The notes under the pieces: generated by a model
Seen by the model: only the letters and a program-made list of their open reading frames with translations
Told to the model about the DNA's origin: nothing
Database searches by the model: none
Translations under genes and position numbers: made by a program
DNA from: Chthoniobacter flavus
GTDB taxonomy: Bacteria > Verrucomicrobiota > Verrucomicrobiia > Chthoniobacterales > JACTMZ01
Assembly: GCA_945871065.1 (NCBI GenBank)
Contig: CAMBUL010000017.1
Location: 1-41,447 of the forward strand
Length of the DNA stretch: 41,447 nucleotides
Direction of reading: 5' to 3'
In this document: in pieces, positions 1 through 41,447 of the stretch
Layout: each line of letters begins with the position of its first letter
Numbering within the stretch: position 1 is the first letter of the stretch

Positions 1-93
1 CACCTTCTTTTCCTGCAAATCCAGCTTCACGCTGCGCACAAACCACGGCGCCTCAAGCTGAAGTGCCCGATCGAAAAACTCTTTGTCTTCCAT
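1..93 (-). CDS. ISL3-family transposase, N-terminal 31 residues (partial)
   Basis: An ATG at 93 opens a frame with no stop to the window edge. The visible protein starts with an acidic stretch, then L-x-L-E-A-P-W-F-V and V-K-L-D. ISL3 transposases usually begin this way (short polar start, 'L-G-L-x-x-P-W-x-V', then a beta strand with 'D' before the zinc-ribbon domain). The zinc ribbon, HTH and DDE catalytic domain would lie beyond position 1. The start is about 55 bp inside the proposed element end, which is typical spacing. Whether the full gene is intact cannot be judged here. The call rests on a short stretch and on the matching terminal repeat. Confidence 0.65.
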   Translation of the reverse strand, partial: MEDKEFFDRALQLEAPWFVRSVKLDLQEKKV

Positions 94-148
94 CCACCTC
101 TTCTACCCTCTGGATGTACCTCAACCCCACGCTTTTTCACGAAGAACC
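1..148 (-). mobile_element. ISL3-family insertion sequence, one end only
   Basis: The window opens inside an insertion sequence whose transposase reads leftward off the edge. The outer end is placed at 148. Read on the minus strand, the element would begin GGTTCTTCGTGAAAAAG, which resembles the GGNTCTTCGTG-type terminal inverted repeats of ISL3 elements. Just outside lies AT-rich sequence (AAAAAGTA), as expected for the 8-bp target duplications of this family. The other inverted repeat and duplicated target lie outside the window, so the end is assigned by resemblance only. Confidence 0.6.
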
Positions 149-263
149 AAAAAGTAAGCTCCCGCCCCGCCCCGAGAGCCTTGATCTTGTTCTCGCGGAC
201 GAAAGCTCCCGGCTGCTCACTGGGGCTTTCTCAGCTGCGCTGGCGCCCGTCGAGCTGATGATA

Positions 264-866
264 TCAGACCGTGCCGAGGTCGGCGAGGGCCGAGGCCAGC
301 TGCTCCAGCCGCTGCTCGCGCGAGCCGCAAAGCTCGATCAGGCGGGGTGCGTTTTCTCCGGGCATCACGCCGAACCTGCCCTCGCGGTAGATCTGCTTGA
401 AAATGGCGTCGACCTCGTCGCGGTAAGAGTGGTCGACCGGACGGATGCCGTCCTCCTCCATGGCCACCGGCCACTGCTCCGAGCAAGGAACGAAGGCGAG
501 GATATCAAGATGATCGAGGGACTCGCGCACGGCGGGAACCATCGATTGCACAAAGGCATCATCGATGTCCGTCGTGCCGCAATCCGCGGTGTATTGCGAA
601 TAGGCGAGATAATCGACCGGCGCACGATCGAAGATGACATTGTCCGTGCCTGAGGCGTAGCGATGGACCCGGCTAATGTTGTAGAAAAGCTGGATCCCAT
701 TGTGCAGGCGCGTCGAGGCGTCGCGGAAAAGAATTTCGTAGGGTCCGTGCAGGCTAAGGGCGCGGTAGGGTTCTTCCTCGCGCGTGTAGCCGGCGTGGGA
801 GGCGACCCAGTCGTTGACCACGGTCGACTTTCCGAGCGAATGAGAACCGGAAATGGCGATGCGCAT
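264..866 (-). CDS. P-loop AAA-type ATPase / nucleoside-kinase-like protein
   Basis: This 200-residue protein starts MRIAISG and has a near-N-terminal Walker A (G-S-H-S-L-G-K-S-T, residues about 7-15). A later hydrophobic strand ends in D-R-A-P-V-D, like the 'DR' lid and base-binding segment of deoxynucleoside- and NadR-type kinases and the AAA_28 family. Such proteins phosphorylate small molecules or act as predicted ATPases. The substrate cannot be read from the sequence. The ATG at 866 is chosen because the P-loop strand starts right there; a longer reading to 977 adds 37 low-complexity residues. No good Shine-Dalgarno is visible. It is transcribed toward the IS end, with about 115 bp between its stop and that end. 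Confidence 0.7.
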   Translation of the reverse strand: MRIAISGSHSLGKSTVVNDWVASHAGYTREEEPYRALSLHGPYEILFRDASTRLHNGIQLFYNISRVHRYASGTDNVIFDRAPVDYLAYSQYTADCGTTDIDDAFVQSMVPAVRESLDHLDILAFVPCSEQWPVAMEEDGIRPVDHSYRDEVDAIFKQIYREGRFGVMPGENAPRLIELCGSREQRLEQLASALADLGTV

Positions 867-1336
867 GAAGAGTTTTGCCGGTGAGGGGGAGGGGACCACA
901 GGTCCGCCGCCCGTCTCGGACGACCGTGTCAGGAGAGCCCGCCCTGAGCAACGCGAAGGTAACACCGGGATTTCCATCGGCCAGGTTGGCGAGGTGGTTA
1001 CCTGTCTTTTATCCGTGCCTGTCGGGGTGGCTGATTTTGCCCGTAATTTTCTTCTCCCACCCCCACGGCGGGGGGAGGGTATCGTCGCAACGATGCCACT
1101 TTCTCAGGTTTCATGGCCGTGGGCCTTTTTAAGTGCAGCCTTGCCCGCGAACCCCCGCACTCAAAGGGCCCCAGGCCGAAGACTTAGATCATCACCGTTT
1201 ACGCCTTGTCCGGATTGCTGGAAATCAACCAACCTGCAGTGCAGGTGACGCGCGAATCTCTGCTCGAGGCGATGAAGACAAAATTCTCGACTGGGCCGCG
1301 CTGTACGTCACCTACCAACGACCCCACCAACGTCCT
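867..1336. other. 470-bp intergenic region without a convincing gene
   Basis: This lies between divergent genes, so promoters for both should be here, but none is clear. It contains a G/C-rich imperfect palindrome near 1056-1080 (CCCACCCCC / GGGGGGAGGG arms) and separated arms AGGTAAC (958-964) and GTTACCT (998-1004). A stop-free stretch from 1188 runs into the start of the YHYH gene, but it lacks a start codon and shows no family resemblance. Confidence 0.4.
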
Positions 1337-2353
1337 ATGAAAAAACGTGAGACAGCAACACCCATGCGCGAGGTGGGAAAATTGGCTGCGTTCTGCATCC
1401 TCCTCACGCTGTGCCCCGCGCGCGCGCACGATCCTTCGTCATTCGCCACCGGCAGCGCCGGGACAAAGGAAGCGCCAAGCTCGTCCGCGGCACCGGCCCA
1501 GGCTTCCGCCTTCGCGCCTTTCGCACCCGGGGTCAAAGTACGTTGGGACGAACAATTTCTTTTCGTCGAGTGCCACGGCCTGCCGGCCCACAACATGATG
1601 ATCGGCATCACGGCGTGGCAGCAGCAGGTGCCTTTGCCCCAGGATTACACGGGCGCCAATGCGTGGAGAATTCCGCTCGCGCCCGTGCCGGCCGCGACAC
1701 CCATCCCGTTGGAAAACCACTTCCTGCGCGGAGCCATCGCCCTCGCGGTCAATGGTGTGCCGATCTTCAATCCGCAGAACAATCGCGGCGAACTCTCCTA
1801 CGAGATCGGTGAACTCGACCAGTGGGGCGGACATTGCGGCCGGGCCGACGACTACCACTACCACATCGCACCGCTGCATTTGCAGGAGGTCGTCAGTCGT
1901 GACAAACCGATCGCCTATGCGCTGGACGGCTATCCGATCTACGGTCTGACTGAACCGGATGGCTCGACCCCTGCGGATCTTGATACGTTCGGCGGGCATT
2001 CCACCGAGGCGCTCGGCTATCACTACCACGCGTCGGAAAAATATCCCTACGTCATCGGCGGATTCCACGGCGAGGTGACGGAGCGCGAGGGTCAGGTCGA
2101 CCCGCAACCGCGGGCCCGTCCGGTTCGTCCAGCCCTGCCGCCGCTGCGCGGCGCGCGCATCACCGGTTTCATGACCTACGGCAACCGGAGCGAACTCACC
2201 TATAAGGAAGGCGGCACCACTCGAGAAATCGTCTACACGGTGAACCCCGACAGCTCGGTAGTCTTCAGCTTTCCAGATGGCCGGAAAGAAACATTCCACC
2301 GTCGCGAAGAACCCGAGGGTCCGCCTCCGCCACGGCGTCCGCGCGACGAGTGA
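1337..2353 (+). CDS. Secreted YHYH-domain protein
   Basis: The 338-residue protein has a signal peptide: charged start (MKKRE), hydrophobic core about residues 14-27, and an Ala-Arg-Ala-like cleavage region. The body contains the YHYH signature twice: D-D-Y-H-Y-H, then G-Y-H-Y-H. Between them are A-L-D-G-Y-P-I-Y-G and an F-G-G-H-S segment. The YHYH family is exported, of unknown reaction, and often found in marine and soil bacteria; the conserved His clusters suggest metal binding (inference). The C-terminus is Pro/Arg-rich. The ATG at 1337 is preferred over an upstream reading from 1133 because it places the signal peptide at the N-terminus. It stands alone. Confidence 0.8.
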   Translation: MKKRETATPMREVGKLAAFCILLTLCPARAHDPSSFATGSAGTKEAPSSSAAPAQASAFAPFAPGVKVRWDEQFLFVECHGLPAHNMMIGITAWQQQVPLPQDYTGANAWRIPLAPVPAATPIPLENHFLRGAIALAVNGVPIFNPQNNRGELSYEIGELDQWGGHCGRADDYHYHIAPLHLQEVVSRDKPIAYALDGYPIYGLTEPDGSTPADLDTFGGHSTEALGYHYHASEKYPYVIGGFHGEVTEREGQVDPQPRARPVRPALPPLRGARITGFMTYGNRSELTYKEGGTTREIVYTVNPDSSVVFSFPDGRKETFHRREEPEGPPPPRRPRDE

Positions 2354-2372
2354 CGCCGGCTGAGCGTACGTC

Positions 2373-2561
2373 TCAGAATGAGGGGAGTGGGCTGGTGCGG
2401 CGCAGGGCGCTGACAATCTCGTCGACCGATTCTGCCGTTGTCTGTTCGGCGGCGCGGACCGTGACGTCGTAGGCGAGATCGTGCGCCTGATACAGTTCGT
2501 CGCTGCGGCGGAGACCATGGCGGAAAGGATTCGAGCGAGATTTTCCTCGTGAGCTGGCCAT
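2373..2561 (-). pseudogene. Truncated remnant of a chloramphenicol-phosphotransferase-like kinase
   Basis: About 45 residues here (R-R-S-D-E-L-Y-Q-A-H-D-L-A-Y-D-V-T-V-R, then E-S-V-D-E-I-V) match, with a few changes, the C-terminal segment of the broken kinase gene at 5677-6384. DNA similarity is also obvious, for example the shared GTGACGTCGTA and CAGTTCGTCGCTGCGGCG on the + strand. Upstream of this piece the reading frame loses resemblance and no P-loop is found, so only the 3' end of a second copy survives. The rest of the spacer 2354-2706 shows nothing else recognisable. Confidence 0.6.
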
Positions 2562-2706
2562 CGCGCAAGGGAGCGGTCTGAATCTTGCGCCAAACGCCGG
2601 GCGGAGACTTCGGCAAAGCGCCGTACCCCGCCGGATTGCGGCATATGCGGCTTGTCTCTACGCTGGGCTGCTGTCACTAACAAGTGACTTTTCCCGCCGA
2701 AAAATC

Positions 2707-3810
2707 ATGAACTCTCTCTTCTGCTCCCCGCTGCGCTACACGCAGGGATACGACGCCACGCAATCGCTTGGGGCCGAGATGGCCGCTCTCGGGTTGTCCG
2801 GCCCAGTGCTTCTCGTGACCAGCCCATCCCCGCGCAAATTGCTCGAACCCGTCTGGGCGAAAACGCTGGGCGACGCGGGCATCGCCCATGTCATCCATGA
2901 TTTCGCGGGCGAGTGCACGAGCGCTGAGATCGCGCGCATCGTCGCGGTGGCTGGTGCCGCCGGTGCGGCCGCTGTGATCGGTGCGGGCGGCGGCAAGGTG
3001 CTCGACGCGGCGCGTGCGGCCGCCGCGGAGTTGCGCGTTCCTTTCGTCTGCTGCCCCACGGTCGCGACCACAGATTCTCCCACCTGTGCGATCTCCGTCG
3101 TCTACACGGCGGATGGTGTTTATGAAAAGACGCTCTTCCACGGGGTCAATCCAGCGCTTGTCCTTGTCGACTCGCATGTCATCTCGCGTGCGCCGGCGCG
3201 CATGCTCGTGGCCGGAATGGGCGACGCGCTCTCGACCATGTTCGAGGCGCGGGCTTGCGTGGCCGCGAAGAAACCCAACACCCGCGGCGGTGCCTGCACG
3301 ATCAGCGCCATGGCTCTGGCCGAACTCTGCTACCGTACGCTGCTGGCCGACGGCGCCGAGGCGCTCCGCGCGGCGAAAAACGGCGAAGTCAGCCCCGCGG
3401 TCGAACGCATCATCGAGGCGAACACCTTGCTCTCCGGCTTGGGCTTCGAATCTGCCGGACTGGCCGGAGCGCACGGGGTGCACAACGGTCTGACCGCCGC
3501 CCCCGGCACGCACGCATTCCTCCACGGGGAAAAAGTCGCTTTCGGCGTCCTTGTGCAACTCATGCTCGAGAAGGCCGAGCAAGCGCAAGTGGACGAGGTG
3601 CTGGGCTTCTGCTGTTCGGTGGGACTGCCCGTCACGCTGGCGCAAATCGGCTGCGCGAATCTCCCCGACGATGTCCTCGACCTGGTTGCGGCACGCGCCA
3701 CCGCGCCGGGCGAATGGACGCACAACGAACCATTCCCCGTCACCGCCCCGATGGTTGCCGCAGCCATCCGCGCCGCTGATGCCGCGGGCCACGCTTTCCT
3801 TGCGGCCTGA
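2707..3810 (+). CDS. gldA: Glycerol dehydrogenase
   Basis: The 367-residue protein belongs to the iron-containing alcohol dehydrogenase family, GldA branch, which oxidises glycerol to dihydroxyacetone with NAD+ in the cytoplasm. The NAD-binding G-A-G-G-G-K (about 97-102) and the family stretch P-T-V-A-T-T-D-S-P are present. The three metal ligands appear at Asp173 (M-G-D-A), His256 (G-A-H-G-V-H-N) and His273 (L-H-G-E-K), positions that fit known GldA enzymes. Length is normal. The start follows only 4 bp after an in-frame upstream stop. A stem-loop with a T-run follows the stop, so it looks monocistronic. A sister polyol or glycerol-1-phosphate dehydrogenase is possible but less likely. Confidence 0.88.
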   Translation: MNSLFCSPLRYTQGYDATQSLGAEMAALGLSGPVLLVTSPSPRKLLEPVWAKTLGDAGIAHVIHDFAGECTSAEIARIVAVAGAAGAAAVIGAGGGKVLDAARAAAAELRVPFVCCPTVATTDSPTCAISVVYTADGVYEKTLFHGVNPALVLVDSHVISRAPARMLVAGMGDALSTMFEARACVAAKKPNTRGGACTISAMALAELCYRTLLADGAEALRAAKNGEVSPAVERIIEANTLLSGLGFESAGLAGAHGVHNGLTAAPGTHAFLHGEKVAFGVLVQLMLEKAEQAQVDEVLGFCCSVGLPVTLAQIGCANLPDDVLDLVAARATAPGEWTHNEPFPVTAPMVAAAIRAADAAGHAFLAA

Positions 3811-3817
3811 ATGCGGG

Positions 3818-3849
3818 CGGGCGCCTGACGTCGGCCCGGTTTTTTTATT
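3818..3849 (+). terminator. Rho-independent terminator after gldA
   Basis: CGGGC (3818-3822) can pair with GCCCG (3834-3838), followed at once by GTTTTTTTATT. It lies 8 bp after the glycerol dehydrogenase stop codon. The 5-bp GC stem is short but the U-run is good. Confidence 0.6.
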
Positions 3850-3906
3850 CCGGGCGGATTCGACGCTGATTGTGTCCGGCCCCGCGTTCTTGTTACCACC
3901 TCAGCT

Positions 3907-4014
3907 GTGAATAAACCAAAATCCCTCCGTCTTGTCGGCGCTGTGCTTTGCGCGGCGTTCCTTCTTTGGAACTCTCAGGACCGCGCGGCCGAAGACAACC
4001 TGGAGAAAAAGTAG
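3907..4014 (+). CDS. Possible 35-residue exported peptide
   Basis: A GTG start opens a 35-codon frame coding for a charged start (NKPKSLR), a hydrophobic core (LVGAVLCAAFLLW) and a polar charged tail (E-D-N-L-E-K-K). It looks like a signal peptide with almost no mature part. It could be a tiny secreted or membrane peptide, a leader peptide for the acetyltransferase gene 45 bp downstream, or the first codons of a decayed periplasmic protein. No Shine-Dalgarno is visible before the GTG. I do not recognise it. Confidence 0.3.
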   Translation: MNKPKSLRLVGAVLCAAFLLWNSQDRAAEDNLEKK

Positions 4015-4059
4015 GAGACGATCCGGAGAGCCGACCAACACATCAAGGAGAAACTGGCT

Positions 4060-4842
4060 ATGACCGATCAACAAGAATTGAGGGAATCTCACGAGCTGTT
4101 CAGCGCGGCGTGGTCGCTCTATGCGCGCCGCAGCGGCACCGGAGAGGTCGTCGACATGAAAGGTCTTTGTATCGCGAACAGTCGTTCACCGTGGTTCCTC
4201 ATGAACGCCGCATCGCTCGGCAAGCCCGTGTCTTCCCAAGCGGAACTGGCCGCACGGGCCAACGAGGCGATGGCCTATTTCGCCAACGAACAGCATCCGT
4301 GGTTCTTCATCGGCAGCGAGGAATGGCTCGGTGACGGTTCCTCCGAGACTTTGTCACGACTCGGTCTCACAGAAGCATTCAGTGTCACCGGCATGGTCGC
4401 CGAACAACTTGCCCCGCCGTCCCGTCCGCTGCCGGAGGTGGAAACGCGTCGCATCGACGACGAGAGCGGCCGCTTGGCCCTCTCGGATCTCAACGCCGTC
4501 ACCTACGACCTTCCGACCGATTGGGTGCGCGGTGTGGCCGCCAGCCCGTCCCTGTGGCAAACGCCTCTCTACGGCTACAACGCGTTTGTCGAAGGCCAGC
4601 CCGTGGCGACGGGCTTCGCCGCACCGTTGAACGGCGTCCTCTACGTCGCCTTCGTGGCCACAGCCGCTGCCCATCGCCGCCGCGGCCTGGCCGAACTCGT
4701 CATGCGTCGCTGCTTGGAGAAGGCGTCGGAGGAAACGGGCATCACGCGAACCGTCCTCCATGCCACCGCGGATGGCTATCTCTCGTACGTCAGGATGGGT
4801 TACCGGCCGGTTGACGAGTTTTCGATCTACGTTCCGGCTTAA
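4060..4842 (+). CDS. GNAT-family N-acetyltransferase
   Basis: In this 260-residue protein the C-terminal half (about 150-260) is a GNAT fold. It has a beta strand Y-V-A-F-V-A-T, the acetyl-CoA pyrophosphate-binding loop A-H-R-R-R-G-L-A (Q/RxxGxG/A type), and the late M-G-Y-R-P motif. The N-terminal 140 residues look like a second, degenerate GNAT-like half. The acceptor is unknown and could be a small molecule or a protein amine. An AAGGAG at 4045-4050 lies 9 bp before the ATG, one of the best ribosome sites in the window, and fixes the start. It sits 45 bp after the small exported-peptide frame and converges on the DUF2283 gene. Confidence 0.82.
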   Translation: MTDQQELRESHELFSAAWSLYARRSGTGEVVDMKGLCIANSRSPWFLMNAASLGKPVSSQAELAARANEAMAYFANEQHPWFFIGSEEWLGDGSSETLSRLGLTEAFSVTGMVAEQLAPPSRPLPEVETRRIDDESGRLALSDLNAVTYDLPTDWVRGVAASPSLWQTPLYGYNAFVEGQPVATGFAAPLNGVLYVAFVATAAAHRRRGLAELVMRRCLEKASEETGITRTVLHATADGYLSYVRMGYRPVDEFSIYVPA

Positions 4843-4851
4843 CTTTTTGGC

Positions 4852-5079
4852 CTAAGCCGCGTTTGATGCGGTGCCGACGGACTCGAACAGCACGCGCACG
4901 GGCTCCTGTGCGGCATCGGGATAGTTCAGCCTCTCGAAGCCAATGACGTGGCCGTCCTTGTCCTTCATAAGGACAACCTCATCACCGGTTTCCTCGCAGA
5001 CATACTCCTTTTGTGGCGCACCGAACCACACCGTCAGCGTGCGCCCGGTCACATCGTGGTAAACGTTCAGATCGGCCAT
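4852..5079 (-). CDS. DUF2283-family small protein
   Basis: This 75-residue protein has the DUF2283 pattern: an N-terminal strand with Y-D/H-x-x-x-x-x-L-x-V-x-F, a middle E-E-T-G-D-E-V-V-L, then D-x-x-G-x-V-I-G-F-E, with a Leu/Asn-Tyr end. Members are small cytoplasmic proteins of unknown function, often encoded next to DUF4258-like proteins in a toxin-antitoxin-like arrangement. The ATG at 5079 has AAGGAG 8 bp upstream. The start lies 13 bp inside the end of the upstream gene (5067-5390), so the two are probably translationally coupled. Its probable role as antitoxin is inference from context. Confidence 0.75.
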   Translation of the reverse strand: MADLNVYHDVTGRTLTVWFGAPQKEYVCEETGDEVVLMKDKDGHVIGFERLNYPDAAQEPVRVLFESVGTASNAA

Positions 5080-5390
5080 ATATGTTCTCCTTCTTTGATG
5101 GCGTCCGTCGGGTAGGCGGTGATGAGGAAGCCATCGGAGCCGGTCCGACGACTTACTGCACACACCCAGCGCCCCCGGCGCCTTGTCTTGTAGAAAAGAT
5201 ACACCTGGTCGTCGCTTTTGCTAAGCCGTATTTCGTCCGGTGCCTCCAGCGCGGTGCGCACATCCTCGAGGTGCCCTTGCATTACAGGATGCTTCAGTGT
5301 GGAAATGATCTCCCAGTAGGCCTTGGTCACACGCACCGTGAAGCCAAGGGGTGTTGCTGCTTCGAGAACAATTTCCTGCTCATTAGCCAT
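5067..5390 (-). CDS. DUF4258-like small basic protein, partner of the DUF2283 protein
   Basis: The 107-residue protein has a compact layout: V-R-V-T-K-A-Y-W-E-I-I followed by a helix ('KHPVMQGHLEDVRTALEAP'), then strands with D-x-V-Y-L-F-Y-K, a basic R-R-R-G-R-W-V-C-A-V, and a final F-L-I-T-A-Y-P-T. This resembles DUF4258 and phage-type 'I/L-x-x-A-Y' small nuclease-like or RelE-fold proteins, which sit beside DUF2283 genes. RNase or toxin activity is possible but unproven. The start at 5390 (MANEQE) is favoured; a 13-residue longer version exists. It is the first gene of a two-gene unit and its 3' end overlaps the partner. Confidence 0.65.
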   Translation of the reverse strand: MANEQEIVLEAATPLGFTVRVTKAYWEIISTLKHPVMQGHLEDVRTALEAPDEIRLSKSDDQVYLFYKTRRRGRWVCAVSRRTGSDGFLITAYPTDAIKEGEHIWPI

Positions 5391-5469
5391 GCACGGACGT
5401 ATGGTCGTCAACAATGCTGCGGGCGTCAATGAGCTTGGCGGACCACCGCGATGGCCCGGGGTCGCCGGG

Positions 5470-5648
5470 CACGGATTAACGCGGATCCGCCTTCGCAGGC
5501 TTACGGCGGGAGAAACTGACAGAGGAATGACGTTTGCCGCGCAACTCCGGCGATTGCCGTTTTCTTATGAAGGCATTGAGTTTGGCTGATGTCAGTCAGC
5601 CAAACTCTTATCTTGGCTTTTATCCGCGTCTATCTGCGTTAATCGGTG
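5470..5648. repeat. Palindromic intergenic element with degenerate outer arms and a perfect inner hairpin
   Basis: Outer arms are CACGGATTAACGCGGAT (5470-5486) and, inverted, ATCTGCGTTAATCGGTG (5632-5648), identical at 15 of 17 positions. Inside lies a perfect 12-bp inverted repeat with a 6-base loop: GAGTTTGGCTGA (5578-5589) and TCAGCCAAACTC (5596-5607). No T-run follows on the minus strand, and no + strand gene lies upstream, so it is not an ordinary terminator. A similarly built element is at 36920-37014. It fills most of the 286-bp gap 5391-5676. Confidence 0.55.
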
Positions 5649-5676
5649 GCTCTCTGTCCTTGCCCGCGCCGCAAGG

Positions 5677-6384
5677 CTACATCAGCAGACCGGCATCGCG
5701 CATGGCTGCGATGATCGCTTCGACCGATTCGGTCGTGCTCTGCTCGTCGGTGCGCACGGTGACGTCGTATTCGAGATCGTGAGCGTGACACAGTTCGTCG
5801 CTGCGGCGGGCGAGGCCGAGGGGCCTGCCCTCGAAGCCGCCATCGCCGCGGGAAGATTCGCGCCGCTCCAGCTCGGCCACGGAGCAGAAAACACCGACGG
5901 AGAATACGTGGGCCCCGGAATCGCGGAAAATCTCGAGGACATCCTCTTTCCATTCTCCGTCTTGCAGGAAGTGGTCGATGATAAGATTCGTCTCTAGCTC
6001 GAGATGTTTTCCCCAGCTCCGGTGCATGCCGGCCAGCAGTTTGCGGCCGTGCGGGCTGAAGACCAGGCGCAGACGGGGGCTTCCTCCGTGCGAGCCCGAC
6101 TCGTTGCTTTCATCGACGTATTCTCAGCCGGCGCGTCCGTCGTGGGGCTGGCGGGAAACCAGACGTGAGAGATCGCGGCCTTGCAGCTTCACAAAGCTGA
6201 CCGGGTAAAGTTTGTCCGACATCAAGCGACCGATGTCGTCGAAGGCGACGCGGGCGAACGCGGCGTTGGCATTGCCATCGGCGAGTTCGGTTAGCCGATC
6301 CTGCAAGCCGTGGCAGAGAGTCGACTTGCCGGAGGAACTCGGGCCGTTGACAAGGATGGCGAGGGGGGCAGTCAAGAGCTTCAC
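5677..6384 (-). pseudogene. Chloramphenicol-phosphotransferase-like P-loop kinase, interrupted by an in-frame UGA
   Basis: A GTG at 6384 starts a protein with a Walker A near the N-terminus (N-G-P-S-S-S-G-K-S-T, about 11-20) and a D-D-I-G strand. The same frame continues downstream with N-L-I-I-D-H, the conserved R-R-S-D-E-L region and Y-D-V-T-V-R. This is the layout of the CPT family, cytoplasmic kinases that phosphorylate chloramphenicol or other small molecules. One UGA (+ strand 6124-6126) cuts the frame after about 86 residues. No frameshift is needed: removing this stop restores 235 residues, a normal length. It is probably a recent loss-of-function. It lies 22 bp after the STAS-kinase gene and could have been its operon partner. 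Confidence 0.7.
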
Positions 6385-6406
6385 AATAGGCGTCAGAACG
6401 CCAAGA

Positions 6407-7561
6407 TCACGCCGCGCGGCGCGTGGCCATGATGCGCGGCAGCATGATGTCCTTGATCCAGATCTCGAGAACACCGCGAAGGTGCGGAAGGAAGGTGACC
6501 GAGTAGATGAGGCGCAGCGAGGCGAGGAAGTATTTGTTCTCCTCCCAGAACGCGCGTTCTTCGGCGCTGATGTCGGCGAAGTAGTGCTGCTCGAAGTGGT
6601 TCCAGAATTCCAGGCCCTGCTCGGTCGGGATTTTCGTGGCGAGCATGCTGAGCCCCAGTTCGGGCACGCCGTAGATCATGTAGATCAGACCGAGATCAAA
6701 GAGGTAGCTGCCGGCGGAAAAGTCTCCCATGTCGATGATGACCAGCTCGCCGTTCTGCATCATAATGTTGCTTGAGTGCAGGTCGAAATGGACGCAGGTG
6801 TCCGCATCGGGCATGGCCTCGAGCTTCTCCATGAGGTATTCGCCCTGCTCGGGCGTGAGCAGGTAACCGACGTCGCGGATGTAGCCGCGCAAGCGGTCCT
6901 TCAGGTCCGGCAGGACGTTTTTGTCGCCCTGGGCCGCGTGCAGGGTCTTGGCTGTGTCGGACAACATCTTCGCGTAGCGGTCCAGATTGGCGGTGTCCTC
7001 GCGGATCACCGCGCTGAAGAGTTCCGCGTCGAGCAGTTCGTAGACAACTCCCGAGCGCGTGCCGCAGGAGACGACGTCGTAGGAAATGGCGGTGGGCACG
7101 CCCATGACGAACGCGGCCTTGGAATATTGCTTCTCCCGCTCGGCGATCTCGGGTTCGACACCCTCGTTGTAGACTTTGACCACCGTCTCGTGGTCGAGGC
7201 GGTAGCACTCGCCGCAGACCCCGGCCGAGAGCAACTCAAGGCCCTCGAGCGAAATCTCGCGCGTCTTTTTCCCGATGGTGATCATATCGGACAGGCCGGT
7301 GAGATCGAAAACCTCGCGCACGTGAGGCGAGACATTGGTCACCACCATCTTGCCCTGCGCTTTGGCCATGGCCTGATGAGCTTTCAGCACGCTGCGGATC
7401 CCGGCGCTGGAAATGTAGTGGCATTTCGCAAAGTCGAGGACGATTTCGCGCACGCCGTCTAAGGCGAGCTTGGCATCGAGCGGCGGGGCCGTGACGGCGT
7501 CAAGGCGTCCGTCGAGTTTGACCGTGAGCTTGTCGCCGGCTGTTTCGGTGGCGATGTCCAC
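6407..7561 (-). CDS. STAS-domain / aminoglycoside-phosphotransferase-like kinase fusion
   Basis: In this 384-residue protein, residues 1-105 form a STAS domain of the anti-sigma-factor-antagonist type. Y-I-S-S-A-G-I sits at 49-55, placing Ser52 at the usual phospho-serine position. Residues about 110-384 form an APH/choline-kinase-like domain with G-E-C-Y-R plus V-V-K-V-Y (ATP lysine), the catalytic loop H-F-D-L-H-S-S-N near 258, and I-I-D-M-G-D near 276 (metal-binding Asp). This resembles the TIGR02172-type paralogous kinases. STAS domains switch partners according to Ser phosphorylation. A kinase acting on its own or another STAS domain is an inference. The start is GTG at 7561. It lies 30 bp after the secreted PAS gene, likely in one operon. 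Confidence 0.8.
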   Translation of the reverse strand: MDIATETAGDKLTVKLDGRLDAVTAPPLDAKLALDGVREIVLDFAKCHYISSAGIRSVLKAHQAMAKAQGKMVVTNVSPHVREVFDLTGLSDMITIGKKTREISLEGLELLSAGVCGECYRLDHETVVKVYNEGVEPEIAEREKQYSKAAFVMGVPTAISYDVVSCGTRSGVVYELLDAELFSAVIREDTANLDRYAKMLSDTAKTLHAAQGDKNVLPDLKDRLRGYIRDVGYLLTPEQGEYLMEKLEAMPDADTCVHFDLHSSNIMMQNGELVIIDMGDFSAGSYLFDLGLIYMIYGVPELGLSMLATKIPTEQGLEFWNHFEQHYFADISAEERAFWEENKYFLASLRLIYSVTFLPHLRGVLEIWIKDIMLPRIMATRRAA

Positions 7562-7591
7562 GTATTTCTTGGGGCTTCGCTTTGCTTTCTC

Positions 7592-8056
7592 CTAATCCTG
7601 CGCGGGTTTTTCTCCAGCGGGTGCCGCCACCTCGCGGCAGATCCCGACCACGCCCAAGACCTTGCCGTCCTCGCCGACCCAAGGTGCCTTCAAGGTGTCG
7701 GCGTAAACTTTGCGGCCGTCGGGGTAGACCAGCCATTCTTGGAATTGCCGTGGCTTTCCGCCGTCAATCGTCTTCTGGTCATCGGCGCGGTAGGCCGTGG
7801 CGAGTGCGGCCGGGAAGATCTCGGCGTCCGTTTTTCCGACCAGCTCGGCGAATGGGCGCCCGATCAAGGCGGCCCAGGCCGTATTGCCGCCGCGGTACAC
7901 GCCGGCCATGTCTTTGTAGAAGATGACGTCCGGGAGAGAATTCATCGCGGTGGTGACGATTTCGAGTTGGTCCGCCGGGCTGTCGGCGGCCGGTGACTGG
8001 TGCGGGGTGGTGGCGAGTGCCGCGGCAACTGCTGCGGCGAGGAGGGTGTTTTTCAT
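7592..8056 (-). CDS. Exported single PAS-domain protein
   Basis: This 154-residue protein has an N-terminal signal peptide (MKNTLLAAAVAAALA, Ala-rich cleavage region near 20-25). A single PAS domain follows: helix L-E-I-V-T-T-A-M-N-S-L-P-D-V-I-F-Y, D-x-x-G-V-Y-R-G-G-N, and a G-K-T-D-A-E-I-F segment. A PAC-like end comes last (G-R-K-V-Y-A-D, then G-K-V-L-G-V-V-G-I). There is no transmembrane helix after the domain and no kinase or cyclase output. It should therefore be a free periplasmic ligand or redox sensor (inference). The start is chosen for the signal peptide. The STAS-kinase gene starts 30 bp downstream. PAS domains are mostly cytosolic, so an exported solitary one is unusual. Confidence 0.72.
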   Translation of the reverse strand: MKNTLLAAAVAAALATTPHQSPAADSPADQLEIVTTAMNSLPDVIFYKDMAGVYRGGNTAWAALIGRPFAELVGKTDAEIFPAALATAYRADDQKTIDGGKPRQFQEWLVYPDGRKVYADTLKAPWVGEDGKVLGVVGICREVAAPAGEKPAQD

Positions 8057-8130
8057 GGGTTTCTTTCCCGGGCGGGGTTGGGCGCCTTGGGGTCTCGGAG
8101 CATGTAACGGGAGGTTGTCGATGTCAGTCC

Positions 8131-8331
8131 TCAAAATTCCCGCAGAGGGCGGCCGGCATGCTGGACCGGCGCGGAGAAGCCGTTTTCGCGCAGGGCATAC
8201 CAGAGGATGGTGGCATTGATGCCCAAGATGGGGATGCCGAGCTGCGGCTCCAGTTTTTCGGTGACCGCGGTCATGCTCATGTTTGTGCCGCATTGCACGC
8301 CCGGAGAGCGTGCCGGTGATGGTTTGGCCCG
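8131..8331 (-). pseudogene. C-terminal remnant of an Asp/Glu-racemase-superfamily enzyme
   Basis: A frame open from 8331 to a TGA at 8131 encodes a stretch with V-Q-C-G-T-N (catalytic-Cys region), then E-P-Q-L-G-I-P-I-L-G-I-N-A and W-Y-A-L-R. This is the C-terminal end of maleate cis-trans isomerase, arylmalonate decarboxylase and Asp/Glu/hydantoin racemase-like enzymes. A stop precedes it and no N-terminal half with the first catalytic Cys is found nearby. It is therefore a stub, although a 49-residue product from the ATG at 8280 is formally possible. It occupies the 350-bp gap between the PAS gene and the 84-residue gene; nothing else is seen there. Confidence 0.6.
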
Positions 8332-8407
8332 TCATGTTCTTCACGGATTCAGTGGGACTTGCGGACATTTTATCCGACGCCACGCCACCGATCGTTCGGG
8401 GCGGCGT

Positions 8408-8662
8408 TCAGCGCCAGTAGTTGTTGGCCGCGGCGATGGTCGCGAATTCCTGCGCCACGGTTTGCCCAATAGCGATGAGCATGGCGGGATCTTCGGCGTA
8501 GATGGGACGCAATCTTTCGCGCACCGCGGCATCGGGCTGGGTGGCTTTGATGATGAGGCGCGCCATTTTTACGGCGAGTTGGCGGCCATCTTCTGGAGTT
8601 TTGGTCAACAGGGTGTTGCCAGGGACTAATTGGACGGGTTCGGGGGAGGTAGGAGCACTCAT
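8408..8662 (-). CDS. Hypothetical protein, 84 residues
   Basis: I do not recognise this small protein. It has a Pro/Ser-rich start (MSAPTSPEPVQ) and then an amphipathic, mostly helical body. Two hydrophobic patches (A-V-K-M-A-R-L-I-I-K and M-L-I-A-I-G-Q-T-V-A-Q-E-F) are seen, and it ends in N-N-Y-W-R. No signal peptide, membrane span or cysteine is evident, so it is probably cytosolic. It is divergent from leuA (121 bp between starts) and upstream of the racemase remnant. It might once have been cotranscribed with that enzyme. Reality is supported only by length and plausible composition. Confidence 0.45.
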   Translation of the reverse strand: MSAPTSPEPVQLVPGNTLLTKTPEDGRQLAVKMARLIIKATQPDAAVRERLRPIYAEDPAMLIAIGQTVAQEFATIAAANNYWR

Positions 8663-8783
8663 GTGTTTTGCGGTTTTAAGGGCCTGTCTTCTCGTTCCCC
8701 CGCGTGCCCGAGTCAATGGCATTCACCCGTTTTTGCGTGGCACTCGCCTAGTCTGGGTAGACCATGATAGATTTACTGCTTAA

Positions 8784-10328
8784 ATGTCCGACAAAATTAT
8801 CATTTTCGACACCACGCTGCGCGACGGGGAGCAATGCCCCGGCGCTTCGATGAATTTGCGTGAGAAAATGGAGGTCGCGCGCCAACTTGAGCGGCTCAAT
8901 GTCGATGTCATCGAGGCGGGGTTTCCGGTCACCAGCGAGGGCGACTTCGAGGCGGTGCAGCGCATCGCCACGGAAGTGAGGGGACCGATCATTGCGGGAC
9001 TGGCCCGCTGTGTGACCAAGGACATCGAAGCCGCCGCCGCGGCGGTCAAGCCGGCCGGGGAACGCGGACGCATCCATGTTTTTCTCGCCACTTCGAAAAT
9101 CCACCGTGAGCATAAATTGAGGAAGGCGCACGAGGAGATTTTGCGTCTCGCCGCCGAGGGGGTGAGGCTGGCCAAGTCGCACAACAAAGATGTCGAGTTC
9201 TCGCCCGAGGACGCCTCGCGCACCGAGCCGGAATTTCTCGCCCAGGTCGTCGAAACGGTCATTGCCGCGGGTGCGACCACAGTCAATATCCCGGACACCG
9301 TCGGCTTTGCCGTGCCAGAGCAATTCGGGGCGCTGATCAAATACCTGAAGGACAATGTGCGCAATATTGACGACGCCATCATCAGCGTGCACTGCCACAA
9401 CGACCTCGGTCTGGCCGTGGCCAACTCACTGGCCGCCGTGCAGAACGGGGCGCGTCAGATCGAGGGCACGATCAACGGGATCGGCGAGCGGGCCGGCAAT
9501 GTTGCGCTGGAGGAAGTGGTCATGGCCCTGAAAACCCGGGCCGATATTTTCGGTCAGTTGCGCACCGAGGTGCATACCCGGGAAATTTTGAAAACCTCGC
9601 GCATTGTCAGCCGGATGAGCGGGCTGCACGTCCAGCGCAGCAAGGCCATCGTGGGCGAGAACGCCTTCGCCCACAGCTCGGGGATCCACCAGGACGGCAT
9701 GCTCAAGATGCGCGAGACCTATGAGATCATGAATCCGGTCGAAGTGGGTTGGGGCGGCACCGAGTTGCCCCTGACCAAGCACAGCGGACGCCACGCCATG
9801 GCCGCGCGCCTCGAGCATCTCGGGTTCAAATTGAGCGATGCGGAAATCGGCGCGGTCTTTGTCCGCTTCAAGGAAATCGGGGACAAAAAGAAATTCGTCT
9901 ATGACGATGATTTGTCGGCCTTGGTCGATGATTCGATGATGCCGCAGGACGAGGGCTGGCAGCTGCAGAAATTGGATGTTTCAGTCGCCACCGGACAGCC
10001 GCCGCGGGCCAGCGTGGTGCTCAGCCGCGACAACGAAAGCAGCGAAGGCAATGCCGACGGCAACGGCGCCGTCGATGCAGCGATGCGCGCCATCGATGCG
10101 GTGGTTGGACGCTCGGGCAATCTTCTCGAATACAACGTGCAGGCCGTCACGCAGGGGCACGATGCCCTAGGTGAAGTGACGCTGAAGGTGGATTTCGGCG
10201 ACGGACGCTTGATTACGGGCAAAGGTGCGAGCACCGACGTGATCGAGGCCAGTGCGCGTGCGTATCTGAACGCAATCAACCGCACCTTCATCCGGCGCGA
10301 GTTGGGTGAGCCGGCGCAGGGAGTTTGA
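8784..10328 (+). CDS. leuA: 2-isopropylmalate synthase
   Basis: This 514-residue enzyme condenses acetyl-CoA with 2-oxoisovalerate, the first committed step of leucine synthesis. It begins with the DRE-TIM metallolyase signature (F-D-T-T-L-R-D-G-E-Q, residues 8-17). The metal-binding H-C-H-N-D-L-G and the G-T-I-N-G-I-G-E-R-A-G-N segment follow near 205-240, and H-S-S-G-I-H-Q-D-G in the linker. The C-terminal ~120 residues form the regulatory LeuA dimer domain that binds leucine, so the full feedback-regulated form is present. No leucine attenuator peptide was seen in the 121-bp leader. It is monocistronic here; the other leu genes are not in the window. A 7-bp GGGTTGA-like tandem repeat follows at about 10329-10355. 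Confidence 0.93.
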   Translation: MSDKIIIFDTTLRDGEQCPGASMNLREKMEVARQLERLNVDVIEAGFPVTSEGDFEAVQRIATEVRGPIIAGLARCVTKDIEAAAAAVKPAGERGRIHVFLATSKIHREHKLRKAHEEILRLAAEGVRLAKSHNKDVEFSPEDASRTEPEFLAQVVETVIAAGATTVNIPDTVGFAVPEQFGALIKYLKDNVRNIDDAIISVHCHNDLGLAVANSLAAVQNGARQIEGTINGIGERAGNVALEEVVMALKTRADIFGQLRTEVHTREILKTSRIVSRMSGLHVQRSKAIVGENAFAHSSGIHQDGMLKMRETYEIMNPVEVGWGGTELPLTKHSGRHAMAARLEHLGFKLSDAEIGAVFVRFKEIGDKKKFVYDDDLSALVDDSMMPQDEGWQLQKLDVSVATGQPPRASVVLSRDNESSEGNADGNGAVDAAMRAIDAVVGRSGNLLEYNVQAVTQGHDALGEVTLKVDFGDGRLITGKGASTDVIEASARAYLNAINRTFIRRELGEPAQGV

Positions 10329-10391
10329 GGGGAGTTGAGGGTTGAGGGTTGATCGAGTTGAACCTTTGGCGGTGGTCCCTCGATGGAGTTG

Positions 10392-10763
10392 TCAGGCCAG
10401 CTTGAGCCCGTGCGCGAGGAAAAGTTGGAAGTCTTCGCGATTGCCGGTGGCCAAGGGGGCTCCGGCCACGATGGAAGTGGCGGCGATCATGGCGTCCACG
10501 CGCAGATGGCGCTTGCGGCCAGTCGCGTTGAAGAGGTGCGCTGCTTCGCGCGCTTGTTCCTCGGCAAAGGGGATCACCTCGACGAGAAAAGCGCGCACGA
10601 TTTCCTCCTGCTCCGCCGTGACCGGGCCGCAAAGGAATTCATACCACGCCGTCACCGGTGCGAGGAGGCGCTCGCCGTGCCGATACCACGCGGTGATGCG
10701 TTCGGCTTCCTCCGAGCCGGCTTCGAGGCAGCGGATGAGGTAGTTGGTGTCGAGACAGATCAC
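10392..10763 (-). CDS. vapC: VapC-type PIN-domain toxin (module 1)
   Basis: The 123-residue PIN domain has L-D-T-N near the N-terminus (Asp5), a middle Glu in the Y-E-F segment, and R-V-D-A-M-I-A-A (third acidic residue) followed by A-T-G-N-R-E-D-F. These are the acidic residues that bind Mg2+/Mn2+ in VapC RNases. Such toxins cleave tRNA or rRNA and are neutralised by a cognate antitoxin. The start is a GTG at 10763 whose last two bases begin the TGA of the upstream antitoxin gene (GTGA overlap). This coupling is typical of toxin-antitoxin pairs. It is convergent with leuA. Confidence 0.85.
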   Translation of the reverse strand: MICLDTNYLIRCLEAGSEEAERITAWYRHGERLLAPVTAWYEFLCGPVTAEQEEIVRAFLVEVIPFAEEQAREAAHLFNATGRKRHLRVDAMIAATSIVAGAPLATGNREDFQLFLAHGLKLA

Positions 10764-11023
10764 GAGGAGGCGCGCCAGTTTTGGCGATCCTCGTAGGTCT
10801 CGGCCATCCAGCGATCGGCCTGCGCCTTGCCGATTCCGCCGCCCTTGGCGTGCAGTTCGCGCAGCAGGGACACCGGATCGCGCTTCGCCGACTGCACCGT
10901 CTGCTCGGAGCGCTCGACGGAACGCCGGACGACCTCGGCTTGGGACACATTCCAGAGCTTGGCCAAGTGCCTGAGACGACGGGCCGTGGCTGCATCCAAG
11001 GCGAAGGTGGTGCGATGAGTCAT
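10760..11023 (-). CDS. Ribbon-helix-helix antitoxin of module 1
   Basis: In this 87-residue protein, an N-terminal strand (T-T-F-A-L-D) and two helices (T-A-R-R-L-R-H-L-A and S-Q-A-E-V-V-R-R-S-V) fit an RHH/CopG-like DNA-binding fold. A longer, charged toxin-binding tail follows and ends W-M-A-E-T-Y-E-D-R. It should bind the PIN toxin and repress its own promoter. The ATG at 11023 is chosen for its fit to the RHH start; an ATG 9 bp upstream is possible. Direct repeats CATACCAT lie just upstream and may be its operator. The stop overlaps the toxin GTG. Confidence 0.8.
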   Translation of the reverse strand: MTHRTTFALDAATARRLRHLAKLWNVSQAEVVRRSVERSEQTVQSAKRDPVSLLRELHAKGGGIGKAQADRWMAETYEDRQNWRASS

Positions 11024-11029
11024 GGTTGG

Positions 11030-11050
11030 CATACCATTACTACATACCAT
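11030..11050 (-). promoter_or_regulatory. Direct-repeat candidate operator of toxin-antitoxin module 1
   Basis: CATACCAT occurs at 11030-11037 and again at 11043-11050, 13 bp apart, just before the antitoxin start. Paired direct repeats near the promoter are usual operators for ribbon-helix-helix antitoxins. Function is inferred from place and symmetry only. Confidence 0.4.
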
Positions 11051-11300
11051 CGCATTGCCTCTTTCGCAAGATTGCGAGGATGGTGGTCAATTACTGTCTG
11101 GAGGGGATGGTTAGCCTAGTAGGAGAAGAGTTTTCAGTGTTCGGTGTTCGGTTTTCGTCTCGCAAGTCCGGTTGCCGCTCCCATCCCCGAACCGGGCACC
11201 TGGGCTGCGATGGCCATTTTTGCGGGGGGGGTGCGGCTTACGCGGGCTGGCGCCGGCGGGGGCGTGCTTGAGTAAGCGGACTGCCTCGGCGCCGGATCGC

Positions 11301-11699
11301 TCAGTAACTTTCCAACCGGATTCCTTCGATGCGGGCAAATTGCGCGGTGTTGCGCGTGACCAGGGGAAGGCCGAATTGCAGCGCGGTGGCTGCGATCCAC
11401 AAGTCGTGGGGCCCAGGCAAGGAGTTGGTGGCGCGCAAACGGGCGAACTGCGAGGCGTAGATGTCGAGCGTTGTGTTGTCCGGCCAGATCGCGGGAAAGC
11501 GGTCGAGGAAGGCGCGCACCGCGCCGGGTTGATGGCCGGCCACCGCCGCACCGCGGAGGAATTCACCTTTGACGATCCAGGGCAGACCGACGGCGAGGTC
11601 CGCATTGTCGCGCAACCATTGAGCCGCCGGAGAATTCCGGCCTTCGCGCCAACGCGAAATCAGGAAGTTGGTGTCGAGGAGGCGGTCGACCGCGATCAT
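11301..11699 (-). CDS. vapC: VapC-type PIN-domain toxin (module 2)
   Basis: The 132-residue PIN protein has L-L-D-T-N-F-L-I at 7-14, a mid-protein K-G-E-F with Glu, and P-H-D-L-W-I-A-A-T-A near 99-108. A final T-R-N-T-A-Q-F-A-R segment completes the VapC/FitB-like pattern. It is a predicted Mg2+-dependent RNase. It differs clearly from the module 1 toxin, so this is not a tandem duplication. The ATG at 11699 overlaps the antitoxin stop by 4 bp (ATGA). The 277-bp space between module 2 and module 1 has only G-rich, low-information sequence. Confidence 0.84.
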   Translation of the reverse strand: MIAVDRLLDTNFLISRWREGRNSPAAQWLRDNADLAVGLPWIVKGEFLRGAAVAGHQPGAVRAFLDRFPAIWPDNTTLDIYASQFARLRATNSLPGPHDLWIAATALQFGLPLVTRNTAQFARIEGIRLESY

Positions 11700-11959
11700 G
11701 GGGCGCCTTCGTTGACCGAGGGTGTGGCCCACGGATCGGGACAGCTTCGCCAGTCATTGGCCCATCCGGCTTCCGCTTCGATGACCTCCGCTTGGCGGCC
11801 GGTCAATTTGGGTAGCTGATCAAAAGCCTCGTCCATGTCCTCCGCCGTGCCCCTCTTCGGCACGGCCTTCAACACCACCTTGGAGAAGGACTCCGAGGAA
11901 TCCGTTTTCCAGGATTTCAGCCGCTGATAGGCCTCCTCCGACAGAGTAATCGTCTTCAT
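11696..11959 (-). CDS. vapB: VapB-type antitoxin of module 2 (COG1753-like)
   Basis: This 87-residue protein starts M-K-T-I-T-L-S-E-E-A-Y-Q-R-L-K-S-W-K, the characteristic opening of the COG1753/DUF217 VapB-like antitoxins (a beta strand, then helix). S-E-S-F-S-K-V-V follows, where the second DNA-binding helix lies. The acidic C-terminal half would wrap the toxin. It probably autoregulates. An inverted repeat, TTCATGCA with TGCATGAA, covers the start region and may be the operator. It is cotranscribed with the PIN gene through a 4-bp overlap and lies 44 bp from the end of the methyltransferase gene. Confidence 0.78.
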   Translation of the reverse strand: MKTITLSEEAYQRLKSWKTDSSESFSKVVLKAVPKRGTAEDMDEAFDQLPKLTGRQAEVIEAEAGWANDWRSCPDPWATPSVNEGAP

Positions 11960-11985
11960 GCATGCATGATACACGAGTGCATGAA
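11955..11985 (-). promoter_or_regulatory. Inverted-repeat candidate operator of toxin-antitoxin module 2
   Basis: TTCATGCA (11955-11962) and TGCATGAA (11978-11985) form an 8-bp perfect inverted repeat spanning the antitoxin start and its immediate upstream DNA, next to a CATGCATGCATG run. This position suits antitoxin autorepression, but there is no proof from sequence alone. Confidence 0.4.
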
Positions 11986-12003
11986 CCAGATCAAGTTGTC
12001 TGC

Positions 12004-12969
12004 TCAACCTTTGGCCAAAGCCAGGCAATGGAACGCCTCTGCTCCGGGTGCGTTCGGAGCGATGGCGGCGAGCGATTTGATTCCGTCAGCTTCCCATCCA
12101 AACTCCCGCGCCCAAATCGCCAGATCGTCGAAATTCACATCGGAGGTGATGTCTTGGCGTCCGGACATTTCGTAGACCGCGTCGCCGGCCAGGCGTTGTT
12201 GGCCGCGGTAAGCGCGCAGAGTTCCGGCCGGGCGGCGCTGGTAGATCTGATCAGCGCTGCCGCCGTAGTCCACGACCAGCATTGCTCCCTGCTTCCATGA
12301 CCCCGCCATGTCGCGCATCCAATTGCGGACCGACTCGAAGGCTTCCACTCTTTGGCCCGTGGTCCATTCGCGCGCAAAAACGGTTGAAGCGGGCAGGGGA
12401 CGCGTGGGCGGGAGAAAAACTTCCTGCAGTTTTCCCTCGATCACTTTGAGATACAGTTCGGTCCATCCGTCGTTTTCTTTGCGGAACACGCGGCAGGGAA
12501 AAGCATCGAAAAACTCGTTGTGATAAACCAGCGCGCGGCCTTCGCCCGCGGCCAGCGCCTCTTCGATCGTCGAATGCCATGTGCCGCGCCCGCGTTTCTG
12601 CTGCTCTGCGCGCAATGGCTCGGACGTCTCCACCAAATGCAGATCGACCTTCCGCTTCCCGAACCATCCGAAGCTTTTCATCACCGCTGAAGCCAAGGCG
12701 CCGGAACCCGGACCGCATTCGATCACGTTGAACCGCTTCCAACCCCGCTGCTCGGCTTTCCCTTGCAGCCACTGTCCAATCGCCTCGCCCAGCGCCGGGG
12801 TCAGTTGCGGAACCGTGGTGAAATCCCCGCGGCTGCCGATGCCGCGGATATTCCGCGCGTAATAACCGTCCTGCGGATGGTGCAGGGCGATTCCCATGAA
12901 GGTGTCGAACGGAATCGTCCCGCCGTTTTCATCGAGCGCAGATTGCAAAGCTTGGCGGACGGTGGACAT
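12004..12969 (-). CDS. MidA-family class I SAM-dependent methyltransferase (COG1565)
   Basis: The 321-residue protein shows the COG1565/NDUFAF7 layout: an N-terminal F-M-x-x-A-L-H-H-P-x-x-G-Y-Y and a D-F-T-T-V-P-Q-L-T-P segment. The SAM-binding E-C-G-P-G-S-G comes next, then Y-H-N-E-F-F-D-A-F-P and V-V-D-Y-G-G. The eukaryotic homologue methylates an arginine of a complex I subunit. Bacterial targets are unproven, so I give no symbol. The ATG at 12969 is the only start that matches the family N-terminus; the frame continues open upstream across hrpB but that is antisense noise. It is divergent from hrpB with 18 bp between start codons. Confidence 0.85.
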   Translation of the reverse strand: MSTVRQALQSALDENGGTIPFDTFMGIALHHPQDGYYARNIRGIGSRGDFTTVPQLTPALGEAIGQWLQGKAEQRGWKRFNVIECGPGSGALASAVMKSFGWFGKRKVDLHLVETSEPLRAEQQKRGRGTWHSTIEEALAAGEGRALVYHNEFFDAFPCRVFRKENDGWTELYLKVIEGKLQEVFLPPTRPLPASTVFAREWTTGQRVEAFESVRNWMRDMAGSWKQGAMLVVDYGGSADQIYQRRPAGTLRAYRGQQRLAGDAVYEMSGRQDITSDVNFDDLAIWAREFGWEADGIKSLAAIAPNAPGAEAFHCLALAKG

Positions 12970-12987
12970 CACAGGCAGATTATCGCG

Positions 12988-15513
12988 GTGGATCCGCGGC
13001 AACTGCCCATTTACGAGATTGAGGACCGCGTCGTCGAGGCGGCGAAGGCCCAGTCGCGTCTGATTCTGCGCGCCCCGACCGGCTCGGGCAAATCGACGCA
13101 GGTGCCGCAGATGCTCCTCGACCGGGTGGTGCCGGACGTCGGACAAATCGTTGTCCTGCAACCGCGACGCATGGCGGCACGCATGCTCGCTTCGCGGGTT
13201 GCGCAGGAACGCGGGGAGGCGCTTGGTCAAACGGTCGGTTACCAGGTGCGGATGGAGGGCAAAAGCTCCGCGCACACGCGCATCCTTTACATTACGGAAG
13301 GCATTCTGCTCCGTCGCATGATCGGCGACCCGGAGTTGCGCGGGGTAGCGGCCGTGGTCTTCGACGAATTCCACGAGCGGCACCTTTACGGCGACATCAC
13401 CCTGGCGCGGGCGCTCGACTTGCAGGAGACCTCGCGTCCGGATCTGAAGCTTGTCGTCATGTCGGCCACGCTGGAGGTCGGCGAGTTGGAAAAATACCTC
13501 TCGCCCTGCGAGGTGCTCGAATCGGCTGGGCGGACGTTTCCGGTGGAGATCCGTCATGCGGAACGCTCGCCTGGCGACACGCCGCCGTGGGAGTTGGCCG
13601 CGGAGGCATTGACCGTGCACGCGCCCGAGGCGGGCCACGCGTTGGTCTTCATGCCGGGTGCCTACGAAATCCAGCGGACGATCAGTGAAATCCGCGCCAC
13701 CTCCGCGCTGCGTGACTTTGCCGTTTTCGCTTTGCACGGCGAAATGCCGCCCCGCGAGCAGGATGAGGCGGTTGCGCCGGGCGGCGGACGCAAGATCATC
13801 GTCTCGACCAATGTGGCCGAGACATCGCTGACCATCGAGGGCGTGACGCTGGTGGTCGACAGCGGCTTGGCCCGCATGGCGTGTCATGATGCACGGCGCG
13901 GGATCAATACCTTGCTGGTGGAAAAAATTAGCCGCGCGTCAGCCGACCAGCGCGCCGGGCGGGCGGGGCGCACCGCGCCGGGTTGTTGTGTGCGGCTCTG
14001 GATGACCAAGGACCATGAACAACGGGCGGAGAGCGAGTTGCCCGAAGTGAAGCGGCTGGATTTGGCCGAGGTGGTGCTTTCGCTCAAAGCCGCGGGGGTC
14101 GGGGATTTGACCCGATTCCGCTGGCTCGAACCGCCCGAACCGCGGGCTTTGGCGCGGGCCGTGGAATTGTTGGGCGATCTCGGGGCGCTCGACCACGGAG
14201 GACACATCACGGACCTCGGACGTCGCATGCTCGCCTTCCCGGTGCATCCGCGTTACGCGCGTCTGCTTCTCGAGGCGGAGAGGCTTGGTTGTGTCAAAGC
14301 CGCCTGTTGGTTGGCCTCCCTCACGCAAGGACGCGGGTTGCTGGTCAAAAGCACTTCGCGCGAGATGGACAAGCGTCGTGACGAAATGCTCCGGGACGGG
14401 GCGGATTCCGATGTTTTGGTGCAACTGCGTGCCTTTTCGGTCGCCCGCAAGTCCGGCTTTGATCCGGCGCGGGGCCGCTCGCTCGGCATCCACATGCAGT
14501 CGGCGCGGCAGGCCGCGCAGCTGGCCGAGAAATTCGAGGATATCGCGCACGGCGAGGGGCTCAATCTGACCGACGAGCCGCCGCCGGAGCATTCGATGGA
14601 AAAATGCATGCTCGCCGCCTTTCCCGACCATCTGGCCAAGCGTCTGGATCGGGGGACCCTGCGCTGTGATCTGGTCCACGCGCGGCGCGGGACGCTGGCG
14701 CGCGAGAGCGTGGTGACCGACGAACTTTTTGTCGCCGGCGAAATCACGGAGATCGGCGGACGCGAGGGCGACGTGCAGACCTTGCTCACCCTGGCTTCGC
14801 CGGTGCGCGAGGAATGGCTGCAGGAAATGTTTCCGGAGGAATTTTCGGACGAGGTCGCGACGATGTTTGATCCGATCACCCGCGGGGTGACCGCGCGCCG
14901 GGTCACGCGTTTCCGCGATCTCGTATTGCGCTCCGGTCCGGGCGGCGAGCCTGACCCGATCTCGGCGGCGAAGATCTTTGCCGACAAGGTGGTCGCGGGA
15001 GATTTGTCGCTCCCGCTCTGGAATGACTCAATCGAGCAATGGATCGCGCGGTTGAACTGCCTCGCGGAGTGGAGGCCGGAATTGGAATTGCCGCGGATCG
15101 GGGAGGAGGAAAGACGTTTTCTCTTCGAGCAGTTGGCGCAGCGTGTGACCAACTACCGGGCGCTGAAGGACAAAGATCCTTGGCCGGTGCTGCGTGGATG
15201 GCTCTCCGCCGGGCAACTCGCCGCACTCGACGCCTACGCCCCGGACAAAATCAAACTGCCCGGAGGCCGCCATGCGCGTCTGGTCTATGCGGCGGGTCAG
15301 GCGCCGGTCATGGCTGCGCGCGTGCAGGATCTTTACGGGGTGGAAGCCCCGCTCACGGTGGCGGGCGGAGGTCAACGGGTGCGGGTGGAAATTCTCGCCC
15401 CGAACCAACGTCCGATCCAAGTGACCGACGACCTGGGCAGCTTTTGGAAAAACACCTACCCGCAAATCCGTCCGGAATACGCACGGCGGTATCCGAAGCA
15501 CGAGTGGCGGTAG
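12988..15513 (+). CDS. hrpB: ATP-dependent helicase HrpB (DEAH-box family)
   Basis: At 841 residues this is the usual HrpB length. Motif I P-T-G-S-G-K-S-T is at 30-37, the DEAH-type box appears as D-E-F-H near 126, and S-A-T-L follows. Then come N-V-A-E-T-S-L-T-I-E-G-V and the motif VI Q-R-A-G-R-A-G-R-T. The HA2/winged-helix domain and the HrpB-specific C-terminal region fill the rest. It is a predicted cytoplasmic RNA helicase of unclear physiological substrate. The start is a GTG at 12988 (protein MDPRQLP), which agrees with family starts. A longer reading would run through the methyltransferase start. The divergent spacing of 18 bp means its promoter must lie inside the methyltransferase gene. 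Confidence 0.9.
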   Translation: MDPRQLPIYEIEDRVVEAAKAQSRLILRAPTGSGKSTQVPQMLLDRVVPDVGQIVVLQPRRMAARMLASRVAQERGEALGQTVGYQVRMEGKSSAHTRILYITEGILLRRMIGDPELRGVAAVVFDEFHERHLYGDITLARALDLQETSRPDLKLVVMSATLEVGELEKYLSPCEVLESAGRTFPVEIRHAERSPGDTPPWELAAEALTVHAPEAGHALVFMPGAYEIQRTISEIRATSALRDFAVFALHGEMPPREQDEAVAPGGGRKIIVSTNVAETSLTIEGVTLVVDSGLARMACHDARRGINTLLVEKISRASADQRAGRAGRTAPGCCVRLWMTKDHEQRAESELPEVKRLDLAEVVLSLKAAGVGDLTRFRWLEPPEPRALARAVELLGDLGALDHGGHITDLGRRMLAFPVHPRYARLLLEAERLGCVKAACWLASLTQGRGLLVKSTSREMDKRRDEMLRDGADSDVLVQLRAFSVARKSGFDPARGRSLGIHMQSARQAAQLAEKFEDIAHGEGLNLTDEPPPEHSMEKCMLAAFPDHLAKRLDRGTLRCDLVHARRGTLARESVVTDELFVAGEITEIGGREGDVQTLLTLASPVREEWLQEMFPEEFSDEVATMFDPITRGVTARRVTRFRDLVLRSGPGGEPDPISAAKIFADKVVAGDLSLPLWNDSIEQWIARLNCLAEWRPELELPRIGEEERRFLFEQLAQRVTNYRALKDKDPWPVLRGWLSAGQLAALDAYAPDKIKLPGGRHARLVYAAGQAPVMAARVQDLYGVEAPLTVAGGGQRVRVEILAPNQRPIQVTDDLGSFWKNTYPQIRPEYARRYPKHEWR

Positions 15514-15575
15514 GTCTTCTCCGGAGGGGAAACTACTCGCACGCCAAGCGGGCGGGTGGCAGATTGTATCGGAGC

Positions 15576-16712
15576 ATGGCCACTGATTCAGCAGGGCAGT
15601 CGGCGCCGTTGCGGGTGGAAAGCAGCGGCAGCGAGACGATTTTGGCTTTGTCCGGGACGCTCGATGACGCGGCGGTGGCGCGTTGTTGGTCACGCGCCCT
15701 CGGTGCGGCGAGGACCTCGCAGGGTCCCGTGCGGGTGGACTGCGCACGGGTTGACTCCTGCGGCGGAGCCGGGTTTGCCCTGCTGGTTGCCCTGGCGGAA
15801 ATGGCGGAGGAGAGAAAGCAGTCCTTCGTGGTGGACGGTCTCGCGCCGCAATTCCGTTCCATGTATGACGGCATCGACCGTTCGAAGCTCGGGCAGACCG
15901 AAACACCGCAGCGCGAAAAATACGGTCCGGTGGCCTCGGTCGGTCAGGCGGTGGCGGACCGCGCCGCGGAGTGGCGCGAGGAGACGGAATTTGTCGGTGA
16001 AGTCGGCGTGGGTCTGGCCGGTTTGGGCCGTGAGCCGCGCCGGCTCCGGCTTCGCGAGTGGTGGGTCATGGTGGAAAAGGCCGGGACGAATGCCCTGCCC
16101 ATCGTGGCCTTGATCAGCTTCTTGATGGGCATGATCATGGCTTTCCAGGCGGCCATGCCGATGCGGCAATTCGGAGTGGATCTTTTCGTGGTTAATCTGG
16201 TTGCCCTGACCATCACGCGGGAACTCGGTCCGTTGATGACGGCCATCGTGCTGGCGGGACGCTCGGGCTCGGCCTTTGCCGCGGAGATCGGGACGATGAA
16301 AGTGAACGAAGAGGTGGCGGCCCTTACCACCATGGGGCTCAGCCCGGTCCGTTTCCTTGCCGTACCGCGCGTGCTGGCCGGTATCGTGGTCACCCCGGTG
16401 TTGACCGTCTATTCCATGGCCATCGGGGTGGCCGGCGGGTTGGCCGTCATGATGTTGCTCGGCTTCCCCCTGGCCACGCTGATGCACCAGCTTTCCGGCT
16501 CGCTGCGGGTCGACGACGTGCTGGCCGGGTTGATCAAATCATTTTTCTTCGGCGCGGTGGTCGCCGGGGTGGGTTGCCTGCGCGGTTTGCAGACCGGGGC
16601 GGGGGCCGCCGCGGTGGGTGACTCCACGACGCGGTCGGTGGTGACGGCCATTTTTCTCATCGTTCTGCTCGATGCGGTTTTTGCCGTGGTTTACTACCAG
16701 TTGAAATTCTGA
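15576..16712 (+). CDS. MlaE-family ABC permease with N-terminal STAS domain
   Basis: In this 378-residue protein the first ~95 residues form a STAS domain: V-E-S-S-G-S-E-T-I-L-A-L-S-G, then D-S-C-G-G-A-G-F-A-L-L in place of DxSG. The remainder is the MlaE permease with about five membrane segments, including the family stretches A-F-Q-A-A-M, I-T-R-E-L-G-P-L-M-T-A and G-R-S-G-S-A-F-A-A-E-I-G-T-M. In E. coli the STAS protein MlaB is separate; here it is fused. It should form the inner-membrane channel for phospholipid movement with the next two gene products. The ATG at 15576 follows hrpB by 62 bp. It is the first gene of a four-gene operon. Confidence 0.88.
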   Translation: MATDSAGQSAPLRVESSGSETILALSGTLDDAAVARCWSRALGAARTSQGPVRVDCARVDSCGGAGFALLVALAEMAEERKQSFVVDGLAPQFRSMYDGIDRSKLGQTETPQREKYGPVASVGQAVADRAAEWREETEFVGEVGVGLAGLGREPRRLRLREWWVMVEKAGTNALPIVALISFLMGMIMAFQAAMPMRQFGVDLFVVNLVALTITRELGPLMTAIVLAGRSGSAFAAEIGTMKVNEEVAALTTMGLSPVRFLAVPRVLAGIVVTPVLTVYSMAIGVAGGLAVMMLLGFPLATLMHQLSGSLRVDDVLAGLIKSFFFGAVVAGVGCLRGLQTGAGAAAVGDSTTRSVVTAIFLIVLLDAVFAVVYYQLKF

Positions 16713-16715
16713 GCG

Positions 16716-17477
16716 ATGAAGGAAGAAAAAATCATCGAGGTGAGAAGGTTGTCGGCCGGCTATGCGGGGCGCGCCATCCTCAGCGACGTGTCCTTCGACG
16801 TGCGGCAGGGGGAAATTTTCATCATCCTCGGCGGATCCGGATCCGGCAAAAGCACGCTCTTGAAGAACATGATCGGGCTATATCCGGCGATGTCCGGCGA
16901 AGTTCTCATCCGCGGCGAAAACATGATCGGCGCCGTTGGAGCGGTACGGGAACGTTTGCTCAGGCAGTTCGGCGTGATGTACCAGGGCGGGGCGCTTTTT
17001 GGATCGATGACTCTGGCTGAAAACGTGGCGCTACCCCTTGAGGAATGCACGCGCCTGCCCCGGGAAGCGCGGGCGCTGCTGGCGCGGCTCAAGCTGCAGC
17101 AGGTCGGCCTGGGACAATTCGCTGATTATCTGCCGTCCGAAACAAGCGGCGGCATGGTCAAGCGTGCCGCGGTGGCGCGGGCCATGGCGCTGGATCCGGG
17201 GATTCTTTTCCTCGACGAGCCTTCGGCCGGGCTGGACCCGATCACCTCGGCCGAGTTGGACGAATTGATCCGGGCGTTGTCCCGCGACTACGGAATAACC
17301 TTTGTCATCGCCAGCCACGAACTGGCCAGCGTCTATGCCATCGGCGACCGTGCGATCCTGCTGGAGAACGGTGGCATTGCGGCCGAGGGTAGTCCCGTGC
17401 AATTGCGCGACAACCCGCCCAACAACTACGTGCGGGCCTTTTTCCGCCGGGAACCGGAAAGGGCGCGCGCGGCCTGA
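16716..17477 (+). CDS. MlaF-type ABC transporter ATP-binding protein
   Basis: This 253-residue ATPase has Walker A G-G-S-G-S-G-K-S-T (about 36-44), a Q-loop V-M-Y-Q-G-G-A-L-F, Walker B I-L-F-L-D-E-P-S-A-G-L-D-P, and a switch histidine in I-A-S-H-E-L. The ABC signature reads T-S-G-G-M, where L-S-G-G is usual, and the GGM is typical of the MlaF/Ttg2A branch. It energises phospholipid transport at the inner membrane together with the STAS-MlaE permease. The start lies 3 bp after the permease stop. Confidence 0.9.
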   Translation: MKEEKIIEVRRLSAGYAGRAILSDVSFDVRQGEIFIILGGSGSGKSTLLKNMIGLYPAMSGEVLIRGENMIGAVGAVRERLLRQFGVMYQGGALFGSMTLAENVALPLEECTRLPREARALLARLKLQQVGLGQFADYLPSETSGGMVKRAAVARAMALDPGILFLDEPSAGLDPITSAELDELIRALSRDYGITFVIASHELASVYAIGDRAILLENGGIAAEGSPVQLRDNPPNNYVRAFFRREPERARAA

Positions 17478-17485
17478 ACCAAACC

Positions 17486-18466
17486 ATGTCGAACCGGGCC
17501 AACTATTTCAAAATCGGCGTCTTTGTCCTGGCGGGATTCTCTCTCCTTGCTGCCGCGCTTATTTTTCTCGGGGCGGGCAATGTGTTCCGCCCGCGCATCT
17601 ACCTCGAGACGTATGTCGATGGCACGGTGCAGGGGATCGATCTGGGTTCACCGGTCAAATTTCGCGGCGTGCAGATCGGACGCATCTCCAAGGTGGATTT
17701 CTGCTTCAACATCTATGGTCCGCAACCGGGTGAGGAGCGCCTCGACTACGTTTATCTCGAGATGGAAGTCGACGTGCAGGTCTTCCACGGGATGTTCACC
17801 GAGGACATCACGCCGGTGGTCGAGCAGGCGGTCCGTCAGGGGCTGCGGGTCAAATTGCAACCCCAGGGGGTGACCGGGCTGAATTTTGCCGAGTTGAACT
17901 ACGTGTCCGACCCGGCGCTCTTCCCGCCATTGCAAATCTGGTGGACGCCGCGGCACCACTACATCCCGTCCGCGCCGGGGACTTTGACCAGCCTGGTCGA
18001 ATCGCTGAACAAGCTGATGGACACCTTCGGCGGACTGGAATTGGGTCCGACGCTCAAGGGGGTTGACCAGGCCCTGAAGAACTTCAATACCACGCTCGAA
18101 GGATTCAGCAGCAGCATGGACAAATTGGATTTGTCCAGGGTGAGCACCGACTTGCAGGCGGTTTTGACCGAGTTGCGCCTCAAAGTCGATCAGGTGCCGG
18201 TGGAAAAGCTGAGCGCGGACGGGATGAAAATGATGCAGTCGTTGACCACGGTGGCGGGGGAAATGCAAAGGTTGGTCGACGCCTTGCAGACCAATCCTCT
18301 GCTTAATGCCGACGCGGTCGGGTCGATCGTCGGGGACTTCCAGGCCACCGCGGAAAACTTCCGCGTGTTGAGCGAAAATTTGCGCGAATACCCTTCGCAA
18401 ATGCTTTTCGGCGAGCCTCCCAAGCGCTCGCGCTTCGATCCGGCAGGCAAGCCGGGGCGGCGATGA
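17486..18466 (+). CDS. MlaD/MCE-family lipid-transport protein
   Basis: In this 326-residue protein an N-terminal membrane anchor (F-K-I-G-V-F-V-L-A-G-F-S-L-L-A-A-A-L-I-F, about 8-27) is followed by one MCE domain. This contains V-D-G-T-V-Q-G-I-D-L-G-S-P-V-K-F-R-G-V-Q-I-G. A long helical C-terminal region (about 170-300) then carries heptad-like Leu spacing, as in MCE proteins that form a tunnel or needle. It should sit in the periplasm, attached to the inner membrane, and carry lipid between membranes. The start is 8 bp after the ATPase gene. Its stop overlaps the lipoprotein gene by 4 bp (ATGA). Confidence 0.9.
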   Translation: MSNRANYFKIGVFVLAGFSLLAAALIFLGAGNVFRPRIYLETYVDGTVQGIDLGSPVKFRGVQIGRISKVDFCFNIYGPQPGEERLDYVYLEMEVDVQVFHGMFTEDITPVVEQAVRQGLRVKLQPQGVTGLNFAELNYVSDPALFPPLQIWWTPRHHYIPSAPGTLTSLVESLNKLMDTFGGLELGPTLKGVDQALKNFNTTLEGFSSSMDKLDLSRVSTDLQAVLTELRLKVDQVPVEKLSADGMKMMQSLTTVAGEMQRLVDALQTNPLLNADAVGSIVGDFQATAENFRVLSENLREYPSQMLFGEPPKRSRFDPAGKPGRR

Positions 18467-19062
18467 AAGCGTGGAGGATCCTGCCGGCCTGTTTGGGTCT
18501 GTGCCTGGTGGCCTCGTGCAGCTTGCGCCAACCGGCGGTGAGTACGGTGGATTATGCCTTCGCTCTTCCGGCAGCCGCGCGCGGTCCGGCCGGGATGAAG
18601 TCCATCGCGGTCGCTCCTTTCACCGCCGGGCCGAAAGCGGCCGGTCAGATGCTACTCTACCGGGTGGGCGAGACGCGATATGAGCACGACTTCTACAACC
18701 GTTTACTCGCGCCGCCGCCGCAGTTGCTGACCGGCGCGCTCCGGCGCCATCTCTCCCAAGCCCGCGCCGGCCAGGTGAGGGAGCCCGGAACGCCGCTTGG
18801 TTCTGATCTGCTGGTGCAACCGCGTTTGGTCGAACTCTATGCCGACTACCGCGACGAGCCGCGTCCGAGCGCCACGGTGACCATGGTGCTGGTGCTGATC
18901 GAGCGCGGCACGGATGGGAGTAGCGAGATTTTCGAGCGGACCTACCGCCGCTCCGTCCCGATGAAAGCCGTTTCCCCGGCCGCCGCGGTGGATGCTTGGA
19001 GCGAGGGGCTAGGGCAAATTTTCCGGGAGTTCACGGCCGACCTGCGGCGCGCGACGGGCTGA
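18463..19062 (+). CDS. PqiC-like ABC-transport auxiliary lipoprotein
   Basis: The 199-residue protein has a lipoprotein signal (L-V-A-S-C lipobox, Cys near residue 20). The mature part shows the ABC-type transport auxiliary pattern: Y-A-F-A-L-P, I-A-V-A-P-F, then the Y-R-V/E-T-R-Y-E-H-D-F-Y-N-R-L-L region. L-V-Q-P-R-L-V-E-L-Y-A-D-Y follows. PqiC-like lipoproteins form the outer-membrane end of MCE transport systems. Here it closes the operon, which argues that this is a complete inner-to-outer membrane lipid path with PqiC, not MlaA, as the outer partner. No mlaC is found nearby. Confidence 0.85.
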   Translation: MKAWRILPACLGLCLVASCSLRQPAVSTVDYAFALPAAARGPAGMKSIAVAPFTAGPKAAGQMLLYRVGETRYEHDFYNRLLAPPPQLLTGALRRHLSQARAGQVREPGTPLGSDLLVQPRLVELYADYRDEPRPSATVTMVLVLIERGTDGSSEIFERTYRRSVPMKAVSPAAAVDAWSEGLGQIFREFTADLRRATG

Positions 19063-19076
19063 CGGGCGAGGGGCGG

Positions 19077-20609
19077 TCAGAAGTTGAAGACCGTGCCGAT
19101 GAAAAGCACGTTTTGGTTGTAGTTGCCCCGCAGGTTTTCGTTGGAGGAATAAAGACCGGTGAGGCTACCGCCGACATTGACTGACCAGATCTGGTTGACG
19201 GCGAAGGTCAAATTCAGGCCGGTGTTGAAGACTTCGGTGGTGTAATCCGGCACCACGCCATCGGGCTGGTCGTAAAAATTGTTCTGGTAGTTGAAGAAGA
19301 GGCTGCCGCTCAAACGGCGTCCGAAGGCATGCTGCAGGGTGAGGCCGCTGAGGAACTGCTGGTCTTGGGTGTAGCCCGCCTGGCTGGCCGCGGTGGTGCC
19401 GTAGCGGGCATTAAGCGCCACGACGGTCTGCGGGCGCAGCGAATAATTCAGCTCCAACTGGCCGAACGGACCGAGGTAAGTGGAAGTTCCTCCTGTGACC
19501 GGAACCTGGCTGACCCGCTGCTCGGCGCCGGCGCGGAAGTTGAGCACTGACCGCGGATTGAGAGTGTGGTTGAAGCCGAGGAGGAGAAAATTACCAACAC
19601 TGTCATAATTTTCGACCTCCCAGTAGGTGCTGGTGGAAAACCGGTATTCGTAAACGATCGAGGTGGACGGCTTCCAGAGATACAAAAACTGCTGGTCGAA
19701 GGTCTGATCGACCCGGCTGAAGTCGTCGCCCAAGGGCTCGGTGTAATAAAAGAAAAGCGTGTCGAAACCCGTGATGGTCTCGAGCTTGGGCAGCCACCGG
19801 TAGCTGACATCGAAGGAGTTGTTGCTGATCACATAGTTCCCGAAGAAGGTGTCCGACGCCCCGACAATGGTGAAGCTCGGTTGCGAGGAAAGGATCGTGT
19901 TGCTGTTGAAGGAGAGATCGAGTCGCTCGGTGACCGCGTAGTCGACGTCGAGGTTCAGTGCTCCATTGGGATAGATGCCGCCATTCTGCAGCTGGCTGTT
20001 GTTGTAGTAGTACGCCGCTCCCAGGTCGAAACCGAAGATGATGTCGAGGCGCGAGCCACCGAGGACCAGATCGACGCCGCCCCCGATGTCGGTGTAAAGG
20101 CTTTCGACCTCGTTATCCGTCGCGTAGGTCACGTTGCTGTTGTAGCCCTGCTGCACCGTGAAGCTGTAGCGGAATTCTATCCCGCCGGAATCGAACCGCC
20201 CGCCGGCATCCACCTCCTCGGTTTCGCTCCCGGCCGTACCCACCGTTTCGAAAGCAGCCTCGGCCGCCGCCTCCGTGATGACCTGAGGCTCGGACGGGGG
20301 GGGAGCCGGGGCCGGTTGCTCGACGCCAAAGGCCGTTTCGCCCAGTTCGGGCAGAGCCAAGTCGGAGGTTTCGGCCTCGCCCACAGTGGTGGCCTCGACC
20401 GGACCGGAGGTAGAAGGGGCTTGCTCGGTGAAGGTTTGGCCCGAGGCAGAGTCGCGAACCGGATAGGTCATGCGGAACTGCGGGGTCTCCACCTCTGATT
20501 CCGAGGCGGCATTCTCAGGTGCGGGTTGGCCCTCCTCGGCCAGAGCGGAGCACGGCACCGCTGCCACGGAGAGAACAGCGACGAACAAAATGGAGCGGTG
20601 CAGGGACAT
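19077..20609 (-). CDS. Outer-membrane beta-barrel protein
   Basis: The 510-residue protein has a signal peptide (MSLHRSILFVAVLSVAAVPCSALA), an acidic, Ala/Glu/Pro-rich low-complexity region (about 25-130), then a barrel. The barrel is built from many alternating aromatic/polar strands (for example Y-S-F-T-V-Q-Q-G-Y-N-S-N-V-T-Y) and ends in V-F-N-F, the C-terminal Phe signal used by the BAM machine. It may be a porin-like or fatty-acid/lipid channel; the family is not certain. It converges on the lipid-transport operon, with 14 bp between the stops, so a shared role is only suggested. No terminator is visible between them. Confidence 0.75.
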   Translation of the reverse strand: MSLHRSILFVAVLSVAAVPCSALAEEGQPAPENAASESEVETPQFRMTYPVRDSASGQTFTEQAPSTSGPVEATTVGEAETSDLALPELGETAFGVEQPAPAPPPSEPQVITEAAAEAAFETVGTAGSETEEVDAGGRFDSGGIEFRYSFTVQQGYNSNVTYATDNEVESLYTDIGGGVDLVLGGSRLDIIFGFDLGAAYYYNNSQLQNGGIYPNGALNLDVDYAVTERLDLSFNSNTILSSQPSFTIVGASDTFFGNYVISNNSFDVSYRWLPKLETITGFDTLFFYYTEPLGDDFSRVDQTFDQQFLYLWKPSTSIVYEYRFSTSTYWEVENYDSVGNFLLLGFNHTLNPRSVLNFRAGAEQRVSQVPVTGGTSTYLGPFGQLELNYSLRPQTVVALNARYGTTAASQAGYTQDQQFLSGLTLQHAFGRRLSGSLFFNYQNNFYDQPDGVVPDYTTEVFNTGLNLTFAVNQIWSVNVGGSLTGLYSSNENLRGNYNQNVLFIGTVFNF

Positions 20610-20698
20610 CGGGAAGCAAACAGCGAACGCACCATCTACCGGAAACACCCCTGCCCGAACAGCGTAAATACCCTTTGGCGACCGCGCTGGACCAATGG

Positions 20699-22288
20699 TC
20701 AGGCCCGGCGCATGACGGTGTCCTGAACGAAAAGTTGGCCGGTTTCGCGGTAGTCGAGCGTGTAATGGAGGCCCCGGCTTTCTTTGCGGCTGAGCGCACA
20801 ATCGACGATGAGGGCGGCGACGGTGACCAGATTGCGCAGCTCGAGGAGATCGGTGGTGACTTTGAAATTCCAGTAGAATTCTTGGACCTCTTTCTGCAGG
20901 TTGCGCAGGCGGGTGGCGGCGCGCTGGAGGCGCTTGTCGGTGCGGACAATGCCGACGTAGTCCCACATCAGGCGGCGTATTTCGTCCCAGTTGTGGTAGA
21001 TCACGACCAACTCGTCCACGTCGACCACGCGGCCGGGGCGCCATTCGGGGAGTTGGATGGGATCGGTCTGGCGGTGGTTTTTCGTCGCTTTGAGAAAGGC
21101 CCGGTGGGCGAAGACGAGGGCCTCAAGCAGCGAGTTGCTGGCCAGGCGGTTGGCCCCGTGCAGTCCGGTGCAGGCGACCTCACCGATGGCGAAGAGGCCG
21201 CGCAGGGTGGTCTCGCCCTGGTCATTGGTTTTCACGCCACCGCACTGGTAGTGGGCGGCGGGTACCACGGGAACGGGTTGGGTGGCGATGTCGATGCCGA
21301 GGTCGGCGCAGGTTTCGTAGATTTTGGGGAAGCGCTCCCGCAGGAATTCGCGCGGCTGGTGCGTGATGTCGAGGAAAACGCACTTCGCGCCGGTGCGCTT
21401 CATTTCGGCGTCAATGGCGCGGGCCACGATGTCACGCGGGGCGAGATCTTTCAGCGCATGGTAACCCGCCATGAATGCCGTGCCCTGCCCGTCGACCAGG
21501 CGCGCGCCTTCCCCCCGCACGGCTTCGCTGATGAGGAAGGACTTGGCCTCGGGATGGAAGAGACACGTCGGGTGGAACTGGATGAATTCCATGTTACTGA
21601 CCGCCGCGCCGGCCCGCCACGCCATGGCCACTCCGTCGCCTGAGGCGATGTCGGGATTGGTGGTGTAGAGATAGACTTTGCCGCAGCCCCCGGTGGCGAG
21701 CACGATGCGGTCGCTGCGCAGGGTGAGTACCTCGCCGGATTTTTCGTCGAGGACGTAGACGCCGACCACCCGGTCCTCGGTGGCGTAGCCGAGCTTTCCA
21801 GTGGTGATAAGGTCGATGGCCATGTGGTCTTCGAGGACGGTGATGGAGGGATGACGTTCGACCGCGGTAACGAGGGTTTTTTCGATTTCCAGACCCGTGA
21901 AGTCATGAGCATGCAGAATGCGGCGCTTGGAGTGCCCGCCCTCGCGCCCCAGATCGAGTTCCGTGCCGCCCTCGGGTTTTTCCCGCAGGTCGAAGGACAT
22001 GCCGAGTTCGACCAGCTCCTTGATGCGGTCGGGACCCTCGCGGACGACAAGATTGACCACATCCTCGTGGCACAGACCCGCGCCCGCCTCGAGGGTATCT
22101 TTGACGTGCAGCTCGAACGAATCTTCCGGACTGGTCACACAGGCCACGCCGCCTTGGGCCCATGCGGTGTTGGTCGTGGTTTTGGCCCGCTTGGTCACCA
22201 CGGCCACCGTGCCATGGGCGGCGGCCTTGAGGGCGTAGGTCAGGCCGGCGATACCCGAGCCAAGGACGATGTGGTCAAATTTTTGCAT
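20699..22288 (-). CDS. nadB: L-aspartate oxidase
   Basis: This 529-residue FAD enzyme oxidises L-aspartate to iminoaspartate, the first step of NAD synthesis. It starts with the Rossmann G-S-G-I-A-G-L and carries T-T-N-T-A-W-A-Q-G-G-V, then the H-P-T-C-L-F and G-A-R-L-V-D segments and the Q-C-G-G-V-K-T-N region. Later E-V-A-C-T-G-L-H-G-A-N-R-L-A-S-N-S-L-L-E is the NadB-specific signature. Length is normal. The start overlaps the end of panC by 14 bp, so it is the last gene of a leftward secG-panC-nadB run. nadA and nadC are not in the window. Confidence 0.92.
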   Translation of the reverse strand: MQKFDHIVLGSGIAGLTYALKAAAHGTVAVVTKRAKTTTNTAWAQGGVACVTSPEDSFELHVKDTLEAGAGLCHEDVVNLVVREGPDRIKELVELGMSFDLREKPEGGTELDLGREGGHSKRRILHAHDFTGLEIEKTLVTAVERHPSITVLEDHMAIDLITTGKLGYATEDRVVGVYVLDEKSGEVLTLRSDRIVLATGGCGKVYLYTTNPDIASGDGVAMAWRAGAAVSNMEFIQFHPTCLFHPEAKSFLISEAVRGEGARLVDGQGTAFMAGYHALKDLAPRDIVARAIDAEMKRTGAKCVFLDITHQPREFLRERFPKIYETCADLGIDIATQPVPVVPAAHYQCGGVKTNDQGETTLRGLFAIGEVACTGLHGANRLASNSLLEALVFAHRAFLKATKNHRQTDPIQLPEWRPGRVVDVDELVVIYHNWDEIRRLMWDYVGIVRTDKRLQRAATRLRNLQKEVQEFYWNFKVTTDLLELRNLVTVAALIVDCALSRKESRGLHYTLDYRETGQLFVQDTVMRRA

Positions 22289-23120
22289 GCCGCGCCGCGA
22301 GGTGCACGTTGTCGATGAGCCGTGTTTCGCCGATTTTCACCGCGGCGGCAAGCACGGCGGGGCGGTCGAGCGTTTGCAGGGGCTCTAGCGTTTCGGCGTC
22401 GACCACCTCGACATACTCCGGCACGGATCCGGTCCCTTGGGTGATGAGCGCGGTGGCCGTGGCAATCACTTCCCGCGGCGAACTGTTTTCCGCCGCCGTG
22501 CGGAGGGCGGCAGGGAACGCTGCGGCGCGGCGGCGTTCTTCCGGCGCGAGGTAGCGATTGCGCGAACTCAAGGCGAGGCCGTCCGGCTCGCGCACCGTGG
22601 GACAGCCGATGATTTCGAGGCCGGGGAAGAGGTCGCGGGCCATGCGGCCGATGACGGCCAGCTGCTGGAAATCCTTCTCGCCGAAAATGGCGGCGTCCGG
22701 GCGGGTCAGGTGGAAAAGTTTGGCCACCACGGTGCAGACCCCGCGGAAGTGGCTGGGGCGGCGGGCCCCGCACAACCCGCGCGAGAGGGTTGTCTCCTCA
22801 ACGAAGGTCGAGTCGCCGGGCGGATACATTTCCGGCACGGAGGGCGCGAACACGGCGTCGGCGCCGTGTTCGTGGCACCGCGCCAGGTCGGCCTCGAACG
22901 GGCGCGGGTATTTGTCCAAGTCTTCGTGAGGGGCAAACTGGGTCGGGTTGACAAAGATGCTGACGATAACCGTTCCGCCTCCGCCTGCTCGGCTCCGGGC
23001 GGCATCCATCAAGGCGGCGTGGCCCGTGTGCAGCGCGCCCATGGTCGGGACAAGGACAACAGCCGAGGGGGCGCGGGTGCGAAAAGAAGCCAGCTCCGCA
23101 AGCGTGCTGAGGGTGCGCAT
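22275..23120 (-). CDS. panC: Pantothenate synthetase
   Basis: The 281-residue enzyme joins pantoate and beta-alanine using ATP. P-T-M-G-A-L-H-x-G-H (about 24-33) carries the H-x-G-H ATP motif. V-N-P-T-Q-F, then the D-A-V-F-A-P-S, G-E-K-D-F-Q-Q and later S-S-R-N-R-Y-L motifs match PanC throughout. The ATG at 23120 (MRTLSTL) is taken; 25 basic extra residues upstream look unlike the family. It follows secG by 16 bp and overlaps nadB, linking two cofactor pathways in one transcript. Confidence 0.92.
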   Translation of the reverse strand: MRTLSTLAELASFRTRAPSAVVLVPTMGALHTGHAALMDAARSRAGGGGTVIVSIFVNPTQFAPHEDLDKYPRPFEADLARCHEHGADAVFAPSVPEMYPPGDSTFVEETTLSRGLCGARRPSHFRGVCTVVAKLFHLTRPDAAIFGEKDFQQLAVIGRMARDLFPGLEIIGCPTVREPDGLALSSRNRYLAPEERRRAAAFPAALRTAAENSSPREVIATATALITQGTGSVPEYVEVVDAETLEPLQTLDRPAVLAAAVKIGETRLIDNVHLAARHAKI

Positions 23121-23136
23121 GGGTCGCGCCCGGCGG

Positions 23137-23577
23137 TCAGTTGCCAGCCGGCGCGGCAGCGGGGGCTTCGGTCGCTTCGACAACGACTTCTTCAACCGAC
23201 ACCGGTTCGGTGGTCACCACGGAGGGAGCGGCGGCGGTTTCGGGTGTTGTCGTGGCAGCGGGTTCCGCCGTGGCCGGCGCGACCGCTTGGGGCACGGGCT
23301 GGCCGAGGAGTTCTTTCTGGATGCTCGTTTCGCCGGTGCCGCGCTTGGCATAGATGATGGCCAGCAGGAGGGTGAGAGCAAAAAAGACGATACCGAGCCA
23401 CACCGTGAACTTCTGCAGGACATGCGTGGTTTGCGCGCCGAAAATGTTTTCCGTCATTCCTCCGCCGAAGGCGGCGCCGAGCCCCTCGTTCTTCGGACGC
23501 TGCATGAGGACGACGCCCACCATGAGGACGCAGACCAACACGTGAAAGGCAATGAGGATAGGAATCAAAACCGACAT
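23137..23577 (-). CDS. secG: SecG preprotein translocase subunit with an extended tail
   Basis: This 146-residue protein has two transmembrane segments (about 3-23 and 55-75). Between them lie V-V-L-M-Q-R-P-K-N-E-G-L-G and A-F-G-G-G, the SecG cytoplasmic loop signature. It helps the SecYEG channel during protein export. The last ~60 residues form an Ala/Thr/Pro/Val/Glu-rich tail with no clear fold, longer than in E. coli SecG (110 residues). It is the first gene of the leftward cluster and divergent from argA, with a 166-bp gap that should hold both promoters and contains the palindrome GGCAGGTGCCTGCC. Confidence 0.88.
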   Translation of the reverse strand: MSVLIPILIAFHVLVCVLMVGVVLMQRPKNEGLGAAFGGGMTENIFGAQTTHVLQKFTVWLGIVFFALTLLLAIIYAKRGTGETSIQKELLGQPVPQAVAPATAEPAATTTPETAAAPSVVTTEPVSVEEVVVEATEAPAAAPAGN

Positions 23578-23743
23578 GAACCGTGCAAATTGGCAGGTGC
23601 CTGCCCGGATGTAAAGACGTTACCGGCCGCAGGTGTTTGTCCGTCCGCTTGAGGTCCGGGTCCGGATCCGCCCAAGGTGCAAAGCAGGCACGAACTTGTT
23701 TCCGCGTTGATCTTTTCCGGTGGAATGCCCTAAGTCTCGGACT

Positions 23744-25024
23744 GTGAACGTCTCTGATCTGAGGGAAATCCTGCAATACGTCCCGCGGTTCCGCGAAAAG
23801 ATCTTCGTGGTGTCCATCGACGGGGAGATTGCCGCTTCGCCCAACTTTGCCAACATTCTGCTCGATCTTGCCGTGCTGCGCTCGCTGAGCATCCGAGTCG
23901 TGCTCGTGCACGGCGCGAGCCATCAGGTGCAGGAGGCGGCCGAACGCGCCGGGGTCAAAGCGAGTAACACGGACGGTACCGGCATCACGGATGAGGCCAC
24001 GCTGGAGTTGAGCATCGGTGCGGCCATGCGGTTGACCCATGAGATCCTCGAAGGTTTGGCCTCCGTGGATTTGCGGGCCGCCTACGCGAATGCGGTCATT
24101 GCGCACCCTGCCGGCATCCTCGGCGGTGTCGACCAAGGCCACACCGGGCGGATTGAGCGGGTCGACGTCAAGTGCCTGCACGTGCTCCTGCACGAGGGGA
24201 TCATTCCCGTGGTGCCGCCACTCGGCTTTGATGGCGAGGGACACACTTACCGGGTCAATTCCGACCATGCGGCGGCGGAACTCGCCGAGGCCCTCCATGC
24301 GGCCAAGGTGGTTTATTTGTCGGCCGACGCCAAGTTGCCGGGCGGCGCGTCCTTGCCGCGGCAGTTGGGCATCGCGGAGGCCGAGGAGTTGTTGAAAAAG
24401 AGGAAGAACGGCGAGGCGCCGAATCTTTATTCGAAGGTCGACTATGGTGCGAAGGCTTGCCGGCAGGGCGTGTCGCGGATCCACATCCTTGATGGCACGG
24501 TCGACGAGGCCTTGCTCGACGAGGTGTTCAGCAACGAGGGGATCGGGACGATGATCTACTCGAATGAATACCAGCAAATCCGGAAAATTTTCAAAAAAGA
24601 CGTGAGGGCGGTGATGTCGCTTATCCGGCAATCGATGGACACCGAGGAACTTGTGCGGCGGACGCGGACCGACGTTCTCGAGCAGATGCAGGATTTTTGG
24701 GTGCTGGAAATCGACGGCAAGGTGATGGGGTGCGTCGCGCTGCATGTTTATCCGGCGGAGGGCTGCGGCGAACTCGCCTGCCTTTACGTGCAGAAGGAGC
24801 ACGAGAACGAGGGGCACGGACGGAAGCTGATGGCTTTCGTTGACAACCTCGCGCGGGAAAAAGGCGTCCGGCAATTGTTCGCCCTCAGCACGCAGGCTTA
24901 CAAATATTTGCAAATCAAAGGCGGCTTCCGCGAGTCCTCGCCGGACATCATGCCCGCTGTGCGTCGGAAACAATACGACGCCGGCGGACGGCAGTCCAAG
25001 GTCCTGGTCAAGGACCTCGCCTGA
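23744..25024 (+). CDS. argA: Amino-acid N-acetyltransferase (N-acetylglutamate synthase), kinase-GNAT type
   Basis: In this 426-residue protein residues 1-280 form an amino-acid-kinase-like domain, with L-V-H-G-A-S-H-Q and the R-V-N-S-D-H-A-A-A-E-L-A segment. Residues about 285-426 form a GNAT domain with C-L-Y-V-Q-K-E-H-E-N-E-G-H-G-R-K-L acetyl-CoA binding and A-L-S-T-Q-A-Y. This is the ArgA layout. It makes N-acetylglutamate for arginine synthesis, and the kinase-like half usually carries arginine feedback. The GTG at 23744 (VNVSDLREIL) is preferred to one at 23720 because family members start just before D-L-R-E-I-L. It lies 10 bp before the symporter gene and is probably cotranscribed with it. 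Confidence 0.87.
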   Translation: MNVSDLREILQYVPRFREKIFVVSIDGEIAASPNFANILLDLAVLRSLSIRVVLVHGASHQVQEAAERAGVKASNTDGTGITDEATLELSIGAAMRLTHEILEGLASVDLRAAYANAVIAHPAGILGGVDQGHTGRIERVDVKCLHVLLHEGIIPVVPPLGFDGEGHTYRVNSDHAAAELAEALHAAKVVYLSADAKLPGGASLPRQLGIAEAEELLKKRKNGEAPNLYSKVDYGAKACRQGVSRIHILDGTVDEALLDEVFSNEGIGTMIYSNEYQQIRKIFKKDVRAVMSLIRQSMDTEELVRRTRTDVLEQMQDFWVLEIDGKVMGCVALHVYPAEGCGELACLYVQKEHENEGHGRKLMAFVDNLAREKGVRQLFALSTQAYKYLQIKGGFRESSPDIMPAVRRKQYDAGGRQSKVLVKDLA

Positions 25025-25034
25025 GGCGCCCGGC

Positions 25035-26579
25035 ATGGAAGGTGTCCACACCCATTTCCTCTGGATCGACTGGGTCGTGCTGGCGGTCTACTTGCTGCTC
25101 ACCACTTGGATTGGTCACGCGTTGCGCGGCAAGCAGTCGACCATGCAGGATTTTTTCCTCGCCGGCCGTTCCCTGCCTTGGCCGGCGGTGACCGGTTCGA
25201 TCGTTGCCACGGAAATCAGCGCGATCACCTTCGTCGGTGTGCCGGGCATGGTTTTCGCCGCGGGCGGTGATTTCACTTACCTCCAGTGGGGGATCGGTTC
25301 GCTCTTCGCACGGTTCATTGTGGGTATCTGGTTTGTCAAAGTCTTCTACGAGCGCGGCATCTTCAGTCCCTACGACTACATGCAGGTGCGTCTCGGCGCG
25401 GGGGCGCGGGTCTTTACCACGTCGCTCTTTTTTGTCGGGTCGATCCTCGGGCAAAGCGTGCGGTTGCTCGTGACGGCGCTCATTTTGTGGACCGTCACCG
25501 GCCTGGCTTTCGAATGGTGCATTGTCATCATCGGGGTCTTCGCCATCGGGTGGACGCTGATGGGGGGGATGACCACGGTCATTTGGACCGATGTGATCCA
25601 GTTCTTTGTCTTCATCGGCGGTGGGTTGCTCGCCTTCATCCTGCTCATGGCGGGCATCGATGGCGGTTTCGCGGCGTTCGTCGCCGAGGCGGGGGCGGCC
25701 GGCAAGTTGCGCTTGCTCGACCTTTCGACCAATCCCGATGTGCAGTTCACTTTGTGGGTCGGATTGCTTGCCATGCCGTTCCAAAACGTGGCCGCCTTCG
25801 GCACCGACCAGCTCAACGCGCAGCGCATGTTCTGCTGTCGCAATGCGGCGGATGCCTCGAAGGCGATCATCGCGAGCAGCATCTCTCTCCTGGTCACCGT
25901 GCTCATGCTGGCGGTCGGCGCGGCGCTCTTTGTCTACTACCAGCAGCGTCCGCCGACTCCCGGTGAAGCGGCGCTTTTTGCCAAGGACACCGATTCGGTT
26001 TTCCCCGTCTGGATCACCACGGTCATCCCGCCGGGTTTGAGCGGGCTCATTCTCGCGGGGGCGTTTGCCGCTGCGATTTCGAGTTTGGATTCGGCCTTGG
26101 CGGCCTTGTCGCAGACCTCGATGGCCTTGTGGTATGGCAAGGACGGTCTCGAGTCCGCCGACCAAAAGCGCCTCCTCAAGCAATCGCGCTTCGCCGTGGT
26201 CGGGTGGGGGATCGCGCTCATTCTCGTGGCCATCGGGTTGCAGGCCGTGCGCGGGCAGATCAATCTGCTTTCGCTCGCCTTCGGCATGGTCGCTTACACC
26301 TACGGGCCGATGTTGGCGGCCTTCCTCCTCGCGTTAAGTCCACTGCGGCGCGATATCCGCGGCATCATCATCGGCACGGCCATTTCCATTCTGCTCGTGC
26401 TGTGGGCGCGTCCGGATCTCTACAACATTCTCGCCGCGCTGGGCGCGATCACGACCGAAGAAGCGGCCGCATGGCGTCCGAAAATCAATTTCGCCTGGCT
26501 TTATCCAATCACGTGTTTGCTCACGCTCGCGTGCGGTATCGTGCTCGGCCGGAAAACACCGGCCCCGCGGGTAACGTAG
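25035..26579 (+). CDS. Sodium:solute symporter (SSS family)
   Basis: The 514-residue protein has about 13 transmembrane segments. The first follows a short periplasmic start, and the SSS-family hallmarks are D-F-F-L-A-G-R-S-L-P-W, A-T-E-I-S-A-I-T-F-V-G-V-P-G and the L-I-L-A-G-A-F-A-A-A-I-S-S-L-D-S-A-L stretch. It should move a small solute inward with Na+. The substrate (sugar, amino acid or nucleoside derivative) cannot be told. The region just before resembles the SLC5/sialic-acid and sugar branch, but this is weak. The start follows argA by 10 bp. It precedes dnaA by 265 bp. Confidence 0.88.
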   Translation: MEGVHTHFLWIDWVVLAVYLLLTTWIGHALRGKQSTMQDFFLAGRSLPWPAVTGSIVATEISAITFVGVPGMVFAAGGDFTYLQWGIGSLFARFIVGIWFVKVFYERGIFSPYDYMQVRLGAGARVFTTSLFFVGSILGQSVRLLVTALILWTVTGLAFEWCIVIIGVFAIGWTLMGGMTTVIWTDVIQFFVFIGGGLLAFILLMAGIDGGFAAFVAEAGAAGKLRLLDLSTNPDVQFTLWVGLLAMPFQNVAAFGTDQLNAQRMFCCRNAADASKAIIASSISLLVTVLMLAVGAALFVYYQQRPPTPGEAALFAKDTDSVFPVWITTVIPPGLSGLILAGAFAAAISSLDSALAALSQTSMALWYGKDGLESADQKRLLKQSRFAVVGWGIALILVAIGLQAVRGQINLLSLAFGMVAYTYGPMLAAFLLALSPLRRDIRGIIIGTAISILLVLWARPDLYNILAALGAITTEEAAAWRPKINFAWLYPITCLLTLACGIVLGRKTPAPRVT

Positions 26580-26688
26580 TCCGGTCAAGCGATTTTGAGA
26601 AAAAGTTTACAAGTGCTGCAAAAGTCTTGAGCCCGAATTTCTCGATCGATACGCTGCGTCTGTGACGCCGAGAGAAAGCAAGGAAGCC

Positions 26689-26708
26689 TGTGAACAACTT
26701 GTGAATAC
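26689..26708 (-). promoter_or_regulatory. Two tandem DnaA-box-like sites upstream of dnaA
   Basis: On the minus strand TTGTTCACA (26697-26689) and GTATTCACA (26708-26700) sit 11 bp apart in the same orientation. Against the consensus TTWTNCACA each has one mismatch. A weaker site (TGTTCCACG) follows on the + strand at about 26710. They lie within the 265-bp region before dnaA, where DnaA autorepression sites or origin boxes are expected. No AT-rich unwinding element is obvious, so autoregulation is as likely as an origin. Confidence 0.45.
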
Positions 26709-26844
26709 GTGTTCCACGGTTTTCGGTCTCCGGCTCCCGTCGCCCCACCAAATGTTGTTTTCACTCCAGCTAGGATCCTCCTTTTTGACCCACGGATCCG
26801 GCGGATGCGGAACCTCTGAGGGCCGGGCTTAACAGAATAACTTC

Positions 26845-28317
26845 ATGCCCCGCCCCACTTCCCCGCGTTCCATAAGCCGCATCCGCCAAGCCACCCCGGT
26901 CCGCTCCGACCGTTCTCTGTCCCCTTCCGTCCCCACGGCCCCGCCCGCTGCCGTGAATAACTCGGCTGCCGACCCGGGTCTTGAAGCGCTGTGGACCCAG
27001 ATTTCATCGGCCTTGAGAGCGGAATTGGGTGAGGGAGTTTACGACCGATGGTTTTCCACATTGCGCTTGGCCGAAGCCGATGCGCGCGAGGTCACGCTGG
27101 TTATTCCCAACAGCATCTATCAGGTCTGGATCGAGAGTAATTACGGCTCGCAGTTGCAGGCCTCGTTGATGACCGTCTTTGGAGCCAAGCGGAAGATCAC
27201 TTTCCGGGTCGAGAACGGGCACGTCAGCGAACCGGTCGCTCCCCCGGAAGCCATCGCGCCCGAAGAGCCGGCAGAAGCGGCCGGAGTCGCCGGCGCCAAG
27301 GGGCTCAATCCTCACTACGTGTTCGATACGTTCGTGGTCGGAGCCAACAGTGAATTCGCCCACGCCGCTTCCCTGGCCGTGGCCAAGTCCCCGGCCCGCA
27401 CCTACAACCCGCTCTTCATCCACGGCGGGGTCGGTCTCGGCAAGACCCACCTCCTCCAAGCCATCGGCCACCATTTGGCCGCCTTGCGCCGCGGGACCAA
27501 GGTGGCTTACGTGCGCAGCGAGACCTTCACCAACGAGTTCATCAATGCCATTCAGACGAATTCCTTGGTCAAATTCCGTCGCCGCTACCGCCAGGCCGAC
27601 ATCCTGCTCATCGACGACATCCAGTTCTTGGCCGGCAAAGAGCGCTCGCAGGAGGAGTTCTTCCACACCTTCAATTCGCTCTTTGAAGGCCGCAAACAGA
27701 TCGTTCTCTCTAGCGACCAGCCGCCCAGCGAAATCTCCCAACTCGAACAGCGCCTCGTCTCGCGCTTCGAGTGGGGTCTCACCGCCGAGCTCCAACCGCC
27801 GGACATGGAGACGCGCCTCGCCATCCTGCGCAAAAAGGCGGCCCGCCTCGAGGTCAGCCTGCCGGCCCACGTCCTCGAATTCCTCGCCCACCGCATCAAA
27901 TCGAACGTCCGCCGCCTTGAGGGTGCGCTGCTCCGGGTGGCATCCTTCTCGTCCCTTAGCGGCCGTCCCCTGACCGACGAGTCGATCGAGCACGTCCTGC
28001 GCGACATCCTTCAAGAGGAGGCCCGCCGTGCCGTCTCCATCGACCAGGTCCAGCGCAAGGTCGCCGAGCATTACGATGTCCGCCTGGCCGACATGACGAG
28101 CAAACGCCGTCCAGCCAGCATTGCCTTCCCCCGGCAGGTGGCCATGTTCATTTCCCGCCGGCTGACCAAATCCTCCCTCCAGGACATCGGGGAGGCTTTC
28201 GGCGGTCGGGACCACGGCACCGTGATCCACGCTTGCAAGACGGTGCAGGTGCGCATGGACAAAGAAGAGAGCCTGCGCCAGATTGTCCGCTTCCTCGAAA
28301 CCGCCCTGCAAAGGTGA
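26845..28317 (+). CDS. dnaA: Chromosomal replication initiator protein DnaA
   Basis: This 490-residue protein has a Ser/Pro/Arg-rich extension of about 45 residues, which is longer than usual. Domain I (about 46-125) starts A-L-W-T-Q-I-S and has V-Y-D-R-W-F. The AAA+ ATPase has Walker A H-G-G-V-G-L-G-K-T near 193-200, Walker B I-L-L-I-D-D-I-Q-F and sensor regions. The C-terminal DNA-binding domain carries the signature I-G-E-A-F-G-G-R-D-H-G-T-V, with Gly where most DnaA have Thr. It binds DnaA boxes and opens the origin. DnaA-box-like sites upstream suggest autoregulation. dnaN follows 82 bp downstream; recF and gyrB do not follow. Confidence 0.95.
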   Translation: MPRPTSPRSISRIRQATPVRSDRSLSPSVPTAPPAAVNNSAADPGLEALWTQISSALRAELGEGVYDRWFSTLRLAEADAREVTLVIPNSIYQVWIESNYGSQLQASLMTVFGAKRKITFRVENGHVSEPVAPPEAIAPEEPAEAAGVAGAKGLNPHYVFDTFVVGANSEFAHAASLAVAKSPARTYNPLFIHGGVGLGKTHLLQAIGHHLAALRRGTKVAYVRSETFTNEFINAIQTNSLVKFRRRYRQADILLIDDIQFLAGKERSQEEFFHTFNSLFEGRKQIVLSSDQPPSEISQLEQRLVSRFEWGLTAELQPPDMETRLAILRKKAARLEVSLPAHVLEFLAHRIKSNVRRLEGALLRVASFSSLSGRPLTDESIEHVLRDILQEEARRAVSIDQVQRKVAEHYDVRLADMTSKRRPASIAFPRQVAMFISRRLTKSSLQDIGEAFGGRDHGTVIHACKTVQVRMDKEESLRQIVRFLETALQR

Positions 28318-28325
28318 AGAAGGCT

Positions 28326-28355
28326 TTGACAGCCGCGGTTTATTTGCGGACATAA
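28326..28355 (+). promoter_or_regulatory. Possible dnaN promoter
   Basis: A perfect TTGACA (28326-28331) lies in the dnaA-dnaN spacer, followed after about 18 bp by a weak ACATAA -10-like element (28350-28355). It would give a leader of about 40 bp before the dnaN ATG at 28400. The -10 is poor, so the call is tentative. Confidence 0.3.
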
Positions 28356-28399
28356 ATCCCTTCCAACCGCGCTCCGCACGGTCACCCACACGAGCCATC

Positions 28400-29500
28400 A
28401 TGAAATTCACCATCTCGCAGGAGGCCTTCGCCGAAGGACTGCAAAACGCGGTCAGCGCGGTCAATTCGCGCAGCACACTGCCCATTCTCACCAACGTCCT
28501 CATTCAAGCCTCCGACGGCGAGCTCATCCTCACCGCTACCGACCTCGACTTCACCGTCCGCACCAAGGCCGAAGCCAAAGTCGGCAAATCGGGATCGACC
28601 ACCCTGCCGGCCCGGCGCTTGAGCACCTTGGTCAAGGATCTGCCCAAGACCGAGATCGAGGTCGAGGTGGACGGCAAAAGCATGGCCACTCTGAAAAGCG
28701 GCGCCGGTGTTTACAAAATTTTCGGCATGCCTGAAGCCGAATTCCCCGGTCTTCCCGCCTTCGAAGGCGCCGTCGAGTTCAAGCTCAAAGCCTCCGACCT
28801 GAAAGACGGGCTGCGCAAAACGCATTACGCCATCTCCCTCGACGAAACCCGCTACGTGCTCAACGGCATCTTTTTCTCCTTCAAAGGCGACAAGCTTACT
28901 CTCGTTGCGACCGACGGACGCCGCCTCGCCTTGGCCGAAGTGAACGACCTGGAAATTCCTCCCAGCCAGGAACGCGAATTCATCGTCCGCACCAAAGCGG
29001 TCACCGAATTGATGCGCGCCCTCAAGGAGGATGGCGAAGTTGTTGTCCGCATCTCGCAGAACATGGTGCAGTTCGACTGCGGTCCGACCACGCTCATTTC
29101 CAAACTGGTCGAAGGCAACTACCCGAACTACGTCCAAGTCATCCCGACTAAAGTCAACGAGCGCGTCACCGTCGAGCGCGAGACCCTGCTCAATGCTGTC
29201 CGCCGCGTCTCCCTCCTCAACACCGAGAAAACCGCCTCCGTCCGCCTCAATTTCACCAAAGGCAAAATCGAAATCAACTCGAACACCCCCGAAGTCGGCG
29301 AAGCCCGCGAGGAAATGGCCGTCAGCTACAAGGGCAAGGACATCTCCATCGCTTTCAACCCCGAATTCCTCATGGCCCCGCTGCGTTATCTCAGCGAAGA
29401 CGAAATCCATTTTGAGCTCATCGACGACATCAGCCCCGGCGTGCTCAAAATCAACGCTCCTTTCGTCTACGTGCTCATGCCCATGCGCGTCGGGGCCTGA
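28400..29500 (+). CDS. dnaN: DNA polymerase III sliding clamp (beta subunit)
   Basis: This 366-residue protein has the three-domain beta-clamp layout with starting M-K-F-T-I-S-Q-E-A-F, S-T-L-P-I-L-T-N-V-L and the A-T-D-L-D-F segment. Domain two has A-T-D-G-R-R-L-A and domain three ends in the family V-L-M-P-M-R pattern. It forms a dimeric ring that tethers polymerase III to DNA. Frames upstream of the ATG at 28400 contain no clamp sequence, so the start is firm. It is the usual neighbour of dnaA. The next gene starts 13 bp later. Confidence 0.95.
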   Translation: MKFTISQEAFAEGLQNAVSAVNSRSTLPILTNVLIQASDGELILTATDLDFTVRTKAEAKVGKSGSTTLPARRLSTLVKDLPKTEIEVEVDGKSMATLKSGAGVYKIFGMPEAEFPGLPAFEGAVEFKLKASDLKDGLRKTHYAISLDETRYVLNGIFFSFKGDKLTLVATDGRRLALAEVNDLEIPPSQEREFIVRTKAVTELMRALKEDGEVVVRISQNMVQFDCGPTTLISKLVEGNYPNYVQVIPTKVNERVTVERETLLNAVRRVSLLNTEKTASVRLNFTKGKIEINSNTPEVGEAREEMAVSYKGKDISIAFNPEFLMAPLRYLSEDEIHFELIDDISPGVLKINAPFVYVLMPMRVGA

Positions 29501-29513
29501 CGCGCGTCCGGTC

Positions 29514-30299
29514 GTGATCCCGCGCCTCCTCGCCGCCGCACTCCTCGCACTGGCCCTCGGCGCGGGCAATGTCATGGCCGACAGCGCGATCAAGATCTCC
29601 GACGCCGAAGCCGACCGCATCGGCCAAAAAATTTGGCGTAACGAATGCGCCGGCACCCGCGACGGCCTCACCGCGTGGAACAAAGGCGAAAACTTCCCGT
29701 CCCTCGGCATCGGTCACTTCATCTGGTATCCGCAGGGCCAGCGCGGCCCTTTCAAAGAAAGCTTCCCCGCCCTCAAAGACTACCTCCAAGCCCAAGGGGT
29801 CAAACTCCCCGGCTGGCTCGCCTCGGCCAAAGCTTGCCCCTGGCCCGACCGCGCGGCGTTCATGGCCGACTTTCGCTCGCCGCGTCTGGAGGAACTCCGC
29901 ACGCTCCTTGCCTCGACCGTGGGACCACAGGCCCGCTTCGCCGCCCTGCGCCTCGAATCGGCCCTGCCGCAAATGCTCGCCGCCGCTCCGGCGTCCGAGC
30001 GCGAAAAAATCCGCCGCAACTTCTCCCGCGTAGCCAACGCCCCCGGCGGGCTCTACCCGCTGATGGACTACGTGAACTTCAAAGGCGAGGGGACCTCGCC
30101 GACCGAGCGTTACCAAGGCGAAGGCTGGGGCCTGCTGCAAGTGTTGGCCGGCATGTCCGACACTGGTTCCCCCACCGCCGCGTTCTCGAAAAGCGCCGAC
30201 CGCGTCCTGACCCGTCGCATCGAACTCTCGCCCCCCGCCCGCGGTGAAAAACGCTGGCTCCCCGGCTGGCGCAACCGTGTCGCCACCTACGTGCCATGA
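29514..30299 (+). CDS. Secreted lysozyme-like protein of unknown family
   Basis: The 261-residue protein starts GTG with a signal peptide (M-I-P-R-L-L-A-A-A-L-L-A-L-A-L-G, cleavage near 22). Mature residues 40-73 read W-R-N-E-C-A-G followed by G-L-T-A-W-N-K-G-E-N-F-P-S-L-G-I-G-H-F-I-W-Y. The spacing of Glu44 and G-I-G-H recalls T4-type lysozymes (catalytic E, then G-x-G-H), so a muramidase-like fold is my inference. No peptidoglycan-binding domain is seen. The Trp/Gly-rich C-terminus ends in W-L-P-G-W. It starts 13 bp after dnaN and is likely cotranscribed with it, a surprising partner for a replication gene. Confidence 0.65.
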   Translation: MIPRLLAAALLALALGAGNVMADSAIKISDAEADRIGQKIWRNECAGTRDGLTAWNKGENFPSLGIGHFIWYPQGQRGPFKESFPALKDYLQAQGVKLPGWLASAKACPWPDRAAFMADFRSPRLEELRTLLASTVGPQARFAALRLESALPQMLAAAPASEREKIRRNFSRVANAPGGLYPLMDYVNFKGEGTSPTERYQGEGWGLLQVLAGMSDTGSPTAAFSKSADRVLTRRIELSPPARGEKRWLPGWRNRVATYVP

Positions 30300-30456
30300 C
30301 TGGCGGGCGACTCCCTTGATTTGTAGCGGCTGCCTCCCTGCGGAGCAGGACAAAACCAGCAGGGTGGCAACGCCAATTTTCTCCAATGGCCGGAGGCGGG
30401 GACAGCCTTCCGTTTTTTCCCTGCGCAACCGGATCTCCCGCGGCTACAATCCCCTC

Positions 30457-32199
30457 ATGCCTTCCGTCACCCGCGACCAAGTCATCGAGGTCCTCGAGCG
30501 CATCGCCCTCTTGCTCGAACTGCAGGGCGAAAACCCCTTCAAGATCCGCGCCTACCACAACGGCGCGCGCGCCCTCGAAATGCTCGAAGACGACCTCGGC
30601 ACACTCGTTCGCGAAGATAAATTGAAAGGCATCCCCGGCATCGGTGACGCCCTCCGCGAAAAAATCGGCACCCTCGTCACCACCGGCCAGCTGCCTTACT
30701 ATAACGAACTCGTCGCCAAGTTCCCCCCGAAATTGTTCGAACTTTTCGACGTTCCCGGCCTCGGCCCGAAAAAAATCAAGGCCCTCTACGAACAACTCCA
30801 AGTCGCCTCGCTCGCCGATCTGGAAAAAGCCTGCCAGGACAACAAAGTCGCCGGCCTTGATGGCTTCGGGGCCAAGACACAGGAAAAAATCCTCCTCGGC
30901 CTCGGGATGCTCAAGCAGGGGGCCGGACGCCACCTCGCTTCCATCGCCGCCCACGCCTCGGCTACGCTGCTCGACGACCTGCGGGCGCACCCGGACACCA
31001 TCCGCCTCTCCGCCGGCGGCAGCACCCGCCGCCGCAATGAAACCGTCCACGATATCGACATCATCGTCTCGACCAAGAACCCCGCCGCCATTTCCCAAGC
31101 CTTCCGCGAACACCCGCTGGTCGAAAGCATCCTTGCTGCGGGCGAGACCAAGTCGAGTGTCATGCTCAAGAACGGGCTCCAAGCCGACCTCCGGGTTGTG
31201 ACCGATGAGGAATACCCGTTCGCTCTCATGTATTTCACCGGGAGCAAGGAGCACAACATCGTGCTGCGAGGCCTCGCCCAGGACCGCGGTTGGACGCTCA
31301 ATGAATACCGCCTCGCGCCGGTCAAGGAGGACGCACCGGAAATCCCCGCGATCCACGACGAGCGCGAGATCTACGAGTTGTTCGGTTTCGATTACATCGA
31401 GCCCGAGTTGCGCGAGAACCGCGGCGAGTTCGAGGCGGCGGCCGGGCATAAGTTGCCGGACCTGATCAAACTCGAGCAACTCAAAGGCACGTTCCACAAC
31501 CACACCCGCGCCAGCGACGGGCGCAGCACGCTCGCCGAAATGGCCGCTGCCGCGCAAGAACTGGGCTTGGAATACCTCGGCATTGCCGACCACAGCAAAG
31601 CCTCCGTCCAAGCCAACGGCCTCGACGCCGCCCGCCTCGAAAAGCAGATCGCCGAAATCGGAGCGCTCAACAAGGAATTCGACGAATTCCGGCTCTTCAG
31701 CGGCACCGAGTGCGATATCCTCAAGGACGGCTTGCTCGATTTCCCCGACTCCGTCCTCTCCCAACTCGATTACGTGGTGGCCAGCGTCCATTCGTCCTTC
31801 ACCCTCGGCGAAGCCGAAATGACCAAGCGCCTCATCCGCGCGATGGAAAATCCCCACGTGACCATGCTCGGTCACGTGACCGGACGCATCCTGCTCAAAC
31901 GCGAATCCTATGCGGTCAACGTCCCCGCTGTCCTCGACGCGGCCGCCGCCACCGGTACCTTCCTCGAACTCAATGCCGATCCGCACCGTCTTGACATGGA
32001 TTGGCGTTGGTGGCGGTTGGCCAAGGAAAAAGGCGTCCGGTGTGTGATCAATCCCGACGCCCACTCGACCGAAGGTCTCCAAAATCTCTTCTTCGGCATT
32101 GGGGCCGCGCGCAAGGGATGGTTGACCAAAAATGACGTCATCAATTGCCTCCCGCTGGAAAAAATTATTTCTGTCCTCGCGGCGAAAAAGAACCGATGA
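30457..32199 (+). CDS. polX: DNA polymerase/3'-5' exonuclease PolX with PHP domain
   Basis: In this 580-residue protein an N-terminal helix-hairpin-helix region (G-I-P-G-I-G-D-A-L and V-P-G-L-G-P-K-K-I) and a Pol-beta-like nucleotidyltransferase come first. The latter has G-G-S-x-R-R-x-N-E-T-V-x-D-I-D-I, near 187-205. The C-terminal PHP phosphoesterase runs from about 340, with F-H-N-H-T-R-A-S-D-G, I-A-D-H-S and C-V-I-N-P-D-A-H. This is the bacterial PolX design, used in base-excision repair and gap filling. The GGSxRR motif has an Asn insertion relative to many. The start at 30457 is preferred by family length; a longer frame would take in an unrelated repeat-rich spacer. Its stop overlaps ispA. 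Confidence 0.9.
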   Translation: MPSVTRDQVIEVLERIALLLELQGENPFKIRAYHNGARALEMLEDDLGTLVREDKLKGIPGIGDALREKIGTLVTTGQLPYYNELVAKFPPKLFELFDVPGLGPKKIKALYEQLQVASLADLEKACQDNKVAGLDGFGAKTQEKILLGLGMLKQGAGRHLASIAAHASATLLDDLRAHPDTIRLSAGGSTRRRNETVHDIDIIVSTKNPAAISQAFREHPLVESILAAGETKSSVMLKNGLQADLRVVTDEEYPFALMYFTGSKEHNIVLRGLAQDRGWTLNEYRLAPVKEDAPEIPAIHDEREIYELFGFDYIEPELRENRGEFEAAAGHKLPDLIKLEQLKGTFHNHTRASDGRSTLAEMAAAAQELGLEYLGIADHSKASVQANGLDAARLEKQIAEIGALNKEFDEFRLFSGTECDILKDGLLDFPDSVLSQLDYVVASVHSSFTLGEAEMTKRLIRAMENPHVTMLGHVTGRILLKRESYAVNVPAVLDAAAATGTFLELNADPHRLDMDWRWWRLAKEKGVRCVINPDAHSTEGLQNLFFGIGAARKGWLTKNDVINCLPLEKIISVLAAKKNR

Positions 32200-33155
32200 A
32201 GAAGAATATTTCTCGTCGGGGGCCGTCCTCAGCGGTCTCGACACTCCGGAACCCGGGGGCACCCTCGTCCTTCAGAGCGTTCGACCATTGGCTCGAGCGT
32301 ACCCGCGTTCTGTTCGAAAAATCCCTCCGCGCCGCCGTTCCTCCTGCCGCAACCAAACCCGCCACTATCCACCGCGCCATGCGCTATAGTCTGCTGGCCG
32401 GCGGAAAACGTCTACGTCCCTTGCTTTGCTGCGCCGCATCCGAAGCCTGCGGTGGCACCGCGCGTGCGGCCCTTCCTGCGGCGTGCGCGGTGGAAATGAT
32501 CCATGCCTATTCTCTCATCCACGATGACCTTCCTTGCATGGACAACGACGACCTCCGTCGCGGCAAGCCGACCTCGCACAAAATGTTCGGGGAGGGGATA
32601 GCAGTCCTCGCCGGTGATGCCTTGCTGACCGAGGCCTTCACCGTTCTCGCCGCGGCAAAGCCGCTCGGCCGTTACACCGCGTCCGATCTCGTCACCGAAT
32701 TGGCCCGTGCCGCGGGCTCCCGCGGACTCATCGCCGGACAAGTCGCGGATCTGGCAGCGGAAGGAAGCAAGCCGTCCGAGCCCGCGCTTTATTTCATCCA
32801 CGCTGCGAAAACCGGCATGCTGCTGCGTGCATCGCTCAAGCTGGGGGCGATGTCCGCCGGGGGAACAAAAACGCAAGTTGCTACCCTCGACCGCTTCGGC
32901 TTCGCTCTCGGTCTCGCCTTTCAAATCCAGGATGACATCCTCGACGCTACGCAAAGCGCCAAAAAGCTCGGCAAGACCGCTGGTAAGGATGCCGCGGCCG
33001 GCAAGATGACCTTCCCCGCGCTCTTTGGGTTGGAAAAATCCCGTCTTCTCGCCGAGCAATGGACTGCCGGGGCGATCGACTCGCTCAAAACCTTTGGGCC
33101 CCGCGGCGCAGCTTTGCATCTTCTCGCTCTGCGCTTGCTGCAGCGCGATTCCTGA
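32196..33155 (+). CDS. ispA: Polyprenyl (farnesyl/geranylgeranyl) diphosphate synthase
   Basis: In this 319-residue enzyme the first aspartate-rich motif is D-D-L-P-C-M-D (about 109-115) and the second D-D-I-L-D (about 248). The G-G-K-R-L-R-P and F-Q-I-Q-D-D segments are also typical of IspA-type short-chain prenyl transferases. The product is probably C15 or C20 diphosphate for quinone and cell-wall lipids. The long start of about 45 residues before the family core is Arg/Ser-rich; a start further in is possible. The ATG overlaps the polX stop (ATGA). The menaquinone gene menB lies 3 kb downstream. Confidence 0.87.
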   Translation: MKKNISRRGPSSAVSTLRNPGAPSSFRAFDHWLERTRVLFEKSLRAAVPPAATKPATIHRAMRYSLLAGGKRLRPLLCCAASEACGGTARAALPAACAVEMIHAYSLIHDDLPCMDNDDLRRGKPTSHKMFGEGIAVLAGDALLTEAFTVLAAAKPLGRYTASDLVTELARAAGSRGLIAGQVADLAAEGSKPSEPALYFIHAAKTGMLLRASLKLGAMSAGGTKTQVATLDRFGFALGLAFQIQDDILDATQSAKKLGKTAGKDAAAGKMTFPALFGLEKSRLLAEQWTAGAIDSLKTFGPRGAALHLLALRLLQRDS

Positions 33156-33192
33156 CCCTCGGAGCGGAATCTGTGACTGCCGCGGCAAATCG

Positions 33193-33501
33193 TCACCAAA
33201 AACGAAGCCCGAAAAGAATGAAGCCCTTAGGCTTGCCTTCGTCATTCGGATCCCACGAGACGAGGTAGCGTCCGTCGCCGTAGCCCTTGGCCGCGGCCGG
33301 GTTGACCAGCTGCCACGGTTCCTTCATCTGAAAAGCCGCCGCGACCACCCCTTCCACGGTGGAATCCGGATCAAGTGGCGAGACAGCCCGCGGGGCGGGT
33401 TCCTCCACGGCGCGGCGCGGTTGGCGAGGAGCGACAAAATCTTGCGCCAAGCATGAACCGGCGGCCAGCAGGCCTGTGGCCATGAGCAAATGACGTCGCA
33501 T
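33193..33501 (-). CDS. Hypothetical secreted protein, 102 residues
   Basis: I do not recognise this protein. It has a signal peptide (MRRHLLMATGLLAAGSCLA, with a Cys at residue 17, so a lipoprotein is possible). A Pro/Arg-rich linker follows (about 20-45). The C-terminal ~55 residues form a compact part with E-P-W-Q-L-V-N-P, Y-G-D-G-R-Y-L-V-S-W-D and G-F-I-L-F-G-L-R-F-W. The ending Phe-x-x-R-F-W could suggest a short membrane-associated strand. It converges on ispA (37 bp between stops) and is divergent from kdsD (89 bp between starts). Confidence 0.55.
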   Translation of the reverse strand: MRRHLLMATGLLAAGSCLAQDFVAPRQPRRAVEEPAPRAVSPLDPDSTVEGVVAAAFQMKEPWQLVNPAAAKGYGDGRYLVSWDPNDEGKPKGFILFGLRFW

Positions 33502-33590
33502 GACTGACCATTAGGCATCGGCACCGTCCCGGGCAACCCTGAAAATCGCTCTCGCCTTGGTTGCCCCTTCGGCGGAATTATGTAAGTTCC

Positions 33591-34565
33591 ATGGATCACT
33601 TGTCCAAAGCACGCCGCGTGATCGGCATCGAGGCGGACGAATTGCGCCGTCTCGCCGAGAACCTTGACGGCCAAGCCTTCAGCCGGGCGATCGAAACCCT
33701 CAAAACGTGTGTCGACCATCGCGGCAAGATCGTGGTTTGCGGCGTGGGCAAGTCAGGCCACATCGGCGACAAAATTGCCGCCACCTTGACCAGCACGGGG
33801 GCCACCGCGGTTGTCCTCAACTCCCTCAACGCCCTCCACGGCGATCTCGGCCTGGTCTCCGACGGCGACGTCATCCTCACCTTCAGCTACGGCGGGGAGA
33901 CGGCGGAACTCCTCAACATCCTCCCGCCGCTGGCCCGTTTTGACGTGAAACTCATCGCCGTGACCGGCCGCCCCGACTCCACCCTCGGCCAAGCCGCCGA
34001 CATCGTCCTCGATGTCGCGGTGAGCCAGGAAGCCTGCCCGCTCAATCTGGCCCCGACCTCCAGCACCACGGCCATGCTCGCGCTTGGTGATGCCTTGGCC
34101 ATGGTTCTGCTCGAGGCGCGCGGGTTCCAGCAGGACGACTTTGCCCGCTTCCATCCGGGGGGCAGTCTCGGCCGCGTCCTGCTCACCCGGGTCAACCAGA
34201 TCATGCGCAAAGCGACCCAGCTCGCGGTGGCCGGCCCCGATGCCACCGTGCTCGAGGTGCTGAAAAAAATGACCCAATGCCGCACTGGCGCCGCGGCCAT
34301 CGTCGATGCCGATGGCAAATTGTGCGGCGTCTTCACCCACGGCGATCTGGCGCGACATTACCAAGCGCATGCCGATCTGGGGGCCCTGCCGGTCGGTCAA
34401 TTCATGACGCAAAACCCCATCACGGTTCGCGGCGACAAGCTTGCCGCCGAGGCGTTGCACGTGCTAAAGACCCATCGTATCGATGATTTGATCGTGGTGG
34501 ACGAAGAAAACCGCCCGGTCGGCATCATCGATTCGCAGGACCTCTCGCGCCTCCAAGGCGTCTGA
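33591..34565 (+). CDS. kdsD: D-arabinose-5-phosphate isomerase (KdsD/KpsF type)
   Basis: The 324-residue protein has an N-terminal SIS domain with V-C-G-V-G-K-S-G-H-I and F-S-Y-G-G-E-T-A-E-L, then L-A-P-T-S-S-T-T-A-M. H-P-G-G-S-L-G comes before two CBS domains (about 205-320). It makes arabinose-5-phosphate for KDO, the sugar linking lipid A to LPS core, and its presence suggests an LPS-type outer membrane. Length is normal. The ATG at 33591 fits the family; ten more codons upstream are unlikely. It is followed 33 bp later by efp on the same strand. Confidence 0.92.
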   Translation: MDHLSKARRVIGIEADELRRLAENLDGQAFSRAIETLKTCVDHRGKIVVCGVGKSGHIGDKIAATLTSTGATAVVLNSLNALHGDLGLVSDGDVILTFSYGGETAELLNILPPLARFDVKLIAVTGRPDSTLGQAADIVLDVAVSQEACPLNLAPTSSTTAMLALGDALAMVLLEARGFQQDDFARFHPGGSLGRVLLTRVNQIMRKATQLAVAGPDATVLEVLKKMTQCRTGAAAIVDADGKLCGVFTHGDLARHYQAHADLGALPVGQFMTQNPITVRGDKLAAEALHVLKTHRIDDLIVVDEENRPVGIIDSQDLSRLQGV

Positions 34566-34598
34566 CCCGCGGCCCCGCAACCTTATCCCGAAAATTTT

Positions 34599-35156
34599 AT
34601 GCCCGCAGCCAACGATCTCCGCAAAGGAATGGCCATCAAATACAACACCGACACGTATGTTGTGCTCGAAGTCACCCACCGCACCCCCGGCAACCTCCGC
34701 GCCTTCGTCCAGGCCATCATCCGCAGCATCAAGACCGGCAAGTCGAGCGACGTCCGCTTCAGTTCGACCGAGAAAGTCGAACTCGTCGACCTCCAGCGCC
34801 GTCCGCTCGAGTTCAGCTACAAGGATCATCAGGGCTACCACTTTATGGACCCCGAGTCCTACGAGACCGTAGAATTGGACGAGGTCCTCCTTGCCGGGGC
34901 CAAGGATTATCTGGTGGAAAATCTCCGAGTCGAAGTCCTCTACGCCGAAGGCAAAGCGGTGGAAGTCGAGGTGCCCGCTTCGGTCATTATGAAAGTCATC
35001 GAGTCCGCCGAAGGCCTCCGCGGCGACACCGCGAGCAATGTGCAAAAGCCGGCCACCCTCGAGTCCGGCCTCATCGTCAATGTCCCGCTCTTCATCAAGG
35101 AAGGCGAGATGATCAAAATCGACACGCGCAACGGCGCCTACATGGGCCGCGCCTGA
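34599..35156 (+). CDS. efp: Translation elongation factor P with an unusual loop
   Basis: The 185-residue protein has three beta-barrel domains: KOW-like start (D-L-R-K-G-M), OB domains, and the C-terminal I-K-E-G-E-M-I-K-I-D-T-R motif. EF-P rescues ribosomes stalled at proline runs. The domain I loop, which usually reads P-G-K-G-x-A-F with a modified Lys (residue 34 in E. coli), here reads P-G-N-L-R-A-F (30-36). Asn32 replaces the modified Lys, so epmA/EarP/YmfI-type modification at that position is not expected. It is otherwise full length and standard. Confidence 0.93.
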   Translation: MPAANDLRKGMAIKYNTDTYVVLEVTHRTPGNLRAFVQAIIRSIKTGKSSDVRFSSTEKVELVDLQRRPLEFSYKDHQGYHFMDPESYETVELDEVLLAGAKDYLVENLRVEVLYAEGKAVEVEVPASVIMKVIESAEGLRGDTASNVQKPATLESGLIVNVPLFIKEGEMIKIDTRNGAYMGRA

Positions 35157-35170
35157 CGCCGCCCCGCCCG

Positions 35171-35986
35171 ATGGCCAAGCGCGACCGCCGCCGCAAAGTT
35201 GCCGCGAAGGGCCAGCGTCTCAACACCTCGTTCGCCGCCCCCGCCGAAGCCGCGCTCGTCGTGCCGGTGCGCTGGGTGAAATTTGTCGTCGGGCTTTTTC
35301 TCCTCCCGCTCTGCTACATCCTGACCGCCGCGTTTTTCAGCGCGCTCCTCGACGCCCTCACTTCACAGACTTCCGGACGCCCCCACTTCTGGGCCACCGC
35401 GGAGTTCTGGTTCTTTTCCCTCGGGCTGGTCTGCTGGCTCATTGCTTATTTCGGACTGCCCACGCCGCTCATCGTCTACGTCTACGGCCACGAACTGACC
35501 CACGCCATCACGGTGAAACTCATGGGGGGACGGGTTTCCGACTTCAGCGTCGGCCGCGACGGGGGCTATATCGTGTCCTCCAAGATCAATACGTGGATCG
35601 CTCTCGCCCCGTATTTCGTCCCCATCTACAGCGTCGGTGTCATTCTTCTCTACGGATTGGTTTCCCTGCTCTACGACCTGCAACCCCACGCCGAGTTGGC
35701 CACCGGGATTCTTTACGGACTGCTCGGTTTCACCTGGGCCTTCCACGCCACCTTCACCCTTTCCATGATCCCCCGCGGCCAGACCGATCTGGCCTACGGT
35801 GGGACTTTTTTCTCCCTCACCGTCATTTATTTGATGAACCTGCTCGTTCTTTCCCTGCTCCTCATCCTAGCCACCCCTTACGTCAGCTTCCGAAGCTTCG
35901 GCCGCGAATTCCTCGCCCACACTGCCATTTTTGCCAGCGAAGCGGCCCGCTGCGCGGACTTACTCCTCCGGGCTGCAGGGATCTGA
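35171..35986 (+). CDS. Membrane protein with HELTH zinc-protease motif (M50-like)
   Basis: This 271-residue protein has a basic cytoplasmic start ([10 protein letters not shown]), then about six hydrophobic segments. In the third, Y-G-H-E-L-T-H (His107-His111) gives an HExxH zinc site, and a later Y-x-V-P-I-Y-S and N-T-W-I-A-L-A-P segment could hold the third ligand. This suggests a membrane-embedded M50-like metalloprotease (inference). A conserved downstream N/D-P-G-type motif of site-2 proteases is not obvious, so it may be a non-protease relative. It starts 14 bp after efp and is probably cotranscribed with it. Confidence 0.65.
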
Positions 35987-36083
35987 AAAGCAAACGTGGC
36001 TTCTGGGATTCTTGACTCTGCGAGCGAGCGGGAGGACGACGCTTCTACTTTCGAAACACTTCATCTTCTGCTTTCCTTCCCCC

Positions 36084-36908
36084 ATGGCAAAAACGGTCTG
36101 GCACAAGATCAAGGATTACACGGATCTGAAGTTCGAAAAGACGGAGGACGGGATCGCCAAGATCACGATCAACCGCCCCGAGGTCCGCAACGCGTTCCGT
36201 CCCCAGACCGTCGAAGAAATGAAGAACGCCTTCGATCACTGCCGCGAAGATGCCTCGATCGGCGTGATTATCCTCACCGGGGAAGGCGACCAGGCCTTCT
36301 GCTCCGGCGGGGACCAGAAGGTGCGCGGGGACGGCGGCTACCTCGGCGAAGATGGCGTCCCGCGGCTCAATATTCTTGATGTGCAGAAGCAGATCCGCAG
36401 CCTCCCCAAGCCGGTCATTGCCATGGTGGCGGGCTACGCCATCGGCGGTGGACACGTTCTTCATGTGGTCTGCGACCTGACCATCGCGGCGGACAACGCG
36501 CGCTTCGGCCAGACTGGTCCGCGCGTCGGGTCCTTCGACGGCGGACTCGGCTCGAGCTATCTCTCGCGCATTGTCGGACAGAAAAAAGCGCGCGAGATCT
36601 GGTTTCTTTGCCGTCAATACGACGCGCAACAGGCCCTCGACATGGGCTTGGTCAATACTGTCGTTCCGCTCGCGCAACTCGAGGAAGAAACGCTCAAGTG
36701 GAGCCGCGAAATCCTTGAGCTTTCGCCCATGGCTTTGCGGTGTCTGAAGGCGGCGCTCAATGCCGACTGCGATGGGCAGATCGGTCTGCTTGATATGGCC
36801 GGCAATGCCACCTTGCTTTACTACCTGAGCGAAGAAGCCAAGGAAGGGAAGCAGGCCTTCATCGAAAAGCGGAAACCCGACTTCTCGAAGTTTTCCCGAC
36901 TCCCCTGA
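36084..36908 (+). CDS. menB: 1,4-dihydroxy-2-naphthoyl-CoA synthase
   Basis: In this 274-residue crotonase-fold enzyme the start resembles MenB (W-x-K-I-x-D-Y, then [15 protein letters not shown]). [10 protein letters not shown], the [17 protein letters not shown] oxyanion region and [18 protein letters not shown] are MenB signatures that separate it from ordinary enoyl-CoA hydratases. It closes the naphthoquinone ring for menaquinone. It starts 97 bp after the membrane protein gene. The other men genes are not in the window. Confidence 0.92.
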
Positions 36909-36916
36909 AGATAAAT

Positions 36917-37016
36917 CCAGCCACGGATGAAGAAGATAAACAGCTTGGATGGGCCTTTTTGCGCCGGTGCCACCGGCGCAAAAAATATCCTCTTTAATCC
37001 TCTGCTATCCGTGGCC
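36917..37016. repeat. Second palindromic intergenic element (outer GCCACGGAT arms, inner 12-bp hairpin)
   Basis: The outer arm GCCACGGAT begins at 36920 and its inverse ATCCGTGGC ends at 37014. Inside is a perfect hairpin, TTTTTGCGCCGG (36956-36967) and CCGGCGCAAAAA (36973-36984), with a 5-base loop. Because the T-run precedes and the A-run follows the stem, it is not a classic terminator on either strand. It has the same overall architecture as the element at 5470-5648. Confidence 0.55.
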
Positions 37017-37040
37017 CTGCCTTTTCGTTAGACTCTTCTT

Positions 37041-38126
37041 ATGTCCAGTAGCACCGGCCAACTTTTCCGTATCGCCACGTGGGGGGAATCCCACGGCGGC
37101 GGGGTCGGGGTGGTCATCGATGGCTGCCTGCCGCAATTGGAACTGACCCAAGCCGACATCCAGAAAGAACTCGATCGCCGGCGCCCGGGGCAAAGCGACA
37201 TCGTCACCCCGCGCAAAGAAGCAGACCGCTGCGAAATTTTGTCCGGCGTTTTCCAAGGCAAAACCCTTGGGACCCCGATCGCCATTCTCGTCCGCAACGA
37301 GGACGCGCGCCCCGAGGCTTACAGCGAAATGGAGACGGCCTTCCGTCCGTCCCACGCCGATTTCACCTACGAGTCGAAATACGGCATCCGCAATTGGCAG
37401 GGCGGGGGACGCGCCTCGGCCCGGGAAACCATCGGGCGGGTTGCCGCCGGTGTGGTGGCCCGCAAGGTGCTCGACGCGCTCCATCCCGGCATCGAGGTGC
37501 TGGCCTGGGTCAGCCGGGTGCATCAAATCGAATCGCAAATCGATCCCGCCAGCGTCACCGCCGAAGCCGTCGAAGCCAATGCGGTCCGTTGTCCGGATGC
37601 CGCGGCGGCGGAAAAGATGATCGCGCGAATCAAAGAAGCGCGATCGAAGGGCGACTCGGTCGGAGGGCTCATCGAATGCGTGGTGCGCCAATGCCCGCCG
37701 GGCCTCGGCGAACCGGCCTTCGACAAACTGGAGGCCGATCTGGCCAAAGCCATGCTTAGCCTGCCGGCGACCAAAGGATTTGAAATCGGCTCGGGTTTCG
37801 AGGGAAGCAAACTGACCGGACTCGAGCACAACGACGCCTTTGAAATGCGCGAGGGACGCACCCGCACGGTGACCAACCGGTCGGGCGGGGTACAGGGCGG
37901 GATCAGCAATGGCGAAGACATCACTTTCCGGGTGGCTTTCAAACCGACAGCCACCATTGCCAGCGCCCAGCAGACGGTCACCGCCTCCGGCGAAAACACG
38001 GAGTTGGCCGCCCGCGGACGCCATGATCCCTGCGTCATCCCCCGCGCCGTGCCCATCGTGGAAGCGATGGTCTGGCTCGTGTTGGCTGATCACGCCCTGC
38101 GGCAGCGGGCGCAGCGGGCCGTTTGA
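37041..38126 (+). CDS. aroC: Chorismate synthase
   Basis: The 361-residue enzyme makes chorismate from EPSP, using reduced FMN. The N-terminal [12 protein letters not shown]-x-P-G-Q-S (FMN/phosphate region) and G-R-A-S-A-R-E-T motifs match AroC. The later G-F-E-I-G-S-G-F segment and the [17 protein letters not shown] motif also match, and length is normal. The start at 37041 agrees with the family. It stands alone, with no Shine-Dalgarno seen, and follows the repeat element. Chorismate also feeds menaquinone synthesis, which matches menB upstream. Confidence 0.95.
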
Positions 38127-38156
38127 CCCAGGCCCCTCGGTTCAGGGTCAGTGTCC

Positions 38157-38184
38157 TTGACGTCTATATTTAAAAGTATAGACT
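38157..38184 (+). promoter_or_regulatory. Promoter with overlapping palindromic operator of toxin-antitoxin module 3
   Basis: TTGACG (38157-38162) and TAGACT (38179-38184) are -35/-10-like with a 16-bp spacer. The palindrome GTCTATA (38162-38168) / TATAGAC (38177-38183) lies between and over them, ideal for autorepression. The start codon GTG (38194) begins 9 bp after the -10, so the transcript would be leaderless. Confidence 0.5.
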
Positions 38185-38193
38185 GCTTAACAG

Positions 38194-38424
38194 GTGAAAA
38201 CAGCCAAGCTTTTCAAAAACGGCCAGAGCCAGGCGGTCCGGCTGCCCAAGGAGTTCCGCTTCAAGGGTGACTCGGTTTTTATCCAGCATCTCGGCAACTG
38301 CGTCGTCTTGGTGCCCAGACAGGATCCGTGGTCGACCATGTTTGCCGCGACCAAGCTTTTCACCGACGATTTCATGGTCGAGCGCGAGCAGGGTTCCCAA
38401 TCCGAGCGCGAAAGTTTCGGCTGA
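38194..38424 (+). CDS. vapB: VapB-type antitoxin with AbrB/MazE fold (module 3)
   Basis: In this 76-residue protein the start T-A-K-L-F-K-N-G-Q-S-Q-A-V-R-L-P-K-E-F-R-F is the swapped-hairpin AbrB/MazE-like DNA-binding segment used by VapB antitoxins. The C-terminal half has the charged toxin-binding tail. It should block the PIN partner and repress its own promoter. The start is a GTG with no Shine-Dalgarno; the promoter geometry suggests a leaderless mRNA. The stop overlaps the toxin ATG (TGATG). It sits between aroC and the CvpA-like gene, a typical accessory insertion position. Confidence 0.85.
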   Translation: MKTAKLFKNGQSQAVRLPKEFRFKGDSVFIQHLGNCVVLVPRQDPWSTMFAATKLFTDDFMVEREQGSQSERESFG

Positions 38425-38825
38425 TGCGATATCTGCTCGATACCAACACCTGTATCTACATCATCAAGCGTTCCCCTGAGCAGGTGATGCTTCGCTTCAA
38501 GCGGCTTCGCGTGGGTGATGTCGGCGTTTCCGCCATCACCGTCTGCGAGTTGCAATTCGGTGTCTCCAACAGTTCCCAACCCGAGAAGAACCAACGTGCC
38601 TTGACGGAGTTTCTCGGTCCGCTCGAGATTCTGGATTTTCCCGCGGCCGCGTCGGTGGTTTACGGCGAAATCAGAACACATCTTCAGCGGGCCGGAACCC
38701 CGGTCGGCAGTTATGATCTTCTCCTCGCCGCGCACGCGCTGCAGCGGGAATTGACGCTGGTGACCAACAACGTCCGCGAATTCCTGCGTGTGCCTGATCT
38801 TCGGACGGAGAATTGGATAGAGTAG
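38424..38825 (+). CDS. vapC: VapC PIN-domain toxin (module 3)
   Basis: This 133-residue protein has R-Y-L-L-D-T-N-T-C-I-Y (Asp6), T-V-C-E-L-Q-F-G (middle Glu), G-S-Y-D-L-L-L-A-A-H-A near 94-104 (third acidic residue) and V-T-N-N-V-R-E-F. These match the classical VapC family, Mg2+-dependent RNases that cut initiator tRNA or rRNA. The domain is complete. Translation is coupled to the antitoxin through the TGATG overlap. It is closer to classical VapC than the module 1 and 2 toxins. Confidence 0.88.
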   Translation: MRYLLDTNTCIYIIKRSPEQVMLRFKRLRVGDVGVSAITVCELQFGVSNSSQPEKNQRALTEFLGPLEILDFPAAASVVYGEIRTHLQRAGTPVGSYDLLLAAHALQRELTLVTNNVREFLRVPDLRTENWIE

Positions 38826-38844
38826 CCCTGGAAAAAAATCGTCT

Positions 38845-39666
38845 ATGCAACTCTCCTCCTCTTGGCTCTGGCTCGCGGCCGGGCTTTATTTGCTTTTCGA
38901 AATCTGGCGCGGTTGGCGGCGCGGGGTGGTGCGGCATGGGGTGAGCGTTTTTGCCCTGCTCGTCGCGGGCGGTATCGGGTGGATCTTTGCCTGGATGACC
39001 GGAATGATTTCGGACCGTATTGTGCCGCTGCCGCCTCCCGGCGGACGGCTCCTTTTCGGCCTCGCGGCGGGGTTGGCGTTTTACATCGCAGCGTTGGTGC
39101 TTTCGTCGTTGCTCTTCAAAAAGACGTCACAGCAAAGTGCCGGGATGGTGCGGCTTTTCTACGGGGCGGGCGGGGGATTGTTCGGGCTGGTCTTCGGACT
39201 GCTCGTCTTGTGGGGCGGCATTTCCATGTTCCGCACGCTGGGTGCGGTGGCCGAGGCGCGGCAAACGGCTCCGGGTGACGCGCAGTTGGTCGCGATCAAG
39301 GAATCTCTTGAGGAGGGAGCGACCGGTGGTCTGGTCGACAAAGTCGATATTGTGCCGGCCAATATCTACGGGCTGGTCACCGAACTCATGCGCGTGACGC
39401 AATCGCCGGAGGCCACGGCGCGGTTTTTTGCGTATCCGGGAACGCAGGATCTCCTCAGGCAATCAAAGCTGGTCGAATTCTTCACCGATCCTTCCGTGGC
39501 GGGCGCGGCTTCCGAGGGGAACTATTTTGCCTTGCTGACCAATCCGAAGCTGGCCGAAGTGGCCTCCGATCCCGCAGTGCAAGAGACCTTCAAGAACTTC
39601 GAATTGCAAAAAGCTCTCGACTACGCCCTGCAAGAATCGGCACCTTCGCCGGTTCCCACGCCATGA
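38845..39666 (+). CDS. CvpA-like membrane protein
   Basis: The 273-residue protein has four hydrophobic segments in the first ~140 residues, with R-G-W-R-R-G-V-V-R-H-G and repeated Gly-rich helices (G-A-G-G-G-L-F-G-L-V-F-G). This resembles the CvpA/colicin-V-production family. The C-terminal ~110 residues are soluble, with Ala/Leu helices and phrases like N-P-K-L-A-E-V-A-S-D-P. CvpA proteins are inner-membrane factors of unclear function. Its stop overlaps the gatB start by 4 bp, so the two are translationally coupled. Its family link is moderate. Confidence 0.65.
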   Translation: MQLSSSWLWLAAGLYLLFEIWRGWRRGVVRHGVSVFALLVAGGIGWIFAWMTGMISDRIVPLPPPGGRLLFGLAAGLAFYIAALVLSSLLFKKTSQQSAGMVRLFYGAGGGLFGLVFGLLVLWGGISMFRTLGAVAEARQTAPGDAQLVAIKESLEEGATGGLVDKVDIVPANIYGLVTELMRVTQSPEATARFFAYPGTQDLLRQSKLVEFFTDPSVAGAASEGNYFALLTNPKLAEVASDPAVQETFKNFELQKALDYALQESAPSPVPTP

Positions 39667-41120
39667 GTCAGGACTACATCGCCACCATCGGACTCGAGGT
39701 CCACGTGCAGCTGAAAACGCGGAGCAAAATGTTCTGCGCCTGCCCGGTCGAATACGGCGCCACACCGAACACCCATACGTGTCCGACTTGTCTCGGGCTG
39801 CCCGGGGCCTTGCCGGTCATGAACGAAGAGGCACTCAAGTTGACCATTCTGACCGGTCTCATGCTCGATTGCAAAATTGCCGAGGTCTGCAAGTTCGACC
39901 GCAAGAGCTACTACTACCCGGACATGCCGAAGAACTACCAGATCTCGCAATACGACATGCCACTCTGCCTCGGCGGCGGCGTGCCCTTGCACGATCTGGC
40001 CTACCCGAAAGACGCGCAGAAGAGCATTGCGACGAACGATAAAGTGGTCCGTCTGACCCGCATTCACCTCGAGGAGGACGTGGCCAAAAGTTTCCACTTG
40101 GAAAATTCTTCCGGCATCGATTTCAACCGCGCGGGCACACCGCTCATGGAAATTGTTTCCGAGGCGGAGATTGCCAATCCCGAGGAAGCCTTCGCTTATC
40201 TGACCTCGCTCAAACAGCATCTGGAATACGCGGGTGTCTCGGATGCGGATATGGAAAAGGGCCAGATGCGTTGTGACGTCAACGTGTCCGTGCGTCCCGC
40301 CGGCACGGAAAAGTGGGGCACCAAGATCGAGCTGAAGAATTTGAACACGATCAGCGGGGTGCGCCGTGCCCTGGCTTACGAGATTGATCGCCAGAGCGGG
40401 GTCCTCCGCGGGGGTGGTGCGTTGCAGCAGGAGACGCGGCGCTGGGATGACGACTTGGGCGAGACGCAGCTCATGCGCATCAAGGAGTCGGCACACGATT
40501 ACCGCTATTTTCCGGATCCTGATCTGATGCCGGTGAAAACGGAAAAGCTCCTCGCCGTCGCGAAGGAACTGCTGCCCGAGTTACCGGCCGAGAAGCGCGC
40601 GCGCTATGAAAAGGATTTCGGGGTGAGCGAATACGATGCCGCCGTGCTGGCCGACAACCCCGAGTTGGGTGCCTACTTCGAGCAGGCCGCGACGGGTTCC
40701 CCGCGCGGAAAGCAGATCGCCAACTGGGTCCTCAACGATTTGCAGAGCGCCCTTTCCGCGGCAGCCCAGGCGATCACCGCTTGTCCGGTCAAGCCCGCGC
40801 AGCTCGATGGACTCGTCGCGCTGCTGGCCGGCGGGCAAATCAATGGCAAGCAGGCGAAGGAAGTTTTTGCTGAGATGTTCGCCACCGGGCGTGATGCGGC
40901 GGTGATCGTGGAGGAGAAGGGGCTGAAGCAGGAGAGCGACGCCGGGGCGATCGGTGGCCTGTGCGACGAGGTGATCGCGGCCAACTCGCAGTCTGTGGCC
41001 GACTACAAGGCGGGCAAAGAGGCCGCGCTGAATTTCCTCAAAGGGCAGGTGATGAAACTTTCCAAAGGGAAGGCGAATCCGGGCATGGTTGGAGATTTGT
41101 TGGCGAAAAAGTTGGGCTGA
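39663..41120 (+). CDS. gatB: Aspartyl/glutamyl-tRNA amidotransferase subunit B
   Basis: In this 485-residue protein the start matches GatB: I-G-L-E-V-H-V-Q-L-K-T, F-C-A-C-P, and the T-C-P-T-C-L-G-L-P-G-A-L-P zinc-loop. Y-Y-Y-P-D-M-P-K-N-Y-Q-I-S-Q-Y and R-C-D-V-N-V-S-V follow. The C-terminal YqeY-like region ends near K-A-N-P-G-M-V-G-D-L-L. It forms GatCAB with GatA and GatC (not in the window) to convert misacylated Glu-tRNA(Gln) or Asp-tRNA(Asn). Its presence shows the indirect amidation route is used. The start overlaps the CvpA-like gene (ATGA). Confidence 0.95.
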   Translation: MSQDYIATIGLEVHVQLKTRSKMFCACPVEYGATPNTHTCPTCLGLPGALPVMNEEALKLTILTGLMLDCKIAEVCKFDRKSYYYPDMPKNYQISQYDMPLCLGGGVPLHDLAYPKDAQKSIATNDKVVRLTRIHLEEDVAKSFHLENSSGIDFNRAGTPLMEIVSEAEIANPEEAFAYLTSLKQHLEYAGVSDADMEKGQMRCDVNVSVRPAGTEKWGTKIELKNLNTISGVRRALAYEIDRQSGVLRGGGALQQETRRWDDDLGETQLMRIKESAHDYRYFPDPDLMPVKTEKLLAVAKELLPELPAEKRARYEKDFGVSEYDAAVLADNPELGAYFEQAATGSPRGKQIANWVLNDLQSALSAAAQAITACPVKPAQLDGLVALLAGGQINGKQAKEVFAEMFATGRDAAVIVEEKGLKQESDAGAIGGLCDEVIAANSQSVADYKAGKEAALNFLKGQVMKLSKGKANPGMVGDLLAKKLG

Positions 41121-41132
41121 GGAATTTTTGAA

Positions 41133-41263
41133 CACAAGGTAACGAGCACCGGAGCGCACGGGCGCTCGGGGCAGATGGCCACAGGCCACCGCAGGCGAGA
41201 TGAGCGGGAGCGAGGGAGTCAACGGAACGAGGGAGTGGCTGGGGCTGTGCGATCCACCTTGTG
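41133..41263. repeat. Spacer with inverted CACAAGGT arms and a GAGGGAGT tandem motif
   Basis: CACAAGGT (41133-41140) and its inverse ACCTTGTG (41256-41263) flank about 115 bp. Inside, CGAGGGAGT occurs twice about 17 bp apart. No T-run terminator for gatB is visible. The meaning is unknown; it may be a small non-autonomous repeat. Confidence 0.35.
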
Positions 41264-41284
41264 CGCGTTCGTGCTGCGTCAATA

Positions 41285-41447
41285 ATGGGACTTATGAACT
41301 TTTGCGGACGCTGGTTTGTCGGTTTTGGGATTTTTCTCGTGCTTTGCGGGGTGGCGGGGTTTTTGTCGAATCCGGCCGGGGCGAAGACGGCGCTGCTTTC
41401 GGGCGGGATGTTCGGGGGGCTTTCGGCGTTGTGGGGGGTGTTGATGT
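41285..41447 (+). CDS. TMEM14-like small membrane protein, N-terminal part
   Basis: An ATG at 41285 (or 41294) opens a frame that runs off the window end after 54 codons. The visible protein is hydrophobic, with F-V-G-F-G-I-F-L-V-L-C-G-V-A-G-F-L then the signature-like S-N-P-A-G-A-K-T-A-L-L-S-G-G-M-F-G. This resembles the UPF0136/TMEM14 family (for example 'G-x-x-A-x-K-x-A-L-I-S-G'). Such proteins are small multi-span membrane proteins of unclear role. The rest is outside the window, so family and length are uncertain. Confidence 0.5.
   Translation, partial: MGLMNFCGRWFVGFGIFLVLCGVAGFLSNPAGAKTALLSGGMFGGLSALWGVLM

Follow-up and report, generated by a model that had tools for sequence, protein, structure and literature searches.

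A recurrent STAS-kinase fusion as a candidate enzyme under partner-switching control, with an exported PAS neighbour in Chthoniobacterales

The window, the whole stretch of 41,447 nucleotides from Chthoniobacter flavus analysed here, encodes a protein in which a STAS domain and an APH-fold kinase share one covalent chain (Table 1). This STAS-kinase fusion is a genuine, recurrent and widespread family, and it is probably an enzyme under a partner switch rather than a switch complete in itself. We give about an even chance to the specific form of this reading, in which the fusion is gated by a partner-switching module of the Rsb/SpoIIA type and the APH-type kinase is its enzymatic output.

Table 1 Features of the PAS and STAS-kinase locus in the window
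Feature	Position	Strand	Basis or remark
CPT-like P-loop kinase, third gene of the unit in relatives	5686..6369	(-)	interrupted in the window by TGA at 6124-6126
STAS and APH-type kinase fusion, 384 aa, GTG start at 7561	6407..7561	(-)	no signal peptide or membrane segment evident
APH-fold kinase domain, TIGR02172-like	6581..7252	(-)	profile matches and fold comparison
Mg-binding Asp277 (IIDMGD)	6731..6733	(-)	invariant in 40/40 proteins
Catalytic loop HFDLHSSN (H258-N265)	6767..6790	(-)	D260 and N265 invariant in 40/40 proteins
STAS domain, residues 3-101	7259..7555	(-)	PF01740 E 1.9e-14; TIGR00377 above cut-off
Ser52 codon, position taken as that of SpoIIAA phospho-Ser58	7406..7408	(-)	Ser51-Ser52 invariant in 37/37 STAS-kinase fusions
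30-bp gap from PAS stop to fusion GTG	7562..7591	(-)	coordinates
PAS gene, 154 aa	7592..8056	(-)	ATG at 8056, stop 7592-7594; predicted exported, no output domain
PAS_4 domain	7625..7942	(-)	Pfam PF08448 E 2.7e-21
Sec-type signal peptide, predicted, about residues 1-24	7985..8056	(-)	sequence pattern and hydropathy

The original prediction for this locus described an exported PAS domain without output, then 30 bp, then a STAS-APH kinase fusion with Ser52 in the phospho-acceptor position and the kinase motifs HFDLHSSN and IIDMGD, and read the arrangement as a self-contained phospho-switch that might take a periplasmic signal from the PAS protein. The architecture and the residues were confirmed on the minus strand, and a genome search found the gene pair in five Chthoniobacterales genomes. 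Because the pair, the phospho-acceptor Ser and the catalytic residues are all conserved, nothing at the level of sequence overturned the prediction; the interpretation fared less well, with both self-containment and input through the PAS protein losing ground on the evidence below.

The STAS domain exceeds both curated cut-offs that we applied (53.7 bits against 22.6 for PF01740; 61.1 against 53.45 for TIGR00377) and has a Ser at the phospho-acceptor position. By motif position we take Ser52 to be the counterpart of SpoIIAA Ser58, setting D57-S58-S59-G60 of SpoIIAA against S51-S52-A53-G54 of the window protein; on this alignment the Asp that precedes the phospho-Ser is therefore replaced by Ser in the fusion. 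A conserved phospho-acceptor Ser in the STAS domain is common to the fusion and to the RsbU-RsbV-RsbW, SpoIIE-SpoIIAA-SpoIIAB (B. subtilis), SypE-SypA and BtrU-BtrV-BtrW systems (PMC8256260), and relatives of the fusion likewise have an RsbW-type kinase and a SpoIIE phosphatase beside or fused to them. Unlike those modules, the fusion carries its STAS domain on the same chain as an APH-fold kinase, has no evident sigma factor or anti-sigma target and, in the window lineage, is encoded apart from its regulators.

The kinase domain matches the APH family over residues 121-300 (PF01636, E 4.3e-10; 40.2 bits against a cut-off of 23.2) and has the family's beta3 Lys (K129), HxDxxxxN motif (D260, N265) and second metal-binding Asp (D277). 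The full model of TIGR02172, a Fibrobacter succinogenes paralogous family, also aligns (residues 104-327, E 2.7e-36), but the window kinase is not a member as curated because its score of 125.5 falls below the cut-off of 228.2; the family as defined lacks a STAS domain, whereas the window fusion has one. K129, E143, H258, D260, H262, N265 and D277 are all present and conserved in the window kinase; K129, D260, N265 and D277 are invariant across 37 STAS-kinase fusions and three HD-kinase proteins, and E143 is kept in 39 of these 40. With the full catalytic set in place, a degenerate kinase was rejected. Pfam finds in the window fusion protein no HATPase_c_2 domain, the mark of HPK-type SpoIIAB/RsbW kinases. 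AlphaFold models the full-length fusion with a mean pLDDT of 90.8 (pTM 0.77) and the kinase alone with 93.2 (pTM 0.91), and the nearest folds and sequence relatives of the kinase are small-molecule kinases, namely APH(3')/aminoglycoside, hygromycin-B, choline/ethanolamine and methylthioribose kinases.

By genome scan, the fusion occurs in Chthoniobacterales, Pirellula-type Planctomycetota, Stella (Alphaproteobacteria), Clostridia and Coriobacteriaceae. It is carried by five of 97 genomes of near relatives, by two of 247 in a planctomycete order and by three of four in the Stella family. At a stricter cut-off, 3/388 genomes of a phylum sample matched, among them an HD-kinase protein with a degenerate STAS domain (G276). 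In one Clostridia class 19 of 291 genomes (about 6%) matched, two of them (G602 and G626) with HD-kinase proteins and not STAS fusions. In that class, kinase homologues scoring at least 93 bits against TIGR02172 occur, with few exceptions, within long frames corresponding to fused proteins; lower scores belong to the shorter homologues that stand alone. In the tree, the window, planctomycete, Stella and G385 proteins group together as a single clade (100/99), here called group I. No match to the fusion was found in plasmid or phage records, and an origin in a mobile element or phage was rejected. No paper on a STAS-APH kinase architecture turned up in the literature searched, which left out most subscription journals.

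The case for a partner switch comes from the clostridial and coriobacterial loci, where a SpoIIE phosphatase, an RsbW-type HATPase_c_2 protein (often SpoIIE-fused), a lone STAS protein and an HD_4 protein recur. With genomes drawn evenly, SpoIIE and/or RsbW-type domains are fused to the STAS-kinase or lie within about 6 kb of it at 9 of 18 clostridial loci, spread over about four separate branches of the tree; with 1-2% as the approximate expectation, this gives a binomial tail of <1e-10 (computed for 9/17). L018, L021, L022, L024 and L025 repeat the pattern. In five genomes (L071, L072, L075, L076, L077) STAS, kinase and HATPase_c_2 form a single chain, the HATPase making up the C-terminal part (Pfam E 5e-22 to 1e-20); these chains are one clade, and a SpoIIE gene and/or a lone STAS gene lies alongside. 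We set aside as evidence that 19/19 match-bearing genomes also have an RsbW-type kinase, against 237/272 others (Fisher p 0.14); such co-occurrence across whole genomes is uninformative because 256 of 291 genomes (88%) of the Clostridia class have such a kinase.

A second line of evidence concerns the kinase itself. In L088 and L089 an HD domain takes the place of STAS and is fused to a kinase that keeps all its catalytic residues, and in the verrucomicrobial L046 one chain joins HD, a degenerate STAS domain lacking the Ser and the kinase, followed by an RsbW-type gene. Since HD-kinase proteins without STAS keep every catalytic residue, the kinase should have a substrate other than its own STAS domain. 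These findings weigh against the self-contained phospho-switch of the original prediction, in which the APH-type kinase would phosphorylate Ser52 of its own STAS domain and the STAS domain would then bind a partner. Ser52 and the catalytic residues are co-conserved in one chain, and group I fusions have no adjacent RsbW genes, as such a switch would have it; but relatives add an RsbW-type kinase to the chain as its third domain, which would then be redundant, the APH-type kinase persists without STAS or beside a Ser-less one, and its nearest folds are small-molecule kinases. We therefore consider autonomous switching improbable.

Alternatively, the STAS domain could be a protein-binding or docking module without phospho-switching, attached to a kinase that acts constitutively on a small molecule. 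The missing Asp before the phospho-Ser fits this proposal, and STAS domains of other multidomain proteins act as binding or anchoring modules (PMC8256260). However, Ser51-Ser52 is invariant across fusions from several phyla, in a domain whose other positions mostly vary, and SpoIIE phosphatases recur beside the fusion gene; simple docking is thus a doubtful, although not negligible, account.

Because RsbW and SpoIIE domains are linked or fused to the STAS-kinases of relatives and the kinase survives without STAS, we read the STAS domain as the input that they address and the APH-type kinase as the output. In the mechanism that we propose for an enzyme gated by a partner switch, an RsbW-type HATPase kinase would bind the STAS domain and phosphorylate Ser52, and a SpoIIE-type phosphatase would strip the phosphate off again. 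The phospho-state of the STAS domain, or its occupancy by a partner, would switch the attached kinase on or off, and the kinase would phosphorylate a substrate other than the STAS domain, in all likelihood a small molecule. We infer the direction of control, the phosphorylation of Ser52, the gating by STAS and the substrate. The Ser in place of the Asp counts against the proposal, as does the lack of adjacent RsbW/SpoIIE genes in group I, the loose case of G385 apart.

For group I, the link to a partner switch comes from homology to the clostridial relatives, and the window-lineage fusion is an orphan, encoded apart from its regulators. No RsbW-type kinase or SpoIIE phosphatase is encoded next to the window fusion; the only strong RsbW-type kinase of its own genome (G000) and the three SpoIIE phosphatases of that genome, encoded on C42, C34 and C100, are on other contigs. 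That kinase (C42:8181-8594) sits in an apparent operon whose other products are a REC-SpoIIE and a STAS protein, and might act on the window fusion in trans. The wider region (G000:C42:2776-9883, L031) encodes a hybrid sensor kinase, the REC-SpoIIE, the RsbW-type kinase, a 442-aa STAS protein and two divergent STAS genes; a similar STAS protein of 408 aa (L032) is encoded among ABC-transporter genes. Group I fusions from outside Chthoniobacterales lack PAS and CPT, and RsbW/SpoIIE genes do not adjoin them, except that in G385 a REC-SpoIIE and a STAS gene lie about 4 kb upstream of the fusion in a loose neighbourhood. The gene order there (G385:C61; L103, L044) begins with the chemosensory genes MCP, CheW, CheR and CheB and runs on through REC-SpoIIE, a STAS protein of 764 aa and an aldehyde dehydrogenase to the STAS-kinase.

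More broadly, the partner switches known so far mostly regulate sigma factors, along with a few other protein targets. In a rather unlikely extension of our proposal, these proteins would belong to a hitherto undescribed class of partner-switching modules that act through a metabolite kinase, and in Firmicutes and in an Akkermansia-like genome this kinase would have a SAH/MESH1-type hydrolase as its counterpart. An Rsb-type phospho-switch would then control directly how much of a nucleotide, or of another phosphorylated small signal, is present, rather than release a sigma factor; the window fusion would be a Gram-negative orphan branch. Clostridial fusions adjoin an HD (HD_4) protein and some of the kinases are HD-fused; these HD proteins match structures of MESH1 and the small alarmone hydrolases (SAH) and have the hydrolase residues H, HD, ED, D and N intact, with ppGpp as a candidate substrate. 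By contrast, MESH1-like HD proteins are absent from the window lineage. A STAS-kinase enzyme, which some genomes encode on the same chain as its RsbW-type kinase, would be a switch that delivers a catalysed reaction, one that can be assayed in vitro. The alarmone-hydrolase-like protein beside it opens a direct way to test whether stress switching is linked to small-molecule signalling. Interest would rise should kinase and hydrolase prove to act on one small molecule. In the Akkermansia-like genome, the gene for the HD-(degenerate STAS)-kinase and its RsbW-type neighbour (L046; G276:C20:10000-21000) lie between guaA and guaB/purH-like genes, surroundings hinting at guanine nucleotide metabolism.

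The PAS protein consists of a single PAS_4 domain, with no further domain by Pfam. Its N-terminus, MKNTLLAAAVAAALATTPHQSPAA followed by DS, has the form of a putative Sec signal peptide; the same leader occurs in L009-L012 and L101, and the PAS protein of G001 (L095/L102) has one unrelated in sequence but of the same form, MKITPILTASLSVLLLFGPRPAAAAED. Sequence pattern, hydropathy and this second leader thus agree on an N-terminal signal peptide ahead of a PAS domain, as in an exported PAS sensor. The ATG at 8056 is taken as the start because L009 has in-frame stops directly upstream of it, and a longer GTG frame reaching 8383 was rejected. The protein shares the PAS fold and the FYKD...GxYxGGN and YPDGR motifs with the ArcB-type PAS (PAS_4 PF08448; NF008302 region 155-267), but it is predicted to be exported and has one domain, without kinase or other output. 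PAS and fusion are both under purifying selection in Chthoniobacterales, since dN/dS is low (about 0.13-0.29 and 0.09-0.32, respectively). For the same genome pairs, dS of PAS (7592-8056) and fusion (6407-7561) is lower than that of leuA (8784-10328), a difference to which recombination or antisense constraint may contribute.

Could PAS and fusion form one signalling system, in which the exported PAS protein detects a ligand in the periplasm and this ligand governs the fusion in the cytosol? The two genes are adjacent and co-oriented at all five Chthoniobacterales loci, which represent two families, separated by 30 bp in the window and L009, 26 bp in L011 and about 220 bp in L010 and overlapping by ATGA in L012; we infer that they are co-transcribed in the window. 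Of 11 genomes of the window's genus, six have PAS, and four of these six have the fusion too; it never occurs without PAS (4/4; Fisher p 0.06). Against a common system, however, in G001 and G006 PAS occupies the same site, between leuA and AAA, with no fusion there and none found elsewhere in the two genomes; no PAS gene was found beside the fusion in any lineage other than Chthoniobacterales; and no membrane-spanning link between the exported PAS protein and the cytosolic fusion was found encoded nearby. We regard the PAS protein as very unlikely to be the input of the fusion; we read it as a functionally separable neighbour.

The simplest form of the site, leuA(-), PAS(+), AAA(+), is that of G006 (L101) and G001 (L102). 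L010 and L011 have the fusion and a CPT-like P-loop kinase between PAS and AAA, and L012, from another family, has the order PAS-fusion-CPT; L009 has no CPT gene, and in the window the AAA gene is further off (896-270). Gain of fusion and CPT next to a resident PAS gene and their joint loss both fit. The CPT-like gene is intact in L010, L011 (PF07931 3.4e-22) and L012, and its substitution rates show purifying selection; where the window has the TGA, the relatives have Trp, and the reading frame on either side is otherwise preserved. The window has a further piece of a CPT-like gene, a C-terminal one (2373-2561, minus strand), beside a glycerol-dehydrogenase-like gene (2707-3810, plus strand). 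The latter, about 3 kb from the window fusion, is 59% identical to a gene near the fusion in a Pirellula MAG (L014 3601-4731, minus strand), a coincidence that may reflect either chance or co-transfer. Elsewhere in the window, 10392-11732 (minus strand) holds two small PIN-type toxin-like ORFs, each with an antitoxin-like ORF upstream (10760-11050 and 11696-12028).
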